Assembly (NCBI GenBank): GCA_033762255.1
Contig: JANRLT010000060.1
Location: forward strand, 62,001 to 126,000
Reading direction: 5' to 3'
DNA from: Pirellulales bacterium
GTDB taxonomy: Bacteria > Planctomycetota > Planctomycetia > Pirellulales > JALHPA01
DNA: 64,000 nucleotides
Positions 1 through 64,000 of the stretch are shown piece after piece. Under the pieces are notes generated by a model. It had not been told where the DNA came from. It saw nothing but the letters and a program-made list of their open reading frames with translations, and did not search any database. The position numbers were made by a program, and so were the translations under genes. How positions within the stretch are numbered: the first letter of the stretch is position 1; each line of letters begins with the position of its first letter.

Positions 1-299
1 GGTTCGTCTTGAACGGCGACTTCGATCAAGCCCACGCCAAATTGAGCGAGCGCGGGCCAGGCACTGCCGGTGGGATCGAGTCGATAACCGATCCCTAGCG
101 GTGAAGCACAGCTAACGCCCGCGACATCCACTTGCAAGCGGGAATCGGCCCGCATGTGGCCTAAAATATCAATAATTTGCGGACCAAGCGGTAAGCGTGA
201 CAGTGTGCCCATCACACCGAGCGCAAGATCCCGGGCCAGTTTCGCGCGACAGCGAAAAAGCAACGGTTGTGATACGGTGCGGTAAAACCAGTCAGGCAT
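1..299 (-). CDS. Dihydroorotate dehydrogenase-like protein, N-terminal part (runs off the window)
   Basis: An open frame starts at an ATG at 299 and runs without a stop to the window edge, giving about 99 residues. The start MPDWFYRTVSQPLLFR, followed by a short helical region and then VAGVSCASPLGIGYRLD and ALAQFGVGLIEVAV, follows the plan of class 2 dihydroorotate dehydrogenases: an N-terminal membrane-associating helix pair, then the first strand with the N-P-[VL]-G-like FMN-binding turn and the G-F-G-x-[VI]-E-V strand. The family oxidises dihydroorotate to orotate in pyrimidine synthesis. The turn reads ASPLGIGYRLD rather than the usual NPVGLAAGFDK, so the protein is divergent, and the catalytic residues lie outside the window. 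It may be PyrD or a PyrD-like paralogue. Confidence 0.6.
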   Translation of the reverse strand, partial: MPDWFYRTVSQPLLFRCRAKLARDLALGVMGTLSRLPLGPQIIDILGHMRADSRLQVDVAGVSCASPLGIGYRLDPTGSAWPALAQFGVGLIEVAVQDE

Positions 300-409
300 A
301 AGGGGGCCAAGAGTTTACATGAAACTATTGCATTTTACTGTCCGCTAGACCATTTATTAACTCGTTTTTCCGGCTTTAATGGAGATTCATGTGTTCGTAA
401 TAAGGGCCA

Positions 410-1023
410 TCACGACTTGCCTTTTAATCTATTTATCGTGGCTTGATCCACCAGAATCCACATTTGTTGGATGGCGACTGCGTTGAGCTTTTTTAGGCGT
501 GCTTTCTGGGGCAGTTTATGCTTGACATACTCCACGTTTAAACTTTCTAGATTTGACAAGCAAACCAGTTGCGCGCCGTTGGCCTGATCGCAAATGCTCC
601 CTCTCCTTGAACCGTTAAAATTCCCTAATCAAACACAGCACAAACGCCACCGAAATCCCCGTGGTAAACTACAGGGCAATGTCCAGTGGGCGAATGTGCC
701 GCCGTATCGACCAGGCTTCGAGACAATGCCTATGGCCCCTGTGCGGTCGAGCCATTGTTTGGTGTCAAAGTGAAGCTATTCAGTCCAGACTGACTTTTAA
801 TCCCATCGAATTCGATGGAATTAAACTGGGGATTATTGAGCTTTTCCCATAGGCCTAGGAATTCCAAGGTATTGCGATTTCTCAGCCAATTACGTATGAG
901 ATCGTCAGTTTCCGCCGCATCCTTAAACCGCGCAATATCGGTCAGACGGATGTAATCATGGTCGAGGACTTGTTTCACGCCCACGGGATGATTCAGAACG
1001 GTCAATTGATTAAACTTAGTCAT
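410..1023 (-). pseudogene. Decayed KilA-N domain DNA-binding protein
   Basis: The first 80 or so residues (DYIRLTDIARFKDA, then NWLRNRNTLEFLGLWEKLNN and NSFTLTP) are typical of the KilA-N DNA-binding domain found in phage and plasmid-borne proteins. The frame then shifts by one base near 755. In the shifted frame the domain continues as QWLDRTGAIGIVSKPGRYGG and TFAH, as the family requires, and then degrades. The family's C-terminal end reappears in frame at 410-590 as QLVCLSNLESLN and KKLNAVAIQQM. The gene is therefore recognisable along its whole length but has at least one frameshift and an internal deletion. It cannot make a full product. It suggests an old mobile-element insertion next to the transposase at 1304-1912. 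Confidence 0.75.
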
Positions 1024-1164
1024 AACGTATGTAAGGTTGATGAAGTAGGCAATTCGCCTGGCGATACTGTACTTTAATCCACCTGCTGGCCTAAAATCAA
1101 GCGCGGGTGCAGGTTATCAAACCGTTCGACATGTAAAATCGCGAACTGTTAAATACACTACCAA

Positions 1165-1298
1165 GGTTAGCCGCGACGCGCAGCGGAGCGCGGGAGTTGT
1201 CGTCGAGTTTCCCTCCGCGCTCGTATTCGACTCGAGGCTAACCAGGCCCGGTTATCGTCGCGTTGCGCTCCGCGCTCACCTTCGACTCGCGGTTAATC
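1165..1298. repeat. Three REP-like palindromic units upstream of the transposase side
   Basis: A unit of about 30 bases at 1165-1194 (GGTTAGCCGCGACGCGCAGC onward) is followed by inverted copies at 1211-1243 and 1265-1298, which carry the shared CTCCGCGCTC core and end in GGCTAACC or GGTTAATC. The first and second units face each other and can fold as one long hairpin, as in REPIN doublets. The same unit occurs on the other side of the transposase at 1981-2046. Confidence 0.7.
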
Positions 1299-1303
1299 GG
1301 GTT

Positions 1304-1912
1304 TTATGCGCGATAATCGGTAACGAATGACCAGTTTTGAACTGGCTTCCCTTCCTTGACAGGGTTCTGTCGAACATAGCGGATGGCTGGCGGAACATCG
1401 GCCTCCTCCAGATATACTTTCCATGCGCCACGAGCAAAGCACTTGGGCACAGAACCACTTAATCGTCGTAAGTGTTTTTGGGGATGCAAATCTTCCTCTT
1501 CCAATTGGCGAGTCGCGCTCCCTTTTAATTGTATAACAATCTGCTCAATTTTGATAAGCGGATTACGCTGATGTCCATTTCTCCCGATAACGAGATGGGC
1601 ATGATCGGGCAAAATGGCACACTCCCAAATTAACAGGCCGGACTGCCGCGCATAATTGCCAAATCCCCTGCCAACCGCGCGGGCTTGTAGGCCATTGAGC
1701 AGCACTGGTGGGTATTTGAGGGCTTTTTTAGCGGCTACTCTTAAGTGCTGATCGTGCTCAATTGCCGCAGTAGAGCGAACTTCGGTAGTTTTTGTGGCTT
1801 TTCCGTAACGAAACAATTCCCAAGCACCCACAAAATTTGACCAGGAGCCTCGCGGGTCATTGGGAAGCCAAAAGCCATACATACCGAAAATTACATGAAA
1901 GCCAACGATCAT
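1304..1912 (-). mobile_element. REP-associated tyrosine (Y1, IS200-like) transposase, RAYT
   Basis: The 202-residue product begins with an MIVGFHVIFGMYGFWLPND strand typical of Y1 transposases. It has the metal-binding His-hydrophobic-His motif in ILPDHAHLVIGR near residue 110 and the catalytic tyrosine helix in IRYVRQNPVKEG near residue 180. These are the HUH-endonuclease hallmarks of REP-associated tyrosine transposases, which cut and move short palindromes as single strands. The gene is complete and lies between arrays of the same palindrome (1165-1298 and 1981-2046), which is the expected arrangement of such an enzyme and its substrate. No terminal inverted repeats of a classical IS are visible, so this is more likely a resident single-copy transposase than a self-mobile insertion sequence. 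Confidence 0.8.
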
Positions 1913-1980
1913 CGTATTAAAGAGGAATTATAAAGGGGATATTATTCCAATGCGGCGTGAAGGGATTAATACGTTGAATA

Positions 1981-2046
1981 CGCGCTCCGCTGCGCGTCGC
2001 GGCTAAACGTCCTGTATCACGCTCCGCTGCGCGTCGCGGTTAAACC
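1981..2046. repeat. Two REP-like units downstream of aroF
   Basis: Two near-identical direct copies lie at 1981-2007 and 2018-2046, each with the core GCTCCGCTGCGCGTCGCGG followed by CTAAA or TTAAACC. They are the same family as the units at 1165-1298. The second copy contains the TAA stop codon of aroF at 2040-2042, so the repeat starts exactly at the end of that gene. Confidence 0.75.
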
Positions 2047-3065
2047 GTCTTACCCAGCGCCCCCGCGATCTTGCGGCAGGTGGCCATGACTTGCTCAAAC
2101 TGCGCGATGTTTAGCGTCTGGTAGCCGTCACTTTTGGCGTTTTCCGGGTCGGGGTGGACCTCCAAAATGATGCCATCCGCGCCCGCCGCCACGCTGGCCG
2201 CCGTCATGGCGGGAACCAAGTACGTGTGCCCCGTCCCGTGGCTAGGATCGACCACCACCGGCAAGTGTGTCTTAGCCTGTAAATACGGCACCGTCGCCAG
2301 TGGCAGCGTGAACCGCGTGTGCGCCTCAAACGTGCGGATGCCGCGTTCGCACAGCATGACTTGGGTGTTTCCACCATTCAGAATGTATTCCGCCGCCAAG
2401 AGCAACTCCTCGATGGTTGCGCTGGGGCCGCGTTTGAGCAAAACCGGTGTGCGGGTGTCCCCCACCGCCTCAAGTAGGCGATAATTTTGCATGTTTCGCG
2501 CGCCGATTTGCAGCACGTCGGCATATTCGCAGACCAGCGGCACATCCTCGCTGGCAACCACCTCAGTGACAATTGCCAGGCCGGTCGCCTCCCGCGCGGC
2601 GGCCAACATTTGCAAACCCTCCTTTTTAAGCCCTTGAAAGCTATAGGGGCTGGTGCGGGGTTTAAATGCTCCGCCGCGCAATCCTTTGGCCCCGGCCGCT
2701 TTGACCGCTTTGGCCGTGGCCACGATTTGCTCGGTGCCTTCCACCGAGCAAGGCCCCGCGATCACGCCCACGGTCCCCCCCCCAATAACCAGGTCGCGCA
2801 CCTTGACCACGGTTGGATCCTTCTTGACCTCGCGCGAGGCGATTTTATACGGGGCGAGGATGGGCATGACTTCGGCGACTCCGGTGCAAATTTCCAGCGA
2901 TTCCTTATGGGTCTTGCGGTCATCGCCGACCACGGCCACGACGGTCCGTTCCGCCCCGATAATGACATGCGACTTGAGGCCCAGGTGCTCGACTTTGCTC
3001 ACGATATGCTGGACTTCGGCGGGGCTGGCTTCTTTTTTCATGACGACAATCACGGCAATCTCCAC
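2040..3065 (-). CDS. aroF: 3-deoxy-7-phosphoheptulonate (DAHP) synthase, type I beta
   Basis: This enzyme condenses phosphoenolpyruvate and erythrose 4-phosphate, the first step of the shikimate pathway. The 341-residue protein has an N-terminal ferredoxin-like regulatory segment (residues 1-70, containing [20 protein letters not shown]) and a TIM-barrel catalytic part. Visible motifs are [49 protein letters not shown] and [10 protein letters not shown]. This domain order is that of the Thermotoga/Bacillus I-beta type, where the N-terminal domain mediates feedback by aromatic amino acids. The start is a GTG at 3065; a downstream ATG at 3041 is possible but would remove the first strand. A hairpin with a T-run ends about 28 bases before the start (see 3093-3137), which suggests attenuation. 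Confidence 0.93.
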
Positions 3066-3092
3066 GGAAAAGTGCGCGAGGGGGACAAATCA

Positions 3093-3137
3093 ATAAAAAA
3101 ACCCCGTGAGCGGCGGTTTGAGTGCCGGATCACGAGG
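3093..3137 (-). terminator. Hairpin plus T-run just upstream of aroF: terminator or attenuator
   Basis: Read on the minus strand, the arms CCTCGTGA and TCACGGGG are separated by a loop that can itself pair partly, and are followed at once by seven T and ATTG. This is the form of an intrinsic terminator. It lies 182 bases after the glycosyltransferase stop and only 28 bases before the aroF start. It could end the upstream transcript or work as a regulated terminator within the aroF leader. Confidence 0.6.
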
Positions 3138-3246
3138 TTGGGTTGGTAAGCTGAAAATGTTACAGCACCGCTCCCGCCCGGTGATCCGGGGGACTAAAGT
3201 AAAAGTACCAATAGCGGTAGCTAAAATAACGGTGTCGCATATTGGT

Positions 3247-3274
3247 ATTATGACTGGGAATGCGGTTTTCGCAA
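3247..3274 (-). promoter_or_regulatory. aroF: Candidate sigma-70 promoter for an aroF leader
   Basis: On the minus strand TTGCGA (3274-3269) and CATAAT (3252-3247) are 16 bases apart. Transcription would begin near 3240 and give a leader of about 175 bases before aroF. An inverted repeat, ACCAATA at 3208-3214 and TATTGGT at 3240-3246, sits at the start of this leader. This is a pattern match only. Confidence 0.35.
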
Positions 3275-3318
3275 GAGTTTTTGCTGGAATATCGCTAAAA
3301 ACGTAAGCAGTGGCAAGC

Positions 3319-4680
3319 TTACGCCGCGCGGCGGTTCTTTTTGTTCTTGCGGCGTTCATGCCGCTGGCGATGACGATCGGCCGCTTGTTGCCAATCGGGT
3401 TTATGGACGCTAGACGCCGACGATTCTTGCTTTGGGTTGTCCCATTCTTCTTCCAGGGCTTCTTCCGCGGCGGCCAGTTCCTCTCGTTCGGGCCGTTCCC
3501 GCAACGCGGGAGTTAGTAAATCCGCCACGGTGGCGCTTTCGTCAAAGCCCTGCGTGTCGGCCAGGGTTTCTTCCACCAGGGATTCCTCGTCGTAACTTGG
3601 GGTGGGAAGCAGGACTTGAACAGGCACTGTGCCGCGCGGCACGGATTCTTCAGTATTGTTTGCGGAAGGGGCGGCTTGCGATTCACTGTCGGGCGGAGTG
3701 TTTTCCCACGACACATTGGAGGATCCTTGCAGGTTCTCTGACGCGGGGTTGATTTCCGCATCGCGCGGAGAATTGCGCGCCGTATAAAACGACGTATTCC
3801 AGGTATTTTCCCACCAAATCTGGGCCAGGTCCCATATTGCCCGGCCATAGTCCCGCCAGCGCAGCTTTGATCCGCCGATTTCACTCCAGGCATCCAGAGG
3901 ATATTCATAAATGGACCAGTCCAGGCCTGGTTGGCCGCTTTTGGCAAATTGGCTAGCCAGGCGGCTGAGCAACTCCACATCAAAAATCCAACGGGATAGA
4001 AATGGCCGGTGCAGCGCCGTGCGCAGTTCGGGCGAGGCGCGGAACAGCTTGGCGCCGCACTGGGTGTCGGTAAAGCGCACACCGATCGTGGCCGAGGCCA
4101 GCCGGGCAAAAATCCGGCTCAGCCAGTGACGGTGAACTTCGCGCTTGATGCGATGCCCGGCCAACCGCAAGCGAACGCCAATGACTCCTTGCAGGTCGTC
4201 GCGCGTGGCCAGTAAATCGCGAAACGGCACGAGCGATTCGGGGACCGTGGCAAAGTCGGCATCTAAAAAGCCCACGAATTCGGGGGCGTTGGTTCCTTCG
4301 AGGAGCGCCAGCATGCCTTGGCGGACGGCTTCGGCCTTGCCGCTATTTTGATTTAAATGCAACACGCGCAACTGACGGGGAAACTCCCGAACCAACTCAT
4401 CCAGCATTGTTCCAGTGGCGTCGGTGCTGCCATCATTGACAAACAAGAGTTCCAGTCCCGTGCGACGACTTAGGAACTGCCGAATGCGGCCCAGATCCAG
4501 CCGCAATGCCTCGTCATAACATGGAACAACCAGTACGGTTTTATGTTGTGGAGAAGCGGCAAAACCCGCGCGGCGTTCCCCGCGGGAAGTATTTTTAATG
4601 CTGGCCGACGAGGTGGATCGGCGAAGGGCCGTTCGCGGGAAACTCCCCTCAAAACGTCCGGTCGATTTGGCGAGTGGCAT
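3319..4680 (-). CDS. Family 2 glycosyltransferase, dolichyl/polyprenyl-phosphate sugar synthase-like
   Basis: The start at 4680 is chosen because a GGGGGGAAG sequence lies 7 bases upstream; an earlier in-frame start at 4827 has no such site. The GT-A fold covers roughly residues 45-290: VLVVPCYDEALRLDL, LLFVNDGSTDATG, GKAEAVRQGM, the DXD-type metal site FLDADFATVP, and the FTDTQCGAKLFR and WIFDVELLSRL segments. These match the ALG5/DPM1-like branch that moves a sugar from a nucleotide to a lipid phosphate. The last 160 or so residues are a low-complexity acidic tail (TLADTQGFDE, EELAAAEEALEEEW) ending in a strongly basic RHRQRHERRKNKKNRRAA stretch. I see no membrane segment, so the basic tail may hold it to membrane or nucleic acid; this is a guess. 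Confidence 0.85.
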   Translation of the reverse strand: MPLAKSTGRFEGSFPRTALRRSTSSASIKNTSRGERRAGFAASPQHKTVLVVPCYDEALRLDLGRIRQFLSRRTGLELLFVNDGSTDATGTMLDELVREFPRQLRVLHLNQNSGKAEAVRQGMLALLEGTNAPEFVGFLDADFATVPESLVPFRDLLATRDDLQGVIGVRLRLAGHRIKREVHRHWLSRIFARLASATIGVRFTDTQCGAKLFRASPELRTALHRPFLSRWIFDVELLSRLASQFAKSGQPGLDWSIYEYPLDAWSEIGGSKLRWRDYGRAIWDLAQIWWENTWNTSFYTARNSPRDAEINPASENLQGSSNVSWENTPPDSESQAAPSANNTEESVPRGTVPVQVLLPTPSYDEESLVEETLADTQGFDESATVADLLTPALRERPEREELAAAEEALEEEWDNPKQESSASSVHKPDWQQAADRHRQRHERRKNKKNRRAA

Positions 4681-5134
4681 CGTGCGCTTCCCCCCATCAT
4701 AGTGTAAAGTTGCTCGCTCTTGGCCGCGGCTGGCCTGGGCGAACTGATTCGATCGCGTTTCCCCTAAAGACCAACTTTTTTTGATTGGCCAGCGGATCGG
4801 TACTGGTGAGAAACTCCTGTTTCCCAATCAAAAACCCGCACAACCAGACCCAGCGATCGAATTTTGGGTAAATTCTGGCAGAGAGTTATAAATCTTCCCT
4901 GATTTGCCAGCAAGATGAGTTTTTAACCATAACCAACACCTTGGCCTGGCAAATTGGTTAAAATTTGGGGTAATTTTGGCACTGTGGGGACTGACTTTCC
5001 AAAGTTGGGCACGCTCGTTAAAATAAAATCTTGGTTTTGCTAGTAGATGCTGTCTTTCACTGGCTCATTGCCAGGCCCGGGATAACGAACTTTATCCCCG
5101 TAAGCAGTGTCAGAGGCTAGTAAACCTGGGTAAG
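4681..5134. other. Intergenic region between the glycosyltransferase and tRNA-Ser
   Basis: No credible gene is seen. The region is more AT-rich than its neighbours and must hold the promoter of the leftward glycosyltransferase gene and that of the rightward tRNA (see 5068-5096). Confidence 0.5.
5068..5096 (+). promoter_or_regulatory. Candidate promoter of tRNA-Ser
   Basis: TTGCCA at 5068-5073 and TTTATC at 5091-5096 are 17 bases apart. Transcription would start about 30 bases before the mature tRNA. Confidence 0.4.
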
Positions 5135-5215
5135 GAGGGTATGCGAATGGTGAGCGGCGACACTGGAAATGTCGTGCCCCGTAAGGGGTTGCGGGTTCGA
5201 CTCCCGTGCCCTCCG
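5135..5215 (+). tRNA. tRNA-Ser (anticodon GGA)
   Basis: A full class II cloverleaf is visible. The acceptor arm is GGAGGGT at 5135-5141 with GCCCTCC at 5208-5214, followed by discriminator G. The anticodon stem CGACA/TGTCG encloses the loop CTGGAAA with anticodon GGA. The variable arm is CCCC-GTAA-GGGG, and the T arm is GCGGG-TTCGACT-CCCGT. The long variable arm and the G discriminator identify serine. The terminal CCA is not encoded. It reads UCC and UCU codons. Confidence 0.95.
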
Positions 5216-5237
5216 CTGGAAATGAGTCTGCTGATGT

Positions 5238-5268
5238 AAAAAACCCCGGTTATTGCCGGGGTTTTTTT
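5238..5268 (+). terminator. Intrinsic terminator after tRNA-Ser
   Basis: ACCCCGG and CCGGGGT form a stem around a short TTATTG loop, followed by a run of T. It starts about 25 bases after the tRNA and closes that transcription unit. Confidence 0.85.
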
Positions 5269-5434
5269 ATGAGGGAGGAACTTATGGCGAATTATTCAAA
5301 ATTCAAAAAGTCTTATCAAGTTAAACCCCACTGTAAAGCTAGTCTTTTTACATTTTTTTTAGAAATAGTCGCGGAACTTTTAGCTGCCTGCGCGCGTATC
5401 TAGATGGGCATATCATTTTTCCTAAGGGATTATC

Positions 5435-6010
5435 ATGCAAAAGACTCGCAATTGGCGGATGTTGGCCAGGCAGAGGTTGGGATTTGCCACAGTAGGTTGC
5501 GCCGTTTTTTTAATCCTCCTTTCATCCACGGTTTATGCCTTGTACAGCGTTAGTCCCACTGGCGATTGGCCCAAAAGCTGGCCCGCGGAGCTAGAGCCGC
5601 TGCGGGCCCAGGCCATGACTTATGTCGGCCCGGATGTCGAGAGCCACCATTACGCGATCCCTTTTGACAGCAGGGAAGCTTTTGAGGCCGCGTGGCAGCA
5701 TTTGCTAAAAGTCAAAACCCCCAAAGCGCCAATTTTTTTGGTGCGGGGGCCGAACTTTTTTTTACCAGAGGGAAAAGTGAGTGGCGTCATTGTGCATTCA
5801 CCGAATGCCGATGACACGGAACGACCCGGTTTTCCCCGGGAACCGATCAAAGGGGTAGAAAATCTTCGTATGCGGTGGATGAATACAACCTATATCGAAC
5901 TGGTCGTGGACGGGAAAGTTGTGGATTTAAACCAGCTGCAACTGCCGGAGGAAGTCACGATTATTGACGAGCGGTTTAAGGAACAAGGGAAGGATAAGGG
6001 GAAGGAATAG
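5435..6010 (+). CDS. Hypothetical single-pass membrane or secreted protein
   Basis: The 191-residue product has a basic N-terminus followed by one hydrophobic segment at about residues 16-38 (GCAVFLILLSSTVYALYSV), which is an uncleaved anchor or signal peptide. The remaining part is soluble and mixed alpha/beta (for example FEAAWQHLLKVKTPKAPIFL and GVIVHSPNADD) and ends in a charged EQGKDKGKE tail. No family is recognised. It stands alone between the tRNA and a lipoprotein gene, both on the same strand. Confidence 0.6.
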   Translation: MQKTRNWRMLARQRLGFATVGCAVFLILLSSTVYALYSVSPTGDWPKSWPAELEPLRAQAMTYVGPDVESHHYAIPFDSREAFEAAWQHLLKVKTPKAPIFLVRGPNFFLPEGKVSGVIVHSPNADDTERPGFPREPIKGVENLRMRWMNTTYIELVVDGKVVDLNQLQLPEEVTIIDERFKEQGKDKGKE

Positions 6011-6137
6011 ACGCGGGCACGTTGCATTGTGGTTAGAAAATGACCGCTTCGTGAAACTGTATCCTACGACAACAAGGAAGTCGCCCAAACTTTACTCGCA
6101 AAAACTTTAACAAGTTCAAGAGGTATGTGGTAATATC

Positions 6138-6572
6138 ATGTTTCGCTTGCAAAACTCGATATTCCTACTGGTTGTCCTCCTTTGCGGTTGTATGGAACCG
6201 CTGGCCACTTCAGACGGTAAATCCACAAACTTGGCTCGTGACCTTAAAGTAATGTGGGAAACAAAATCAATTGATGTGGGTAACGACCCAACACATGGCC
6301 CAAACCCACGGGCGTCTACAGATAATGCCATTGATGCGGCATCACGTGTTTTCAAGACCATCGAGCTTCGTGGAAAAACTCGTGAAGAAGTATTAGCCGC
6401 ACTGGGAGATCCGATCGAGAATAGTAAAAGCAGCTACAATTTCCCGTTTTTTCCCACAGGAAGTGATACGATGGTGTTTCGTTTTGATAATGGGGCTAAT
6501 GGTATTCAATTTAATGTCAAATTTGATATGCACAAAAAGGTTTCAGAGATCGAGGAACTGTGGATTGAGTAG
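6138..6572 (+). CDS. Small lipoprotein with a BamE/SmpA-like C-terminal half
   Basis: The 144-residue product has a lipoprotein signal (MFRLQNSIFLLVVLLCGC) with the acylated cysteine at residue 18, so it should be membrane-anchored outside the cytoplasm. The segment RGKTREEVLAALGDPIENS is the helix-turn signature of the SmpA/OmlA (BamE) fold, G-M-[ST]-x-x-E-V-x-x-x-L-G-x-P. The strands after it (TMVFRFDNGAN, FNVKFDMHKKV) fit the same small alpha/beta fold. In proteobacteria BamE helps insert outer-membrane proteins, but many lipoproteins share this fold without that role, so only the fold is claimed. Confidence 0.6.
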   Translation: MFRLQNSIFLLVVLLCGCMEPLATSDGKSTNLARDLKVMWETKSIDVGNDPTHGPNPRASTDNAIDAASRVFKTIELRGKTREEVLAALGDPIENSKSSYNFPFFPTGSDTMVFRFDNGANGIQFNVKFDMHKKVSEIEELWIE

Positions 6573-6868
6573 TGATTCACTCAACCTGCCATACTCTCTT
6601 GGCAGTGATACCGGGGAATTCTTTATCTAGGGAACTCTTCGATCTTCTATTTGTAACTCTGTTGCACTAAAAGTTCGCAAAAGCTAAGTTGAGCCTAATC
6701 TGCAAATTTCCTGAAACCAGCGGCATTTGCCCGGGGTACTAACCGTTGCTCCGCATTGCTTTTATTTCGTGTGAGCACGGTTTCCCTCGTCATTTTACTT
6801 TTCGTTAGCTTTGCTCCCGCTCATTCGCATTCCGCTAATATTTTGCTACCCAAAATTTTGCTACGCCC

Positions 6869-8752
6869 ATGTTTCGACCACATTGGATTGCCAGTCTGGC
6901 CCTGTTTGCCCAACTCTGCCTCGCGGGGGCGTGTTACAGTGATGAGCCGCCAGCGCCCGTTGGTGCTCGGGTAGAGGATTTTTCCCTGCCGCAGCCGCTC
7001 ACCGGCGAGACCTGGACCCTGTCAGAGCATATGCGAAAGGCCAGCGAAGAGGCTCAAAATGCCAGCAAAGAGGCCCAGCAGGCTCGCGCGGTGGTGTTGG
7101 TCTTTAGCTCCACCAGTTGTCCCGTCTGCACGGCGTATGTCCCCCGACTAACAGAATTAATGAAAAAACATGTTAATGACCATGTGACCTGGGTGGCGAT
7201 TGCCAGCCATCCCTCCGACAGCGCCCAGGACGTTGCCGCTTATGCACGGGAACGGGAATTACCGCTGCCGTTTCTCTTTGACGAGGGTTCCCGACTGGCC
7301 GCGCGCTTGCACATTGAGCGAGTCCCCACGGTGCTGGTGCTTGACGCCGGGCGGGATGTGCGCTATGCGGGGCGAATCGACGACCAATATGCCCCGGGCG
7401 TCCCCAAGGCGCAGGCGGGGACCGCCGAACTGGCGGAGGCTCTCTCCGCGGTGTTAACAGGCACAGAGGTCAAAACTCCGTATGCCGCGCCGGCGGGGTG
7501 TAAGCTGTCGCATCAAGCGACCGCGGCGACAAAGCAGGCGACGGTAGAGACGGGCACGGCAAATGGCCAAACTTCCGCTGCTTTGCCAGCCACTAACGCT
7601 AAAGCGGCGTCCACCCTGCGGGCCAGCATCACTTATCACCGCGATATTGCCCCCATCATGCAGTCTAAATGCCAGGAATGCCACCGCCCGGGAGAAGCCG
7701 GGCCATTTTCCCTGCTGACTTACAAACAAGCCAAAAATTGGTCGGGGATGATGGCCGAAGTGGTCGCGGATGACATCATGCCCCCCTGGCATGCGGATGC
7801 CCCGTTGGGCCACTTTAAGAATGATCGCCGGCTCTCTCCGGAGCAAAAGCAATTATTGCTTGCCTGGGTGGACCAGGGCTGTGTGGAAGGGGATCCGCGC
7901 GATGCGCCTCCCCCCGTGCAGTTTGTGTCAGGTTGGCGGCTGGGTCGCGAACCGGATGAAATCCTAAAAATGGAAAAAGAAGTCAAAGTCCCCGCGCATG
8001 GGCAAGTCCCTTATGAATACGTGCAGGTCGGACCGGAATTTCCCCAGGATCGTTGGGTGACGGGGATTGAGGTTCGTCCGCAACAAAGGCAGGTGGTGCA
8101 TCACATCATTGCCTTTATTGTCCCCCCTGACGCCAATATCCTCAGCATTTTTGGCCCACAGTTTGGCCGCCATATGCTGGGGGCCTATGTTCCGGGGGAC
8201 CAACCCATTGTGGCGGGACCCGGCCAAGCCCGAAAAATCCTCAAAGGGAGCAAGATCATTTTTGAGGTGCATTACACGCCCAATGGCAAGGCTGTGACGG
8301 ACTGTTCTAGCGTGGGCCTGTGTTACACCGACGAGGCGCCGCGGGCGGAACTGTTTGGCCTGTCGGTGATGAACCCGACATTTCGCATCCCCCCGGGCGC
8401 GGACAATCACGAAGTCAAATCGCAATTTACATTTCCGCGTGAATCGACGTTGTTGTCGCTGACGCCGCATATGCATGTGCGGGGTAAATCCTTTCGCTAT
8501 GAATTAGTTTTGGCCGATGGCAAGCGGGAAACACTGCTGAATGTGCCGCGTTATGACTTTAACTGGCAGGCCAGCTACGACCTGGCCCGCCCCGTGATCG
8601 TGCCAGCGGGGGCCACCTTGGAATGTACGGCCCATTATGATAACTCGGCCAAGAATCCGTTTAACCCCGACCCTAGCAAGACTGTCCGCTTTGGCAATAT
8701 GACGACGGATGAAATGATGATTGGTTTTGCCGCGTATTATGAGAATCCCTAG
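6869..8752 (+). CDS. Fusion of redoxin, cytochrome c and copper monooxygenase-like domains
   Basis: The 627-residue product starts with a signal peptide that resembles a lipobox (LCLAGAC). A thioredoxin/AhpC-like domain follows, with the Cys pair SCPVC at residues 84 and 87 and the cis-Pro loop RVPTVLVL. After a linker, a cytochrome c-like segment carries the haem motif CQECH (268-272) and the likely distal MMAEVVADDIMPPWH. The rest resembles PHM/DBM-type copper type II monooxygenases, with candidate copper ligands VVHH (411-412), FEVHY (468) and PHMHVRG (534-536). The protein is probably periplasmic and couples thiol or haem redox to oxidation of an unknown substrate. The locus at 62385-64000 has the same modules as two genes. 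No substrate can be inferred. Confidence 0.8.
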   Translation: MFRPHWIASLALFAQLCLAGACYSDEPPAPVGARVEDFSLPQPLTGETWTLSEHMRKASEEAQNASKEAQQARAVVLVFSSTSCPVCTAYVPRLTELMKKHVNDHVTWVAIASHPSDSAQDVAAYARERELPLPFLFDEGSRLAARLHIERVPTVLVLDAGRDVRYAGRIDDQYAPGVPKAQAGTAELAEALSAVLTGTEVKTPYAAPAGCKLSHQATAATKQATVETGTANGQTSAALPATNAKAASTLRASITYHRDIAPIMQSKCQECHRPGEAGPFSLLTYKQAKNWSGMMAEVVADDIMPPWHADAPLGHFKNDRRLSPEQKQLLLAWVDQGCVEGDPRDAPPPVQFVSGWRLGREPDEILKMEKEVKVPAHGQVPYEYVQVGPEFPQDRWVTGIEVRPQQRQVVHHIIAFIVPPDANILSIFGPQFGRHMLGAYVPGDQPIVAGPGQARKILKGSKIIFEVHYTPNGKAVTDCSSVGLCYTDEAPRAELFGLSVMNPTFRIPPGADNHEVKSQFTFPRESTLLSLTPHMHVRGKSFRYELVLADGKRETLLNVPRYDFNWQASYDLARPVIVPAGATLECTAHYDNSAKNPFNPDPSKTVRFGNMTTDEMMIGFAAYYENP

Positions 8753-9175
8753 AATGTTGTCGTAGTAATGGTTGCGATTTAGGCCATTTCGCCGCTGGGC
8801 AAAATTGCACTTATTTTTTGCCGCTCCACCGTATGCTTGGGCTGTACGGCCCAGCCGATTGCTACGCGTTGATAGACTCAATGTATTCATCACTCTCCGT
8901 GTTTTGAAACAGTCAACCGTAATTGGTTATGTTTTAGTGAAATTAGTTTACTTTGCCTTTTGGGGGGAAAAGATTCTGGGAATGGCTAATGTGAGCCGCG
9001 CGGTAAATTCTTGCTTGATGTCCTTGGATTTGCTAAGTTGGCGATGTTCGAAATCCCAGGGAGTGGCGCTGGCGCTCCTCCCGGATTTTGCCGACTGGTC
9101 ATTTCAGATTGACGGGAGATCTCCCGCAACGGCGCATCCCTACCACGGGCTTACTTTACATTTAGGAATTCACTC
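8753..9175. other. Intergenic region with palindromes
   Basis: No gene is seen. GGGAGATCTCCC at 9114-9125 is a perfect palindrome. The stretch around 8830-8870 (TTGGGCTGTACGGCCCAG) resembles the degenerate REP-like palindromes found elsewhere in the window. Confidence 0.45.
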
Positions 9176-9532
9176 ATGATCTCGCTCCAATCCAGTTCCG
9201 ACGCCAAGTATCTCAGTGTTAAATTGTCCGGCAAACTGCATGATGAAGATTACAAGCTGTTCACGCCATTTATTGACGATGCGGCCAAGAGCGGCAAAGT
9301 TCGTCTTTTGGTCGAGTTTCATGACTTTCAGGGATGGGATCTGCATGCCCTGTGGGACGACATAAAGTTTTCGACCACACACTGCACCAAACTCGAAAAG
9401 ATCGCGCTTGTGGGGGATAAAACCTGGGAGAAATACATGGCCAGCGTGTGCAAGCCATTTACCATGGCCAAGATTCAGTACTTTGACGCCAGTCAACTTG
9501 CTCAAGCGCAAGCGTGGTTGGACGCGGAATAG
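9176..9532 (+). CDS. SpoIIAA-like (STAS-fold) protein
   Basis: The 118-residue cytoplasmic protein follows the SpoIIAA-like family (PF11964): an opening strand YLSVKLSGKLHDEDY, then the FIDDAAKSGKVRLLVEFHDFQGWD strand-helix, KLEKIALVGDKTWEKYM and a final helix DASQLAQAQAWLDAE. Its length is normal for the family. These proteins have a STAS/CRAL-TRIO-like fold and may bind lipids or act in anti-sigma signalling, but their roles are mostly unknown. It stands alone, with no kinase or anti-sigma factor beside it. Confidence 0.8.
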   Translation: MISLQSSSDAKYLSVKLSGKLHDEDYKLFTPFIDDAAKSGKVRLLVEFHDFQGWDLHALWDDIKFSTTHCTKLEKIALVGDKTWEKYMASVCKPFTMAKIQYFDASQLAQAQAWLDAE

Positions 9533-9606
9533 GCCAACGCTAGGAAGGGTGTTGCCAGGATTTTCCATCATTTATGGTTCGCCTTTGTCATCCTACCGAA
9601 TTTATC

Positions 9607-10002
9607 ATGGCAACGACATTTCAGGGCATCAATCCAATCTTAGTCTGCGCGGACATTGTCGCCGAACATGACTGCTTGGTGCGGCAGTTTGGCTTGGCTC
9701 CCGGGGAATTGCACCGCGATCCCGCCGGCGCGGTCGTGCATGGCGAAGTTCGCGCCGGCCAGCAGGTCATTTGGCTGCACCAGCAAACCGCCGAGCATCA
9801 ATTGGCGGCACCCGTGTCCGGCCTGCCGAACATCGGTGGATTGGTGGTCTTTGTCGCGGATGTGGATGCGCACTACGCGGCGGCGGTTGCTGCGGGCGCC
9901 ACGGTGGATGGCCCGCCGGTTGATCAACCGTATGGCCAGCGGGAATACGGGGCTCGGGATGTGGCAGGGCACCGCTGGTGGTTCGCGCAGCGGCTAGGCT
10001 AG
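9607..10002 (+). CDS. VOC superfamily (glyoxalase/bleomycin resistance-like) protein
   Basis: The start at 9607 gives a 131-residue protein; an in-frame ATG at 9574 would add 11 residues unlike the family. It has the paired beta-alpha-beta-beta-beta pattern of the vicinal oxygen chelate fold: INPILVCADIVAEHDCLVRQFGL, then NIGGLVVFVADVDAHYAAAVAAGATVDGPP and the closing YGAREYGARDVAGHRWWFAQ-type strand. The usual metal ligands cannot be assigned with confidence, so the activity is unknown. It is not the same subfamily as the PhnB-like protein at 41034-41453. Confidence 0.75.
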   Translation: MATTFQGINPILVCADIVAEHDCLVRQFGLAPGELHRDPAGAVVHGEVRAGQQVIWLHQQTAEHQLAAPVSGLPNIGGLVVFVADVDAHYAAAVAAGATVDGPPVDQPYGQREYGARDVAGHRWWFAQRLG

Positions 10003-10127
10003 TATTTGCGGGATAAGAATATATCTCTGTTTTTTTATAAAAAAGCTTGTCGCGATAGCACCGGTACCGTTATGCTGTTGGCAAGTTTGAAAAGACATGT
10101 CCCGTGCATTTCTTCAGGAGCCAAAGC

Positions 10128-10394
10128 ATGACACTTTACGCCGCTCGCAATCGCGCACTTAGTCAATGGCTGCAAAAAAACCCGCAGATCGCCGGAGTGG
10201 TCTTTATACTAATTGGCGGATTTTCGATTTGGACGGGCGTTCGGGCCTTGCAAACCGGCGAAGCAACCCTCAAATGGGGAATCGAACTCGAAGGTACCTC
10301 CGCCAGATTCGTTGGCGGATTTTGGGTTCTGCTGGGGGGCGGCCTCGCAATCTTGGGCTTGGTGTTACTCTTGGGCATTTGGAATTTTAGTTAA
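10128..10394 (+). CDS. Small hypothetical protein with two membrane segments
   Basis: The ATG at 10128 is preceded by AGGAG at a good distance, so it is preferred over the ATG at 10104. The 88-residue product has two hydrophobic segments, at about 20-40 (IAGVVFILIGGFSIWTGV) and 62-84 (FVGGFWVLLGGGLAILGLVLLL), joined by a short soluble loop. No family is recognised. Confidence 0.55.
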   Translation: MTLYAARNRALSQWLQKNPQIAGVVFILIGGFSIWTGVRALQTGEATLKWGIELEGTSARFVGGFWVLLGGGLAILGLVLLLGIWNFS

Positions 10395-10515
10395 ATAATG
10401 ACCGCTTTGTGGCATGTTGGACTTGAAAAAGCGTCTGGTACAATCAGTGTCATGTTGCAAGTGTGTTAGCACTTGAAATTACTTCTGTCGTCCGTCTTCT
10501 ATGGGGTAAAAGGCC

Positions 10516-11001
10516 ATGTATAAGTCAAGTAGTACGTTACGGTCCAGTCTGTGTTATTTGGTGTTTTTATTGGCCGTTTTGGGCGGTAATGTCCCTATAA
10601 GCGCCGAAAAAGTCGATTTATCCGCCGACGATCTGCGGAAAATCGCCACGCACGTGGTCACGGGCGAGGTGCTAGCCATTTACGAGCGTGCGGTAACCAC
10701 CCAGGACTGGAAATACACGCATTATGTGGCGGAAGTCCGAGTCAACCAGGTGGAAAAAGGAGAGGGCGTCAAAAACGATGAGTTAATCTATGTGCGGTAT
10801 TGGCAACGACGCTGGAATAGCTCCGGCCCGCAGCCTCCATCGACCATCGGCCACCGAGGTTTGCCGCAGGAAAAGGACAAGCTGCGGTTTTACCTGGCCC
10901 AGAATGCCTACGATGGGTTTACCAATGACAACCAGGATGGGGGCTATAATGTCATTGGTGCCAATGGATTTGAGGAACTACCCGCGCCAGAAAAAAAGTA
11001 G
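10516..11001 (+). CDS. Hypothetical secreted protein
   Basis: A clear signal peptide (residues 1-30, SLCYLVFLLAVLGGNVPISA) leads into a 130-residue domain rich in beta strands: HVVTGEVLAIYERAV, THYVAEVRVNQVEKGEG, DELIYVRYWQRRW and KLRFYLAQN. The pattern, a strand with V-x-G-x-V and then an E-K-G strand and a K-L-x-F-Y-L strand, is often seen in small exported planctomycete proteins of unknown role. It precedes another secreted protein by 48 bases on the same strand and may be co-transcribed with it. Confidence 0.6.
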   Translation: MYKSSSTLRSSLCYLVFLLAVLGGNVPISAEKVDLSADDLRKIATHVVTGEVLAIYERAVTTQDWKYTHYVAEVRVNQVEKGEGVKNDELIYVRYWQRRWNSSGPQPPSTIGHRGLPQEKDKLRFYLAQNAYDGFTNDNQDGGYNVIGANGFEELPAPEKK

Positions 11002-11049
11002 GCCAACAGGCGAACCAATGCCCGGACATTTCCTACCCCAGGCCGATTG

Positions 11050-12084
11050 ATGAAAAGTATTGTCATCTCCACGCTGGTGGTGGCGTTGGGAATGCTGCCT
11101 GACGCGCTGGGCCTGTTCGTCGCCCGGGCGGGTGATAGTCACCCCCCGCGTATCACCCAACCGATCTCCTTTGACACGCCCGCGGCGGATGAAGTCTGTT
11201 CCACGCTGCAAATCTTTCCCTCGGATAATCCCTGGCGGCACAAAATAGCCGATTGGCCCACTCATCCGCGGTCGGCGGCGATCGTGGCCGCGATTGGCCG
11301 GGAAAAGCCCCTGCGCTACAACACCGATATGGCTTTTGTGCTAGTCCCCGCCAACCAGCCGCGCGTGCCGGTCAAGCTGCTCGACTATCCGGAAGAGTCT
11401 GATCCCGGTCCTTATCCCGTGCCGGACAACGTGCCGATCGAAGGTTGGCCTGTATCTTATAGCCGTTCCGACGATCTCCGACACCTGACACTAGACGATG
11501 TGCAGCGGAACAAGACGGGCGAGGATGCCGACCGCCACGCGATCGTGGTTGATCCGGCGGCGGGCAAACTATTTGAGTTTTATAAATTGCAAAAAACCGA
11601 TCAGGGATGGCAAGCCTCGTGCGCGGCGATCTTTGATCTTAAATCAAATCGCTTGCGCCCGGACGGTTGGACATCAACCGACGCCGCCGGGCTCCCCATT
11701 TTTCCCGCGATTGTCCGCTATGATGAACTCAAGCGGGGTGAAATCAACCATGCCCTGCGCGTCACGGTGCCGCGCACGCGGCGGGCGTATGTCTATCCCG
11801 CCACGCACTTTGCCAGTACGCTGATCGACGAAAAGCTCCCCCGCATGGGCGAGCGTCTGCGGTTACGCGCCGATTTTGAAGTGGCAAAGTTCTCGCCCGA
11901 AGTCCGCGTCATCTTGACCGCGCTAAAGACCTACGGCATGCTGGTGGCCGATAATGGAATCGAATGGGCGATTTCCTGTGCGCCGGATCCACGCATTCCC
12001 GAATTGCACGAAGAGTTGCGCAAAATCAAGGGAAGCGACTTTGAGGTGGTCGTGCCCCCGCCCGATTACCAGCCGCCGAAATAG
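11050..12084 (+). CDS. Conserved secreted protein of unknown function
   Basis: The ATG at 11050 gives a 344-residue product with a signal peptide. The mature part has LQIFPSDNPWRHKIADWPTHP, then a long beta-rich core, HALRVTVPRTRRAYVYPATH, LPRMGERLRLRADFEV and LTALKTYGMLVADNGIEWAIS near the end. I recognise this last group of motifs from exported proteins in several soil phyla, but no biochemical role is known to me. No catalytic motif is evident. It lies 48 bases after the previous secreted-protein gene, which suggests a shared transcript. Confidence 0.65.
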   Translation: MKSIVISTLVVALGMLPDALGLFVARAGDSHPPRITQPISFDTPAADEVCSTLQIFPSDNPWRHKIADWPTHPRSAAIVAAIGREKPLRYNTDMAFVLVPANQPRVPVKLLDYPEESDPGPYPVPDNVPIEGWPVSYSRSDDLRHLTLDDVQRNKTGEDADRHAIVVDPAAGKLFEFYKLQKTDQGWQASCAAIFDLKSNRLRPDGWTSTDAAGLPIFPAIVRYDELKRGEINHALRVTVPRTRRAYVYPATHFASTLIDEKLPRMGERLRLRADFEVAKFSPEVRVILTALKTYGMLVADNGIEWAISCAPDPRIPELHEELRKIKGSDFEVVVPPPDYQPPK

Positions 12085-12498
12085 CAGCGCGCGGGGGTGT
12101 GTCGCGCGCGGGAGACGACAGACGCGCGGTCATTCACTATGCATTAGTCAACAGAAAAACATAATTTCCCATCACACGATGTTATTGATTTGTTCTTTGG
12201 AGTCATTGGATTGCTGTCAAGAAAACAGGGCATTATCCGGGATCGCGACCATCATTATGACTATTTCTCTTGACAGGAAGCTCGTCGCTAACAGCATATT
12301 TTCGTCCACGCTGTGGTTGCATGCAAGTTTATCTTATGGCTATAATAATTTAAGTTAATTTGTCAGTGACAATGATCGATGTGGCGGGCCTAACATCTGC
12401 ATCCATACACGCGGCTGACATAGCTTACTAGCCAGATTCTTCTTAAAACAATTGGCACACTCTGCCCTCGTAAAGGGTCGCCGCAAAGGGAAACATCG
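12085..12498. other. Intergenic region upstream of the antiporter-like gene
   Basis: No gene is seen. It is AT-rich towards its right half and holds a candidate promoter at 12317-12346. An AAAGGG sequence lies about 10 bases before the next start codon. Confidence 0.5.
12317..12346 (+). promoter_or_regulatory. Candidate sigma-70 promoter for the gene at 12499
   Basis: TTGCAT at 12317-12322 and a perfect TATAAT at 12341-12346 are 18 bases apart. The leader would be about 145 bases. Confidence 0.4.
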
Positions 12499-13920
12499 AT
12501 GATCGAGCCCGCCTCTATGGCGCTGTTGTTGCTTTCTTGGCCTATTGCGCTCAATCTCTTGTCCATTATCAAGACCAAGTCAAAACGGACATTCTATACC
12601 ATCTCGATTGGCTCGACGACCGGCATGGCGTTGGCCACGTTTTTTTATGGTCCCGTGACGGAACCGATTCGGATCAGCAACTGGGTTGTGTTTTCGCTGG
12701 ATAAACCCTCTTGGCTGTTTATTATTCTCATCTATATGTGCTGGGCGATGACCTTGGTCTATTGCATGGGATACATCTCGGCCCAATTTTCCCAAAAGGC
12801 GGAAACGTTCCATCGCTTTATGAGCGCCACGCTGGGATTATCAATTGGCGCGGGAATGGCGGACAACTTTTTTACCTTGTTGGTTTTTTATTTTGCCGCC
12901 ATACCCACGATTGTGCCCTTGATTTCGCTCCGGGATAACGAGGCTAGCCGGCAAGCGGCTCGTTTTTATGTCCTATCGACGCTATGGCCCATGTTATTGC
13001 TCGCGCTTCCCGCGATTGTTTTTAATTTTCCCTTGGATGTGCCTTTTGAGCAGATTCATATAACAAAATTCGGTTGGAGTCACGAGAGATCGGCCCTTGT
13101 GCTGGCGATGATCATCATCGGATTATCCAAAAATTGCATCGCGCCGTTTCACTTGTGGCTGCCGCGATCTTCGATCGCCCCCGCCCCGGTTACTGCGTTA
13201 ATCCACTCCGTGGCCGCGGTGCAGGTGGCCAGCATCGCCCTGCTAAAAATTGCCAAACATGTCTATGGATTTGAACTGCTCAGCGATATGTGTAATCATT
13301 TTTGGGAAACGGGTTGGTTGCTCTATTTGTGCGGGGGAACGGCTATTTACACCGCGCTACGGGCCTGGAGAACCCCCAATTTGAAGGAACGGTTCTCCTT
13401 CTCCACGGTCGGGCAACTGTCGTACATCATTACGGCGATATTGATCGGCACGGAACATAGCGTCCAAGGAGCGATGCTCCATATCGTTACCCACTCTATC
13501 GCCAAATTAAATTTATTCTTTTGCGCGGGAGCGTATCTTACTTCGTTTGGATCAGTCCAAGCCCCGCGCGTGGCCGACGCCATACCCGGCCAGCGCTGGC
13601 TGGGTGTTACCGCGGTGATTTCCGGACTTTCCATCGCCGGGTTTCCCTTGCTAGCGGGTTATTACAGCAAAGACATCATGCTGCTCGAGGAAATCCATCG
13701 CCAGCATTATTCCGCAGCCGCATTCTTGCTGATTGGCAGCCTCTTGAACTTTGTCTATATCTTTCCATTAATCCGCGCGACACTTCGCAGGGCAACATCC
13801 ACGACCCCCGCCCCCGGGCCTTTGCCGCTGCCCATGAAAATAGCGATTCTGTTATGCACGGGAATGGTGATCGCCCTGTCCGTCTTTGTCTACAGCGTGA
13901 TGCGGTACACAGAAATCTGA
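12499..13920 (+). CDS. Proton-conducting transporter, complex I NuoL/MrpD-like subunit (orphan)
   Basis: The 473-residue polytopic protein has about 13 hydrophobic segments. The signature SKNCIAPFHLWLPRSSIAPA-PVTALIH at about residues 205-235 is the broken-helix TM7 region of the Nuo/Mrp antiporter-like subunits, with the conserved lysine (K in LSKN) and the P-F-H-x-W-L-P turn. The later FSTVGQLSYI and HIVTHSIAKLNLFFCAGAY segments also fit. These subunits move protons or sodium as part of NADH dehydrogenase, Mrp antiporters, hydrogenases or DAB bicarbonate pumps. No partner subunit of any of these is encoded nearby. The glutamate normally found in TM5 is not visible in ADNFFTLLVFYFAAIPTIV. 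Confidence 0.8.
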   Translation: MIEPASMALLLLSWPIALNLLSIIKTKSKRTFYTISIGSTTGMALATFFYGPVTEPIRISNWVVFSLDKPSWLFIILIYMCWAMTLVYCMGYISAQFSQKAETFHRFMSATLGLSIGAGMADNFFTLLVFYFAAIPTIVPLISLRDNEASRQAARFYVLSTLWPMLLLALPAIVFNFPLDVPFEQIHITKFGWSHERSALVLAMIIIGLSKNCIAPFHLWLPRSSIAPAPVTALIHSVAAVQVASIALLKIAKHVYGFELLSDMCNHFWETGWLLYLCGGTAIYTALRAWRTPNLKERFSFSTVGQLSYIITAILIGTEHSVQGAMLHIVTHSIAKLNLFFCAGAYLTSFGSVQAPRVADAIPGQRWLGVTAVISGLSIAGFPLLAGYYSKDIMLLEEIHRQHYSAAAFLLIGSLLNFVYIFPLIRATLRRATSTTPAPGPLPLPMKIAILLCTGMVIALSVFVYSVMRYTEI

Positions 13921-14088
13921 TTTGAAACCACCACGCCGCAAAAATGACGGACAGCCGCGTGGCCGCCAGAGTGATATTTGAATAAATTATACCCAGGTCC
14001 ATTCATCACCCGTCCCGCCGCGGTTCTGGGGAGATCTCCGCGACGGAACAGATGACAAATGACCGTGCCACGCGAGCACGGATAACGA

Positions 14089-16659
14089 TTATCGCCACTT
14101 AAACACGCGATAGATCCCCTCCCCCGCCCTGATTCGCTCCGGCAAGGTTGCCAGTCGATCCCGGTAGATGCTCAGCAGAACCGCCGTGGCAAAAAACGCC
14201 CCGCCGCCAATCATCATGTACACAGCGACATTTTGTAGATGTTCCGGCAGGCGGATCAACCCAATCAAACTCAGCAAATACACCAGCAGCGTCCCCGCAC
14301 CGGCCAAAGTTGTTGCCTTGATTCGGCACAACACCCCACTGCCTAGCAATGCCAGTCCCAATGCCAGTACGCCCGCTTCGTGGACCACAACCCATCCTGG
14401 ATTAGGCTGGCCGCCGCCAAACCGTTGATCGAGCAGTCCCCAGACCAAAGGAATGGTCGCCAGAAGACTGCCAAACACAAAGCCAAAGCTGGTGGCGCTG
14501 TCGGGTTTGTCCCGCTCTTGCCACCACCCCGCATAACTGGCCGAGACCAGCGCCACTCCGGTTAGTGTGGCAAACAATTCCACCCGCTGCAGGGTGGTTA
14601 ACTCCAAAAGCGAATTCAGCACAACCATCGCCATGACCAGCGACAAACCCGATAGCAGTCCTAACACGCTTTTCCAGCCAGACTTCCGGGTCAAAAATGC
14701 CGCCACGGCAAGCGCCGCCACTTGCCCCGCGAGCAGGCCCAAGAGAGCTTTATCAACCCCCTGGCCCAGCAATTGATTCGCCGCCAAGAGCACTCCCCCC
14801 GCGCCCCCCAGGCAGGTCGCGATATTGCCGGTAATTTCGGTAAATGCTGGTTCGTTGTGATCCTCGTGGCCGGGTTCTAAGAACCATCGATGGACGGCAA
14901 GCATGACCAGCCCGCTCAGGGTTAAGGCCAGGATCGGCGCAAAAGTCGTCATACCGCACAACAACAGTAACTGCCAGGTAGCGGCGCAGATCGATAAACT
15001 TGCCATGAACGCGGCCAGATTGCGGGGTTGTCCAACAGCGGCTCGGGAATAAAGCACGGCCGAAATCGCAAAAAACAGGCTCCAGCCGACATTGGCCCAG
15101 GCACCGGGAAGCGAATTATGGTTGACAGTCCGGCCAACTACCTCCAGGCAAGCCAAACCGAATAACGTGACCAGCGCGCACAGGGCGGCGTTGCGCCAGC
15201 AGGCATGTTCCATGGCATACACGCTGCGCCGTCCCACCAGCAGCATAACGGCGGGAATGCCCAAGAGAGCCGTCAAATTAATGGCGTTGTAATTCGCACC
15301 CAGCAAGGGTAACGCCACGGAACCACACAGCAACGCGGCAAAGCCAGTCAGATATTGGTAGCTTTGGGCTTTGGTCCAGTCATCGCGCAGGACCGCCAGT
15401 CTGGCATTTAGCAAGCAGCCCGCGGCGGCAGCCGCCATCCCCCCCGCCAACAACCAGCTTGGCGTATACACCCAGGCAACCGGCAAAACCAAAATAGCGC
15501 GTGTGTATAAAAACATTCCCGCCAGCACCGGCAACGCACACAAAATGCCGCTGACTGTGAGCAATTTTTCCTGGGCGGGGTTCATATAGCCGCGTGGCAG
15601 TGAATCCTGTTCGGCGGAAAATTTGCGCCAGACCGTCACTCCATAGCCCAGGATGAGGCCGGTCACCGCCAGCATCAGGGCCCAGGCGTCCTCGCGCCAG
15701 GGAATATTGAGCAGATCCAGCAGGATAAATTCGCTCCACAGCAGTGTCAGGGCCGCCATGGCAAAGTATCCTCCTTTGCGATCCACTACCAACTGCGAAT
15801 AGACATAGCAATAGCAAGCCGCCAAGACCAGGACCAGGGACCAGCCCTTGACGGCAACATCGCGCAGAATCGTTGGTTCCGCGAACCACTGCAATTCGCT
15901 CAGGTACGGATCATAAAATCTGGCGGCCAGACGCCCCGCCAAAAGAATCATCAAACCCAGGTACATCACCACATGGCCAGCTTGCAAAAATGCCCGGCCA
16001 AACCGATCGCGGCTAAAGGGGCCGTCGTTTGCTGGAAAAATACGTTCCAGATGGATGCACACCCCCCCCACAATCACGCATAACGCGGCCGGGGCCAGAA
16101 CTTCCCAAAAGCGATCCACCCGCGCATCGGCAAGAAACAGCAAGCCCGTCATGGTCACTCCCGCGACCAGGGCATACACAAACAGGGAATCACGTAAAAA
16201 CCGGGCCACCAGGGCATAGATGACACAGCAAACCAGCGCCGGTATCCAAAGTTGGCCCCCATTCGCCAGTGAGATCAATCCCTGCGCGTCATAAAACCAC
16301 AAATTCAGCGGCAGCAGCAGACAAGCCAGCAAGGTGATGCCCCGCCCCGCCAAGGCATGACGGGTAAACCTTACCAGACTCACCCCCCCCGCCAGGATCG
16401 CCAGATTGCCCACGCCCAAGCAGACCGCGGCGACCCATGGATTATCAAAGAGTCCCTGCGACCACAGCCAAAGGACAAATCCCAGGGTTAACATCCCTCC
16501 GCCGCAGGCCATCAAGATTTGCAAGCTGTGCGGATTTAAGAGTGTTTCGATGATTTTCACACCCGCCCCCGCCGAGCGGTCTGGCGGCAGGGGAGGCGGT
16601 AGTGATTGTGGCGGTTGAGTGGGTGGCGATGGTTGTCCCAGCGGCGGTATCGGTTGCAC
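14089..16659 (-). CDS. Large polytopic membrane protein of unknown function
   Basis: The 856-residue product starts with a proline-rich cytoplasmic leader of about 30 residues (PIPPLGQPSPPTQPPQ and so on) and then has more than twenty hydrophobic segments spread to the end, with only short loops. The layout resembles DUF2157/DUF2339-type membrane proteins, but no diagnostic motif is seen and I do not assign a family. It is convergent with the antiporter-like gene and leaves 168 bases between the two stops. It is not likely to be a transporter of a known class. Confidence 0.65.
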   Translation of the reverse strand: MQPIPPLGQPSPPTQPPQSLPPPLPPDRSAGAGVKIIETLLNPHSLQILMACGGGMLTLGFVLWLWSQGLFDNPWVAAVCLGVGNLAILAGGVSLVRFTRHALAGRGITLLACLLLPLNLWFYDAQGLISLANGGQLWIPALVCCVIYALVARFLRDSLFVYALVAGVTMTGLLFLADARVDRFWEVLAPAALCVIVGGVCIHLERIFPANDGPFSRDRFGRAFLQAGHVVMYLGLMILLAGRLAARFYDPYLSELQWFAEPTILRDVAVKGWSLVLVLAACYCYVYSQLVVDRKGGYFAMAALTLLWSEFILLDLLNIPWREDAWALMLAVTGLILGYGVTVWRKFSAEQDSLPRGYMNPAQEKLLTVSGILCALPVLAGMFLYTRAILVLPVAWVYTPSWLLAGGMAAAAAGCLLNARLAVLRDDWTKAQSYQYLTGFAALLCGSVALPLLGANYNAINLTALLGIPAVMLLVGRRSVYAMEHACWRNAALCALVTLFGLACLEVVGRTVNHNSLPGAWANVGWSLFFAISAVLYSRAAVGQPRNLAAFMASLSICAATWQLLLLCGMTTFAPILALTLSGLVMLAVHRWFLEPGHEDHNEPAFTEITGNIATCLGGAGGVLLAANQLLGQGVDKALLGLLAGQVAALAVAAFLTRKSGWKSVLGLLSGLSLVMAMVVLNSLLELTTLQRVELFATLTGVALVSASYAGWWQERDKPDSATSFGFVFGSLLATIPLVWGLLDQRFGGGQPNPGWVVVHEAGVLALGLALLGSGVLCRIKATTLAGAGTLLVYLLSLIGLIRLPEHLQNVAVYMMIGGGAFFATAVLLSIYRDRLATLPERIRAGEGIYRVFKWR

Positions 16660-16894
16660 GGCAGTTCCCCCCAGATAGAACTTTTAATTTGAAACGCTCG
16701 ACAGTGAGCGATCCCACGTCTTCCACCTCTTTGCAAGATCGATGCCGAAATCACCTAGTTGCTGCAAGCTGTTACGCGGTAATGCTTTAAGGAAGCAAGC
16801 TATTTTGCTATCGTCATCCGGGGAATGCAATGTACATTTTATGTATACAAATAATGTATTTCGTGTCAGAAAATGAACGTGGGCTGTAAAATCC

Positions 16895-18490
16895 ATGGCT
16901 AGTTTTACTTCAGCAGAGCGACATTCCCTGGCCACATTTGCCCGGATGGCCTACACCAATCCTTTTTTGGCCGAACGGATCAAGTTAGAACATGCCGTTT
17001 TGGGCGATCAATACGTTCCCGAGCAGATCATCGCCTGGAGCAAGCGCGCTGATCAAGGTGATCGTGATCGATTGAATGTGGAGCGGTTGACCACGCTGGC
17101 GACGATGTTGGTAAATAGCTTTTGCGAACGCTTGTCCCCGGAGTCAACCGTGGATGGCTCGCTTTTGGAAAATTACTGGGACACGGCCACATATGTGTTG
17201 TATTATCGGCACATGGCCCAGTTGGAACGTTCCGCGCTGGTGGATCCGGGGCGCTCGCTTGTAAAAATTTGGAGGACGTTTTGCGAAGACATGCACATCT
17301 TTGCCGTTCCTTTGCGCGAACGTCAATTTCCCCTGCCGAGCGCGGAACACCTGTTTGCGTGTCTCTTTCAGTTGCGGCGGGCATTTTTGCAAATATATGA
17401 TCATATTTTGGGAGATTCCCAACCCGCGACGCGGTTACGCGCCATGGTCTGGCAGTCGATCTTTACCCATGATATGCGCCGTTATCGCAAGACGGTTTAC
17501 CGGCATTTGGGTGAATTGCCCACGCTTATCACCGGACCGACCGGCACGGGCAAGGAACTGGTCGCGCGGGCGATTGGCTTATCGCAGTATGTTCCCTTTG
17601 ATCCCCAAAGTGAAAAATTTGGCTGCCTGGGGGATGTGGCGTTTTATCCCCTCAATTTGTCCGCGCTTTCTCCCACGTTGATCGAGTCGGAATTGTTTGG
17701 GCACCGGCGGGGGGCATACACCGGAGCAGCGACCGATCGCGTCGGTTGGCTGGAGGCGTGCAAACCGGCGGGGGCCGTCTTTTTGGATGAAATCGGCGAG
17801 TTGGACGCGGCCCTGCAGGTAAAGCTGTTGCGGGTCGCGCAGCAACGGACGTTTTCGCGTCTAGGCGAGACCGACCAGCGTCACTTTACGGGCAAATTGA
17901 TCGCGGCGACTAATCGCAATTTGCAAGCCGAATTGGCGGCGGGACGCTTTCGGGAGGATTTGTATTACCGCTTGTGTGCGGATCGGATCACCACGCCATC
18001 CCTTTGCGAGCAGTTGCGCGACCGGCCAACAGAGCTGCGAGAACTAGTAACGCATGTTTCACGGCGTATCGCGGGTGACGAAGCCGAGGAATTTGCCGAT
18101 GAAGTTGTAGCGTGGATCGAAGAACATTTAGGGCCAAATTATCCCTGGCGGGGAAATATTCGCGAATTAGAGCAGTGCGTGCGGAATCTTTTGGTTCGGC
18201 GGGAATATTTGCCACTGGATGGCGAATGTATCACCAACCCGCCCGTCAGCGCCGCAAACGCCAGTGATCCGCCACTGACGATGCCCCCGCAACCCGCTTG
18301 GATTATGGCCGCCTGGAAAAATGAACTGACCGCCGACGAATTGCTGCGGCAGTATTGCACCTGGGTCTACGCGCAAACTAGCAGTTACGAACGTAGCGCC
18401 GAGCGTTTGGGCCTGGATCGCCGCACGATCAAATCCAAGGTTGACCCGGAACTATTGCGGGGCTATCAGGCGGGGAAGTCATCAAGCTAA
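16895..18490 (+). CDS. Sigma-54-dependent transcriptional activator (NtrC-like AAA+)
   Basis: The 531-residue protein has an unusual N-terminal region of about 200 residues that is neither a receiver nor a GAF domain by eye. The central AAA+ domain follows, with Walker A GPTGTGKELVARAIG, the sigma-54 contact loop HRRGAYTGA, Walker B GAVFLDEIGEL, LLRVAQQRTFSRLG and the NRNLQAELAAGRFREDLYYRL arginine-finger region. Residues about 410-450 (NYPWRGNIRELEQCVRNL) complete it. The C-terminus (SYERSAERLGLDRRTIKSKV) is a Fis-like helix-turn-helix. The loop has Tyr instead of Phe in GAFTGA, a tolerated variant. It would use ATP to open promoters bound by sigma-54 RNA polymerase. Its targets are not apparent here. 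Confidence 0.9.
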   Translation: MASFTSAERHSLATFARMAYTNPFLAERIKLEHAVLGDQYVPEQIIAWSKRADQGDRDRLNVERLTTLATMLVNSFCERLSPESTVDGSLLENYWDTATYVLYYRHMAQLERSALVDPGRSLVKIWRTFCEDMHIFAVPLRERQFPLPSAEHLFACLFQLRRAFLQIYDHILGDSQPATRLRAMVWQSIFTHDMRRYRKTVYRHLGELPTLITGPTGTGKELVARAIGLSQYVPFDPQSEKFGCLGDVAFYPLNLSALSPTLIESELFGHRRGAYTGAATDRVGWLEACKPAGAVFLDEIGELDAALQVKLLRVAQQRTFSRLGETDQRHFTGKLIAATNRNLQAELAAGRFREDLYYRLCADRITTPSLCEQLRDRPTELRELVTHVSRRIAGDEAEEFADEVVAWIEEHLGPNYPWRGNIRELEQCVRNLLVRREYLPLDGECITNPPVSAANASDPPLTMPPQPAWIMAAWKNELTADELLRQYCTWVYAQTSSYERSAERLGLDRRTIKSKVDPELLRGYQAGKSSS

Positions 18491-18555
18491 GCCGTAATCT
18501 AGCGACATACAGCTAGTGGCTAGTGCTTTATCAAAGATAAAGATTCGAGTTAGGC

Positions 18556-18720
18556 CAATCAGCCGCTGGGCGCTAGCCCACGGTTTTTGCCTTACCAAGG
18601 CGCGATTTAGATAGCACTAAGGTACATCGCCTTGCACGGCCATGAAACCTCGCCAATCGTGGCTTATTAAACGAAGCAACGAAGCCGCCACGGGTAGATT
18701 CGGCAACGGAGTTGCCTCGT
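18556..18720. repeat. Degenerate REP-like palindromes between convergent genes
   Basis: The stretch contains AGCCGCTGGGCGCTAGCCC at about 18562 and the perfect-armed GGCAACGGAGTTGCC at 18702-18716. They lie between the stops of the sigma-54 activator and the DksA-like gene. They resemble the palindromes at 21657-21980 but are decayed. Confidence 0.4.
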
Positions 18721-18756
18721 GCATTTTTATAAAACCAAGAACTAGTCTTCTCCCAC

Positions 18757-19131
18757 CTACCCCCCCTGCTCCGCTTTTTCAGCGCATTTGACGCAATGGG
18801 TGCAGTAAGGAATTGCGTCCAAACGCATTTTGGGGATTTTGCAACCGCATTCCTCGCATTCGCCATAAGTGCCGTCCTGAATCCGTTCCAGGGCGTGTTC
18901 AATGGAATCCAAGGTCAGCTCGTCGTTTTCTAATAAACTAAGGCTGAATTCCTGGTCAAAATTCTCGCTCCCAATGTCGGCCATGTGGATCGGCATGCGA
19001 GCCAGATCGCTCCCCGCGTCGCCGTGCCCTTTTTTTAACGCTGTATCCGTCAAATGCCGCACATCTCCTAGCAGTCGTGCACGCAAAGCCAGTAACGTTT
19101 GCTTGTAAACCTTGGATTCGGTTTTTTTCAT
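18757..19131 (-). CDS. DksA/TraR-family zinc-finger protein
   Basis: The start at 19131 gives a 124-residue protein beginning MKKTESKVYKQTLLALRARLLGD; an in-frame start at 19227 would add residues unlike the family. An N-terminal coiled-coil helix pair (residues 8-80) ends in the ALERIQDGTYGECEECGCKI turn. The four-cysteine zinc finger is CEEC near residue 95 and CTHC near residue 114. DksA proteins bind in the secondary channel of RNA polymerase and modulate initiation with ppGpp. The usual acidic pair at the coiled-coil tip is not clearly placed, so it may be a general DksA-like factor rather than a true DksA. Confidence 0.88.
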   Translation of the reverse strand: MKKTESKVYKQTLLALRARLLGDVRHLTDTALKKGHGDAGSDLARMPIHMADIGSENFDQEFSLSLLENDELTLDSIEHALERIQDGTYGECEECGCKIPKMRLDAIPYCTHCVKCAEKAEQGG

Positions 19132-19409
19132 AAGGGGCGGCTCCGTCGGGGGGGAGTGACTCTCGGGGAAGGGATAGCCGGATCGGTACAGACTTATTAT
19201 TCTAAATATGCAAATTTTGACTGTCAAACCACCCCCCTAGCCCTCCCGTTAACTTAAAATTCCGCCCAAATCCCCCACCTCCCTCCAAAAAGCGGCTCCC
19301 GGCACGGTAAACTAAAATTTCCTCTGTGGGCGGACGCGGCCTTTTCCCGACGGGAGATACGACCGCAAGGGTTGGTTTTTCCTGATTTTTATTCTTGGCA
19401 ATAGAACCT

Positions 19410-20804
19410 ATGAACGCCGACCGGGCCTTTCAACGCTGTATCTCGCCGGCCTGCGCCGCCACTTATAGCGTGGACGAGGTCCGCGTCGCCTGCCGTTGTG
19501 GCAATTTGCTGGACGTGGCGTACGACTGGGACCGCCTTCCCCTGCCAAAGTCGCTGGCCCACTTTGAAAAATTTTGGTCCCAGCGGCAAAATCCCCTGGC
19601 CCTTTCGGGCGTATGGCGCTTTCGCGAATTGTTTCCTTTTGCCCCGGATGAAAAAATTGTCACCATTGGCGAGGGGCAGACCCACTTGGCGAAAAGTGCC
19701 GGTGTCGCCCGGTACGTTGGCTCGACTGGGGGAGAAGTCTACCTGCAATACGAGGGGATGAATCCCAGTGGTAGCTTTAAGGATAACGGCATGTCGGCGG
19801 CGTTTACGCACGCCCATATGATCGGAGCGCAACGGGCGGCGTGCGCTAGTACGGGAAACACGAGTGCCAGCCTGGCGTTGTACTGTGCCGTAACAAAGCT
19901 TATGAAAGCTGTGATCTTTATCGGGTCAGGCAAGATTAGCTATGGCAAGCTGTCCCAGGCGCTCGATTACGGGGCTCTTACCGTACAGATCGCCGGTGAT
20001 TTTGACGACGCGATGTCGCGTGTCAAACAAGTGAGCCAAGAGTTGGGAATATATCTGGTAAATAGCGTGAATCCCTTTCGGCTCGAGGGGCAAAAGTCGA
20101 TCATGTTTCGCGTGCTCGAGGGGCTGGGCTGGCAAGTGCCGGACTGGATCGTGGTCCCCGGGGGCAACCTGGGCAATAGCAGCGCGTTTGGCAAGGCCTT
20201 TGTGGAGCTGCACCAGTTGGGCTTGATCGACCGGCTGCCGCGGCTGGCGGTGATCAATGCCGCCGGGGCGAATACGTTGCATGTGCTATATAACCAGCGG
20301 GGTGTGCGGTGGGGAGGGGGCACGGCGGACTACAATCCCATTTGCAAATACTATGACGAGATGGACGCGGGAAACCTGCGGGCGGACACCATTGCTAGCG
20401 CGATTGAGATTAATCGTCCAGTCAACTTAAACAAGTGCCTACGCGCGCTGGAGGCGTGCAACGGCGTGGTGCGCGAAGTGACCGAGCAAGAGATTGTCGA
20501 TGCCAAGGCACAGGTCGGCGCGGGGGGCTTTGGCTGTGAACCGGCCAGCGCGGCCAGCGTGGCGGGGCTAAAAAACCTGATCGCCGAGGGGGTCATCGGC
20601 CCTGACGAACGGGCGGTTTGCATCCTCACGGGGCATCAGCTCAAGGATCCGACAATCACCGTGGGTTACCACACGACCGACCAAGAGCAATTTAACAAAG
20701 TCCTGGGAACCCGCGGTGTCAAACGGGCGGCCTACGCCAATCGGGCGGTGGCGGTGAATAACGATCTGAATGAAATTATCCAGGCGATCGAGCTGTATAG
20801 TTAG
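19410..20804 (+). CDS. thrC: Threonine synthase
   Basis: The 464-residue enzyme converts O-phosphohomoserine to threonine with pyridoxal phosphate. The cofactor lysine is K124 in [12 protein letters not shown]. The [13 protein letters not shown] segment and the phosphate-binding [17 protein letters not shown] loop match the fold-type II family. The N-terminus has a cysteine-rich segment (CISPAC and CRCGN) that resembles a zinc ribbon and is common in this subgroup. A TTG at 19395 is in frame, but the ATG at 19410 fits better. A diverged copy of the last 69 bases of this gene occurs at 21550-21618. Confidence 0.93.
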
Positions 20805-20830
20805 GAGGGGGGGAAACTTTCAGGTGGTCC

Positions 20831-21223
20831 ATGAGTCCGATCGTGCGTTATATGATTTTGTGTGAGGATTATTCACCAGATGCTTTCACGCCATTAAAGA
20901 TTAACATTCATGGCCTGTTAGCCCAGTTGCGTTTTGCTTCCGATCAGGAATTCCCATTGTTGTATCCAGAATTGTGCGTCGTTTTGATTTTAACGTCTTG
21001 TCGAGGGACAGGCGAAGTCGAAATTCGCTGCATTGAGGAAAGTTCACAAAGGCTGCTATTCTCAACTCCCTTTCGCACGATTGTCTTTGGTAACGATCCA
21101 TTGGAGTTGCGAAGTTTTTGTTTCCGCATTCAAAATTGCCCGATTCCTGGCAGGGGACACATGTTGATTCAATTCTCCTATAATAAGCATGTGGTGTCGG
21201 AATGTCCTCTAATAATTAGGTGA
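20831..21223 (+). CDS. Hypothetical protein
   Basis: The 130-residue soluble product has many short beta strands (IVRYMILCEDYS, LCVVLILTSCRGTGEVEIRC, GHMLIQFSYNKHVVSECPLII). The opening MILCEDYSPD...INIHGLL resembles small proteins of the DUF6941 type, but I am not sure of that. It lies 26 bases after thrC and three bases before the next gene. Together the two genes sit between thrC and a decayed copy of the thrC end, which suggests that they arrived as a unit. Confidence 0.6.
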   Translation: MSPIVRYMILCEDYSPDAFTPLKINIHGLLAQLRFASDQEFPLLYPELCVVLILTSCRGTGEVEIRCIEESSQRLLFSTPFRTIVFGNDPLELRSFCFRIQNCPIPGRGHMLIQFSYNKHVVSECPLIIR

Positions 21224-21226
21224 ATT

Positions 21227-21427
21227 ATGAATACTAGCGACTCCAGGAATGAAGGTATTCGCGACCTGGGGATTTTCACCGTCCAGGCAATTCCCGGACC
21301 GGGAATTATGTTTCCTACTAAGCAGGATAACAGCGGGAATGCCGTAACTGAGCCAAGCCAAATTGTTGGCGATAAATCAGCGCCTGTAAAACCTGAGAAT
21401 GAAAGCCAAATGGATAAATCGAGCTAA
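21227..21427 (+). CDS. Small hypothetical protein, co-transcribed with the gene before it
   Basis: The 66-residue product starts three bases after the previous stop, so the two are very likely translated from one message. It is polar, without membrane segments or Cys/His motifs, and contains FTVQAIPGPGIMFPT. No family is recognised. Confidence 0.5.
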   Translation: MNTSDSRNEGIRDLGIFTVQAIPGPGIMFPTKQDNSGNAVTEPSQIVGDKSAPVKPENESQMDKSS

Positions 21428-21549
21428 TGGGAAAAATATCTGTCATTGCCTATCAGGGCACCGCCAGGTGGATGGACCAGCGGCTTATAGCTTGGTAGCC
21501 GTCAGTCGTGGCGATCAACCGGGCAGAGTACGCCAATCGGGCGGGCTTT

Positions 21550-21618
21550 GCCAACCGGGCTGTGGCGGTGAGTAACCATTTGAATAAGATTATTCAGGCG
21601 ATCGAGTTGTAGAGTTAA
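21550..21618 (+). pseudogene. Decayed copy of the thrC 3' end
   Basis: These 69 bases align without gaps to 20736-20804, the last 23 codons of thrC, with 11 mismatches by my count. The reading frame gives ANRAVAVSNHLNKIIQAIEL, against [20 protein letters not shown] in thrC. Most changes are at third positions, so the copy was probably once translated. The rest of the gene is absent upstream, apart from a short extra repeat of ANRA-encoding sequence at 21531-21549. Confidence 0.8.
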
Positions 21619-21655
21619 GCGGGGAGTTCAAGCTTATAAGAGATACAAATTGTGC

Positions 21656-21738
21656 CTTCCGCGTAGCGGTTCAGCAACCTAGCCGTGGGCGTAAGCCCAC
21701 GGTGGGATTTCAGATACATTCAAAGCCGCGTAGCGGCG
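21656..21738. repeat. Palindromic REP-like module 1
   Basis: The module has a CCGCGTAGCGG palindrome near 21657, the perfect CCGTGGGCGTAAGCCCACGG at 21683-21702 and GCCGCGTAGCGGC at 21725-21737. The same three-part plan recurs at 21900-21979 and 25096-25178. Confidence 0.7.
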
Positions 21739-21758
21739 ATGTCAATTTGAGTTCTCGT

Positions 21759-21851
21759 ATGGCAGGTACATATTCTAATCTACTTTTTCATTTAGTTTTT
21801 AGCACCGAACAACGTTATCCGGTTATCAGGAAGAATAATTATTGCTTTTGA
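21759..21851 (+). pseudogene. N-terminal remnant of a Y1 (IS200-like) transposase
   Basis: The 30-codon frame reads MAGTYSNLLFHLVFSTEQRY and then PVIRKNN before a stop. This is the first strand and turn of the IS200/REP-associated transposase family. The rest of the gene is missing. It lies between two copies of the palindromic module, which is the position expected of the enzyme that once moved them. It differs in sequence from the intact transposase at 1304-1912. Confidence 0.7.
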
Positions 21852-21899
21852 AGAAACACGAAATGGATTACGATGAGCGTTACTTGTGGGATTGACTTC

Positions 21900-21979
21900 G
21901 CCGCTGCGCGGCTCTGCAATGCGCATTGAGCAACCCGTGGGCTTACGCCTAAGGCTATGATCCAGCGCCGCTACGCGGC
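21900..21979. repeat. Palindromic REP-like module 2
   Basis: The module has GCCGCTGCGCGGC at 21900-21912, the imperfect CCGTGGGCTTACGCCTAAGG near 21935-21954 and GCCGCTACGCGGC at 21967-21979. Confidence 0.7.
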
Positions 21980-22070
21980 TAAGGGGCGTGCGGTCATTTC
22001 TGGATCGCCGTTTCCCCTGCCTCTCGCCTTGATCTAACTTACTACTTACCATAACCCCACCATCCCCCCT

Positions 22071-22865
22071 ATGCCCCTCTCCCTTGCCATTCATGGCGCC
22101 GCAGGCCGGATGGGCCAGCGCCTGATCGCGCTCGCCGCCGCCGATCCCGCGCTCGCCATCACCGCCGCGCTCGAGTCCCCCGCCTCTTCCCGCCTGGGCC
22201 AGGATGCCGGTTCCGTAGCCGGGATAGAGCCGCTCGGCGTGCCGCTAACCGCCGCCTGGGCCACCCCCCCCGCGGTCGTGATCGATTTTTCCGTCCCTGC
22301 GGCGGGTATGGCCATCGCCCGCGTGTGTGCCACCGCGGGGGTGCCGCTGGTACTCGCCACGACCGGCTTGGAACCCGCCGAACAGGCCGAAATTCGCCAG
22401 ATCGCCACGCGCATCCCGCTCCTCTGGTCCCCCAGCATGAGCTTGACAGTCAATCTGACGATGAAGCTGGTCGAACTGGCCGCACGGGCCTTGGCCGATC
22501 ATCCCACGGGGGCCGATGTGGAAATCCTCGAACGGCACCATCGCATGAAGGAAGACGCCCCCAGCGGGACCGCGCTCAAATTTGGCCAGATCGTCGCCGC
22601 CGCCATGGGCCAGACCGCGCACGTCCATGGACGCGAGGGTCGCCCCGGCAAACGACCGCATGGCGAGATTGGTTATCACGCCATTCGCACGGGGGACAAT
22701 CCCGGGGAACACACGATTATCTTTGGCCTGTTGGGCGAGACGCTGGAACTGACCGTCCGGGCCAGCAACCGCGACTGCTACGCGTCGGGCGCGCTGGCCG
22801 CGGCCAAGTTTCTGGCCGGGAAACCACCGGGGCTGTACGGGATGCAGGACGTGCTGGGACTGTGA
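22071..22865 (+). CDS. dapB: 4-hydroxy-tetrahydrodipicolinate reductase
   Basis: The 264-residue enzyme reduces the dihydrodipicolinate precursor with NAD(P)H in lysine and diaminopimelate synthesis. The nucleotide-binding HGAAGRMGQRLI at residues 8-19 is intact. The VIDFSVPAAGMAIARVC and LATTGLEP segments follow, and then the catalytic EILERHHRMKEDAPSGTALK, with the His pair and Lys. The C-terminal ALAAAKFLAGKPPGLYGMQDVLGL is the family ending. The length is normal. The nearby thrC also belongs to the aspartate family of amino-acid synthesis, but the two are separated by decayed DNA and are not an operon. Confidence 0.95.
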   Translation: MPLSLAIHGAAGRMGQRLIALAAADPALAITAALESPASSRLGQDAGSVAGIEPLGVPLTAAWATPPAVVIDFSVPAAGMAIARVCATAGVPLVLATTGLEPAEQAEIRQIATRIPLLWSPSMSLTVNLTMKLVELAARALADHPTGADVEILERHHRMKEDAPSGTALKFGQIVAAAMGQTAHVHGREGRPGKRPHGEIGYHAIRTGDNPGEHTIIFGLLGETLELTVRASNRDCYASGALAAAKFLAGKPPGLYGMQDVLGL

Positions 22866-23252
22866 GGCAATTAAGAATTAAAAATTAAGAATTAAGAATT
22901 ACGAATGCAGACTCGCAGGGCGGAACGTGCTCCGCCGTAGGACTGGACTGGCAAGGTGTATTTGGAAGAGTGGAGTTTGGTTAGCAGACGCGTAGCACAA
23001 AGCCGCCGATGGCATCGGCGGTCTGCGGGAGGCGAGAGGGGAGACGCGGGTGGCGGAATTCAGCTCCAGCTCCGGAGGAGCGTAATCTTTATAGCAACCG
23101 ACCACACACCACAGATTCCTTACTTAATTTTTAATTATTCATTTTTTATTGACATGTCCGCCAGGAATCGGCCAGCCCAATCCCGCGGATATTTCGATTA
23201 CAATAGGTTCATGCGCGGTTTCGGTGTTTCTTTATTGCTGGGAACCATTTCC
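22866..23252. other. Intergenic region with AT repeats and a strong palindrome
   Basis: Just after dapB there are near-tandem copies of TTAAGAAT at about 22868-22902. A hairpin with arms GCCGCCGAT and ATCGGCGGT lies at 23002-23022. No gene is supported. Confidence 0.45.
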
Positions 23253-23280
23253 TTGACAGACAGTGGGATATGTTTAATGT
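23253..23280 (+). promoter_or_regulatory. Candidate sigma-70 promoter of the FG-GAP gene
   Basis: A perfect TTGACA at 23253-23258 and TAATGT at 23275-23280 are 16 bases apart. Transcription would start near 23287, downstream of the first in-frame ATG at 23270. This favours a later start codon for the gene. Confidence 0.45.
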
Positions 23281-23383
23281 CATTTATTGTGTGGCGTTGG
23301 CGTGCGGACCAGTGGTCCGTTGGAATGGAACGGACAGGAGCAATCGCCGAGCTGCGCGAATACTTCATGCAGGCGGAGCAATT

Positions 23384-24904
23384 GTGGGTCTGATAAAATC
23401 AATAGGGCAGAAAACTCCTGTGTGGCAAAATCTAAAAATCTGGCGTGATAATTCCGTTTTGCGGACAGGGCTCTCCTTTTTCAGGCGGTACAGTCTTTTC
23501 GTTTACTGTGTGTTAGCGTTCATCGCGAGCTTGTTTTCGGTCACGCCCTCACACGCCGTGCAAGCACGATTGCTGTACAAACTGACCGCGCCCGACGCGC
23601 AGCCAGGGGCGCGGTTTGGGGATTCGCTGAGCATCGTGGATGGCGATATCCTGGTAAGCGCGCCAGCGCACGTGGCGTTTCCTTTCGACGCGTTGGGAAA
23701 AGCGTATTTATTCGATGGCCAGAACGGCCAACCCAAATTCGATTTCATTAACCCAATGCCGATCGATCAGGATCGATACGCGGCAGCCATTACGGGAGGG
23801 GATGGAAAAATATTTATTTCCCAGGTTGGACAACAGGAAAGCGTGTATGTTTACAGCACGGCCACTGGCGCGCAATTGGGGCGAATCAACAATCCAGAAA
23901 ATGAAAGCATTGGCTTTGCAAATAGTCTGGCCTACGGCGCGGGGGATTTGCTAGTCGGCGCGCCAAGTTACAGTGGTATACCATTTGTTGCCAATGCGAT
24001 TGGACAAGCATATTTGTATAACACGGCAACAAATACTGCTAGTTATACTCTACCCAATCCCGAACCAAACGATGGAGATTTATTTAGTTTTGGCAAGTCA
24101 GTTTCCATTACAGACAAATTTGTATCTATTGGTGCGTTAAGCGATGATCTGCCTGGATCACCCATATTTACGAATCCAGGTAGAATTTGGCTTTTTGATC
24201 GCCATACAGCATCACTAGTGAAAAGCATTGAAAATCCAAATCCTGAATCAATTTATTTTGATTGGTTTGGATTTAGCCTAGATGCGAACGAATCAGTGGT
24301 ATTGACGGGTGCCAGGAAAGATGGGACCAGTGGAGTCGATGGCTCGGGAACGGCTTATGTTTTTAATGCTCAAAATGGTGCATTACTCCACACACTTTTC
24401 AGCCCACAACCTGAGGACAACGGCGAATTTGGCCGTTCCGTCGCCCTTACGCCCAGCGGCGATATCTTAGTAGGGGCTTGGGGTACATCAGTCTCTGGCA
24501 TTGTGAATGCGGGACACGCTTATCTCTTCGATGGACAAACAGGGCAACTACTCCTTGACATACCCAACCCGGAACCCACCGAGAGCGCGCAATTCGGCTG
24601 GTCGGTGGAAGCCTACGACAATCGGTTGGTCATTGGCGCAAGGTTCGCCGATAGTAACGGTATGCCAGCCACTGGTGCGGTTTATGTGTACGAAATCGTC
24701 CCCGAACCGAGTGTTTACTGGGGTTTAACTTTCATGAGTATTTTGTTTTTTTGGTTTTTTAAGAAAACAAACAATCGTATTTGTTTTTTTGGATTATGTA
24801 AGCTTCAAATAACACTTCGACCACTGACACATTTCAAGGGAGTGAAGCATGAGTATTTTTCGTCGTTTGCGACGGGGTGGCACAGTCCAAGATACACTTT
24901 TTAA
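23384..24904 (+). CDS. Secreted FG-GAP beta-propeller with PEP-CTERM sorting signal
   Basis: The start is uncertain. A GTG at 23384 with GGCGGAG just upstream fits the promoter at 23253-23280, while an ATG at 23270 lies within its -10 element. A signal peptide (RRYSLFVYCVLAFIASLFS) is followed by seven FG-GAP-like blades, each ending in a strand like GKAYLFDGQNG, GQAYLYNTATN or GTAYVFNAQNG. This predicts one seven-bladed propeller. Near the end VPEPS, a hydrophobic helix and KKTNNR form a PEP-CTERM sorting signal, so an exosortase should process it at the cell envelope. Unlike typical members, it continues about 35 residues past the basic cluster. Within that tail a second frame starts at 24849 behind AGGGAG, so the tail may come from a frameshift. 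Confidence 0.75.
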   Translation: MGLIKSIGQKTPVWQNLKIWRDNSVLRTGLSFFRRYSLFVYCVLAFIASLFSVTPSHAVQARLLYKLTAPDAQPGARFGDSLSIVDGDILVSAPAHVAFPFDALGKAYLFDGQNGQPKFDFINPMPIDQDRYAAAITGGDGKIFISQVGQQESVYVYSTATGAQLGRINNPENESIGFANSLAYGAGDLLVGAPSYSGIPFVANAIGQAYLYNTATNTASYTLPNPEPNDGDLFSFGKSVSITDKFVSIGALSDDLPGSPIFTNPGRIWLFDRHTASLVKSIENPNPESIYFDWFGFSLDANESVVLTGARKDGTSGVDGSGTAYVFNAQNGALLHTLFSPQPEDNGEFGRSVALTPSGDILVGAWGTSVSGIVNAGHAYLFDGQTGQLLLDIPNPEPTESAQFGWSVEAYDNRLVIGARFADSNGMPATGAVYVYEIVPEPSVYWGLTFMSILFFWFFKKTNNRICFFGLCKLQITLRPLTHFKGVKHEYFSSFATGWHSPRYTF

Positions 24905-25211
24905 CCAGTCTTTATCCCCACCTTGTCGGTTCCATTTCCTTGTGCTCGATTGCATCCCTTATTAACAACCGAGGGTACCACTGGCATTTTGCCAGTGTGA
25001 TGGTTAAGTGCTTGGCAATTTTTAAGTGTATGGATACGAAGCGGAAAATATTTCCTCAATTAGGTCCTTTTTTGTTTGAACAGCTACAATACTCCACCGC
25101 TACGCGGTTCATTCGTCTGGTGATTTCTTGTCCCGTGGGCTTGCGCCCACGGCTACGATCCTGAGCCGCTACGCGGCTGATGCCTTTTATTATTGACGTC
25201 CCCACTCCCTC
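24905..25211. other. Intergenic region with palindromic REP-like module 3
   Basis: ACCGCTACGCGGT at 25096-25108, CCGTGGGCTTGCGCCCACGG at 25133-25152 and AGCCGCTACGCGGCT at 25164-25178 repeat the plan of the modules at 21656-21738 and 21900-21979. A small hairpin, ACTGGCATTTTGCCAGT, lies near 24980. No gene is supported. Confidence 0.65.
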
Positions 25212-25571
25212 ATGGCCAAATGTGACGAAGGGTATCTCTGCGATGTTTGCGGCCAGGATGTGGCCGAGTTGACCGACAGCGATCTGTACTTGCGGTATGT
25301 GATCGGACTGCTCGATCCCGAGGTCCTGCACACCACGCGGGAGCGGCATATTCGCTGTAATCCAGCGCTCGCGCAATTCATCACGGCGGACGATTTTTTG
25401 CCGCCAGTCGTGGTAACGGGGCAGTTTGATAAGCGGCAGCTCGACGCGGCGTATGTCCGGGTGCAAGAGACCCTGGTCACTCGCGGTTATTTGCGTTTGC
25501 GGGAATTGGCGGGGTTGGAGTTGCCGATAATCGATTATCCGTTGCCGGAGGTTCGGTATAAGACACGGTAA
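25212..25571 (+). CDS. Conserved hypothetical protein with an N-terminal CxxC
   Basis: The 119-residue protein has a cysteine pair near its start (YLCDVCGQD) and two further Cys/His residues (HTTRERHIRCNPALAQFI) that could complete a zinc site. The remainder is helical and strand segments (FDKRQLDAAYVRVQETLV, YLRLRELAGLELPIIDYPL). It looks like a real, intact cytoplasmic protein. No function is known to me. It faces the MFS transporter gene tail to tail. Confidence 0.6.
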   Translation: MAKCDEGYLCDVCGQDVAELTDSDLYLRYVIGLLDPEVLHTTRERHIRCNPALAQFITADDFLPPVVVTGQFDKRQLDAAYVRVQETLVTRGYLRLRELAGLELPIIDYPLPEVRYKTR

Positions 25572-25621
25572 TTGAAGTTGCGTAATCTCAATAGTCGGAT
25601 ACAGAATTCTGGCGAATTCCG

Positions 25622-26950
25622 CTACTTCATTACGCTTTCTTCCGCCGCCAAGGCCGCTTTTCGCCCCGCCGCCACATCCACCCGGCTGGCAATGGCCCAA
25701 CCGATCAATAGCAAAAATAGCAAGCTTAGAATTGCGGGGCGGTATTCGCCGGTAACGTAGAACACCGCGGCAAACAGCCCCGGTCCCAGGAACGCCGCCG
25801 CTTTGCTGGAAAGGCTCATAAAGCCGAAAAATTCGGCCGCGCGCTGCCGGGGTGTCAGCAGGCCCATGATGCCGCGGCTCACCGCCTGGGTCCCCCCCAT
25901 GATAAACGCCAGCGCCACGCCCATGATCCAAAAGTGTGATTTTTCCCGCACAAACCAAGCCCCGGCGATGAGCAACGCCCAGAGCGCCAGGCAAAGCATG
26001 AGCGTGCGCCAGGGACTGACGCGATCCGCCAGCCAGCCAAAGAGGATCGCCCCGGGGACCGCCAAAAATTGTATCAACAGGACCAATTGGATCAGTTCCA
26101 CCGCGGTAAAGCCCAGGTCCGCTTTGGCGAATAGGCTGGCCTGGGAAATGACCGCTTGGATAGCGTCGTTATAAAAGAGATACCCCGCCAAAAAAATCGC
26201 CAAGATGCGAAACTGCGATAGATTGCGCAGGGTGTGCATGACCTGGCCCACCGCCTGTCGCACGGCCGCGCGCCAGGGGAGCGGATCGGATTTTGTGGTT
26301 GCGGAATCCCGTAGCCAGATCATGGCGGGAATGGTAAACACGCTCCACCAGATCCCGAGCAGCACAATCCCCGCGCGCAACGGCCAGGGATCGGGATTTT
26401 TGACCGGATCATAGCCGCCATAGTAAATAATGAGCATGGCGATCAACAGCACCAACCCGCCGCCGACATAACCACAGACAAAGCCCCAGCCGGAAACGCG
26501 GTTCATGGCCTCAGCGGGGGCGATTTCCGGCAAAAAAGCGGAATAAAATCCATAAGCCAATTCAAAACAAAAGACCAGGACCACGTAACAGGCCCAAATG
26601 GCCAGGGGAGATTCGAGCGGGATCACGCCCAGCAGGATGGCGGCGGCGGACCCCAGGAGCGTGGTCTCCGCCAACCAGCGCGATTTGCTGGCGTGCGCGT
26701 CGGCCAAAGCCCCGGCAATGGGTGAGGCGACCGCCGCAAAAAGCGTGGCCAACCCCAAACCCAGGGGGTACATGACGCCGCTCAGGTTGCCCCAGGTCGC
26801 GGCGGGAAAGACATGCTGGCTCAGGTAGAGCGCGATCAGGGTGATATTGATCGTGGAAAACGCGCTATTGGCCCAATCGCAAAGCGCCCAAGCGATGAGG
26901 GGGCGGGGGGAGGAGAATCCGGTCGCAAGCTTGCTCGACGATGATTCCAT
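25622..26950 (-). CDS. MFS transporter, UMF1/Atg22-like family
   Basis: The product has twelve hydrophobic segments. The opening PLIAWALCDWANSAFSTIN matches the conserved A-x-Y-D-W-A-N-S-A-[FY] start of the UMF1 family, related to the yeast vacuolar effluxer Atg22. Later ELAYGFYSAFLPEIA and the WRTLMLCLALWALL segments fit the same family. It is an inner-membrane exporter of unknown substrate. The start at 26950 (MESSSSK) is favoured because the family N-terminus is short; an ATG at 26995 would add 15 residues. The gene is followed upstream by a broken small gene. Confidence 0.85.
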   Translation of the reverse strand: MESSSSKLATGFSSPRPLIAWALCDWANSAFSTINITLIALYLSQHVFPAATWGNLSGVMYPLGLGLATLFAAVASPIAGALADAHASKSRWLAETTLLGSAAAILLGVIPLESPLAIWACYVVLVFCFELAYGFYSAFLPEIAPAEAMNRVSGWGFVCGYVGGGLVLLIAMLIIYYGGYDPVKNPDPWPLRAGIVLLGIWWSVFTIPAMIWLRDSATTKSDPLPWRAAVRQAVGQVMHTLRNLSQFRILAIFLAGYLFYNDAIQAVISQASLFAKADLGFTAVELIQLVLLIQFLAVPGAILFGWLADRVSPWRTLMLCLALWALLIAGAWFVREKSHFWIMGVALAFIMGGTQAVSRGIMGLLTPRQRAAEFFGFMSLSSKAAAFLGPGLFAAVFYVTGEYRPAILSLLFLLLIGWAIASRVDVAAGRKAALAAEESVMK

Positions 26951-27000
26951 TAGGGTGGATGCCTGCAAGCTTACTAATCGCAACACTGACCGCATTTAAT

Positions 27001-27205
27001 CTAAGTGCGTTCCGCGCGCAGTTTCAAGAGCGTCAAGAATTCAGCCAATTCTACCAACCCTTCGGCCTCCTCACGTTCCGCAACTGATAAAGTTTCACCG
27101 GAATCTTGTCGAAACTAATAGGGTTTGTAAACGTGCATTTACCCCTAAGGGTAAGCGAAAGCGATCCAATTCTCCAGGAAGTTCAAATTGGATATTAAGT
27201 GTCAT
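27001..27205 (-). pseudogene. Frameshifted small conserved protein
   Basis: From an ATG at 27205 the frame reads MTLNIQFELPGELDRFRLPL, then GVNARLQTLL, then meets an early stop. One base away, the frame continues as RQDSGETLSVAEREEAEGLV and ELAEFLTLLKLRAERT to a stop at 27001. Together they match a small helical family found in planctomycetes and cyanobacteria, with the pattern G-V-x-x-R-L-Q-x-L-L-D-R-Q-D. The break falls at a TTT run near 27110, so one inserted T, real or a sequencing error, explains it. Such proteins often sit next to toxin-like partners, but none is seen here. Confidence 0.6.
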
Positions 27206-27233
27206 AGAGCACGCTGAGAAAATTCCATTCTAA

Positions 27234-29195
<1,962 letters not shown>

Positions 29196-30299
29196 ATGAC
29201 GACTACCCTATTTCGCGAAGGCGTGCCAACAATCACCCAGGGAGGGCACACCGTTCGTCGCTGTCCGGATGATTTACTGCGCCGCTATCAGAATTTGATA
29301 GACGATCAGCGGATGAATTGGACCGAGCATCATCGCCTCTTACGGCTGCTCGGGGCCGGCGGGCAAGGTCTGGTCTACCTGAGCCAGCGGCGAGGGACGG
29401 ACGGATTTACGCTGCCGGTCGCGCTCAAGATCTTTTCGCCGGAACGGTACGAAGACAGTTCCGCCTACGATGACGCGATGAGGCGTTGTGCGGCGGTGGC
29501 CGCGCGGGTGGCCCAGATTCAGCAGGATAATTTGTTGGATGTGCATAATTGGGTGGATCGCAACCGGATTCGCCTGATGGAAATGGAGTGGATCGATGGC
29601 TACGATTTGAGCCATTTGCTTAGCCGGGCGGTTCTGGACCGGACACAGGAATGCGTACCTCCGGAACGCTGGACGTATTTGAACAACGTCATCGTCACCG
29701 CCGGGCCGATGCAATCGCGATTTAAGCCCGGTATCGCCATCGCGATTGTGCGCGAATGCCTGGCGGCGCTGGCGGCGCTCCATCGCGAAAAAGTCGTGCA
29801 TGGCGATATCAAGCCCGCCAACATCATGCTCAAGCGGACTGGCAATGCGAAAATTGTCGATATTGGTTCGGCAATTATGCTGGATGATCCCCCGGCCAAT
29901 CGAACCTGTACCCCGACTTACTCCGCTCCAGAAGTCCTAGAAGGGGGGGAGTATACCCCCCGGTCGGATTTGGCCAGTCTGGGCTATGTGCTTATCGAAA
30001 TGCTGGCGGGCCGACCGCCATTCGCGGGGATGCATACCTATCGCGAGCTACTAGAGGGGAAGCGTTTTTTGGCCCAACGGCTGCCGCAGTTATTACCAGA
30101 GGAAGTCACGTGCAATGAATTGCTGATGAATTTTTGCCGCGGAATGATTGCCCCGGATCCGAATAAACGGTTTCAAAGCGCCGAAGCGGCCGATATGGTC
30201 AAGGACGGCGCGGCCAGCTTTCACCGGCAGCTAATCGTGGGAGGGCTGGCCAGCGAATATGAAAACGAAATTCGCGTGTGGTTGACGGAGTTGGATTAA
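29196..30299 (+). CDS. Serine/threonine protein kinase, HGD-type
   Basis: The 367-residue protein is a single kinase domain without a membrane segment. It has the glycine-rich loop LLGAGGQGLVYL, the VALKIF lysine, the catalytic loop VVHGDIKPANIML, DIGSAIML in place of the usual DFG, and the activation segment CTPTYSAPEVLEGGEYTPRSDLASLGYVLIEML. Replacement of HRD by HGD and DFG by DIG is known in planctomycete kinases. The metal-binding Asp and catalytic Asp are kept, so it is probably active. The start at 29196 is the first ATG close to the domain. It stands alone, and no partner phosphatase or sensor domain is seen. Confidence 0.88.
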   Translation: MTTTLFREGVPTITQGGHTVRRCPDDLLRRYQNLIDDQRMNWTEHHRLLRLLGAGGQGLVYLSQRRGTDGFTLPVALKIFSPERYEDSSAYDDAMRRCAAVAARVAQIQQDNLLDVHNWVDRNRIRLMEMEWIDGYDLSHLLSRAVLDRTQECVPPERWTYLNNVIVTAGPMQSRFKPGIAIAIVRECLAALAALHREKVVHGDIKPANIMLKRTGNAKIVDIGSAIMLDDPPANRTCTPTYSAPEVLEGGEYTPRSDLASLGYVLIEMLAGRPPFAGMHTYRELLEGKRFLAQRLPQLLPEEVTCNELLMNFCRGMIAPDPNKRFQSAEAADMVKDGAASFHRQLIVGGLASEYENEIRVWLTELD

Positions 30300-30424
30300 C
30301 TGCCACAAAAACTGGTTCGTTGCCTCAAGAATTACAAAGAATGAAAAAATGGTGAGAAGAGCGGAAGTGGACTTTGTCTTTGTTGCATTTCTTGAGGCAA
30401 AAAAAGATTTGCGGCTCTCCTGCA

Positions 30425-31720
30425 TTACCGAATAATCTTAAGTTTCGGCAATTCCGCTTGCAATTTGGCCACCGCTTCGTCGCTGACCTTGCAAAACTTA
30501 ATGCTCAGTTCCTTGAGCTTTTTTAGCTTGCCCAGGGAAGTTAAACCCGCGTCGGTAATTTTATTGGTATCGAGGTAAAGCGATTCCAAATTTGGAAGCT
30601 CGACGATGGTTTTTAGGGCTTCATCACCGGTGCCGGTTTCTTTGATGTCCAAAAACTTCAATTTCTTTAGCGGAGCCAGCTTCTTTAGCCCCTCATCCGT
30701 TACTTTGGTAAGCCATAAATCCAACCGTTCGAGATTGGTCATTTGAGTGATGTATTCCAGGCCCTTATCGGTCGTGCCGGTTTCGGCTAATTCCAGCGTC
30801 TTGAGATTTTTCATTCCCAACAAATGCCGCAAACCGCTGCCGTCGGTTAGCACGCCGCGGGCTTGAAACGTATGAACTTTTTCCAGCGGGGCAAAATGCG
30901 CAAAGCCTTTATCGGTAATTTGGTTTCGTTCAATGTGCAGGATTTCCAGGGTATCGGCGAACTGTGCCAGGTTTTCCAGCCCCTCGTCCGTGACACCAGT
31001 GTCATCCAGCCCGATCTCCTTCAAAACTTTCATGTCCTTTAGATGAATCAGTCCCTTACCGGTAATACTGGGCTGATTCTTGAACTTAAGACTTTTCATC
31101 TTTACCAGTTTGGCCAAATGCGGCAGGCCGTCATCGTTCACAATCAGGCACGCCCGTAGATCCAAAGCCGTCAAATTAGTTAAATCAGCCAGGTGGGCCA
31201 GGCCATCATTGCTGGTGTTGGTATAAAGCAGTCCCAATTTGGTCAGGTTTTTTAATCCAGCCAAATGTTGCAAGCCGTCATTGCTGATGTCCGACCTGCG
31301 TAAGCCCAGGCCGGTGAGTTTGGGAAACTTGGCAAAGTTTGGCATCGCCTCGTCACTGATAGCGCAATTCTCAAACTCGATATCGGCCAACGTGGGGTGC
31401 TTGAGCAAGATGGGCAGCGCCGCATCCGTAATGTCAGGGCCGGTCAATTTGATCCGTTTCAATTTTGTCAGTCCGTCGATGGCCGAGGCCAATTCGGTTA
31501 GATTGACAGGCTCGTCCAGAACGACAATGGAGACGTGCCCCGCGTCATCCAGGGTGATTTTTCCGCGCAGCTTGGTGATCTGGTCGATTGCCGCTTGTTC
31601 TTGCTGGTGTTTCCCCGCGGCGGCGGGAGCGGATTGTGCCGCGAGCGGCGCGCCGCCCCACCACATCAAGCAAATCGCAATCAACCCCTGTAACACTCCC
31701 CCCGAGACTGGCCGCATCAT
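30425..31720 (-). CDS. Secreted leucine-rich repeat protein
   Basis: The start at 31720 has GGGAG about ten bases upstream; ATG codons at 31735 and 31921 are alternatives. A signal peptide (LQGLIAICLMWWGGAPLAA) precedes a helical linker. About twelve leucine-rich repeats of roughly 24 residues follow, such as DEGLKKLAPLKKLKFLDIKE and DAGLTSLGKLKKLKELSIKF, running to the end. They resemble the RI-like LRRs that planctomycetes carry in exported proteins. It probably binds another protein outside the cytoplasm; the ligand is unknown. The region after 31720 has a weak promoter-like pair at 31787-31813. Confidence 0.8.
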   Translation of the reverse strand: MMRPVSGGVLQGLIAICLMWWGGAPLAAQSAPAAAGKHQQEQAAIDQITKLRGKITLDDAGHVSIVVLDEPVNLTELASAIDGLTKLKRIKLTGPDITDAALPILLKHPTLADIEFENCAISDEAMPNFAKFPKLTGLGLRRSDISNDGLQHLAGLKNLTKLGLLYTNTSNDGLAHLADLTNLTALDLRACLIVNDDGLPHLAKLVKMKSLKFKNQPSITGKGLIHLKDMKVLKEIGLDDTGVTDEGLENLAQFADTLEILHIERNQITDKGFAHFAPLEKVHTFQARGVLTDGSGLRHLLGMKNLKTLELAETGTTDKGLEYITQMTNLERLDLWLTKVTDEGLKKLAPLKKLKFLDIKETGTGDEALKTIVELPNLESLYLDTNKITDAGLTSLGKLKKLKELSIKFCKVSDEAVAKLQAELPKLKIIR

Positions 31721-31786
31721 AAGTCGCTCCCGCATGCACGATGATCGCCCACGGACACTCGCCGCGAGCAGAATTATTACATTCAG

Positions 31787-31813
31787 ATTATAAGACGCGG
31801 CCCCCCCTTGCAA
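31787..31813 (-). promoter_or_regulatory. Weak promoter candidate of the LRR gene
   Basis: TTGCAA at 31813-31808 and a perfect TATAAT at 31792-31787 are only 15 bases apart on the minus strand. Confidence 0.3.
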
Positions 31814-31853
31814 ATGGCCACATTCCCCTTGGTCCGCGAAAAGGCCGGAATCA

Positions 31854-31909
31854 ACAAAAAACTCCGCCACCGGCAGGCGGCCAAGTTGACCGTTGCGGGG
31901 GGCGGAGTT
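31854..31909 (-). terminator. Intrinsic terminator of the small heat-shock gene
   Basis: On the minus strand AACTCCGCC and GGCGGAGTT pair as long arms around a GC-rich loop, followed by a run of T. It lies about 60 bases after the stop of the gene at 31971-32438. Confidence 0.75.
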
Positions 31910-31970
31910 CACGCTAGACATGCTGAGTCAATGCAAAACCAAAACGCGTTGCGTTTTAAGTTGACATTGC

Positions 31971-32438
31971 TTAGTTGACCTTGACTGAAACCTTTTTGGG
32001 TTGAGCGGCCGGGACCTTTGGCAGTTTGATTACCAGGACACCGTGGGAAAACTCCGCTGAAATGGCGTCTGTATCCAGATTTTCCGGCAAAGTGACGGTA
32101 CGCGAAAACTTGCCATATCGGGTTTCCTTGTGATGAAAACCGTTCTCTTCTTTTTGCCAGGTTTCTTTCTTTTCGCCGACCAGGGTCAAATGATCGCCAT
32201 GCACGCTAATGTCGATTTCCTCGGGCTTTACGCCGGGGAGTTCCGCGCGAATGGAGACTTCTTTGTCGGTTTCGGCCAGATCGAGAGCCGGTTGCCAGCC
32301 CCCTGTCAGATTTTCCTGTAGGTTACCCAGGGGATCACGAATAAAGGTATCAAACAGACGATTCATCTCGGACCGCAGGCCAGGCAGGGCAAAGTATTCA
32401 TCTCGTCCCTGACTACCACGAACTTTGAGCGCAAGCAT
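31971..32438 (-). CDS. Small heat shock protein (Hsp20/alpha-crystallin)
   Basis: The 155-residue protein has a short N-terminal region and an alpha-crystallin domain from about residue 48. The conserved SIRAELPGVKPEEIDISVHGD strand pair, HKETRYGKFSRTVTLPENLD and the A-x-[FY]-x-x-G-V-L-x-[IV]-x-[LI]-P-K motif as AEFSHGVLVIKLPK are all present. It is an ATP-independent holdase that binds unfolding proteins in the cytoplasm. The start has a strong AGAGGAGG site. A sigma-32-like promoter is placed at 32483-32513. Confidence 0.93.
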   Translation of the reverse strand: MLALKVRGSQGRDEYFALPGLRSEMNRLFDTFIRDPLGNLQENLTGGWQPALDLAETDKEVSIRAELPGVKPEEIDISVHGDHLTLVGEKKETWQKEENGFHHKETRYGKFSRTVTLPENLDTDAISAEFSHGVLVIKLPKVPAAQPKKVSVKVN

Positions 32439-32891
32439 GATTTGAACCTCCTCTAAAACAGGTTATGTCCCTGACATCAGCCAGGGGGTGATTTGATTCT
32501 GTGGTGTTTCAAGTGGAGAGGTACTGCAGTTTCTCATGAAAATGGGAAAGCATAAATCATGCCAAACAAAATATGTGCTGTTTCGGTTGGTTGTAAGTCT
32601 ATTGATTGTAATGTTTTATGGAAAATGTGCTGCGAATTTCCAGACGGCGTTGACTGCCAAGATGGCAGTGGTGGCGAAATTTTTTTCTGAGGCATTCGTA
32701 ACGGCGAGCCAGCTTGTAAATTTAGCTGTTTTCGGTGGTTGTGGAGGATTGTCTAAGAATTTATAATTTCTAGTCACTTTATTTATGAAAAAAACCGCTC
32801 CCGTCTGTTATTGAACTGGGTTTTTTCATGAAAACCGGCGATACAAAATAGTCGGGCAACTGGAAAAATTGCTGTATTTTCTGGGATTTCC
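32439..32891. other. Divergent intergenic region between hsp20 and the fatty-acid-like cluster
   Basis: No convincing gene is seen. A 76-codon open frame at 32536 has no site or family support. An A/T-armed hairpin (AAAAAACC and GGTTTTTT) lies at about 32788-32830. Confidence 0.45.
32483..32513 (-). promoter_or_regulatory. Sigma-32-like heat shock promoter of hsp20
   Basis: On the minus strand CTTGAAA (32513-32507) and CACCCCCT (32490-32483) are 16 bases apart. This fits the CTTGAAA / CCCCATnT heat-shock consensus well in the -35 element and partly in the -10. It lies about 45 bases before the gene. Confidence 0.5.
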
Positions 32892-33395
32892 ATGCGTTTT
32901 ACGCTCATTGATCAAATCGTCAGCCTGGAACCCGGCCAGCGCATCACGGCGATAAAGAATCTTAGCTTGGCTGAGGAATATTTGGCGGACCACTTTCCGC
33001 AGTTTCCGGTAATGCCCGGCGTCTTTATGCTAGAGTCCCTCACGCAAAGCGCGGCTTGGTTGATTCGTGCCAGCGAGAATTTTGCCCATGCGATTGTAAC
33101 CTTGTCCGAAGCCCGCAACGTCAAATACGCGGATTTTGTCAGCCCGGGGCAAACCCTGGTGGTCACAGCCGAAATTCTTTCCCAAGATGATCGCCAGACC
33201 AAGGTGAAAGCCCAGGGGACAGTGAATGGGACGATCAACGTAAGCGCGCGGCTAGTCCTAGAACGATATAATCAAGCCGACGATCAGCCCTCCCTGGCGG
33301 GTAATGATCGGCAGGTAATTCGGATGATGCGGGAATTGTACGAGGTTTTGTATCGTCCGGGCCATGCCTGGCAGGAAAGCAACTCCCCCGTTTAG
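32892..33395 (+). CDS. FabZ-like 3-hydroxyacyl-ACP dehydratase (copy 1 of the cluster)
   Basis: The 167-residue protein has the hot-dog dehydratase motif DHFPQFPVMPGVFMLESLTQ, with the catalytic His and Glu of FabZ at about residues 37 and 51. Strands such as VSPGQTLVVTAEI and TKVKAQGTV follow. FabZ removes water from 3-hydroxyacyl chains bound to acyl carrier protein. The C-terminus is about 20 residues longer than a standard FabZ. It begins a run of four genes on the same strand with an acyl carrier protein, a second dehydratase and a ketoacyl synthase. It is more likely part of a special lipid pathway than the housekeeping FabZ. Confidence 0.85.
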   Translation: MRFTLIDQIVSLEPGQRITAIKNLSLAEEYLADHFPQFPVMPGVFMLESLTQSAAWLIRASENFAHAIVTLSEARNVKYADFVSPGQTLVVTAEILSQDDRQTKVKAQGTVNGTINVSARLVLERYNQADDQPSLAGNDRQVIRMMRELYEVLYRPGHAWQESNSPV

Positions 33396-33538
33396 CGAGT
33401 TTTACCACGATTTACCGCTAATTCCGTCCTCCCAAAAGGACTAAGCCAGAGACATCTGGTTGAAATTCGCGGATATTGTTACATTAACAGCCATCGAATT
33501 GGAAAATTTTGCATGTTTTTTCTGGGAGCATGTTGACG

Positions 33539-33922
33539 ATGCCGTCCGAAGCCGAAGTCTTTGAAAAAGTCAAAACCTGTCTGGTCGATGCCCTTAGCGT
33601 GGATGACGACGAAGTCACCCCCACGGCATCCATCATGGGGGATTTGGGCGCGGAATCGATCGACTGGCTGGACATCGTGTTTAAGCTGGAAAAAGCGTTC
33701 GGGATCAAGATTTCGCAAAGCGAATTGTCACCCGAGGACATCTTGACCAGCGCGGAATACGTCCAAGACGGCAAAGTGAACGCCGCGGGATTGGCAAAGT
33801 TAAAAGAGCGGATGCCTTTCTTGGACCTGGACAAATTTGTGGCTAATCCCGCCGTGAATCAGTTTTCACAATTGTTGACCGTTCAGGACATGGTGCGGTT
33901 TGTGATGTCCAAGGTAGGCTAA
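33539..33922 (+). CDS. Acyl carrier protein with a large internal insertion
   Basis: The phosphopantetheine attachment site is Ser40 in DLGAESIDWLDIVFKLEKAF, which matches the D-S-L motif with E-S-I. The first helices (residues 3-60) and a last helix (LLTVQDMVRFVMS) align with normal ACPs of about 78 residues. Between them lie about 45 extra residues (SPEDILTSAEYVQDGKVN and AKLKERMPFLDLDKF), which make the product 127 residues. The insertion replaces the short helix III region and may recognise special partners. GGGAG lies 10 bases before the ATG at 33539; an ATG at 33530 is also in frame. Confidence 0.8.
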   Translation: MPSEAEVFEKVKTCLVDALSVDDDEVTPTASIMGDLGAESIDWLDIVFKLEKAFGIKISQSELSPEDILTSAEYVQDGKVNAAGLAKLKERMPFLDLDKFVANPAVNQFSQLLTVQDMVRFVMSKVG

Positions 33923-33999
33923 GAACAATCTGGTGGTTTTTAGGCTCGGGCCCAACTTCCAGCGTGGTCTAGCGGTTACTTTATTTGGTGATAGGGCCC

Positions 34000-34509
34000 A
34001 TGCGCTGGTTTTGGTTTGATCGTTATTTAGAATTTCAAAGCGGCTCCCATGCGGTGGCCGTCAAAAATATCTCATTGGCCGAAGAGCATTTGCACGACCA
34101 TTTTCCCGGCGCTCCGGTTATGCCCAACTCTTTAATTATTGAGGGGCTGGCCCAGACCGGGGGGTTGCTGGTGGCGGAGGCCAAACGGTTTGAACGGCAT
34201 GTGGTATTGGCCAAATTGTCCAAGGCCATTTTTTATCATGCGGCAAAACCGGGAGATACGCTGACCTACCGGGCGAATATATTGGAAATTCGCGAAGATG
34301 GGGCGATGGTCTCGGCCACGAGCCATATCGGGGATCGTCTGCAGGCGGAAGCCGAGATTTTCTTTGCCTATTTATCCGGAAAATTGGCGGAACGCGTCCT
34401 CTTTCAGCCGGGAATGTTGCTGGCGTGGCTGCAACTGCTCCGAGTTTTTGAAGTGGGGCGCGCCGAGGACGGCAGTCCGTTGCAAATTCCGGCAAATTTA
34501 TGCCCATAG
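34000..34509 (+). CDS. FabZ-like 3-hydroxyacyl-ACP dehydratase (copy 2 of the cluster)
   Basis: The 169-residue protein shares the hot-dog motif with copy 1 but in variant form, DHFPGAPVMPNSLIIEGLAQ, where P-N-S replaces P-G-V. The catalytic His and Glu are kept. The AAKPGDTLTYRANILEI strand fits. About 20 residues follow the fold, ending in a VGRAEDGSPLQIPANLCP tail. The ATG at 34000 is preferred over the GTG at 33985. The sequence difference from copy 1 suggests that the two act on different substrates or form a heterodimer. Confidence 0.83.
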   Translation: MRWFWFDRYLEFQSGSHAVAVKNISLAEEHLHDHFPGAPVMPNSLIIEGLAQTGGLLVAEAKRFERHVVLAKLSKAIFYHAAKPGDTLTYRANILEIREDGAMVSATSHIGDRLQAEAEIFFAYLSGKLAERVLFQPGMLLAWLQLLRVFEVGRAEDGSPLQIPANLCP

Positions 34510-34627
34510 GCCAAAAAGGGACGCTTCGCTCTTGCCAAAGCTCAATCCATGCTAGGCCAGGAACGAAGTTCCCAATAAAATAGTACAAAGTCACTGATCA
34601 CTTGCGGCACAACCGGGAGCCTTATCT

Positions 34628-35908
34628 ATGCGTCGACGCGTTGTTGTTACCGGAATGGGCATGGTCAATCCCATGGGGACCGAGGTTTCCACCGTTTGGG
34701 AGCGCCTTTTACGGGGTGAATCCGGCGTTGCCCGCACCACCATCTTTGATGCCACCAACTTTCCCACTCAAATCGCCGCCGAAGTCAAAAACTGGTGTGT
34801 GAGCGACGTGGGAGAGGACCCCGCTGACTGGAAATACGCCGGTCGGCACACCCGCTTTGCCGTGGGGGCGGCCAGCAAGGCTGTTCGCGATGCGGGCTTA
34901 AACGAAGCCAATCATCAGCCTGAACGCTTTGGCGTCTATTTGGGAAGCGGCGAGGGACAGCAAGATTTTCAGTTATTCACCAAGATGATGGCCGATGCGC
35001 TCGTGGGGGAAAAGCTCGATCTGGTAAAGTTTTCGCAGGCGGGGTTGGCCACATTACATCCCCTGGCGGAACTAGAGCAAGAACCCAACATGCCCGCGGG
35101 ACATTTAGCCAGTCTGTTTAACGCCCAGGGACCAAATTCCAACTGTCTGACCGCCTGCGCCGCCAGTAGCCAGGCCGTGGGCGAAGCGGTGGAAATGATC
35201 CGCCGGGGGGATGCCGACGTGATGATCTCCGGCGGGACCCATAGTATGATCCACCCGTTTGGCGTGACGGGGTTTAACCTACTTACCACGCTAAGCCAGC
35301 GCAATGACGAGCCCGAAAAGGCCTCGCGCCCGTTCGACCGCGACCGGGACGGTTTTGTCCTGGGCGAAGGGGCGGCGATGGTAATTTTAGAGGAGTACGA
35401 GCATGCCCGTCGCCGCGGGGCCAATATTTACGCCGAAGTGGTCGGTTATGGCACGACGGCGGATGCCTACCGGATCACCGACACGCACCCCGAGGGGCGT
35501 GGGGCAATCGCTTGCATGAAAATGGCGCTGGCGGACGCCCAGCTTAATCCCTCGCAAATTGATTACATAAACGCGCACGGCACCAGCACCAGCGTGAATG
35601 ACAAGGTTGAAACGCTGGCGATCAAACAGGTATTTGGAGAGGATGCGCGAAAGATCCCAATCTCGAGCACCAAGAGCATGATGGGGCATTTGATCGCGGC
35701 GGCGGGCGCGACCGAGCTTATCATTAGCATATTGGCCATGCGGGAGGGAAAACTGCCCCCCACGATTAACTACACGACTCCCGACCCGGACTGCGACCTG
35801 GATTATATCCCTAACGAAACCCGCGAGCGCGCCGTGCGGTACGCCCTGAGCAACAGCTTTGGCTTTGGCGGCCAAAATATTTGCCTGATCGTGGGGGGCG
35901 TGGCGTGA
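34628..35908 (+). CDS. Beta-ketoacyl-ACP synthase, FabF-like (KAS II)
   Basis: The 426-residue thiolase-fold enzyme condenses an acyl thioester with malonyl-ACP. The triad is in place: Cys177 in LTACAASSQAVGEA, His317 in INAHGTSTSVND and His354 in KSMMGHLIAAAG. The FDRDRDGFVLGEGAAM loop and the C-terminal SNSFGFGGQNICLIV are also typical. A GGGAGCC site lies before the start. With the two dehydratases and the long ACP it could extend and dehydrate a chain. The cluster contains no reductase (FabG or FabI), so these must come from elsewhere. Confidence 0.93.
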   Translation: MRRRVVVTGMGMVNPMGTEVSTVWERLLRGESGVARTTIFDATNFPTQIAAEVKNWCVSDVGEDPADWKYAGRHTRFAVGAASKAVRDAGLNEANHQPERFGVYLGSGEGQQDFQLFTKMMADALVGEKLDLVKFSQAGLATLHPLAELEQEPNMPAGHLASLFNAQGPNSNCLTACAASSQAVGEAVEMIRRGDADVMISGGTHSMIHPFGVTGFNLLTTLSQRNDEPEKASRPFDRDRDGFVLGEGAAMVILEEYEHARRRGANIYAEVVGYGTTADAYRITDTHPEGRGAIACMKMALADAQLNPSQIDYINAHGTSTSVNDKVETLAIKQVFGEDARKIPISSTKSMMGHLIAAAGATELIISILAMREGKLPPTINYTTPDPDCDLDYIPNETRERAVRYALSNSFGFGGQNICLIVGGVA

Positions 35909-35915
35909 GGGGGGA

Positions 35916-36206
35916 CTAAATTCTCGACTTCCAAACGCACCCATCGCGTGAACCATGAATGATGGCGAATACTTCGACGCGATCATTAAGGGTCACATAG
36001 TAGACAACATGGGGGAATTTTTTATGCGAGCAGCTCGGACATCTTGCCAGACGCAGCCATACATTTCCGGAAATTATTCTATGCTTTTCAGCAATTATGT
36101 TGTTTGTAAATTTTATGCCCAGATTGGCTTGTTTGGTTTGGTAGTAACCCACGATTTCACGCAAGTCCTCCTCGGCTCGCGTGCTTAATCTGACAGGTAA
36201 ACTCAT
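35916..36206 (-). pseudogene. ParE/RelE-type toxin with a scrambled middle
   Basis: The open frame is 96 codons and its start overlaps the antitoxin stop by ATGA. The N-terminus (RLSTRAEEDLREIVGYYQ) and the C-terminus (KFPHVVYYVTLNDRVEVFAI) match RelE/ParE toxins. Residues 40-61 do not. In another frame of the same DNA the missing part reads LKSIE, a stop, FPEMYGCVWQDVRAARIK, which is exactly what the family has here. Thus two compensating frameshifts, one near 36088 and one at the A-run near 36024, have replaced about 22 residues of the core. A stop in the original frame shows further decay. The product is probably inactive. Confidence 0.75.
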
Positions 36207-36427
36207 CCCTTCCCCCGCAACTGATCAAGTACCTCGCGCCAGGGACGTCCTGATTGGGGATTGGCATCAAGTTCGGCGCGACGTTTGGCTATTTCCGCAA
36301 GATGCCAATCGGGAATTTCGCCGGGGAGAATCGCTTCTGGCAAACTTTCCCACAGCCGCTCGATCAACTCTAGGCGCTCGGCCACAGACAAACGCTCGAT
36401 ATCAGCTGCTTCCAGCTTAATAGCCAT
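36203..36427 (-). CDS. Addiction-module antitoxin of the TIGR02574 type
   Basis: The 74-residue protein reads IERLSVAERLELIERLWESL, then IPDWHLAEIAKRRAELDANP and GRPWREVLDQLRGKG, the standard form of the putative addiction module component paired with RelE/ParE toxins. The N-terminal helix pair is thought to bind DNA, and the tail to bind and neutralise the toxin. It is intact, and its stop overlaps the toxin start by four bases, so the two are translationally coupled. With the toxin broken (35916-36206), it may persist as an orphan. Confidence 0.88.
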   Translation of the reverse strand: MAIKLEAADIERLSVAERLELIERLWESLPEAILPGEIPDWHLAEIAKRRAELDANPQSGRPWREVLDQLRGKG

Positions 36428-36523
36428 CTTTCACTGCGGAATATGAATTAAGAGCGAATTTCAAAGTTTACACGCCGCTAGCCATATTATTGCTTAAATC
36501 CTGATTGAAATCCATGATTACAT

Positions 36524-36571
36524 AAAAAACAAAACACGAACGGTCCGTCCGTGATGGCCGTGGACCGTTCG
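36524..36571 (-). terminator. Strong hairpin terminator
   Basis: CGAACGGTCC at 36537-36546 and GGACCGTTCG at 36562-36571 form a ten-pair stem. The minus strand then has GTGTTTTGTTTTTTATG, so it ends transcription of the gene at 36643-37005. The plus strand has a weaker T-run and may end readthrough in that direction. Confidence 0.75.
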
Positions 36572-36642
36572 CATTTGTTTATTATCTGGCTAAATGCCAA
36601 AATTCTTTTCAGGCGGAAGCATTTTGACATGTAAATCCCGGC

Positions 36643-37005
36643 TTACGGACCGATCCCGCCGGGATTCTTTGCCAAAAAGTCGCGCGGACCGCGAGTTGTG
36701 TAATAGGGGTACGCCACCGTGCCGTTACCCGCATAAGGGCCGGTCGGTTCGCCACCCATGGTCGTGCTGGCGTGGGCGGCTCCACAATGATTACAGATGC
36801 CCTTTAGCAGGCCATGACCACACCGGGGGCAGCTTTGTCCACAGCTATCGCAACCTCCACCGGCGGCATAACCGCAGCTATCTCCTTTGCAACCGTGTCC
36901 CACTCCGCAGCCCCAGGCATGGCTGCCCAGGCGGTCAACTGCACAGCATCCGCCGGATGCGGCCAGCAACACCGCCGCGGCCAGTAATAGACAAGCTTGT
37001 TTCAT
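36643..37005 (-). CDS. Small Cys/Gly-rich exported protein, planctomycete type
   Basis: The ATG at 37005 has an AAGGAA site. The 120-residue product has a signal peptide (MKQACLLLAAAVLLAASGGC), possibly a lipoprotein signal with Cys20. A segment dense in cysteine follows (CGVGHGCKGDSCGY, CDSCGQSCPRCGHG, CNHCG), which may bind metal or form disulphides. The last residues YYTTRGPRDFLAKNPGGIGP are a C-terminal signature I associate with small exported planctomycete proteins. The function is unknown. The leader contains a hairpin at 37038-37070. Confidence 0.7.
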   Translation of the reverse strand: MKQACLLLAAAVLLAASGGCCAVDRLGSHAWGCGVGHGCKGDSCGYAAGGGCDSCGQSCPRCGHGLLKGICNHCGAAHASTTMGGEPTGPYAGNGTVAYPYYTTRGPRDFLAKNPGGIGP

Positions 37006-37325
37006 GGCGATTCCTTTCGCGCGGGAAAATGAACAGAGGGTTTTGCCTGGTCTGGGTCGAGGCAAAACTCTCCCTAAATGAGCGTTTTTGGGGGCTACCT
37101 ACTGCTAGCGTTGACCATGGCACCGGTGGTTCACCGACCCGGTACAACCTCTACTAGCCTTATCGTCCGCAAGAGACGTAAAATCCAACAGATCGGCATA
37201 AACGGCGCATCCGGCAAGCTGGGCAAACTGGGTGGTCGCTTGGAGAGTGCCTAAGTTTCTTTCCGCGGAGGAGTAATTCTGTTTTTTGCTTGCTTCTAAA
37301 CCATGAAGCAGCCAGGATTTACATT
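37006..37325. other. Divergent intergenic region with a leader hairpin
   Basis: No gene is seen. It holds the hairpin at 37038-37070 and the unlocated promoters of the two divergent genes. Confidence 0.4.
37038..37070 (-). promoter_or_regulatory. Stem-loop in the 5' leader of the Cys-rich protein gene
   Basis: GGGTTTTGCCT and AGGCAAAACTC pair around an 11-base loop, some 33 bases before the start codon. It could control message stability or translation; no known riboswitch is recognised. Confidence 0.35.
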
Positions 37326-37871
37326 ATGGAGCCACGTTTAAATTCCGAGCAAGCATTTCGTGCCCCGCCAGGGTCGGCGGAAGAGTCTGGCGGTTTGCCT
37401 TTGCCATCGACCAACGGAATTAATCCGGACGCCCTGGCCCAGGCTTGGGAAAAGCAACCCTCGGCGCGTAACAATAATGCATCCACCCAGCCGCCACATT
37501 TAGTCCCTGTCGATCACCCCGTAAATCCATCGGCTACGAATGGGGACGTTCTACCCCAGCCTGGCAAGCGTGCGTGGCAGTTTAGCATGGGGACGATCCA
37601 TGTGTTGTTATTTGTCGCGGCGATGACTTTTGCCGCGTGGGCGGGCTTGATGCAAAATCCAGCAGCCAACGAGGGGTTTCCCTTTTGGATTTTACTGCCG
37701 GTGATTTTGCCCTTGGGACTGTTTATGTTATTGGGGGTGGCCCAAAAAGGCGCGGCCTTGTACCGCCACTGGCGGACCGAGCAAACATGGTATGCGGAAC
37801 AGCAGGCACAAAATCCTTGGTCCCAGGGAAAAATTTCATCCACCGAGAATCAGCCAACCAGTCCAGAGTGA
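37326..37871 (+). CDS. Hypothetical protein with two membrane segments
   Basis: The ATG at 37326 gives 181 residues. The first 85 are polar and low-complexity, rich in Pro, Asn and Ser (PGSAEESGGLPLPSTN, NNNASTQPPHLV). Two hydrophobic segments follow, at about 88-108 (TIHVLLFVAAMTFAAWAG) and 120-140 (FWILLPVILPLGLFMLLGV). A short basic and polar tail ends it. No family is recognised. Its stop is 40 bases from the stop of the convergent exporter gene. Confidence 0.6.
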   Translation: MEPRLNSEQAFRAPPGSAEESGGLPLPSTNGINPDALAQAWEKQPSARNNNASTQPPHLVPVDHPVNPSATNGDVLPQPGKRAWQFSMGTIHVLLFVAAMTFAAWAGLMQNPAANEGFPFWILLPVILPLGLFMLLGVAQKGAALYRHWRTEQTWYAEQQAQNPWSQGKISSTENQPTSPE

Positions 37872-37910
37872 AGCCACTCTTTGACAGGTTGCTTATGCTT
37901 CTCGAGATAT

Positions 37911-40898
37911 TTAGGCTGCGCGCTGCTGGTTAACAGAGTCGGGTGCGATATTTTCCAGCGGTAATTCTCCGGAAACTTGCTTAAATTCTTCTTGCGTGGC
38001 CTGCGCAATAGAGGGGGAACTGGTTGTCTCGTGTGGCGGGATAACCGGTTTGGCTTCTTGGTTTTGCAGCCAAGAGACGCGCAATTCCGCGGGGGCGACT
38101 GGGGGTTGTTGGACAATGCGCCCGAGCGCGAGAAGTTCCAACGGTAGAGAATTGGCCTCAGGCATCGGGTCTAGGTGAGAGGAATTTGTAATTAGGGGAT
38201 TGTGAATTTCACGTTCCATCGTTGGAGCGGCATTTTTGTGGCGTGTCGTTGAGAGCCACCGCAGCAAAATAGGTAGTAAAACCATGGAAGTCAGCGTGCA
38301 AAAGGTAATGCCCAGGGTCAGCACCCGCCCCAGACTGTGTAAACCCTGGTGACTGGCCAGCATCAGGCTGCCAAACCCGATGATCGTGGTCAGGGCATCG
38401 ACCATGATGGCCAGCGCTGTGGCGGGGGTCATGTGATAGCGGCCCGGTTGTTCCAGATAATTATGGACAATATGCACCCCGTAATCGATGCCGATGCCCA
38501 TGATGAGCGGCAGGGCGATCATATTTGCGGGATTGAGGGGTTGATTGATCCAGGCCAGCATTCCAAAAGTTTGCAGCATCCCCAAAATTAACGGCAGCGC
38601 GGCCAGACAGCAGTGCCAGACATTTTGAAAATCGAGCCACAGGACAACGGCGATAACCACCAGGGCATAAATCGCGGCCTGTTCAAAACTTCGTTTCATA
38701 TCGCGCGAGGCTTCATACGCTTGCAACGGATTACCTGTCGCACGGGGGTCGATTTTGCGTACATCGGCCACAAACTTTTGTAAAGCCGCCATATTCCAAA
38801 TATTTCCCCGGCCGTAAATTTTTAGTAGGTATTGTCCATTTTGTCCGACAAACCGGTCCACTAGACTGTCCGGTAAATCGCTGAGCCGCGGGGGAGCGGG
38901 ATTGGCCACGGATTTTAATAAGTGCAACCGGCTCAGCAATTCGCCTGCGGAGTTTTGTTGAAAGGCAGACAGCCGCGCATAGCATTCCGCCGGGGGAAGC
39001 CGCCGCAACAGGTCCCGTAACTGGGCGCATTGTTGGGCTAGTCCGGCGGAGTCCGGCTGGCGTTCCCACTGGGCTTGTAACGTGGCCAGTTGCGCTCCCA
39101 GGCGTTCCAATAAGTCCACCGCGATCAGCGGCGGACGCTCCGGCAGATTTGCCAAGGACTGCGAAACGGATTCGATCTGTTGGGTGTAACCGGGGTCTCT
39201 TTGGGGTAATAATGAGACGATTTCTTGCGTTCGTTCCACCGACGCCAGTTTGACGAATTCCGCTTTGCGTCGCAGCAATTCTTCGCGGGTGGGGGCGATG
39301 GATATCGCGTACCATACGCTTTGTTCGCTTTGTTGCAGTAATTTTTGCTCCCAGGCGACGCTTTCCAGTCCCTGCGGTTGAAGATTAAGCAGATTGTAAT
39401 CGTACCACAATCGGGGCAGGCCCCACGCCAGCGCGGCTGTTGCCAATAGACCCGCGAACATGGTCATTCGGGGCAAATTCCACAAGGGAAAAAAGAGCCG
39501 GTGGACCGGCAGCGCCACGGGAAGGGATGCTCCCCAGCGGCTCCGATCAACCAGATATAAGCAAACGGGCAAGATATAAAGCTGGGCGATCGCGCATAAA
39601 ATCAACCCCCCTCCCGCGATGATTCCCAACTCCGCCACTCCGGTAAAGCTGGTACACGCCGCCGAGAAAAACGCGATGGCCGTGGTAACCGCTCCCGTGA
39701 ATATTCCGGGCCCCACCGCGGTCGAGGTGTTTAGTATCGCCTGGGTCGGGTCCTCCCCCTGGGCGCGATATTGCAAATAGCGCGCGACATAATAGGTGCC
39801 GTAGTCTATTCCCACGCCAATTAACGTGGCGGTAAACGTGACACTCAGGATATTTAAATGTCCCACGGCCAACGTGGCAAATCCAAACGACCACGCCATG
39901 CCCAATAGTAATACCAGATTGGCTAAGAGGGCATGCCGCACCCCGCCAAAACCGGCGATAATGATAACTAACACGCCAGCCAAGGAGATCACACTGCCCC
40001 AAAGCATGGAATCCTGGCTGGCCCGCATTTCGTCATTTTCCATGACCGGCAGGCCCGTTAACCCCAAACCCACTCCGGGAAATTTCAGCCGGATCCGCGC
40101 CAACAATCCGCGTAATTCGTCGGTCGCTTCGCTGTACGGGGCGAGCTTGTTATTTCCCGGATCTAGCCGCAACAGCACAAAACCCAGCCGTCCATTGGGG
40201 CTGAGCAGATATTCGGCATGGGTCTGGCTAAGCGTGGTGACGGCGGCGGGCAGATCCGGCCAAGGGGAAGGATATTCCGCGGACGATCCCTCAAACACCC
40301 GTATCAGGCAATTTAAGTAATGCCGCAAATTAGCCTGTGCGGCGATGGCGGGGGGCGCGTCTCCGCCAGCCAGGGTTTGGCACCGCCACACCAGTCCCCC
40401 CAAAGTCTTACTGACTTGCAAGCGGGTCCATTCCCCCTGGACAATAGCGGTGGATTCCGGCAAGGACTGTTGTAGCTGGGTAAGTTCCTCGGGTTCGAGA
40501 TAATACAGCCCCTTGGAGCGAATTTTGGATAGATCGACCTCATGCAAGACCGAGCGAAACAAGCGATGGTCGCGGTTGAGTTCCTCCGACACCTCGCGCA
40601 GCACGGGAATTAATTCTTCGCGGCTATGCCCCTCGACGACAATGACGGCATCGTCTTGTTCGCCAAATTCATGGACAAACTCGGTCCATAATCGTTGGTA
40701 ATCACTATGGGGGTCAATCAAGTCCGTGCGGCCGGATTTGTATCCCAAAGCCAGAACGGTATAAATGGTGGCCAATAATCCCAAACCGACCGCCACGCCC
40801 AGCGTGGTCCAGGAATACCGCAAAAGTACCGGCATGGGGCGCGTGAGGGCCCAAACGATCCAATTAAGTCGGGGGTGGGACTGGTCCGCTGCCGTCAT
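37911..40898 (-). CDS. RND/MMPL-family exporter, HpnN-like
   Basis: The 995-residue protein has the two-repeat RND plan: a membrane helix near residue 30, a large outer loop, a bundle of helices at about 290-470, a second outer loop, and a second bundle at about 705-870. The motif GVGIDYGTYYVARYLQYRAQ in the first bundle and GIGIDYGVHIVHNYLE in the second are the MMPL signature with the proton-relay Asp. It resembles the hopanoid-associated transporter HpnN of bacteria that carry lipids to the outer membrane, but no hopanoid genes are nearby. A soluble tail of about 110 residues follows. No adaptor or outer-membrane partner is encoded here. Confidence 0.85.
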   Translation of the reverse strand: MTAADQSHPRLNWIVWALTRPMPVLLRYSWTTLGVAVGLGLLATIYTVLALGYKSGRTDLIDPHSDYQRLWTEFVHEFGEQDDAVIVVEGHSREELIPVLREVSEELNRDHRLFRSVLHEVDLSKIRSKGLYYLEPEELTQLQQSLPESTAIVQGEWTRLQVSKTLGGLVWRCQTLAGGDAPPAIAAQANLRHYLNCLIRVFEGSSAEYPSPWPDLPAAVTTLSQTHAEYLLSPNGRLGFVLLRLDPGNNKLAPYSEATDELRGLLARIRLKFPGVGLGLTGLPVMENDEMRASQDSMLWGSVISLAGVLVIIIAGFGGVRHALLANLVLLLGMAWSFGFATLAVGHLNILSVTFTATLIGVGIDYGTYYVARYLQYRAQGEDPTQAILNTSTAVGPGIFTGAVTTAIAFFSAACTSFTGVAELGIIAGGGLILCAIAQLYILPVCLYLVDRSRWGASLPVALPVHRLFFPLWNLPRMTMFAGLLATAALAWGLPRLWYDYNLLNLQPQGLESVAWEQKLLQQSEQSVWYAISIAPTREELLRRKAEFVKLASVERTQEIVSLLPQRDPGYTQQIESVSQSLANLPERPPLIAVDLLERLGAQLATLQAQWERQPDSAGLAQQCAQLRDLLRRLPPAECYARLSAFQQNSAGELLSRLHLLKSVANPAPPRLSDLPDSLVDRFVGQNGQYLLKIYGRGNIWNMAALQKFVADVRKIDPRATGNPLQAYEASRDMKRSFEQAAIYALVVIAVVLWLDFQNVWHCCLAALPLILGMLQTFGMLAWINQPLNPANMIALPLIMGIGIDYGVHIVHNYLEQPGRYHMTPATALAIMVDALTTIIGFGSLMLASHQGLHSLGRVLTLGITFCTLTSMVLLPILLRWLSTTRHKNAAPTMEREIHNPLITNSSHLDPMPEANSLPLELLALGRIVQQPPVAPAELRVSWLQNQEAKPVIPPHETTSSPSIAQATQEEFKQVSGELPLENIAPDSVNQQRAA

Positions 40899-41033
40899 TG
40901 CGCCTCCATGCGCAGTCGGTAAATAACCAAACGAAAGCTGTCATTGCTAGCACGCCCGCGCGGCGGTCTAGCCAAGCGGCTGTATTGTAAACGCTAGCGG
41001 CATGGCTTTCCAAGAGAGCTTTTATGGCGTGGT

Positions 41034-41453
41034 CTAGGCGGCGGGCGGATCGGTAAGAATCATCCAGGAAACGCCAAATTTATCGGCGACCATTCCAAAT
41101 CCCGGCGAAAAAAAGGTTGATCCAAAGGGCATTTGCACTTGGCCCCCCGGTTCGAGGGCCTGAAATGCCCGCTGGGCATCCGCCACGGTAGGGAAATTGA
41201 GTGATAGCGAAATTCCCTGAAATCGCGGCTGGCCCGAATTCATCCCATCCGACGCCATCACCGTGCTATCGCCGATTTTTACTACGCAATGCATGATTTT
41301 ATCCTCGGCGTCAGGGGGGATTGAGCCGGGAGGAGCGTCCGGGTTTTCCCTGAATCGCATCAGCATGGTCACGGTGGCGCCCAGCGCTTGTTCATAAAAG
41401 CGCAGCGCTTCCTCGCAATGTCCATCAAAAAACAGATACGGTTCGATTTTCAT
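41034..41453 (-). CDS. PhnB-like VOC protein
   Basis: The 139-residue protein has the paired betaalphabetabetabeta fold of the PhnB subgroup: EPYLFFDGHCEEALRFYEQALG, then the HCVVKIGDSTVMASDGMN strand pair and the closing FFSPGFGMVADKFGVSWMIL. Proteins of this kind were named after a gene in the phosphonate operon, but most have no known activity. It has no operon partner. Confidence 0.85.
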   Translation of the reverse strand: MKIEPYLFFDGHCEEALRFYEQALGATVTMLMRFRENPDAPPGSIPPDAEDKIMHCVVKIGDSTVMASDGMNSGQPRFQGISLSLNFPTVADAQRAFQALEPGGQVQMPFGSTFFSPGFGMVADKFGVSWMILTDPPAA

Positions 41454-41593
41454 GGGTTGAAATCATGTTTTGTTGGTGTTAGATGGAAAACGAAGGGGCG
41501 CACGATAACTAACTTCCCCGCGAAAATCCGCCAAATATTGTGCTAGCGGGAATTCGGTGCGTCATCATTCTGTTTCTTACTGTTATAGCGATA

Positions 41594-42292
41594 CTACGGT
41601 TCCACCGACTTCTGCTTTTCTTGAATCGGGGGAGGGGGTGATACGGTGGAAACAGGTGGGGTGCTGGGAATCGTCGCCGCAGCATCCCCCGTGGCGGGCG
41701 GATTTGCGGGCGGGGGCGCGTCATCTCCCTTGCCGCTGGGAGTATCCATCCCAATTCCTGCCTCGGCCTCGCAAATCGTTTTTAACTGGGCCAAACCTTT
41801 TTCAAAATCCTTCCCCACCATTTCGTCCATGTTGATAAACAGGCTGACCGCTTTTCCCAGGAAGTCATTTTTGCCACTCATTTTCCAGGTGACGATGGTG
41901 CCGGTCCCGTCGGGGACAAAATCAAACTCCACGTCATTTGTACCCGCAAACGGGCGCACAAATTCCAACCGCATGTCGATTTCCTGTCCAGGCAGGCTAT
42001 TGGTGATGGTCATTTTTCCTTCGCCGACATCGCTGTTGCCATTCCAGCTATATTCCGCCCCTTTGCCGGCCGCGGGGCCGGCATAGGTGGTTTTCATTTG
42101 GGGATCTTTTTTGGCCCAGGGGGACCAATCTTCCCATTCGCGCAGGTTGTTCACCTGGGCAAAGACGACTTGCGACGGCGCGGCGATTTTGGCCGTGCGA
42201 ACCACTTGAAAGTTCGTCGGCTGTAATCCCACGGTTAAAAAAAACACGCCGATGATCAACATCACGCCCAATAACGCGCGCTTCCACCACAT
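41594..42292 (-). CDS. Membrane-anchored SRPBCC (polyketide cyclase-like) protein
   Basis: The start at 42292 has an AGGGAGCG site; an ATG at 42370 lacks one. The 232-residue product has one N-terminal membrane helix (RALLGVMLIIGVFFLTVGL). A Bet v1-like domain follows, with the opening NFQVVRTAKIAAPSQVVFAQ strand and NLREWEDWSPWAKKDPQMK, TYAGPAAGKGAEYSWNGN and a long C-terminal helix VGKDFEKGLAQLKTICE. The fold has a deep cavity for hydrophobic ligands. A Pro/Ala/Thr-rich tail of about 60 residues ends it. The ligand is unknown. Confidence 0.78.
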   Translation of the reverse strand: MWWKRALLGVMLIIGVFFLTVGLQPTNFQVVRTAKIAAPSQVVFAQVNNLREWEDWSPWAKKDPQMKTTYAGPAAGKGAEYSWNGNSDVGEGKMTITNSLPGQEIDMRLEFVRPFAGTNDVEFDFVPDGTGTIVTWKMSGKNDFLGKAVSLFINMDEMVGKDFEKGLAQLKTICEAEAGIGMDTPSGKGDDAPPPANPPATGDAAATIPSTPPVSTVSPPPPIQEKQKSVEP

Positions 42293-42677
42293 AAAACGCT
42301 CCCTAAAGATAAATGTCGGCACATGAAACTTTTCGCTTGTGCGCGGAATTGGCCGCTCGCGCACTGTCAACGCCTCGATTCGGATGAGCTATAGTGCACT
42401 AGCCCACGGTCACAGCGGCAAAAAATTGCGGGCAAATGCTTCGCAGGCGTTGGCCCCAATTTGAATCGATCACATTGATACTGCGTTAGTTTAACTTTTT
42501 GGTGGTTTAGAAGCTAGCGAAAAATAGTGGACGTTATCCCCTTGTCCTAATGGCATATTTTGCTTGCCGCAGCCGCGGCGTGTCCCCTACAATGGGGCCT
42601 TGCAAGAATGACGACACTCTTTTCGCACGGCCAGCTATCCCTAGCCGTCTGTGTTGCCGTTTTAACCTGTGGATTTC
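42293..42677. other. Divergent intergenic region between the SRPBCC and nitrilase genes
   Basis: No gene is seen. A promoter-like pair for the rightward gene lies at 42564-42593. Confidence 0.45.
42564..42593 (+). promoter_or_regulatory. Candidate promoter of the carbon-nitrogen hydrolase gene
   Basis: TTGCCG at 42564-42569 and TACAAT at 42588-42593 are 18 bases apart. The leader would be about 80 bases. Confidence 0.35.
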
Positions 42678-43502
42678 ATGGAACAACGACGTAATTTCTC
42701 TGCCGCGGTGATTCAATTGCAATCCACGCCAGAAACCCCCGCCAATATCGCCCGCGCGGAAAAATGGGTCGCCCTGGCCGCGGCGGAAAACGCGCGGTTG
42801 GTGGTCCTGCCCGAGCTATTTGCCTGTTATGGTGACCTTGAACTAACCGTCAACCAGGCGGAACCGCTCGACGGACCGTTGGTAACGCAGATGCGACACT
42901 GGGCGGAAAAAGCTGGGATTTGGCTGGTTGCGGGTAGTATTGCCGAACGCGCTGGGGAATCCGTTTTTAACACAACCGTCACCCTGGACCCCAAGGGAAA
43001 CGTGGTCGGCACGTACCGTAAACGGCACATGTTCAATATTGACCTGGCGCAGCGGGTTAGTAGTTGCGAATCGAAATTTTTTGCGGCCGGAGACGCTTTG
43101 TCCCAACTTCCGACGCCCCTGGGTCAGTTGGGTGTTTCGATTTGCTACGATTTGCGTTTTCCCGAACAATTCCGTGAATTAGCCAGCTTGGGGCTGGAAA
43201 TTTTGGCGATTCCCGCCGCATTTACCCAGACGACGGGGCGCGATCATTGGGAGTTGCTCGTGCGCGCCCGCGCGCTTGAAAATCAATGCTATGTCTTAGC
43301 CGCGAATCAGGTGGGAGAACATTCGCCGCTGATGAGCAGTTATGGGCATTCCTGTATTGTTGATCCCTGGGGGACTGTCTTGGCTATGTTGCGGGAACCG
43401 GTCGAAGGGTTCGTGCTAGCGGAAATTGATTGGGAATTTTTATCCACGGTGCGCCGACAATTACCGGCGTTACAACATCGCCGCGGCATATCAACCACAT
43501 AA
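42678..43502 (+). CDS. Carbon-nitrogen hydrolase (nitrilase superfamily, Nit1/omega-amidase-like)
   Basis: The 274-residue protein has the catalytic Glu46 in LVVLPELFACYGD, Lys115 in GTYRKRHMFNIDL and Cys156 in LGVSICYDLRFPEQFREL. The C-terminal HWELLVRARALENQCYVLAANQVG and the HSCIVDPWGTVLAML segments are also family marks. The K-R-H-M-F-N-I-D loop resembles Nit1/Nit2-type enzymes that hydrolyse alpha-keto-amides or deaminated glutathione, a repair activity. The exact substrate cannot be set from sequence. The ATG at 42678 is preferred over the GTG at 42669. Confidence 0.9.
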   Translation: MEQRRNFSAAVIQLQSTPETPANIARAEKWVALAAAENARLVVLPELFACYGDLELTVNQAEPLDGPLVTQMRHWAEKAGIWLVAGSIAERAGESVFNTTVTLDPKGNVVGTYRKRHMFNIDLAQRVSSCESKFFAAGDALSQLPTPLGQLGVSICYDLRFPEQFRELASLGLEILAIPAAFTQTTGRDHWELLVRARALENQCYVLAANQVGEHSPLMSSYGHSCIVDPWGTVLAMLREPVEGFVLAEIDWEFLSTVRRQLPALQHRRGISTT

Positions 43503-44101
43503 AAATTCGCGCGTTGCATATCGCTAAATTGGAAAATCTCAAGTCCCTGATTGTGGGAAAATTACAAAAAAGAATTCCTGGTTCCCATTGCTTGACAAAA
43601 AACAAATGCTTTTGAAAATGAGCAAAGCCATCCGAGTTTTTGCTAACTCGAGCACATCTCAAAAAGCAGAGTATGCACTGGAGTAAATTTTGCAAAAACT
43701 TTAATAATGTTATGGTGTTGCATGGTTAGTAAGGATTTACCCCAGGACGCACTGGTGAAAGGCATGTACCGGGTTAGAGAAAACAGCGCGCCACAACGTG
43801 CTGATTGTTACACACACGATTGATACAAAAAAATTGGGGGGCGACGACCCAGGGATTGAACTGTCGACGGCCACCAAAGTGACACGCTTGACCGGGGATA
43901 CGGATGTCCCTCCCACTTTTTTTGTTGCGCGGCCTGATTGTAACAAGCGAATGACTTGTCAAATGCTGGGCATTCGGCAAAAATGACGCAAGTTAACGAA
44001 CAAGCTTCCCAATAGCGGGTTGCCCGCTATTTTCCTGTTGATTCTTGCGGTCGCCCCACAGGTTTTTTTTTAAGTTGCGTTTTTTTTAATCACAAAAATT
44101 T
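43503..44101. other. 600-base gap, possibly a small gene or RNA
   Basis: No known gene is found. An AT-rich stretch at 43690-43730 is followed by two short overlapping frames: one of 33 codons from an ATG near 43721 (MVSKDLPQDALVKGMYRVRE) and one of 62 codons ending at 43986. Neither matches a family I know. The clean hairpin at 44011-44034 then follows 25 bases later. A short transcript, coding or not, is possible. Confidence 0.35.
44011..44034 (+). terminator. Hairpin terminator before folK
   Basis: AATAGCGGG and CCCGCTATT pair around a two-base loop and are followed by TTCC. No annotated gene upstream claims it, so it may end the possible transcript in 43700-44010. Confidence 0.55.
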
Positions 44102-45139
44102 ATGCCCCGGGCGCTCATCGGTTTAGGTGCCAGTTTGGGGGACCGCGCGGCCACCTTAGCCAGCGCGCTGGATGGGTTGCGGGCCTACTCGACCAATACA
44201 CCACTTTGCTCTAGCCGCTTTTTCGAGACAGCCCCCTTGGGGGGGGATGGCTGGCAACCCTCGTATCTCAATGCCGCGGCGGTGATTGATACCAGCCTGC
44301 CAGCCATGGATTTGCTGCGGCAGCTACAGCTGATTGAGCACCAACATGGTCGGGTGCGAACCGCCGGAAAAGTCTGGGAACCGCGTACGCTGGACCTGGA
44401 TTTGCTGCTATTCGATCAAGAAATTCTGTTGACACCCACCTTTACCGTACCACACCGGTGGTTGGCCTTTCGCGATTTTGCGCTGGAGCCGGCGGTGGAA
44501 ATAGCGGCTGACTGGCGGCATCCCATTTTTGGATTGACTCTATGGGAACTGCGCAATCGTCTGCGGGATGCCGCGGGGTGGTTGCTGATTACCGGCGATG
44601 ATGATGAGCAGCTATTTTATCTGGCAATTTCCCTGGCCTTTCACGATGTCGACCAATCCGGCAAGGAGGTAATTGTGAATTTGCCCTTCGAATGCGAGGA
44701 GCTTATCCATACAGATCTTGTGGAAATCAATGCGGCTAGAAGTGTAGTAAAGGATTACCAGCTAAAAATAAAAGCGGGGGTGCCCACGCGGCGAATCACC
44801 GCCTGTTTACCAAATTCATCTCAGTTGACGAAATATGATTGGTTTCAGTTGATTGTCACCCCCCTGGGTGCGCATTTAATTTTTCCCATCATGCGTGCAG
44901 AACTCCCCTTCCCCACGGCGCGGCTCTGTTTATACAAAGATGCAGAAGCGATGGATGCCGCCTATTTGCAAGCATCATGCCGAAGCCGGGATTTGCCAGC
45001 GGAGCTGGCAACCTGGGATGAGAAGTCCGGAGACGGGTGCGTTATTCCGACATTGTGGATTGCCGCTGAGGACCAGGACCAGATCATTCGAGAAGCCGCC
45101 ACCCTGTGGGAGGCGATCTGCGGCTCTGCAGTGACTTAA
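44102..45139 (+). CDS. folK: HPPK (6-hydroxymethyl-dihydropterin pyrophosphokinase) with an unknown C-terminal domain
   Basis: Residues 1-160 are a full HPPK: ALIGLGASLGDRAATLASAL, the YLNAAAVIDTSLPAMDLLRQLQLIE segment and the catalytic VWEPRTLDLDLLLFDQ, with FTVPHRW. It adds pyrophosphate to the pterin alcohol before its joining to p-aminobenzoate. A further 185 residues (from GWLLITGDDDEQLFYLAISL to the end at 345) are not part of HPPK. They have alternating strands and helices and PTLWIAAEDQDQIIREAATL at the end, and I do not recognise them. The gene opens a run of coenzyme genes to 53193. Confidence 0.88.
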   Translation: MPRALIGLGASLGDRAATLASALDGLRAYSTNTPLCSSRFFETAPLGGDGWQPSYLNAAAVIDTSLPAMDLLRQLQLIEHQHGRVRTAGKVWEPRTLDLDLLLFDQEILLTPTFTVPHRWLAFRDFALEPAVEIAADWRHPIFGLTLWELRNRLRDAAGWLLITGDDDEQLFYLAISLAFHDVDQSGKEVIVNLPFECEELIHTDLVEINAARSVVKDYQLKIKAGVPTRRITACLPNSSQLTKYDWFQLIVTPLGAHLIFPIMRAELPFPTARLCLYKDAEAMDAAYLQASCRSRDLPAELATWDEKSGDGCVIPTLWIAAEDQDQIIREAATLWEAICGSAVT

Positions 45140-45227
45140 AGCAGTTTTTTTTTCTGCGACACATTTCGATATTGGTTATACTACTAAAGCAGGCAAATTA
45201 TGGATTCTTCGTATTCTTTGGCATGAC

Positions 45228-46100
45228 ATGAGTTCTCCCCGCTTGATTACCTCGGTCGCGGAACTGCGCGAAATTAGCCGCGCGGCCAAGTTCGCTGGCC
45301 AAACGGTCGGGCTAATTCCCACCATGGGGGCCTTACACGCCGGACATGTCAGCTTGGTGGCAGCGGCGGCCCAAAGTTGTCAATGCGTGATTGTCAGCAT
45401 CTTTGTAAATCCGACGCAGTTCGCTCCGCATGAAGATTTGCAAAAGTACCCCCGCGATTTAGCGGCAGATTTGCAACTGCTGGCGCCGCATCACGTGGCA
45501 GCTGTCTTTGCCCCGACCGTGGAACAAATGTATCCCGCTAATTTTCAAACCGCTGTCACGGTGCAGGAACTAAGCCAACCCTGGGAAGGGGTGGTTCGAC
45601 CCACGCATTTTAGTGGCGTGGCGACGGTGGTATTAAAATTATTTTTGGCGGCGGAGCCGGATTATGCCTACTTTGGACAAAAAGATTACCAGCAACTGGC
45701 GGTAATCCGGCAAATGACCGCCGATCTGGCGTTACCGGTGCAGATTGTGGGCTGCCCCATTATTCGGGATGCCGATGGCTTGGCGCTGAGCTCACGAAAC
45801 CAGTATCTGACCGCGGAGCAACGCGAACAGGGGTTGGCCCTCTCCCGTGCCTTGGGCGTGGCGGCGGAAATGGTCCAACGTGGCGAGCGGGATGGCGCGG
45901 AATTATCATCAGCCCTGCATGATATTTTGGCCAGTGCGGATTTGACCGTGGATTACGCGGTGATTGTCGATGCCACGACGCTAGCGCCCCTAGCGCGTTT
46001 GGATCGTCCCGCGGTGGCTCTGGTCGCCGCCCGGGTGGGATCCACCCGCCTGATTGATAATCGCTTGCTTGATCCTATGCCCGCGCCGCGGGTCGTTTAG
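45228..46100 (+). CDS. panC: Pantothenate synthetase
   Basis: The 290-residue enzyme joins pantoate and beta-alanine with ATP in coenzyme A synthesis. The HIGH-like site is in GLIPTMGALHAGHVSLV, and VSIFVNPTQFAPHEDLQKYPR follows. FSGVATVVLKLFLAAEPDYAYFGQKDYQQ and DADGLALSSRNQYLT with the KMSKS-like SSRN are also in place. The full length and normal ending support an intact gene. It follows folK by about 90 bases and precedes the DUF309 gene by nine. Confidence 0.96.
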   Translation: MSSPRLITSVAELREISRAAKFAGQTVGLIPTMGALHAGHVSLVAAAAQSCQCVIVSIFVNPTQFAPHEDLQKYPRDLAADLQLLAPHHVAAVFAPTVEQMYPANFQTAVTVQELSQPWEGVVRPTHFSGVATVVLKLFLAAEPDYAYFGQKDYQQLAVIRQMTADLALPVQIVGCPIIRDADGLALSSRNQYLTAEQREQGLALSRALGVAAEMVQRGERDGAELSSALHDILASADLTVDYAVIVDATTLAPLARLDRPAVALVAARVGSTRLIDNRLLDPMPAPRVV

Positions 46101-46109
46101 CCATCCGCC

Positions 46110-46757
46110 ATGCCCGTTATTCCCCGTTATCGGCCAGATGTCCAGCTTCCCCCATATGGCTATGTGACGGGATTGTGGCCCCACCCGCTTAATCATCCAG
46201 AGGGGCACAGCCATCAAAGCCCCCATCCGCTCTTGTCGGATCCTGCGCGTCAAGCGGATATTTTTACGGTTGATCCACGCCCGTGGTCTGTGGAAATACC
46301 GGAGAGGCAAGAGTTTTTATACGCGCTCGATCTCTTTAACCACGGTTACTATTGGGAAGCCCACGAAGCTTGGGAAGGCTTGTGGCAGGCCGCTCGAAAA
46401 ATTCCCTCCCCCGCCAGCCTAGCTCCGGCGGAGGGTCTTGCGCCCGCGGCGATTCTGGCATTGTTTTTTCAGGCATTAATCAAGCTGGCCGCCGCCGGTG
46501 TCAAAGCGCGCGAAGGACGCGGCGTGGGCGTAGCGCGGCATCTGCGCCGCGCGGCGGAGTTATTAGACCTGGTTACCCTCCGCGTTGCGCCGCGGGAAGA
46601 ATTGTGGGGGCTGAATCTGACGGAATTGCGACACTTCAGCGTTAAATGGCGGTCAATTCCTTTGCCACCGCTGGTCGGACGGGAGCAACCGGTGCTGGTT
46701 GTCTGGCCGGAGCAACTGCGCCTGCGGGACTTGCCACTGGAGGGAACTCCTGAATAA
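46110..46757 (+). CDS. DUF309 protein
   Basis: The 215-residue protein has the DUF309 helical core EFLYALDLFNHGYYWEAHEA-WEGLW, with the conserved F-N-x-G-x-[YF]-[WF]-E-x-H-E-x-W-E motif. A second helix pair follows, FFQALIKLAAAGVKAREGRG-VGVARHLRRAAELLD. The family is small, helical and of unknown function. It starts nine bases after panC, so the two are likely co-transcribed. The N-terminal 70 residues are a proline-rich extension not found in short members. Confidence 0.85.
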   Translation: MPVIPRYRPDVQLPPYGYVTGLWPHPLNHPEGHSHQSPHPLLSDPARQADIFTVDPRPWSVEIPERQEFLYALDLFNHGYYWEAHEAWEGLWQAARKIPSPASLAPAEGLAPAAILALFFQALIKLAAAGVKAREGRGVGVARHLRRAAELLDLVTLRVAPREELWGLNLTELRHFSVKWRSIPLPPLVGREQPVLVVWPEQLRLRDLPLEGTPE

Positions 46758-46834
46758 TAGAAGAATGCCGCAACTTTATTAATTGTTGGCCTGTCCAATC
46801 TCGCGCGGCCCCCCACATTGCTGGAAAAAATACG

Positions 46835-48547
46835 ATGAATGCCGGATATGTCTCGCCAGAACAATCGGCCAAAACACCACCAGTAAAAGAAAAGCTCGGC
46901 CCGATTGCCCGCAACTTGGGGAATATCGTGCTGTTCTGGATGTTGTTTTTGGTGGGGGCAATACTAATCACACAATATTATGTTGAAGATCAGACCGCTA
47001 TAGCCAATCTGGTGTTGCAGGCCGGGACCGCCCTGATTGTCCTGACGATTTGTCTTTATTCGCTGGCACAATCCAGTCTGGGCCTGTGGCGATTTTTTCC
47101 CACCTTGCTAACAGCCGCTGGACTGGGGGTCTTTTTTTACTTTTATCAGTATGCCGGGAATACCGGGAATATGCGGTTGATCTTTGTCCGCCGAGGGCAA
47201 TTGCCCCCCCCCGCCAAGGTGGCGGATCTTAACCCCGCCCAGCAAGCCCCCGTCGCCGAGCCTCCCCGCAGCGGCAATGACTTTCCCCAGTTTTTAGGCC
47301 CCCGGCGCGATCAAGTCTTGACCGGCACGCGCATCAATCCCGTTTGGACCGCCAATCCGCCGAAGCTGATGTGGAAGCATCCCGTCGGCCAAGGGCTAAC
47401 GGGATTTGCCGTGGTGGACTGGCGGGCGATCACGATGGAACAGCGTGAGTTGCAGGAATGCGTGATTTGCTACCACGTGCGGACGGGGGAAATCTTGTGG
47501 GTGCACCAGCATCCCAACGAGCATTATCAGTTCAATGTCGGTTGGAATGGTCCCCGCTCGACGCCGACCATTCATAACGGCCGCGTTTATGCCCAGGGGG
47601 CGGCGGGCAAGCTGGTCTGCCTGGATTTACAAACCGGTGATTTGCAGTGGGAAAAGGAGATTCTCAACGCCGATCCCAAGAATATTCCCGAATGGGGCAA
47701 AGCGAACTCGCCGCTGATCGTGGATAATCAATTGATCGTGGTGGGGGGATTGCGCACCGACGACCCGGAAAAGTTTTTACGCTCGCTGATTTCTCTTGAC
47801 CCCGTCACGGGAAACGAACTCTGGGCCGTGGATGGTCATTTTGGCAGTTATGCCTCTCCCGCCGTGGCGACGCTGGGGGGGGTGCGGCAAATTATCATTG
47901 TCAATCAAAATTGGATTGATGGGCATGACCTGCAAACGGGAGCACTGCTATGGAGTTATCCCTGGCCTGGTAGAACCAACGCCGACGCCAACACCGCCCA
48001 GGCGTTCGCGGTCAATGAACAGCAAGTGTTTGTTTCCAAGGAATACGGCGTGGGGGCCGCGCTGTTTAATGTTCACAAAACGGAGGATGACAAATGGCGC
48101 GCCACGCTAGAGACCGTTAATGACCTGGCCGGTTGGGCCAAGCCCGTGCTAAAGACCAAGGTCAACAATGTCAGCCGCGTCGGCGAGCATGTCTATGGAT
48201 TTAACAACGAAGTATTGGAATGTGTGGAGTTAGCCACGGGCAAGTCCCTCTGGAGAAAGCGGGGGGATTTTGGCAGCGGACAATTGCTGGTGGTAGAGGA
48301 TAAACTTTTGATCCAGACCGAAGATGGCCAAGTCGTCCTGGCCGCCGCCAACCCGCAAAAGTACCAAGAGTTTGGCCGGTTTCAGGCGATTACCGGCGAA
48401 CCGTGTTGGAATCCGCCAGCCTTTGCCGCGCCGTATGTGTTAATTCGCAATTGGCAAGAAGCGGCCTGTTATGAACTGCCGTGCGAATCAGTTGATCCCG
48501 CGGATGATAAGCAGGTCGATCCCCCGGCAGCTGTCGAACAGAAGTAA
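46835..48547 (+). CDS. PQQ-like beta-propeller protein, BamB-like
   Basis: The 570-residue product has two N-terminal hydrophobic segments (residues about 30-55 and 62-95) and a linker. An eight-bladed-type propeller of PQQ-enzyme repeats follows, such as GKLVCLDLQTGDLQWEKEI, LISLDPVTGNELWAVDG, DLQTGALLWSYPWPG and VELATGKSLWRKRGD. The W-x-x-x repeats are those of BamB and PQQ dehydrogenases, but no enzymatic residue set of an alcohol dehydrogenase is seen. Planctomycetes have many membrane-anchored proteins of this kind, and their role is not known. It probably faces the periplasm. Confidence 0.85.
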   Translation: MNAGYVSPEQSAKTPPVKEKLGPIARNLGNIVLFWMLFLVGAILITQYYVEDQTAIANLVLQAGTALIVLTICLYSLAQSSLGLWRFFPTLLTAAGLGVFFYFYQYAGNTGNMRLIFVRRGQLPPPAKVADLNPAQQAPVAEPPRSGNDFPQFLGPRRDQVLTGTRINPVWTANPPKLMWKHPVGQGLTGFAVVDWRAITMEQRELQECVICYHVRTGEILWVHQHPNEHYQFNVGWNGPRSTPTIHNGRVYAQGAAGKLVCLDLQTGDLQWEKEILNADPKNIPEWGKANSPLIVDNQLIVVGGLRTDDPEKFLRSLISLDPVTGNELWAVDGHFGSYASPAVATLGGVRQIIIVNQNWIDGHDLQTGALLWSYPWPGRTNADANTAQAFAVNEQQVFVSKEYGVGAALFNVHKTEDDKWRATLETVNDLAGWAKPVLKTKVNNVSRVGEHVYGFNNEVLECVELATGKSLWRKRGDFGSGQLLVVEDKLLIQTEDGQVVLAAANPQKYQEFGRFQAITGEPCWNPPAFAAPYVLIRNWQEAACYELPCESVDPADDKQVDPPAAVEQK

Positions 48548-48641
48548 CGGCTCGCTATTTGGCATATCTTTAGCGGGTGGATAAATACGCCACGCACCTT
48601 TGAGGATATGTCTTTTTAATTATGCTATTGCTGTAATTCTT

Positions 48642-49439
48642 ATGATGGAACCCACCGCGGGATCGCTAGCAAATAAAATCGCCGTCGTCACCGGCTCCTC
48701 CAGTGGGATCGGCAGGGCAACGGCGCTGGCCCTGGCCGGCGCTGGGGCGCACGTGCTGGTCCATGCCGCGCGAAATCTCTCCGGTGCCCAGGAGACCGCC
48801 GCGACGATTCAACGCCTGGGTCGGCAGGCCACGGTGCTCTTGGCGGATTTGCAAACGCACGCCCAGCAGGACCGCTTTGTCGAGGAAGCGTGGGCCTGGC
48901 GGGGACGGGTCGATCTTTTGGTCAATAACGCGGGGGCGGATGTCCTGACCGGCGCGGCGGCAAAGCTGGGGTTTGAGGAAAAGCTAGAACTATTGTGGCG
49001 GGTCGATGTGACGGCCACGCTGCGCCTCAGTCGGCAAATCGGACGGCAAATGCGCGACGCGGGAGGGGGCGTGATCATTAACACCAGTTGGGATCAGGCG
49101 GAATATGGCATGGCGGGGGATAGTGGTGAATTGTTTGCCGCGACCAAAGGAGCGGTGGCGGCATTGACGCGCAGCTTGGCACGTTCCCTGGCGCCGTTGG
49201 TGCGGGTCAACGCGGTCGCCCCGGGTTGGATCAAGACTGCCTGGGGAGAAACCGCCAGCGCGCCTTGGCAGACCCGCGCCGCGGCGGAGGCGCTCTTAAA
49301 CCGCTGGGGAACGCCCGAGGATGTCGCCCGGGCGACGCTGTACTTATGCTCTCCCGCGGCGGAGTTTATCACCGGCCAAGTTTTGCCGGTGAACGGCGGT
49401 TACCGCGGCGCGGCTGATTTTGTGGAAACGCGCGATTGA
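48642..49439 (+). CDS. SDR-family protein lacking the catalytic tyrosine
   Basis: The 265-residue product has the NAD(P)-binding GSSSGIG at 18-24, the NNAG at 95-98, an active-site-type Ser149 in IINTSWD, and the C-terminal APGWIKT and VLPVNGGYRG segments of classical FabG-like reductases. At the Y-x-x-x-K site it reads FAATK, with Phe165 for Tyr and Lys169 kept. Without the tyrosine, normal reduction is unlikely. It may bind cofactor or act in another way, or may use a different residue. It directly precedes the dihydropteroate synthase-like gene, so a role in pterin or C1 chemistry is possible. The ATG at 48642 or 48645 is the start. Confidence 0.85.
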   Translation: MMEPTAGSLANKIAVVTGSSSGIGRATALALAGAGAHVLVHAARNLSGAQETAATIQRLGRQATVLLADLQTHAQQDRFVEEAWAWRGRVDLLVNNAGADVLTGAAAKLGFEEKLELLWRVDVTATLRLSRQIGRQMRDAGGGVIINTSWDQAEYGMAGDSGELFAATKGAVAALTRSLARSLAPLVRVNAVAPGWIKTAWGETASAPWQTRAAAEALLNRWGTPEDVARATLYLCSPAAEFITGQVLPVNGGYRGAADFVETRD

Positions 49440-49495
49440 GTTAAACTTTAGTCATACCCTGTCTCTCTCACTTGTTGGTCCGCGCGCGGATTTTC

Positions 49496-50959
49496 ATGCA
49501 CATCCACTTTGTCACCGGTTGCCTGGCCGAACCCGCGCTGCGCGGGGTGTTGGGCGCATTAGCTCCGCATGCGGGGTTTGCGTATTCGGTGCAGGTGTTA
49601 CCCATCACCGTGGCCGCGCTCATGACGCCAGCGTGGATTGCTCCCCGGCTGGTGGTGCCCCCCGAGGCTGATCAAGTGTTGCTCCCCGGCTATTGCGGCG
49701 GTGATCTGGCTCCGCTGAACGCGGTCTGCGCCGTCCCGGTCGTGATTGGCCCGCGCGACCTGCGCAAGCTGCCGCAGTTTTTTGGCCAAGACCCACATCA
49801 GGATTATGGCGGTTATAACATCCAAATCTTGGCCGAAATCAACCATGCCCCGCGCTTGGCAAGGGCAGAGATCTTGGCCATGGCGCGGCAACTGGCGGCG
49901 GATGGGGCGGACCTGATTGACCTGGGCTGCGACCCAAATCACATTTGGACCGACGCGGGGGATACGGTGCGGCGGCTACGGGACGCGGGTTTGCGGGTCT
50001 CGATCGACAGCCTGGAACCGGCAAACATTGCTCCAGCGGTCGCGGCGGGGGCGGAACTGGTGTTGTCCGTCAATAGCTCCAATCGCCAGCACGCCGCGGA
50101 TTGGGGGTGCGAGGTCGTGGCGATTCCCGACCAACCGACGGACATGGATAGCCTCGACCGGACGGTGGAATATCTGGCAGCGCGGAATGTGCGGCTGCGG
50201 CTGGATCCCATTTTGGAACCGATCGGCTTTGGCTTTGCCGCCAGTTTGCAACGCTACGCCGTCGCGCGACAACGGTATCCCGACGCGGAAATGCTCATGG
50301 GTATTGGCAATCTTACCGAATTGACGGATGCCGATTCCGCCGCGATCAATTTGCTGCTTTTGGCCTATTGCCAAGAACTGGGGATCCGCGGCGTCCTGAC
50401 CACGCAAGTGATCAACTGGGCGCGTGGCAGCGTGCGCGAATGCGACCTGGCCCGCCGGGCGGCGTATTATGCCGTGGAAAAGCGGACCCTGCCAAAACAT
50501 TTGGAACCGCGACTGGTCCCTTTGCGTGGCGATCCTCCCCGGCCCTTCGGCGAAGAAAACCTCATCCAGTTGGCCGCCAGTCTGCGGGATAATAACTACC
50601 GCATCTTTGCCGAAGCGGGGCAGATCCACCTGCTCTGGGCGGGGCACCACCTGAGCGGGGGCGATCCATTTGAGTTATTTGCGCGGCTTTTAGACACGCG
50701 GCCGACAAATATTGACGCGGGACACGCGTTTTACCTGGGTTATGAATTTTGCAAAGCGGTCACGGCCTTGACATTGCATAAACATTACGAGCAAGACACC
50801 GCGCTCAACTGGGGTTATTTGACAAAAGAGGAACAACACCACCGTCTTAGCCGTCGTAGCGCGCGCGAACGCCTCGAACAGCGGCAAAGCGAGGCGGAAC
50901 AAGCGGCTCCTCCCCTGTCTGATACGGCGGCGGATGCGGAATCCCGGGGCATGTTATGA
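49496..50959 (+). CDS. Dihydropteroate synthase-like protein (DUF6513, methanopterin type)
   Basis: The 487-residue protein has an N-terminal domain (residues 1-115, MHIHFVTGCLAEPALRGVL) of the DUF6513 kind. A TIM-barrel related to dihydropteroate synthase follows: EINHAPRLARAEILAMARQL, ADGADLIDLGCDPN, GLRVSIDSLEPANIAPAVAAGAELVLSVNSSN and RLRLDPILEPIGFGFAASLQ. Such proteins (TIGR00284-like) accompany the tetrahydromethanopterin C1 pathway in archaea, methylotrophs and planctomycetes, and probably build the pterin core of that cofactor. The stop overlaps the pabB start by ATGA. A true folP is not seen in the window. Confidence 0.85.
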   Translation: MHIHFVTGCLAEPALRGVLGALAPHAGFAYSVQVLPITVAALMTPAWIAPRLVVPPEADQVLLPGYCGGDLAPLNAVCAVPVVIGPRDLRKLPQFFGQDPHQDYGGYNIQILAEINHAPRLARAEILAMARQLAADGADLIDLGCDPNHIWTDAGDTVRRLRDAGLRVSIDSLEPANIAPAVAAGAELVLSVNSSNRQHAADWGCEVVAIPDQPTDMDSLDRTVEYLAARNVRLRLDPILEPIGFGFAASLQRYAVARQRYPDAEMLMGIGNLTELTDADSAAINLLLLAYCQELGIRGVLTTQVINWARGSVRECDLARRAAYYAVEKRTLPKHLEPRLVPLRGDPPRPFGEENLIQLAASLRDNNYRIFAEAGQIHLLWAGHHLSGGDPFELFARLLDTRPTNIDAGHAFYLGYEFCKAVTALTLHKHYEQDTALNWGYLTKEEQHHRLSRRSARERLEQRQSEAEQAAPPLSDTAADAESRGML

Positions 50960-52407
50960 CGCTTCCCCGCGTGATTGAGCTAAATCCCCCACCCGATGTC
51001 GCGGCTTGTCTGGAACGGTTTCGGACATTGCCCTATTGCCTGTTACTTGACAGCGCGCGGCGGCATGCGCGGTTGGGCCGGTACTCGTTTTTGATGGCGG
51101 ATCCCTTGCGAGTGTTGCATCTGGAGTCCGTGAATAATTTGAACGGTCGCGAGGCAAACGCGGATTTATTTGCCCAGGCCCAGCGATTGGGAGAGCAATA
51201 TCCGGCGAAGGATGAGGAGCCGGGCGTCGTCCCTTTTACCGGCGGATTGGCCGGATTTTGCAGTTATGATCTCAATCGCGCGCTGGAACGACTCCCCGCG
51301 CCCCGGTTCGACGAGTTTCAGCTTCCCCTGGCCGTACTGGGCGTGTATGACGTGGTTCTGGCATGGGATCATGTTGCCGGTAGGGCATGGTTGATTTCGC
51401 GGGGTTGGCCCCCGGAGGGTGGTCCCGGCAGTGCGCAGCGGGCAACGGATAGATTACGCCAGTTTCAAAAGATTTTGTCAGCCGCGCGAGCCATGCCCGA
51501 TGTGCAATCGCCAGCCGCGGCCAATATTTCCGACCTAACGATTGCCGACTTGTGTATTGCCGGTCCGCTGCCCGGTTATCCGATGGTGTGGAGTAATTTT
51601 AGTCGCGAGCAATATACAGGGGCTATCGAGCAAGCCCGCGAGTACATTTGCGCGGGAGATATTTTTCAGGTCAATCTCGCTCAGCGATTGCTAACACCCG
51701 TGCGCGAACCAGCGTGGCAAATGTATGCCCGATTGCGGATGGCGAATCCCGCGACCTTTGGGGGATATTTTGATTTTGGCGCGGGGCAGATCTTGAGCGC
51801 GTCGCCCGAGCGTTTTTTACGGGTGCGGCGGGGTAAGGTCGAAGCGCGACCCATCAAAGGGACCCGCCCCCGGTCGCCGTGGCCCGAGGCGGATCTCTTT
51901 GCCGGCGATGAATTATTGGCTAGTGAAAAGGATCGGGCGGAAAACGTGATGATCGTGGATCTTTTGCGAAACGACTTATCCCGCGTCTGCACGGCGGAGA
52001 GTGTGCGGGTGGCGGAATTATGCCGCTTGGAATTGTACGAGTACGTCCAGCATTTGGTGTCGGTAATCAACGGCGAACTGGCGCCTGGCCAAAGCGCGTG
52101 GGATTTGCTGCGCGCGGCCTGGCCGGGGGGCTCGATCACGGGCGCGCCCAAGGTTCGCGCGATGGAGATTATCACAGAACTGGAATGTGTCGCGCGGGGG
52201 CCTTATTGCGGAGCGCTGTTGTACGCGGGGGCCAATGGCGACATCGACGCCAACTTGCTCATCCGCACGTTGATTGTCAGTCGGGGGTGGGCGCAATTTC
52301 CCGTGGGGGGTGGAATCACCACGGCCAGCGATCCAGCGACGGAATATACCGAAACCTGGCATAAGGCAGCGGGATTGTTACGCGCGCTGGAGTTTAATGC
52401 GCAATAG
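50956..52407 (+). CDS. pabB: Aminodeoxychorismate synthase component I
   Basis: The 483-residue enzyme converts chorismate to 4-amino-4-deoxychorismate with ammonia from the partner subunit. The chorismate-binding domain starts at about residue 225 with REQYTGAIEQAREYICAGDI-FQVNLAQRL. The PIKGT motif has the nucleophilic Lys301 typical of PabB rather than the alanine of anthranilate synthase. ENVMIVDLLRNDLSRV and GGSITGAPKVRAMEIITELE follow. Its start overlaps the previous stop by four bases, so translation is coupled. The glutaminase subunit follows at 52531. Confidence 0.92.
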   Translation: MTLPRVIELNPPPDVAACLERFRTLPYCLLLDSARRHARLGRYSFLMADPLRVLHLESVNNLNGREANADLFAQAQRLGEQYPAKDEEPGVVPFTGGLAGFCSYDLNRALERLPAPRFDEFQLPLAVLGVYDVVLAWDHVAGRAWLISRGWPPEGGPGSAQRATDRLRQFQKILSAARAMPDVQSPAAANISDLTIADLCIAGPLPGYPMVWSNFSREQYTGAIEQAREYICAGDIFQVNLAQRLLTPVREPAWQMYARLRMANPATFGGYFDFGAGQILSASPERFLRVRRGKVEARPIKGTRPRSPWPEADLFAGDELLASEKDRAENVMIVDLLRNDLSRVCTAESVRVAELCRLELYEYVQHLVSVINGELAPGQSAWDLLRAAWPGGSITGAPKVRAMEIITELECVARGPYCGALLYAGANGDIDANLLIRTLIVSRGWAQFPVGGGITTASDPATEYTETWHKAAGLLRALEFNAQ

Positions 52408-52530
52408 CGCTGGCTGATGGCGGGACTAATGATTACACATTTTCACTTGAAATTTCAGGTTCATATGGAGTTATCACGGATAAATTAGGTATCCAGACAA
52501 ACGTTGCTCGTTATTTTAGTATAAATTTCC

Positions 52531-53193
52531 ATGCTCCTGTTGATTGATAACTACGACAGCTTCACCCATAATCTCGCGCGTTATTGCCGCCGACTGGGGG
52601 TGGACGCGCACATCGCGCGGAATGATAGCCTGTCGCTAGCGCAAATTCGCGCGCTGGCACCCCGGGCGATTTTGCTTTCTCCCGGGCCGTGCGGACCCGC
52701 CCAAGCGGGAATCTGCCTCGAGCTGGTCCGCGAGCTGCATCCGACGACCCCGATTCTGGGGGTTTGCCTGGGGCATCAGGTTATTGCGGCGGCCTTGGGG
52801 GGAAACATTGTGCGGGCGGAGCAACCGCGGCATGGGCGGCAATCGCGCATCAGCCATTCAGCCAATGGTATTTTTGCCGGTTTGCCAGCGGAATTTTTGG
52901 TGGGCAGATATCATTCGCTCATAGTCGAGCGGCAGTCCTTACCTCCGTCACTACAGATTACCGCCACCAGCGACGAGGGCGTGATCATGGGCCTGGCGGG
53001 AGTGGGGTTTCCGACGTTCGGCGTGCAATTTCATCCGGAGTCGATATTAACCGAGCAGGGTTACCCGTTACTGGCTAATTTTTTGCGGATGGTGGGGATG
53101 GGGGGATCGAATGTCGACGTTAGTAACTTTCATGAAGGACCCGCGTTTGAATCGCAGAATTGGAAATTTCCCGCAGGACCGGTGACGTTTTAG
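52531..53193 (+). CDS. pabA: Glutamine amidotransferase subunit of aminodeoxychorismate/anthranilate synthase
   Basis: The 220-residue protein supplies ammonia from glutamine. It has LLIDNYDSFTHNLARYC, LSPGPCGPAQAGICLELV, the nucleophile Cys79 in LGVCLGHQVIAAALGG and the His-Glu pair in GVQFHPESILTEQGYPLL. It lies just after pabB, so it most likely serves p-aminobenzoate synthesis. In many bacteria the same subunit also serves anthranilate synthase. The tail beyond about residue 190 is variable. Confidence 0.92.
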   Translation: MLLLIDNYDSFTHNLARYCRRLGVDAHIARNDSLSLAQIRALAPRAILLSPGPCGPAQAGICLELVRELHPTTPILGVCLGHQVIAAALGGNIVRAEQPRHGRQSRISHSANGIFAGLPAEFLVGRYHSLIVERQSLPPSLQITATSDEGVIMGLAGVGFPTFGVQFHPESILTEQGYPLLANFLRMVGMGGSNVDVSNFHEGPAFESQNWKFPAGPVTF

Positions 53194-53503
53194 GGGAAAA
53201 TCTTAGTTCGAGCTTCAGCACGAAACCCAAGAGACTATTGAATCGTTGGTCGAAGTGGATAAATCGGGCCTTTGGCCCTTCCATTCATTTCTTTCCATTG
53301 ACCTAGGGCGACGCTGCGCTTGCCCTAGGCTGGGATAGGTCGGGCCTTTGGCCCGCAAAACATCAAACGCCTTTGGCCCGCAAAACATCAAACGCCTTTG
53401 GCCCGCAAGAAATTCACCAACTTAAAGCCTTGCACACTGCGAAGAATTGTAAGGTTAGTAACATAGAAAATGGATAGGTCATGAGTAAGAATACTTTTCA
53501 CCC
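53194..53503. repeat. Repeat-rich intergenic region with palindromes and a 25-base tandem repeat
   Basis: GGGCCTTTGGCCC at 53268-53280 is a palindrome, and CCTAGGGC with GCCCTAGG at 53304-53331 forms another. A 25-base unit starting GCCTTTGGCCCGCAAAAC is repeated in tandem at 53344-53368 and 53369-53393 with a partial third copy to 53408. No gene is seen. Confidence 0.75.
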
Positions 53504-54139
53504 CTAATGACTCACCGACACGCCCCAGCTAACACCATGCGGGCGGCACGGCGGGGGGTAATAATATCGCGGCGGCGGGAAATATCCCGGCGGGGGAGCG
53601 TAGTAATGCTCGACCACAAACCCCGGGGGGGGCGCGGGGGCCGCGTAACTGGCGGGAGCCACGGCGCGGGCCGGTTGCGGGGGGCTTTGCATGGCGGCAA
53701 TCACCCGTGGGTTGACCCCCTGTTGGCTTAATAAGATCAAATCGTTGCTTTGTAGCGGTCCGGCCACGCCATTGGCCCGAATGTGGTTCTCGATCACACC
53801 GGGATCAACCCCGGCGCGGGTCATATCGATAACATCCGGCACGGTGACGCTGCCGGTGGCCAGTTGTCGACCTAGTTTGGCCTCGATTTCGGCCCGATTG
53901 CTGGCCTGAATTTCGTCCATCCCCTCCCCCACGGCACTGCCGGCGATCAAGCCGGTAATCGCGCCGATGGCGGTCCCCGCCCCTTCGTTTCCGACCGCGT
54001 CGCCGATCAAATAGCCCACTCCCGCACCCGCCAAAGCCCCCCCCGCGCCATAGCGGTCGCCATAACTGGCGGAACGGCAGCCGGACAGGCCAAGTGCGGC
54101 AAAAACCAATAGAAAACCTGTAAAATGGCGGCAAACCAT
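53504..54139 (-). CDS. Glycine-zipper lipoprotein
   Basis: The start at 54139 begins a lipoprotein signal (FLLVFAALGLSGC), with the acylated cysteine at residue 20. A glycine-zipper segment follows (GGALAGAGVGYLIGDAVGNE and GTAIGAITGLIAGSAVGEG), which may insert into the membrane. Then come a small helical part (VPDVIDMTRAGVDPGVIENHIRA) and a Pro/Tyr-rich tail (APPPGYFPPPRYYYPPP). The product has 211 residues. Proteins with this layout are common envelope lipoproteins of unknown role. An earlier ATG at 54220 has no support. Confidence 0.75.
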   Translation of the reverse strand: MVCRHFTGFLLVFAALGLSGCRSASYGDRYGAGGALAGAGVGYLIGDAVGNEGAGTAIGAITGLIAGSAVGEGMDEIQASNRAEIEAKLGRQLATGSVTVPDVIDMTRAGVDPGVIENHIRANGVAGPLQSNDLILLSQQGVNPRVIAAMQSPPQPARAVAPASYAAPAPPPGFVVEHYYAPPPGYFPPPRYYYPPPCRPHGVSWGVSVSH

Positions 54140-54247
54140 GGGAAATTGAGGGGAAAGTAATCGAGGCAGCCCTTTCTGCCCGCGAACTATCCCCGCTGGC
54201 CCCAACCGGGTCAAGGTCAATCCTTTTCCAAAAAACCGTGATTCAAT

Positions 54248-54547
54248 TTAATCGCCTATCCGCACATGCTGGATCTGGTTATTTACCATCCAGCCCAACC
54301 ACGCTTCTTGTTCCTCGGAAATTTCCACTTCGCGGCGTTGCAGGCTATCCAGGGGGGAGATGATTTCCACCACCCCATCGGCCAGCCACTGTCGAGAGTG
54401 CGTCAAATCGATCCAGTACTCGCCCGGTGGTAGGCGGGGAGCCTGATTTTCGTCGGGTGCGGACATGAAATACGCGATATCGGTGCGAAACCGGTCCGGC
54501 ATGGGAAAAGGCGGAATTTCGGGTCGATTGACGGCGGTAACAAGCAT
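54248..54547 (-). CDS. Small conserved hypothetical protein
   Basis: The start is not certain; an ATG at 54547 gives 99 residues, and one at 54607 would add a hydrophobic stretch. The part PRLPPGEYWIDLTHSRQWLA, then DGVVEIISPLDSLQRREVEI and SEEQEAWLGWMVNNQIQHVR, is compact and looks like a real domain I associate with planctomycete genomes. The function is unknown. It lies between the lipoprotein and Sua5-type genes. Confidence 0.6.
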   Translation of the reverse strand: MLVTAVNRPEIPPFPMPDRFRTDIAYFMSAPDENQAPRLPPGEYWIDLTHSRQWLADGVVEIISPLDSLQRREVEISEEQEAWLGWMVNNQIQHVRIGD

Positions 54548-54779
54548 AACAAAGCGAAAAATAACAAATGAAATGGAAGGTAAAGCTAGAATCAGCAACG
54601 GGGACATGAAAATTTTGTTAGCGAGGTTATACTACACCATATAGCCTGGGAACGCCTAGGAACATGGTGCAGAGCGTTTTTGCTGACTGGGGCATTTGTT
54701 AGCGGGATGTTAGGCGAATAATAAACAGCAGGATTTTTGCGAGCGCGGGCAAGCTCATGCCAGTTTTTTGTTTGACGCA

Positions 54780-55982
54780 ATGACCGATGTGTTTCTGATT
54801 CATTTACGCTTGCCCCAGCCACCCTTAATTGAACGGGCAGCGGAGATTCTGCGCGCGGGAGGGATTGTCGCCTTTCCCACGGAAACCGTTTATGGACTGG
54901 GGGCCAACGCCCTGGACGATTTCGCCTGCGAAAAAATCTATGCCATCAAACAACGCCCCCGCCATAATCCGTTAATCGTGCATGTGGCGGATATCGCGGC
55001 TGTCCAGCAAATTACCACCCATTGGAGCGACACGGCCCAGGAATTGGCGCGGCGTTTTTGGCCCGGTCCGCTGACCATGGTCCTGCCCAAGGGGAATTCG
55101 GTTTCCTCCGTGGTGACCGGTCATGGCCCGACTGTGGCGGTACGCATACCGCAACACCCCATCGCCTTGGAGCTGCTGCGCGCGGCGCGGCTGCCCGTTG
55201 CCGCACCGAGCGCCAATCGATCCCAAATGCTCTCCCCCACCACGGCCGAACATGTGCTTACCGGTTTGCCGCAAGGGGTGGATATGATCTTGGACGGGGG
55301 ACCGACCAACGGCGGAATTGAATCGACGGTGGTGGATTTGACCTGCGCGGTTCCGACACTCTTGCGACCGGGGTTGATCACACCGCACGAATTACGGCAG
55401 GTGGTTCCCAATTTGCAAATTGCCCCGCATTTGACATCAGATGACTCCCTCGGAGAGTTGACGCTCGCAACCGAATTATCCCCCGCCAGCATGGCAACCA
55501 CGCCTGCGCTGCTAGATTCCGGCGCCTATGCCATATTGGGCGGATTGACCCCCAAGCCGACGGCGGGAACAGCCCAATTAAAGTCCGGGGAAACACTCCC
55601 CCCCTTGCCCGCCCCCGGCATGCTGGCCCGGCATTATGCCCCCCAAGCGCGGATGGAATGCTGGCAAAACGGCAGTTGGCGGCGCGTTCAAGAGTTGTGC
55701 CGCGCTGGCCAGCCTGTCGGCTGGATCAAATGGCAGGACACCCCGCTGATTCGGCATGAACTGGTACGGACAGTGGAACTTCCGCGTAATGTCGAGGTTT
55801 TTGCCCGGCGGTTGTATGCGATTTTGCACAATTTTGACGAACAACGCCTTCCGCATGTGGTTGTGGAATTGCCTCCGGAGGAAGAAATTTGGCTGGCGGT
55901 GCGGGATCGGCTGCGGCGCGGGGCTATCCTCTGGTCGGAAAAACGCGATACTAAAACTCTGGCCGAATCCACCGCCATTTAG
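54780..55982 (+). CDS. tsaC: L-threonylcarbamoyladenylate synthase, Sua5 type
   Basis: The enzyme makes the threonylcarbamoyl adenylate used for the t6A modification of tRNAs that read ANN codons. The 400-residue protein has a YrdC domain (residues 12-200: GGIVAFPTETVYGLGANAL, AIKQRPRHNPLIVHV, WPGPLTMVLPKG, VAAPSANRSQMLSPTTAEHV and DGGPTNGGIESTVVDL). A second Sua5 domain follows (about 270-400, with PLPAPGMLARHYAPQARMECW). The two-domain form is normal for Sua5. The TTG at 54768 is also in frame, but the ATG at 54780 is preferred. It is followed by purE. Confidence 0.93.
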   Translation: MTDVFLIHLRLPQPPLIERAAEILRAGGIVAFPTETVYGLGANALDDFACEKIYAIKQRPRHNPLIVHVADIAAVQQITTHWSDTAQELARRFWPGPLTMVLPKGNSVSSVVTGHGPTVAVRIPQHPIALELLRAARLPVAAPSANRSQMLSPTTAEHVLTGLPQGVDMILDGGPTNGGIESTVVDLTCAVPTLLRPGLITPHELRQVVPNLQIAPHLTSDDSLGELTLATELSPASMATTPALLDSGAYAILGGLTPKPTAGTAQLKSGETLPPLPAPGMLARHYAPQARMECWQNGSWRRVQELCRAGQPVGWIKWQDTPLIRHELVRTVELPRNVEVFARRLYAILHNFDEQRLPHVVVELPPEEEIWLAVRDRLRRGAILWSEKRDTKTLAESTAI

Positions 55983-56019
55983 TTTACGCGCTTATTGACT
56001 CTCTTGGAATAATCCGCCT

Positions 56020-56517
56020 ATGTCTGCCGGCAACGCTCCCCTGGTGGGAATCATCATGGGAAGTAAATCCGACTGGGAAACGCTGCGCCATGCCGCGGAA
56101 ACCCTAACCGAGTTTCAAGTTCCCCATGAATGCCAGATTGTCTCGGCTCATCGGACGCCGCACTGGCTGGCCGAATACGCCGGCACCGCCGAGTCGCGCG
56201 GCCTGCAGGTGCTCATTGCCGGGGCGGGGGGGGCCGCGCACTTGCCGGGAATGGCCGCCGCCATGACACTCTTGCCGGTGCTGGGCGTGCCGGTGGAAAG
56301 CGCGATTTTGCATGGCGTGGATTCACTGTTGTCGATTGTGCAAATGCCCGCGGGCGTCCCCGTGGGAACGTTGGCCATTGGCAAAGCCGGCGCGATCAAC
56401 GCCGCGCTGTTGGCGGTGGCCATATTGGCTCGCGGTCGGCCCGATCTGCGCGAGTTGCTCCATCATTTTCGCGCGGAACAGACCGCTCGCGTGCGAGGGG
56501 ACACCCTGCCTCTCTAA
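56020..56517 (+). CDS. purE: N5-carboxyaminoimidazole ribonucleotide mutase
   Basis: The 165-residue class I PurE moves the carboxyl group of N5-CAIR to C4 in purine synthesis. The motifs [57 protein letters not shown]-type [28 protein letters not shown] and [15 protein letters not shown] are all present, with the catalytic His in AHRTP. The C-terminus is a few residues longer than usual. It is 48 bases before purK and forms the usual purE-purK pair. Confidence 0.96.
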
Positions 56518-56564
56518 TTCAAGCACATCATATTCCACTTCCAGCCTTAAACATATTTCCCGCC

Positions 56565-57782
56565 GTGCCCCCTCTTTCCGATCATCACGTCATCCCCCCC
56601 GGCGAAATCCTGGGGGTCTTTGGAAGTGGCCAGTTGGGCCGGATGTTTGCCTTGGCCGCCGCGCAGTTGGGCTATCGAGTCTGGACATTTTCACCAGATT
56701 CCCTGTCTCCCGCGGGCCAGGTATGCGAGCGGGAATTCATCGCCGACTATACCGATCTGGCCGCGGTGCGCGAATTTGCCAGCCAGGTCGCGGGAATTAC
56801 GTTTGAATTTGAAAATATCCCCGAAACCACCATCCAGGCGGCGGAGGCTCTCACCCGTGTCCGTCCCGCCGCGCGGGTGCTGGGGATTTGCCAACACCGC
56901 CTGCGGGAAAAACAGTTTTTAGCCCAGCGCGGCATCCCCCATGCCCCGTTTCTACCGGTGAATTCTCCCGCTGAACTAGAGGCCGCGATCCGTGTGATCG
57001 GGCTTCCCGCCATCCTCAAAACCGCTGGCTTTGGTTATGACGGCAAGGGGCAGTATCGCCTCCATGACGCGGCGGACCTGTCCGCCGCCTGGGCGTCGGC
57101 GGCCACGCCGGAACGAATCCTCGAAGGGTGGGTTGACTTTGCTTGCGAGGTGTCGGTATTGGTTGCCCGCGGGGTGGATGGCCAGTGTGTCACATGGGGA
57201 GTTTTTGAAAATCAGCATGCGCGGGGAATACTGGATGTGACGCAAACGCCCGCCCGAATTGATCCGCAAACGGCACAAGTCGCCACGGAGCTAGCCTGCC
57301 ATGTCGCCAGACAAATTGAGCTTTGTGGTCTGCTGTGCGTGGAGATGTTTGTCACCCACGCGGGCGAGGTGCTGGTGAATGAACTTGCCCCCCGACCCCA
57401 CAACTCGGGTCATTTGACGATCGAAGCCAGCGTCACTAGCCAATTCGCCCAGCAAGTGCGGTTGCTAACGGGACTACCGCTGGGCGAAACCACGTTACGG
57501 CAGCCGACCGCGATGGCGAATCTGCTGGGAGAACTGTGGCAGTCCGGCACTCCAAATTGGTCGGCGGCGTGTGCGATACCAGGCGTGCAACTGCATCTAT
57601 ATGGCAAGACCGAGGCCCTTCCCGGTCGCAAAATGGGGCATTTGACGGCGGTCGCTCCGACAACCTCCGCCGCCGTCGACCGCGTGCTATTGGCCCGCCA
57701 AGCGCTGATTCAATCCACGGGGTCGGCCAATAGCGATAATAGTCCTGTCAGTGGCACGGCCACCCAATCGGGCCGGTTTTGA
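56565..57782 (+). CDS. purK: N5-carboxyaminoimidazole ribonucleotide synthase
   Basis: The ATP-grasp enzyme makes N5-CAIR from AIR, bicarbonate and ATP. The GTG at 56565 gives 405 residues and leaves the usual short leader before LGVFGSGQLGRMFALAAAQL. The ITFEFENIPETT, LKTAGFGYDGKGQYRL, VNELAPRPHNSGHLTIEAS and GKTEALPGRKMGHLTAV segments are typical. No ATG lies close enough to be the start. The last 24 or so residues (QSTGSANSDNSPVSGTATQS) are not family-like and are antisense to the conserved end of the gene at 57710-59269. Confidence 0.94.
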   Translation: MPPLSDHHVIPPGEILGVFGSGQLGRMFALAAAQLGYRVWTFSPDSLSPAGQVCEREFIADYTDLAAVREFASQVAGITFEFENIPETTIQAAEALTRVRPAARVLGICQHRLREKQFLAQRGIPHAPFLPVNSPAELEAAIRVIGLPAILKTAGFGYDGKGQYRLHDAADLSAAWASAATPERILEGWVDFACEVSVLVARGVDGQCVTWGVFENQHARGILDVTQTPARIDPQTAQVATELACHVARQIELCGLLCVEMFVTHAGEVLVNELAPRPHNSGHLTIEASVTSQFAQQVRLLTGLPLGETTLRQPTAMANLLGELWQSGTPNWSAACAIPGVQLHLYGKTEALPGRKMGHLTAVAPTTSAAVDRVLLARQALIQSTGSANSDNSPVSGTATQSGRF

Positions 57783-59269
57783 AGTTCATAGCCCAGTTCA
57801 TAAACCGCTTTTTCTAAAATAAGCAAATCCAGCAACGGCTTGGGCTCTTTGGGCAATAGTCCGCTGCTTGCAAGACTTTGTTGATAAGTCTCCCAAAAAA
57901 CTTGGGCCAAAATGAGGTATAAGGATTGAGTGTACCGTACCGTGGCGTTGTCAGCGCCTTGTGCAATGCCTAGCTGGGTCACGGCGTAATGCAGCGAGCG
58001 GAGCATTCCCGCCACGTCTTGCAGCGGACTTTTTTTGGCTTGCCGATCGGCCAGTGGCCGGGCCGGTTCTCCCTCAAAGTCGATCACCCAAAGATGTTCG
58101 GCCAATTTCTCGGCCGTTGGCGGATTTTGTCCGCTCCCTAATTCTGATGTTTCCACGAGTACTTGGCCCAGATGATAATCGCCGTGAATGCGAATCCGCT
58201 CGCCCAGATCAGTAAACATGTTCCAAGTGGCAAAGCGGTCTAGCAGTTTGGTTTGGCGAGTAAGCAATTCATTTGCCAGGTCTTGGGTGGCAAGCGGCAG
58301 TTGGGGCAAGCTATGGGCCAAAATGGCAAACTGCTGGCGGGCATAGGTGGCTTGGGTGTCGGCCAGCAGCGCGCGGTTCAGGCTTTGCCAATTTGCCGTG
58401 CCAAACGCAGGCAAATTCGTGCGAGCCAGGGCCAGGTGCATTTGCGCGGTTTTTTGAGCCAGGGCCTGGCAAAAAGTGGCCAATTCCGCGGTATTGGTAG
58501 GAAGCTGTTTTAAACCACTCGCGGATGAGGTGGCGGCGGACCAGACGCGATGCAAAAGATCTCCCATCACATCCCAGGCCGCGCGGCAGTCGGGCAGGTA
58601 TTCGCATAACATTCCCCAGGTGGCGAGACCGGTGGCCAACTCGATTTGCAGCACGGCCCACAGTGGGGGGCAGACCTGGGCATTTGATTGCTGCAAGTAG
58701 CGGCAAATTTCGGCATCGGGGTTTTCCCCCGTCGCTAATTTGCGATACAGTTTGAGTATGCCTGGGCGGTTGGCGGCGGGTGAGTCTTTCTTGGTCCCGG
58801 GATCGGCCCGCTCGTGGCCAAAAACCCAAGAAGAGTTGCTTTGCTCCAAATGGATTAATTTTCCCACGGGGGGAGGGGATGAATTATCCCGCGAGACCCA
58901 AGCGGGAGATTGCCAATGCTGTTGACCATGCCGCGCGGCCTGCCAGAGCGCGGCGGTAAACTCGGGCGTGGCGGTGATTTCCGGCGGGATATCGCTGCTC
59001 GATGTGCACAGGGCGGGTTCAAAACCGGCGGGCCAGGCGGTCCAGTACAGTTCTTCGCGCGCGGGAAGGGGCGATTCAGTGGTTGTGCGCGGTGTCAAGG
59101 TGATCCGCAATAATTGAATTGTCAACGGACAATCCAGGGCAAACGGATGCAGGGACGTCAGGTCAATTCGCGCGACATCCATCCCCTTTGCGCCGTACCA
59201 ACGTTGCTGGGTCAACCACTGGGAGATTGCCTGAACCGCGGGGGGGGAAAGTGTGACTGAATGTGCCAT
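57710..59269 (-). CDS. mak: Maltokinase (maltose-1-phosphate forming)
   Basis: The enzyme phosphorylates maltose for glucan synthesis by GlgE. The 519-residue protein (ATG at 59269; a GTG at 59347 overlaps the glgE stop) has the N-terminal QAISQWLTQQRWYGAKG of maltokinases. The aminoglycoside-phosphotransferase-like core follows, with the catalytic loop IRIHGDYHLGQVLV and the metal-binding HLWVIDFEGEPARPLADRQA. The final YELGYELQNRPDWVAVPLTG is the family ending and shows that its stop at 57710 is real, although it overlaps the convergent purK by 73 bases. It is downstream of glgE. Confidence 0.88.
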   Translation of the reverse strand: MAHSVTLSPPAVQAISQWLTQQRWYGAKGMDVARIDLTSLHPFALDCPLTIQLLRITLTPRTTTESPLPAREELYWTAWPAGFEPALCTSSSDIPPEITATPEFTAALWQAARHGQQHWQSPAWVSRDNSSPPPVGKLIHLEQSNSSWVFGHERADPGTKKDSPAANRPGILKLYRKLATGENPDAEICRYLQQSNAQVCPPLWAVLQIELATGLATWGMLCEYLPDCRAAWDVMGDLLHRVWSAATSSASGLKQLPTNTAELATFCQALAQKTAQMHLALARTNLPAFGTANWQSLNRALLADTQATYARQQFAILAHSLPQLPLATQDLANELLTRQTKLLDRFATWNMFTDLGERIRIHGDYHLGQVLVETSELGSGQNPPTAEKLAEHLWVIDFEGEPARPLADRQAKKSPLQDVAGMLRSLHYAVTQLGIAQGADNATVRYTQSLYLILAQVFWETYQQSLASSGLLPKEPKPLLDLLILEKAVYELGYELQNRPDWVAVPLTGLLSLLADPVD

Positions 59270-59339
59270 GTCGTGAAATGCCCGGGTAAATAAAAATGAG
59301 AATGGCCAATCGTTTGTGGGAATGGGCAGGCTGGCACCC

Positions 59340-61331
59340 TTATTCACAACGAAGCAAAAACAGATGCGCGGGGCGTTCGGGCGTCAGGGAAATGTACGCC
59401 CCCTCGCGGTCCCACTGGTAACTTTCGCCAGTCAACAGATCTTGTACGGAAAATGCCTCGGGCAGGTGTCCTGGCAATAATGTCAAGTCGAGTTCCAATT
59501 TGCCGATTTGCGGCGCATGGGGGTCGAGGCTGACGACGGTTAAGACGACATCCCGCGACGTTGCGGAGTGCTTGGTGTAAGCCAGGATTTGCTCATTGGC
59601 AATCGGGTGAAACCGCAGCGTGTCATCGACCTGCAGGGCGGGATGTTCGCGCCGCAGGCGATTAATCGTGCTAATGATCCCCCGCAAACTATGCGGCGCG
59701 TCCCAATCCCATGCTTTGAGCTCGTATTTTTCACTATTCAGGTATTCCTCGCTGCCTGGATCGCGGGGGGTGTTGTCGCATAGTTCATAAGCGGGACCGT
59801 ACATGCCATAGCTGGCCCCCAACGTGGCGGCCAGAACGAGGCGAATCACGAACGCCGGGCGGCCCCCCGTTTGCAGATAGGCGTGCAAGATGTCCGGCGT
59901 GTTGGGCCACAGATTGGGCCGGAAAAATTGATTCACCGGCGGCGTGGTTAATTCGGTAAAGTAATCGATCAACTCGGCCTTTTCGTTGCGCCAGGTAAAG
60001 TACGTGTAGGACTGCGTATAGCCCAATTTGGCCAGACGGTATTTGATCTTGGGGCGGGTAAACGCCTCGGACAAAAAGATTAATTCAGGATGCGCGCGTT
60101 TGAGGCTGCCAATCGCCCACTCCCAAAATGGGAACGCTTTGGTGTGGGGGTTATCCACGCGAAAGACGTGCACGCCAGCGTTGATCCAAAATTCAAACAC
60201 GCCCTTTAATTCCTGCCACAGCTTTCGCCAGTCCCCGCTTTCAAAGTCAAACGGGTAAATGTCTTGATACTTTTTGGGTGGATTTTCGGCGTATTGGATT
60301 GTGCCGTCGGGACGCTCTTTGAACCAGTCCCGATGTTCCGTGACATAGGGATGCTCGGGCGAACATTGAAACGCGATATCCAAAGCCAATTCGATTCCCA
60401 GTTTTTCCGCCGCGACGCGCAACTCTTGAAAATCCGCAAATGTCCCCAACTGGGGGTGAATCGCCGTGTGCCCCCCCCCTGCTCCGCCAATCCCCCAGGG
60501 GCTACCCACGTCGTCGGGCTGGGCCTGGGGTTGGTTGTTTTTTCCTTTGCGGTAGGTGGTGCCTATGGGATGAATGGGGGGCAGATACAAAATGTCAAAC
60601 CCCATCTCGGCGATGCGCGGCAGTTTGGTGATGACATCGCGCAGCGTGCCATGGCGCTGACCCGGATTCGGTTCTTCGGACGTGCCGCAGGAGCGGGGAA
60701 ATAATTCATACCAGGTGCTAAAGCGGGCCTTGGGACGTTCGACCAGGATCGACTGGATCGGATGTTCCGTGGCCAAAGCGCGATCCGCGTGCCGCAGCAT
60801 AAGTTGTTCCAGCTCGTGATGCAGGCCAATTTCTACCCGGTCATTCTGGCTCAGACCGGCATCCCGCAGTTTTGCGGCGGCCGACAGCAGGGCCTGCTTG
60901 TCGGAGGCATGGTTTTTTTCCGACAACCGGTCCGCCGTGGAGGCGACATAATTCGCGCCAATCTGTAAATCGACGGTTAAATCCTGCCCGGCAATGGCGC
61001 GTTTGGTGAGTTCGTAGCGCCATGTGGCAAAATGGTCGATCCAAGCGATGGCGGTAAATTGCCACCAACCGATTCGATCAATCCGCAGCTCCGCCGACCA
61101 TTCATCGTTACCCTGTGCGGCGAGGGGGGTTTCTTGCCAGTCTTGGCGTTCGTCGCTACGATACCGCAAATAACACGTGAGGGAATCATGCCCATCGGCA
61201 AAGATCGCCACTTGCACGGTTACCGGGTCGTGCACGATCCGCTTAACGGGAAATCTGCCCCCGTCAACCTGTGGGCGAAGATTATCAATGACGACCCGGC
61301 GGCGTCCATCTGCGGGAAAAGGAACATCCAT
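59340..61331 (-). CDS. glgE: Alpha-1,4-glucan:maltose-1-phosphate maltosyltransferase
   Basis: The enzyme extends alpha-glucan with maltose units from maltose 1-phosphate. The 663-residue product (ATG at 61331; an ATG at 61421 adds residues unlike the family) has a beta-sandwich N-domain (residues 1-110) and a GH13_3 barrel: GFDILYLPPIHPIGTTYRKG, LALDIAFQCSPEHPYVTEH, the nucleophile Asp in VFRVDNPHTKAFPFWEW and the acid/base Glu in LIFLSEAFTRP. The KYQDIYPFDFES and YQWDREGAYISLTPE segments are also typical. With mak it forms the core of the GlgE pathway. Trehalose synthase is not in the window. Confidence 0.95.
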   Translation of the reverse strand: MDVPFPADGRRRVVIDNLRPQVDGGRFPVKRIVHDPVTVQVAIFADGHDSLTCYLRYRSDERQDWQETPLAAQGNDEWSAELRIDRIGWWQFTAIAWIDHFATWRYELTKRAIAGQDLTVDLQIGANYVASTADRLSEKNHASDKQALLSAAAKLRDAGLSQNDRVEIGLHHELEQLMLRHADRALATEHPIQSILVERPKARFSTWYELFPRSCGTSEEPNPGQRHGTLRDVITKLPRIAEMGFDILYLPPIHPIGTTYRKGKNNQPQAQPDDVGSPWGIGGAGGGHTAIHPQLGTFADFQELRVAAEKLGIELALDIAFQCSPEHPYVTEHRDWFKERPDGTIQYAENPPKKYQDIYPFDFESGDWRKLWQELKGVFEFWINAGVHVFRVDNPHTKAFPFWEWAIGSLKRAHPELIFLSEAFTRPKIKYRLAKLGYTQSYTYFTWRNEKAELIDYFTELTTPPVNQFFRPNLWPNTPDILHAYLQTGGRPAFVIRLVLAATLGASYGMYGPAYELCDNTPRDPGSEEYLNSEKYELKAWDWDAPHSLRGIISTINRLRREHPALQVDDTLRFHPIANEQILAYTKHSATSRDVVLTVVSLDPHAPQIGKLELDLTLLPGHLPEAFSVQDLLTGESYQWDREGAYISLTPERPAHLFLLRCE

Positions 61332-61444
61332 GAGTGAGCTATCGCGGAAAGCTGTGGAGTTAGAATAGGGTGAGAGGGCAATTTGGCGCGGGTGGCTCTT
61401 TCTGTTGGCAAAAAATATCATAACACACAGTCGCCTGCGAAGGG

Positions 61445-61450
61445 TATACT
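61445..61450 (+). promoter_or_regulatory. -10 element that predicts a leaderless message
   Basis: TATACT ends seven bases before the ATG at 61457, so transcription should start at or next to the start codon. No Shine-Dalgarno site is seen. The -35 region is weak. Confidence 0.3.
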
Positions 61451-61456
61451 AAAGGC

Positions 61457-62329
61457 ATGTCATGGCTATCGGTGGGCTTGCACCAACGGACAATTCACGT
61501 GGATGGTCGCGTACGGCACTATTTGGTGTATGTGCCGGCGACGGCGGCGTTGACCCGCCCCGTCCCGGTGCATTTGACGTTGCATGGCAGTAATAGCAAT
61601 GGCCAAGTCCAACTCGAATTCACCGGACTAAACGACCACGCCGATCAGCATGGTTACGTGGTGGTTTATCCTTTTGGTACGGGTGCCCGCGCGCGGTTGT
61701 TATTTTGGAATGCGGGAATATGCTGCGGCGACGCGTGGGAAGCTGGCGTGGATGATGTGGGTTTTATTAGTAATTTGTTAACGGACCTGGAGCAATTAAT
61801 TCCGCTCGATCACGAACGTATTTATATCAGTGGCATGTCCAACGGGGCGATGATGGCCTACCGGCTGGCAAATGAGCTGTCCTTGCGGATTGCCGCCATC
61901 GCGGCGGTGGCCGGGCCGATGGCCATTCGGCAGGTTGCCCCGCAACTGCCTGTTTCTGTCATCCATATCCATGGCGACCAGGACGAGTTTACCCCGTTTT
62001 TAGGAGGGAATGGCCCGCGCAGCGTAACCCGGACCCAGCATCTCTCCGTCCCGGAAACAATTTCCGCGTGGGTAGTGGCAAATGGCTGCCCTGCCCTGCC
62101 AGCCAAGACCACCTTGCGGCCGATTGTGGATGATGGCACTGTTGTAGAACTGGCCGAATACGGTCCTGGTCGGGACGGGGCGGAAGTTCACCTGTACACA
62201 ATCCTGGGGGGCGGGCATACTTGGCCAAATCGCCCTCCCCGCCCCTATTATTTGGGCAAATCATCCGCAAACTTAATAGCCAATGACGTGATTTGGCAGT
62301 TTTTTCAGCGTCATCGGCGAAACATATAG
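61457..62329 (+). CDS. Polyhydroxybutyrate depolymerase/feruloyl esterase-like hydrolase
   Basis: The 290-residue alpha/beta hydrolase has the PHB-esterase layout: RHYLVYVPATAALTRPVPVH, LTLHGSNSNGQVQLEFTGLN, the nucleophile Ser in YISGMSNGAMMAYRLA, the acid in VIHIHGDQDEFTPFLGG and the His in LGGGHTWPNRPP. The LLFWNAGICCGDAWEAGVDD segment between them is the family mark. Enzymes of this group cleave short-chain polyesters or feruloyl esters. No secretion signal is seen, so it may be cytoplasmic or exported another way. Confidence 0.88.
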   Translation: MSWLSVGLHQRTIHVDGRVRHYLVYVPATAALTRPVPVHLTLHGSNSNGQVQLEFTGLNDHADQHGYVVVYPFGTGARARLLFWNAGICCGDAWEAGVDDVGFISNLLTDLEQLIPLDHERIYISGMSNGAMMAYRLANELSLRIAAIAAVAGPMAIRQVAPQLPVSVIHIHGDQDEFTPFLGGNGPRSVTRTQHLSVPETISAWVVANGCPALPAKTTLRPIVDDGTVVELAEYGPGRDGAEVHLYTILGGGHTWPNRPPRPYYLGKSSANLIANDVIWQFFQRHRRNI

Positions 62330-62384
62330 CCACTTGCTAGAGTAATACACTCGCTGTGCTTGTATCAAAAACTTGGATCAAGAA

Positions 62385-63167
62385 ATGGCTAAAAAATCAC
62401 TTTTTTTACTACTTGCCCCTCTTCTGCGGTTTTCCCGCGACCAAGTCATTAGCGTGGCTTGGCTGCTAGCGGTCGTTTTTATCTTGGGGCTGATTGGAAT
62501 TGCCGATAGCCCTCTTTGTCTCGCCGTGGAGGCCCCCCCCGCACAGCACGAGTTGCCAGAGACGCTGCTGCAACATGAGTTTTCCGATCCCGCGGGGGAG
62601 AAACATCAGTTGGCGCGGTGGTCCGGGGATGTCGTCGTTCTGTTTTTCTTGGGAACGGAATGCCCTGTCGCAAATACTTATATTCCCGAGATACATGCCC
62701 TAGCCGAGAAATTTTCTCCGGAAAGTCTTGCCACCGAAAAGCCAGTGAACGGGGCGGATGCGGCAAAAAACCCTATCAAGTTACCAATTCGCTGGGTGGG
62801 TGTGCATAGTGATCCCACTGTCACGGGGGAAGCCGCAGCCCAACATGCCCAGGATTTTCGCTGGAAATCGCCAGTTTTACTGGATAGCGAGCAAACGCTG
62901 GCCGCGGCGCTTGGAGCAAAGGTGTTAGGCCAAGTGGTAGTGCTACACAAAGGCCAAATATTGTACCGTGGGCGAATCGATGACCGTTTTTCCACCAATG
63001 GCAAGCGCCGCAGCACGCCCAGCCAACGGGATTTAGAAAACTTGCTGGGTGCTTTAGCGGCTGATAAGCAGGTTGCTTTTCAAGAGACCGCGGCTTATGG
63101 TTGCCCCATTTTTTCCCAGCGAAAGCCTCCGATCTTGCCAAAAAATTCCTCAACCGAGGTGAAATAG
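62385..63167 (+). CDS. Exported redoxin (AhpC/TSA-like) protein
   Basis: The ATG at 62385 gives 260 residues. The N-terminal hydrophobic segment (residues 20-48) is a signal or anchor. The redoxin fold follows: TLLQHEFSDPAGEKHQLARW, VVVLFFLGTECPVANTYIPE with one Cys of the usual pair, RWVGVHSDPTVTGEAAAQHA, VLGQVVVLHKGQILYRGRID and a final TAAYGCPIF. The same ending occurs in redoxins placed before planctomycete cytochrome genes. It is followed by the cytochrome/monooxygenase gene at 63270. The two together correspond to the single fused protein at 6869-8752. Confidence 0.8.
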   Translation: MAKKSLFLLLAPLLRFSRDQVISVAWLLAVVFILGLIGIADSPLCLAVEAPPAQHELPETLLQHEFSDPAGEKHQLARWSGDVVVLFFLGTECPVANTYIPEIHALAEKFSPESLATEKPVNGADAAKNPIKLPIRWVGVHSDPTVTGEAAAQHAQDFRWKSPVLLDSEQTLAAALGAKVLGQVVVLHKGQILYRGRIDDRFSTNGKRRSTPSQRDLENLLGALAADKQVAFQETAAYGCPIFSQRKPPILPKNSSTEVK

Positions 63168-63269
63168 CAATTTTTACGGATTTCCATTAAATTGCTATGA
63201 TGGCCCATTACAGGAAAATCAAGCTTACTCTAATGCATCCCTGAGACGAACTCTTTTTGTGGGATAAAC

Positions 63270-64000
63270 ATGAACACTACCAATCTTCGCGCTGTGGGCC
63301 TGATCGTTTGTCTGGCGGCATTATCAGGGTTTTGTTGGCTGGCAATAGCGGCGGATCGGCCCGATGTATCTGCCAAGATAACCAAAAATGCCGCTAATAC
63401 CACGTCGGATCCTGCGACCGATCCCGCTGTTGCTACCGATGCCGCCGATTCAGCCAAACCATCGGCCGACTCGGTTCAGCTACCCCAGGGGCCGATCACT
63501 TTTACCAAGCATGTCGCTCCGATCATGTACGCGAATTGCGTTTCCTGCCATCGACCGGGCGAGGTTGGTCCGTTTTCCTTGATTGAATATCAGGACGTGG
63601 CCAAACGGGCCGACTTTATTCGTGAAATCACACACGATCGCCGCATGCCCCCCTATCACGCCGATCCGAATTTTGGCGATTTCAAAAATGTGCGTCGCTT
63701 AAGCGAGCAAGACTTGGCCATTATTGACGCTTGGACCGCGGCCGGAGCTCCCCAAGGGGACATCGCCGATCTGCCGCCACTGCCAAAATTTACCACAGGC
63801 TGGCAGTTGGGCCAGCCCGATCTTATCCTAAAAATGCCGCAGGCCTTTACCGTCCCCGCCGTGTCGGATGATATTTATCAGGTCTTTGTTATACCCACGG
63901 GACTTACCCAGGATCGCACGGTGGCGGCGGTGGAGTTTCGACCGGGCAATCCCAAGGTGGTGCATCACGCGATTTTGTACCTGGATAATTCCGGCACCGC
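63270..64000 (+). CDS. Cytochrome c and copper monooxygenase-like protein (partial)
   Basis: The ATG at 63270 opens a frame that runs to the window end, about 243 codons. A signal peptide (RAVGLIVCLAALSGFCWLA) is followed by a low-complexity Ala/Asp/Thr region. Then a cytochrome c-like segment has the haem motif in YANCVSCHRPGEVGPFSLIE and MPPYHADPNFGDFKNVRRLS. It then enters the copper monooxygenase-like part with NPKVVHHAILYLDNSG, which carries the first candidate copper ligands. Further motifs lie outside the window. It follows the redoxin gene by about 100 bases. Confidence 0.82.
   Translation, partial: MNTTNLRAVGLIVCLAALSGFCWLAIAADRPDVSAKITKNAANTTSDPATDPAVATDAADSAKPSADSVQLPQGPITFTKHVAPIMYANCVSCHRPGEVGPFSLIEYQDVAKRADFIREITHDRRMPPYHADPNFGDFKNVRRLSEQDLAIIDAWTAAGAPQGDIADLPPLPKFTTGWQLGQPDLILKMPQAFTVPAVSDDIYQVFVIPTGLTQDRTVAAVEFRPGNPKVVHHAILYLDNSGT

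Follow-up and report, generated by a model that had tools for sequence, protein, structure and literature searches.

An SDR-fold protein with an exchanged catalytic set belongs to the planctomycete tetrahydromethanopterin gene island and is a candidate dihydromethanopterin reductase

A gene for a short-chain dehydrogenase/reductase (SDR) in the DNA analyzed here, a stretch of 64,000 nucleotides from a Pirellulales bacterium (the window), is by its linkage to and co-occurrence with mch, mptG and a dihydropteroate synthase (DHPS)-like gene part of the tetrahydromethanopterin (H4MPT) biosynthesis island. Since three of the four catalytic residues are exchanged in this protein and its gene travels with those of H4MPT synthesis, the SDR is a good candidate for a missing step in making or maintaining H4MPT. 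Tentatively, we read it as a pterin-reducing enzyme of methanopterin synthesis, and most probably as a dihydromethanopterin reductase standing in for DmrA/DmrB, with a substrate proposed from sequence and gene context. We are more reserved about the wider claim that it could be a third, unrelated dihydromethanopterin reductase, with an Asp-Trp-Phe-Lys set suited to the dihydropterin C=N bond and a distribution across planctomycetes and at least one gammaproteobacterial lineage. Planctomycetes feature in the debate about the way in which C1 metabolism linked to H4MPT passed between archaea and bacteria. The enzyme of their last H4MPT step is not named in the accessible portions of PMC5020050 and PMC6193120, and the SDR offers a concrete, conserved candidate for it. 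A further gain would be an SDR subfamily whose catalytic set has been exchanged en bloc, which bears on what the Tyr is needed for.

The SDR gene runs from an ATG at 48642 to a stop codon ending at 49439 on the + strand (48642..49439) and codes for 265 aa. Its product is assigned to the SDR superfamily, with a classical fold, on the basis of the Rossmann fold in an AlphaFold2 model (mean pLDDT 93.4) and of its adh_short match. Pfam returned adh_short_C2 (1e-47) and adh_short (1.3e-40), the other matches being KR and HHH_5 (below cut-off). The best structural match of the model was the FabG 4jro (Z 34.0, rmsd 2.0 over 241 residues, 35% identity). With this and another FabG-type SDR, 2uvd (Z 33.7, 31% identity), the protein shares the fold, the TGxxxGIG motif and the catalytic Lys, but it carries Asp, Trp and Phe where they have the catalytic Asn, Ser and Tyr, and it has inserts near residues 102, 114 and 159. 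The first-pass annotation had described a FabG-like protein with Phe in place of the catalytic Tyr, and the TTT codon of Phe165 bears this out.

Two groups of known enzymes were compared with the protein. The pteridine reductases FolM, PruA and PTR1, which reduce dihydropterins with NADPH, have the SDR fold in common with it, and pterin-linked genes surround the window SDR. The motifs TGX3RXG and YX3K are given for these reductases in the available part of PMC13259868. We rejected membership in this group: the Arg of TGX3RXG is absent, with Gly at residue 22 in 90 of 90 sequences, and FX3K is found in 88 of 91 clade members, YX3K in only three. DmrA and AfpA/DmrB catalyze the very reaction proposed here for the SDR, although the families are unrelated; the accessible text of PMC6193120 has DmrA as DHFR-like and DmrB as a flavoprotein. 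With neither DHFR nor any flavoprotein family among its Pfam matches, the window protein is not of the DmrA type or of the AfpA/DmrB type.

Sites were assigned by alignment in a clade of 91 distinct sequences, taken from 102 loci and the window, and set against 75 ordinary SDRs from a scan of public genome contigs (among the matches listed). Asn is the fourth residue of the SDR catalytic set. In the 75 ordinary SDRs its site holds Asn (69), Asp (5) or His (1); the clade has Asp in 90 of 91 members (D122 in the window, codon 49005..49007, + strand). At the site of the catalytic Ser, ordinary SDRs carry Ser (73) or Thr (2), and all 91 clade members carry the Trp of the W150-D151 pair (49089..49094, +). 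These two exchanges had escaped the first-pass annotation. The Tyr of YxxxK, present in 75 of 75 ordinary SDRs, is replaced by Phe in 88 clade members (F165, 49134..49136, +), and three, L080, L196 and L118, have Tyr. The catalytic Lys is common to all 75 ordinary SDRs and all 91 clade members (K169, 49146..49148, +). Among the 52 orthologues of the order, window included, site 165 is Phe in 51 and Tyr in one, and W150, D151 and K169 are invariant. Such counts, when every ordinary SDR has Tyr, mean that Phe at this site is not a matter of chance. The classical set is therefore absent from the clade: two residues of the triad (Ser and Tyr) and one more of the tetrad (Asn) are exchanged jointly, as far as the alignment tells, and the cofactor motif is left unchanged. 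Because site 165 admits both Phe and Tyr and the W150-D151 pair is invariable, the alignment suggests that an aromatic ring, rather than a hydroxyl, is the conserved feature there. Further residues set the clade apart: R188, W196, T199 and D151 are each found in 91 of 91 members, and Trp201, Trp209, Trp222 and Arg212 are kept in 89-90 of 91; the Trp196 site and these last four hold mixed residues in the 75 ordinary SDRs.

The TGxxxGxG motif is present (G18, G22 and G24 in 90 of 90), and T17, G18, G22-I23-G24, D69, A97-G98 and K169 are kept at 95-100% in the clade. With its cofactor motifs intact, the protein looks like an active, rewired oxidoreductase. The exchange of both the Ser and the Tyr of the triad would also suit a protein that has no redox activity and acts in a structural or regulatory way, for instance as a partner of the DHPS-like protein, and another SDR is inactive as its Y167F form, going by the title of PDB entry 3itd. 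A purely structural role had been one of the options of the first-pass annotation; it loses ground because the protein retains its cofactor motifs and its catalytic Lys, and we regard a pseudoenzyme of this kind as very improbable. Nor does lack of the triad preclude activity, SimC7 being an active SDR without it according to the available part of PMC5039031. In the accessible portion of PMC7973133, FabG Y151F, and even a triple mutant, still turns over the natural ACP substrate, but not acetoacetyl-CoA. Since FabG Y151F still works on acyl-ACP, the loss of Tyr is, by analogy, no proof of new chemistry when taken alone.

In a quick tree, the SDR clade was separated from 14 outgroup SDRs with an SH-aLRT of 99. 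Orthologues were 47-67% identical to the window protein and paralogues at most 41%. The public genome-contig scan returned the W-D motif in only five of 80 loci (L115-L119, among the matches listed). One of them, L119 from a Gammaproteobacteria MAG, has 42% identity and the W-D...F...K motif. Because L119 is the outermost clade member on the quick tree and carries Phe, Phe at 165 would most simply be ancestral, Tyr having been regained a few times. On the same tree, Bythopirellula (Lacipirellulaceae; L115) falls among genomes of the window's order. The sequence of a Planctomycetaceae MAG (L118:2595-3377) has WDG, Tyr for Phe and a very long branch; no mch was found in its genome.

In the window, the next gene on the same strand encodes the DHPS-like protein (49496..50959, +), in agreement with the first-pass annotation. 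Its listed open reading frame starts at a TTG at 49472, the in-frame ATG at 49496 being the likelier start. The product matched DUF6513 above cut-off (5.3e-18), Pterin_bind at 24.9-25.6 bits against a cut-off of 25.5, PterinBD-DUF4346 below its cut-off and TIGR00284 at 148.1 bits, below the cut-off of 256.65. A pabB-like gene for aminodeoxychorismate/anthranilate synthase component I (50956..52407, +) overlaps it by 4 bases, and a glutamine amidotransferase subunit (pabA/trpG; 52531..53193, +) was recognized by family match. The SDR shares an operon with the DHPS-like gene and this pabB-pabA pair. The genome that carries the window (5.47 Mb) holds elsewhere a full-length FolP-like Pterin_bind match of 268 bits and a second strong match inside a 1238-residue frame, MetH-like to judge from its length. 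Given these other copies, the DHPS-like gene probably does not encode the DHPS of folate synthesis.

This arrangement recurs in relatives. In the window and in 33 of 51 order-level loci, the SDR start and that of a following same-strand DHPS-like gene lie no more than 1.5 kb apart; the other 18 loci have no following DHPS-like gene, and in four of these the contig ends within 1.2 kb downstream. Many order-level loci have pabB, pabA, a DUF447 gene and mptG downstream of the SDR. DUF447, which we take to be FMN-binding, is a rival redox candidate from the same island. Outside the order, 17 SDR loci were taken with wide flanks (L195-L211). A PTPS gene adjoins the SDR in five of them (L195-L198 and L201), a pterin-4a-carbinolamine dehydratase gene in four, and mch lies in the same locus in four; in several loci, the SDR stands away from pterin genes. 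The fullest island, L196, reads mch, RimK-like ATP-grasp, CitG-like, PTPS, SDR, pterin-4a-carbinolamine dehydratase, DHPS-like and pabB, and carries a Tyr form of the SDR. Gene order is similar in L195 and L198, and likewise in L197 except that the dehydratase is missing. Of note, the PTPS-family proteins next to the SDR at L197:5286-5786 and L196:8517-9935 have a C-E-x-x-H-G-H stretch, presumably the mark of PTPS-III type replacements of dihydroneopterin aldolase.

The dehydratase neighbors raise the thought of cofactor repair. The SDR and pterin-4a-carbinolamine dehydratase might together recycle a quinonoid dihydropterin to its tetrahydro form, by analogy with the recycling of biopterin by the dehydratase and dihydropteridine reductase. 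Such chemistry could also serve folate and would therefore explain why the SDR is retained without H4MPT. The two genes are adjacent in L195, L196, L198 and L204 (family match in L196 and L204, tblastn in all four). However, searching 71 loci and the window gave the dehydratase in only five loci, one of which (L212) has no SDR, and none was found in the 51 order-level loci or the window. We consider repair an improbable function.

The SDR and mch were then followed across genomes. In a phylum sample of 392 genomes, with the SDR called at E ≤1e-60, 48 genomes have the SDR and 50 have mch, and all 48 with the SDR have mch; 9 of these 48 SDR sequences were left out of the motif comparison above. 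The two mch genomes without SDR (G239 and G404) belong to one family. Counting good genomes only, the SDR occurs in 43 and mch in 45 of 217. This agreement is inflated by kinship, because most positives belong to one class. Further support comes from families f70, f72, f87 and f93 and from the Gammaproteobacteria MAG of L119 (genome G446), whose mch lies on another contig than the SDR, in an island with CitG-like, Fae, hydantoinase-like and pabB-like genes. Among the matches listed in the public scan, four of five clade genomes have mch, the exception being that of L118. Hence, the conservation of the replacement and the link to methanopterin genes, both raised in the first-pass annotation, are real, the link being wide in operons as well as in co-occurrence. 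The homologues do not show the pattern that would speak against it, namely a normal Tyr and no tie to methanopterin genes.

The order sample of 57 genomes, 52 of them with an SDR orthologue, reveals how far this link reaches. The SDR and mch are found together in 47 genomes, the SDR only in five, mch only in three and neither in two (G018 and G034). The mptG family model scored above cut-off in 8 of the 57 genomes and at E ≤0.001 in 50. All three mch-only genomes (G001, G023 and G028) are less than 90% complete; the DHPS-like gene, too, is missing from G023 and G028, and in G001 it is cut at the contig start. One SDR-only genome, G056, is 70% complete and has the DHPS-like gene and mptG, with no mch found. 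The remaining four, G019 and G035 of one genus and G042 and G053 of another, keep the SDR and have no mch, mptG or DHPS-like gene. Together with G056 and the genome of L118, they are the exceptions to the H4MPT linkage, and these four rule out an SDR bound strictly to H4MPT. A role in methanopterin synthesis is thus supported by linkage, but not as an exclusive tie.

We computed dN/dS over nine genome pairs. The G019/G035 pair gave 0.159 for the SDR and 0.153 for pabB, and six H4MPT-positive pairs gave 0.06-0.24 for the SDR. The NG86 ratio of G042/G053 was 0.149, but at a saturated dS of 3.2, and the G003/G038 pair gave no ratio. The SDR is under purifying selection without H4MPT genes in G019/G035, the sole well-measurable pair. 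As it is seemingly functional in these two genomes, its substrate there cannot be only an H4MPT intermediate.

That selection on the SDR continues in G019/G035 would agree with a function in folate or p-aminobenzoate metabolism, where the SDR would be either a partner of pabB/pabA or a substitute dihydrofolate reductase, its H4MPT link being secondary. Indeed, pabB directly follows the SDR in G019, G035 and G042, all without H4MPT genes (pabB comes after the SDR in L065, L071 and L052, three of the loci of the four H4MPT-less genomes, and the SDR stands alone in L042). A shift of this sort has been assumed by the authors of PMC8305020, in the part available, for methanopterin enzymes of haloarchaea that would have moved to tetrahydrofolate. 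Against it, no genome of the phylum sample has the SDR without mch, and G018 and G034, which have neither SDR nor DHFR, keep a full FolP-type gene. A strong FolP-like match was obtained in all nine genomes tested, including G019, G035, G042, G053 and the SDR-less G018 and G034, so that the SDR is seemingly dispensable for folate and folate synthesis seems not to need it. DHFR_1 and ThyA were scored over the 57 relatives, and DHFR_1 over the 392 genomes as well. ThyA makes a DHFR necessary; it was found only alongside DHFR_1, save for a weak partial hit in G042. DHFR_1 is lacking in 111 of 174 good SDR-less and 30 of 43 good SDR-bearing genomes of the phylum, an absence not specific to the SDR. 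The SDR as the missing DHFR was thus dropped as a candidate on these counts and on the pairing of ThyA with DHFR_1. Overall, a primary role in folate metabolism appears to be of low probability. As a separate observation, G018, which has no mch, mptG or SDR, carries immediately ahead of pabB a DHPS-like gene of 38% identity (L214, 7183-10196, minus strand); this gene is either a relic or one whose function has changed.

The reaction we favor is the reduction of a dihydropterin. In classical SDRs, the carbonyl oxygen receives its proton from the Tyr, the general acid; the loss of this Tyr is in keeping with a substrate that is protonated at another place. When a dihydropterin is reduced at C6=N5, the proton could come from water or an Asp, by analogy with PTR1 and dihydropteridine reductase. 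The SDR would accordingly act as an NAD(P)H-using and catalytically competent member of the planctomycete H4MPT island that reduces C6=N5 of 7,8-dihydropterins, above all that of dihydromethanopterin to give H4MPT. Hydride would be delivered to C6, and the proton on N5 may come from solvent or from the invariant Asp, in which case no Tyr would be needed; the conserved Trp and Phe residues could keep the pterin ring and the aminophenyl ring in place. Where H4MPT was lost, the enzyme might be used on folate or another dihydropterin.

According to the accessible portion of PMC6193120, the last reduction to H4MPT is carried out by unrelated enzymes in different bacteria, DmrA in some and AfpA/DmrB in others, and the DmrA lineage is almost exclusively alphaproteobacterial. 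The available part of PMC5020050 states that Afp (AfpA) was not recognized in planctomycetes. DHFR_1, a family that resembles DmrA and is expected to pick up proteins of its type, is missing from 37 of the 52 genomes of the order that have the SDR. With a step that is filled variously, an AfpA that was not recognized and a DHFR_1 that is often missing, a lineage-specific enzyme is the most economical explanation. G239 and G404, with mch and no SDR, have DHFR_1, which adds little because mch-less members of their family have it too. Within the open-licence papers, in the parts accessible, we found no tie of any SDR to H4MPT synthesis, and the available portions of PMC3505017 and PMC6787355 hold nothing on the SDR gene.

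An earlier step of the pathway could also be considered. By analogy with eugenol synthase (EGS), which acts via a quinone methide, the SDR might reduce the ribofuranosyl-aminobenzene unit at its benzylic carbon, opening it to the 1-deoxyribitol by way of an aza-quinone-methide, with the Lys activating the para-amino group. There would be no carbonyl to protonate, and the Tyr would therefore not be needed. This ring-opening step of the methanopterin side chain reportedly goes back to work by White and, to our knowledge, is needed by every H4MPT maker. However, the clade is almost only planctomycete among the matches listed, other bacteria and archaea being covered by one pattern-limited scan, and the SDR is kept where mptG is gone. 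In favor of ring-opening, the SDR shares its island with mptG and the DHPS-like gene. EGS and SimC7 are both SDRs that are active despite having no catalytic Tyr, and EGS relies on its kept Lys, K132A and K132Q having 0% activity, and stacks the aromatic ring of its substrate on the nicotinamide (accessible parts of PMC1991597 and PMC5039031). Their substrates, a plant phenylpropene and an angucyclinone, have no pterin link, unlike the window SDR. Ring-opening is, all told, an unlikely role for it, and reduction of dihydromethanopterin is the reading we retain.

Upstream of the SDR, the window contains folK, panC, a DUF309 gene and a PQQ/BamB-like gene. The folK-like HPPK domain protein (44102..45139, +) is a pterin gene product encoded nearby, not adjacent to the SDR; its HPPK match spans residues 6-135 of 345, and Pfam gave nothing for the C-terminal 210 residues. 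The PQQ/BamB-like beta-propeller protein (window positions 46835-48547) is conserved near the SDR operon, in 19 loci including the window. In most of 26 loci, a conserved protein of about 390 aa is encoded upstream of the SDR and on the other strand, as in L115:2959-4125, a copy with no Pfam match at 0.001. It contains a GYSLGE-like stretch reminiscent of acyltransferases.
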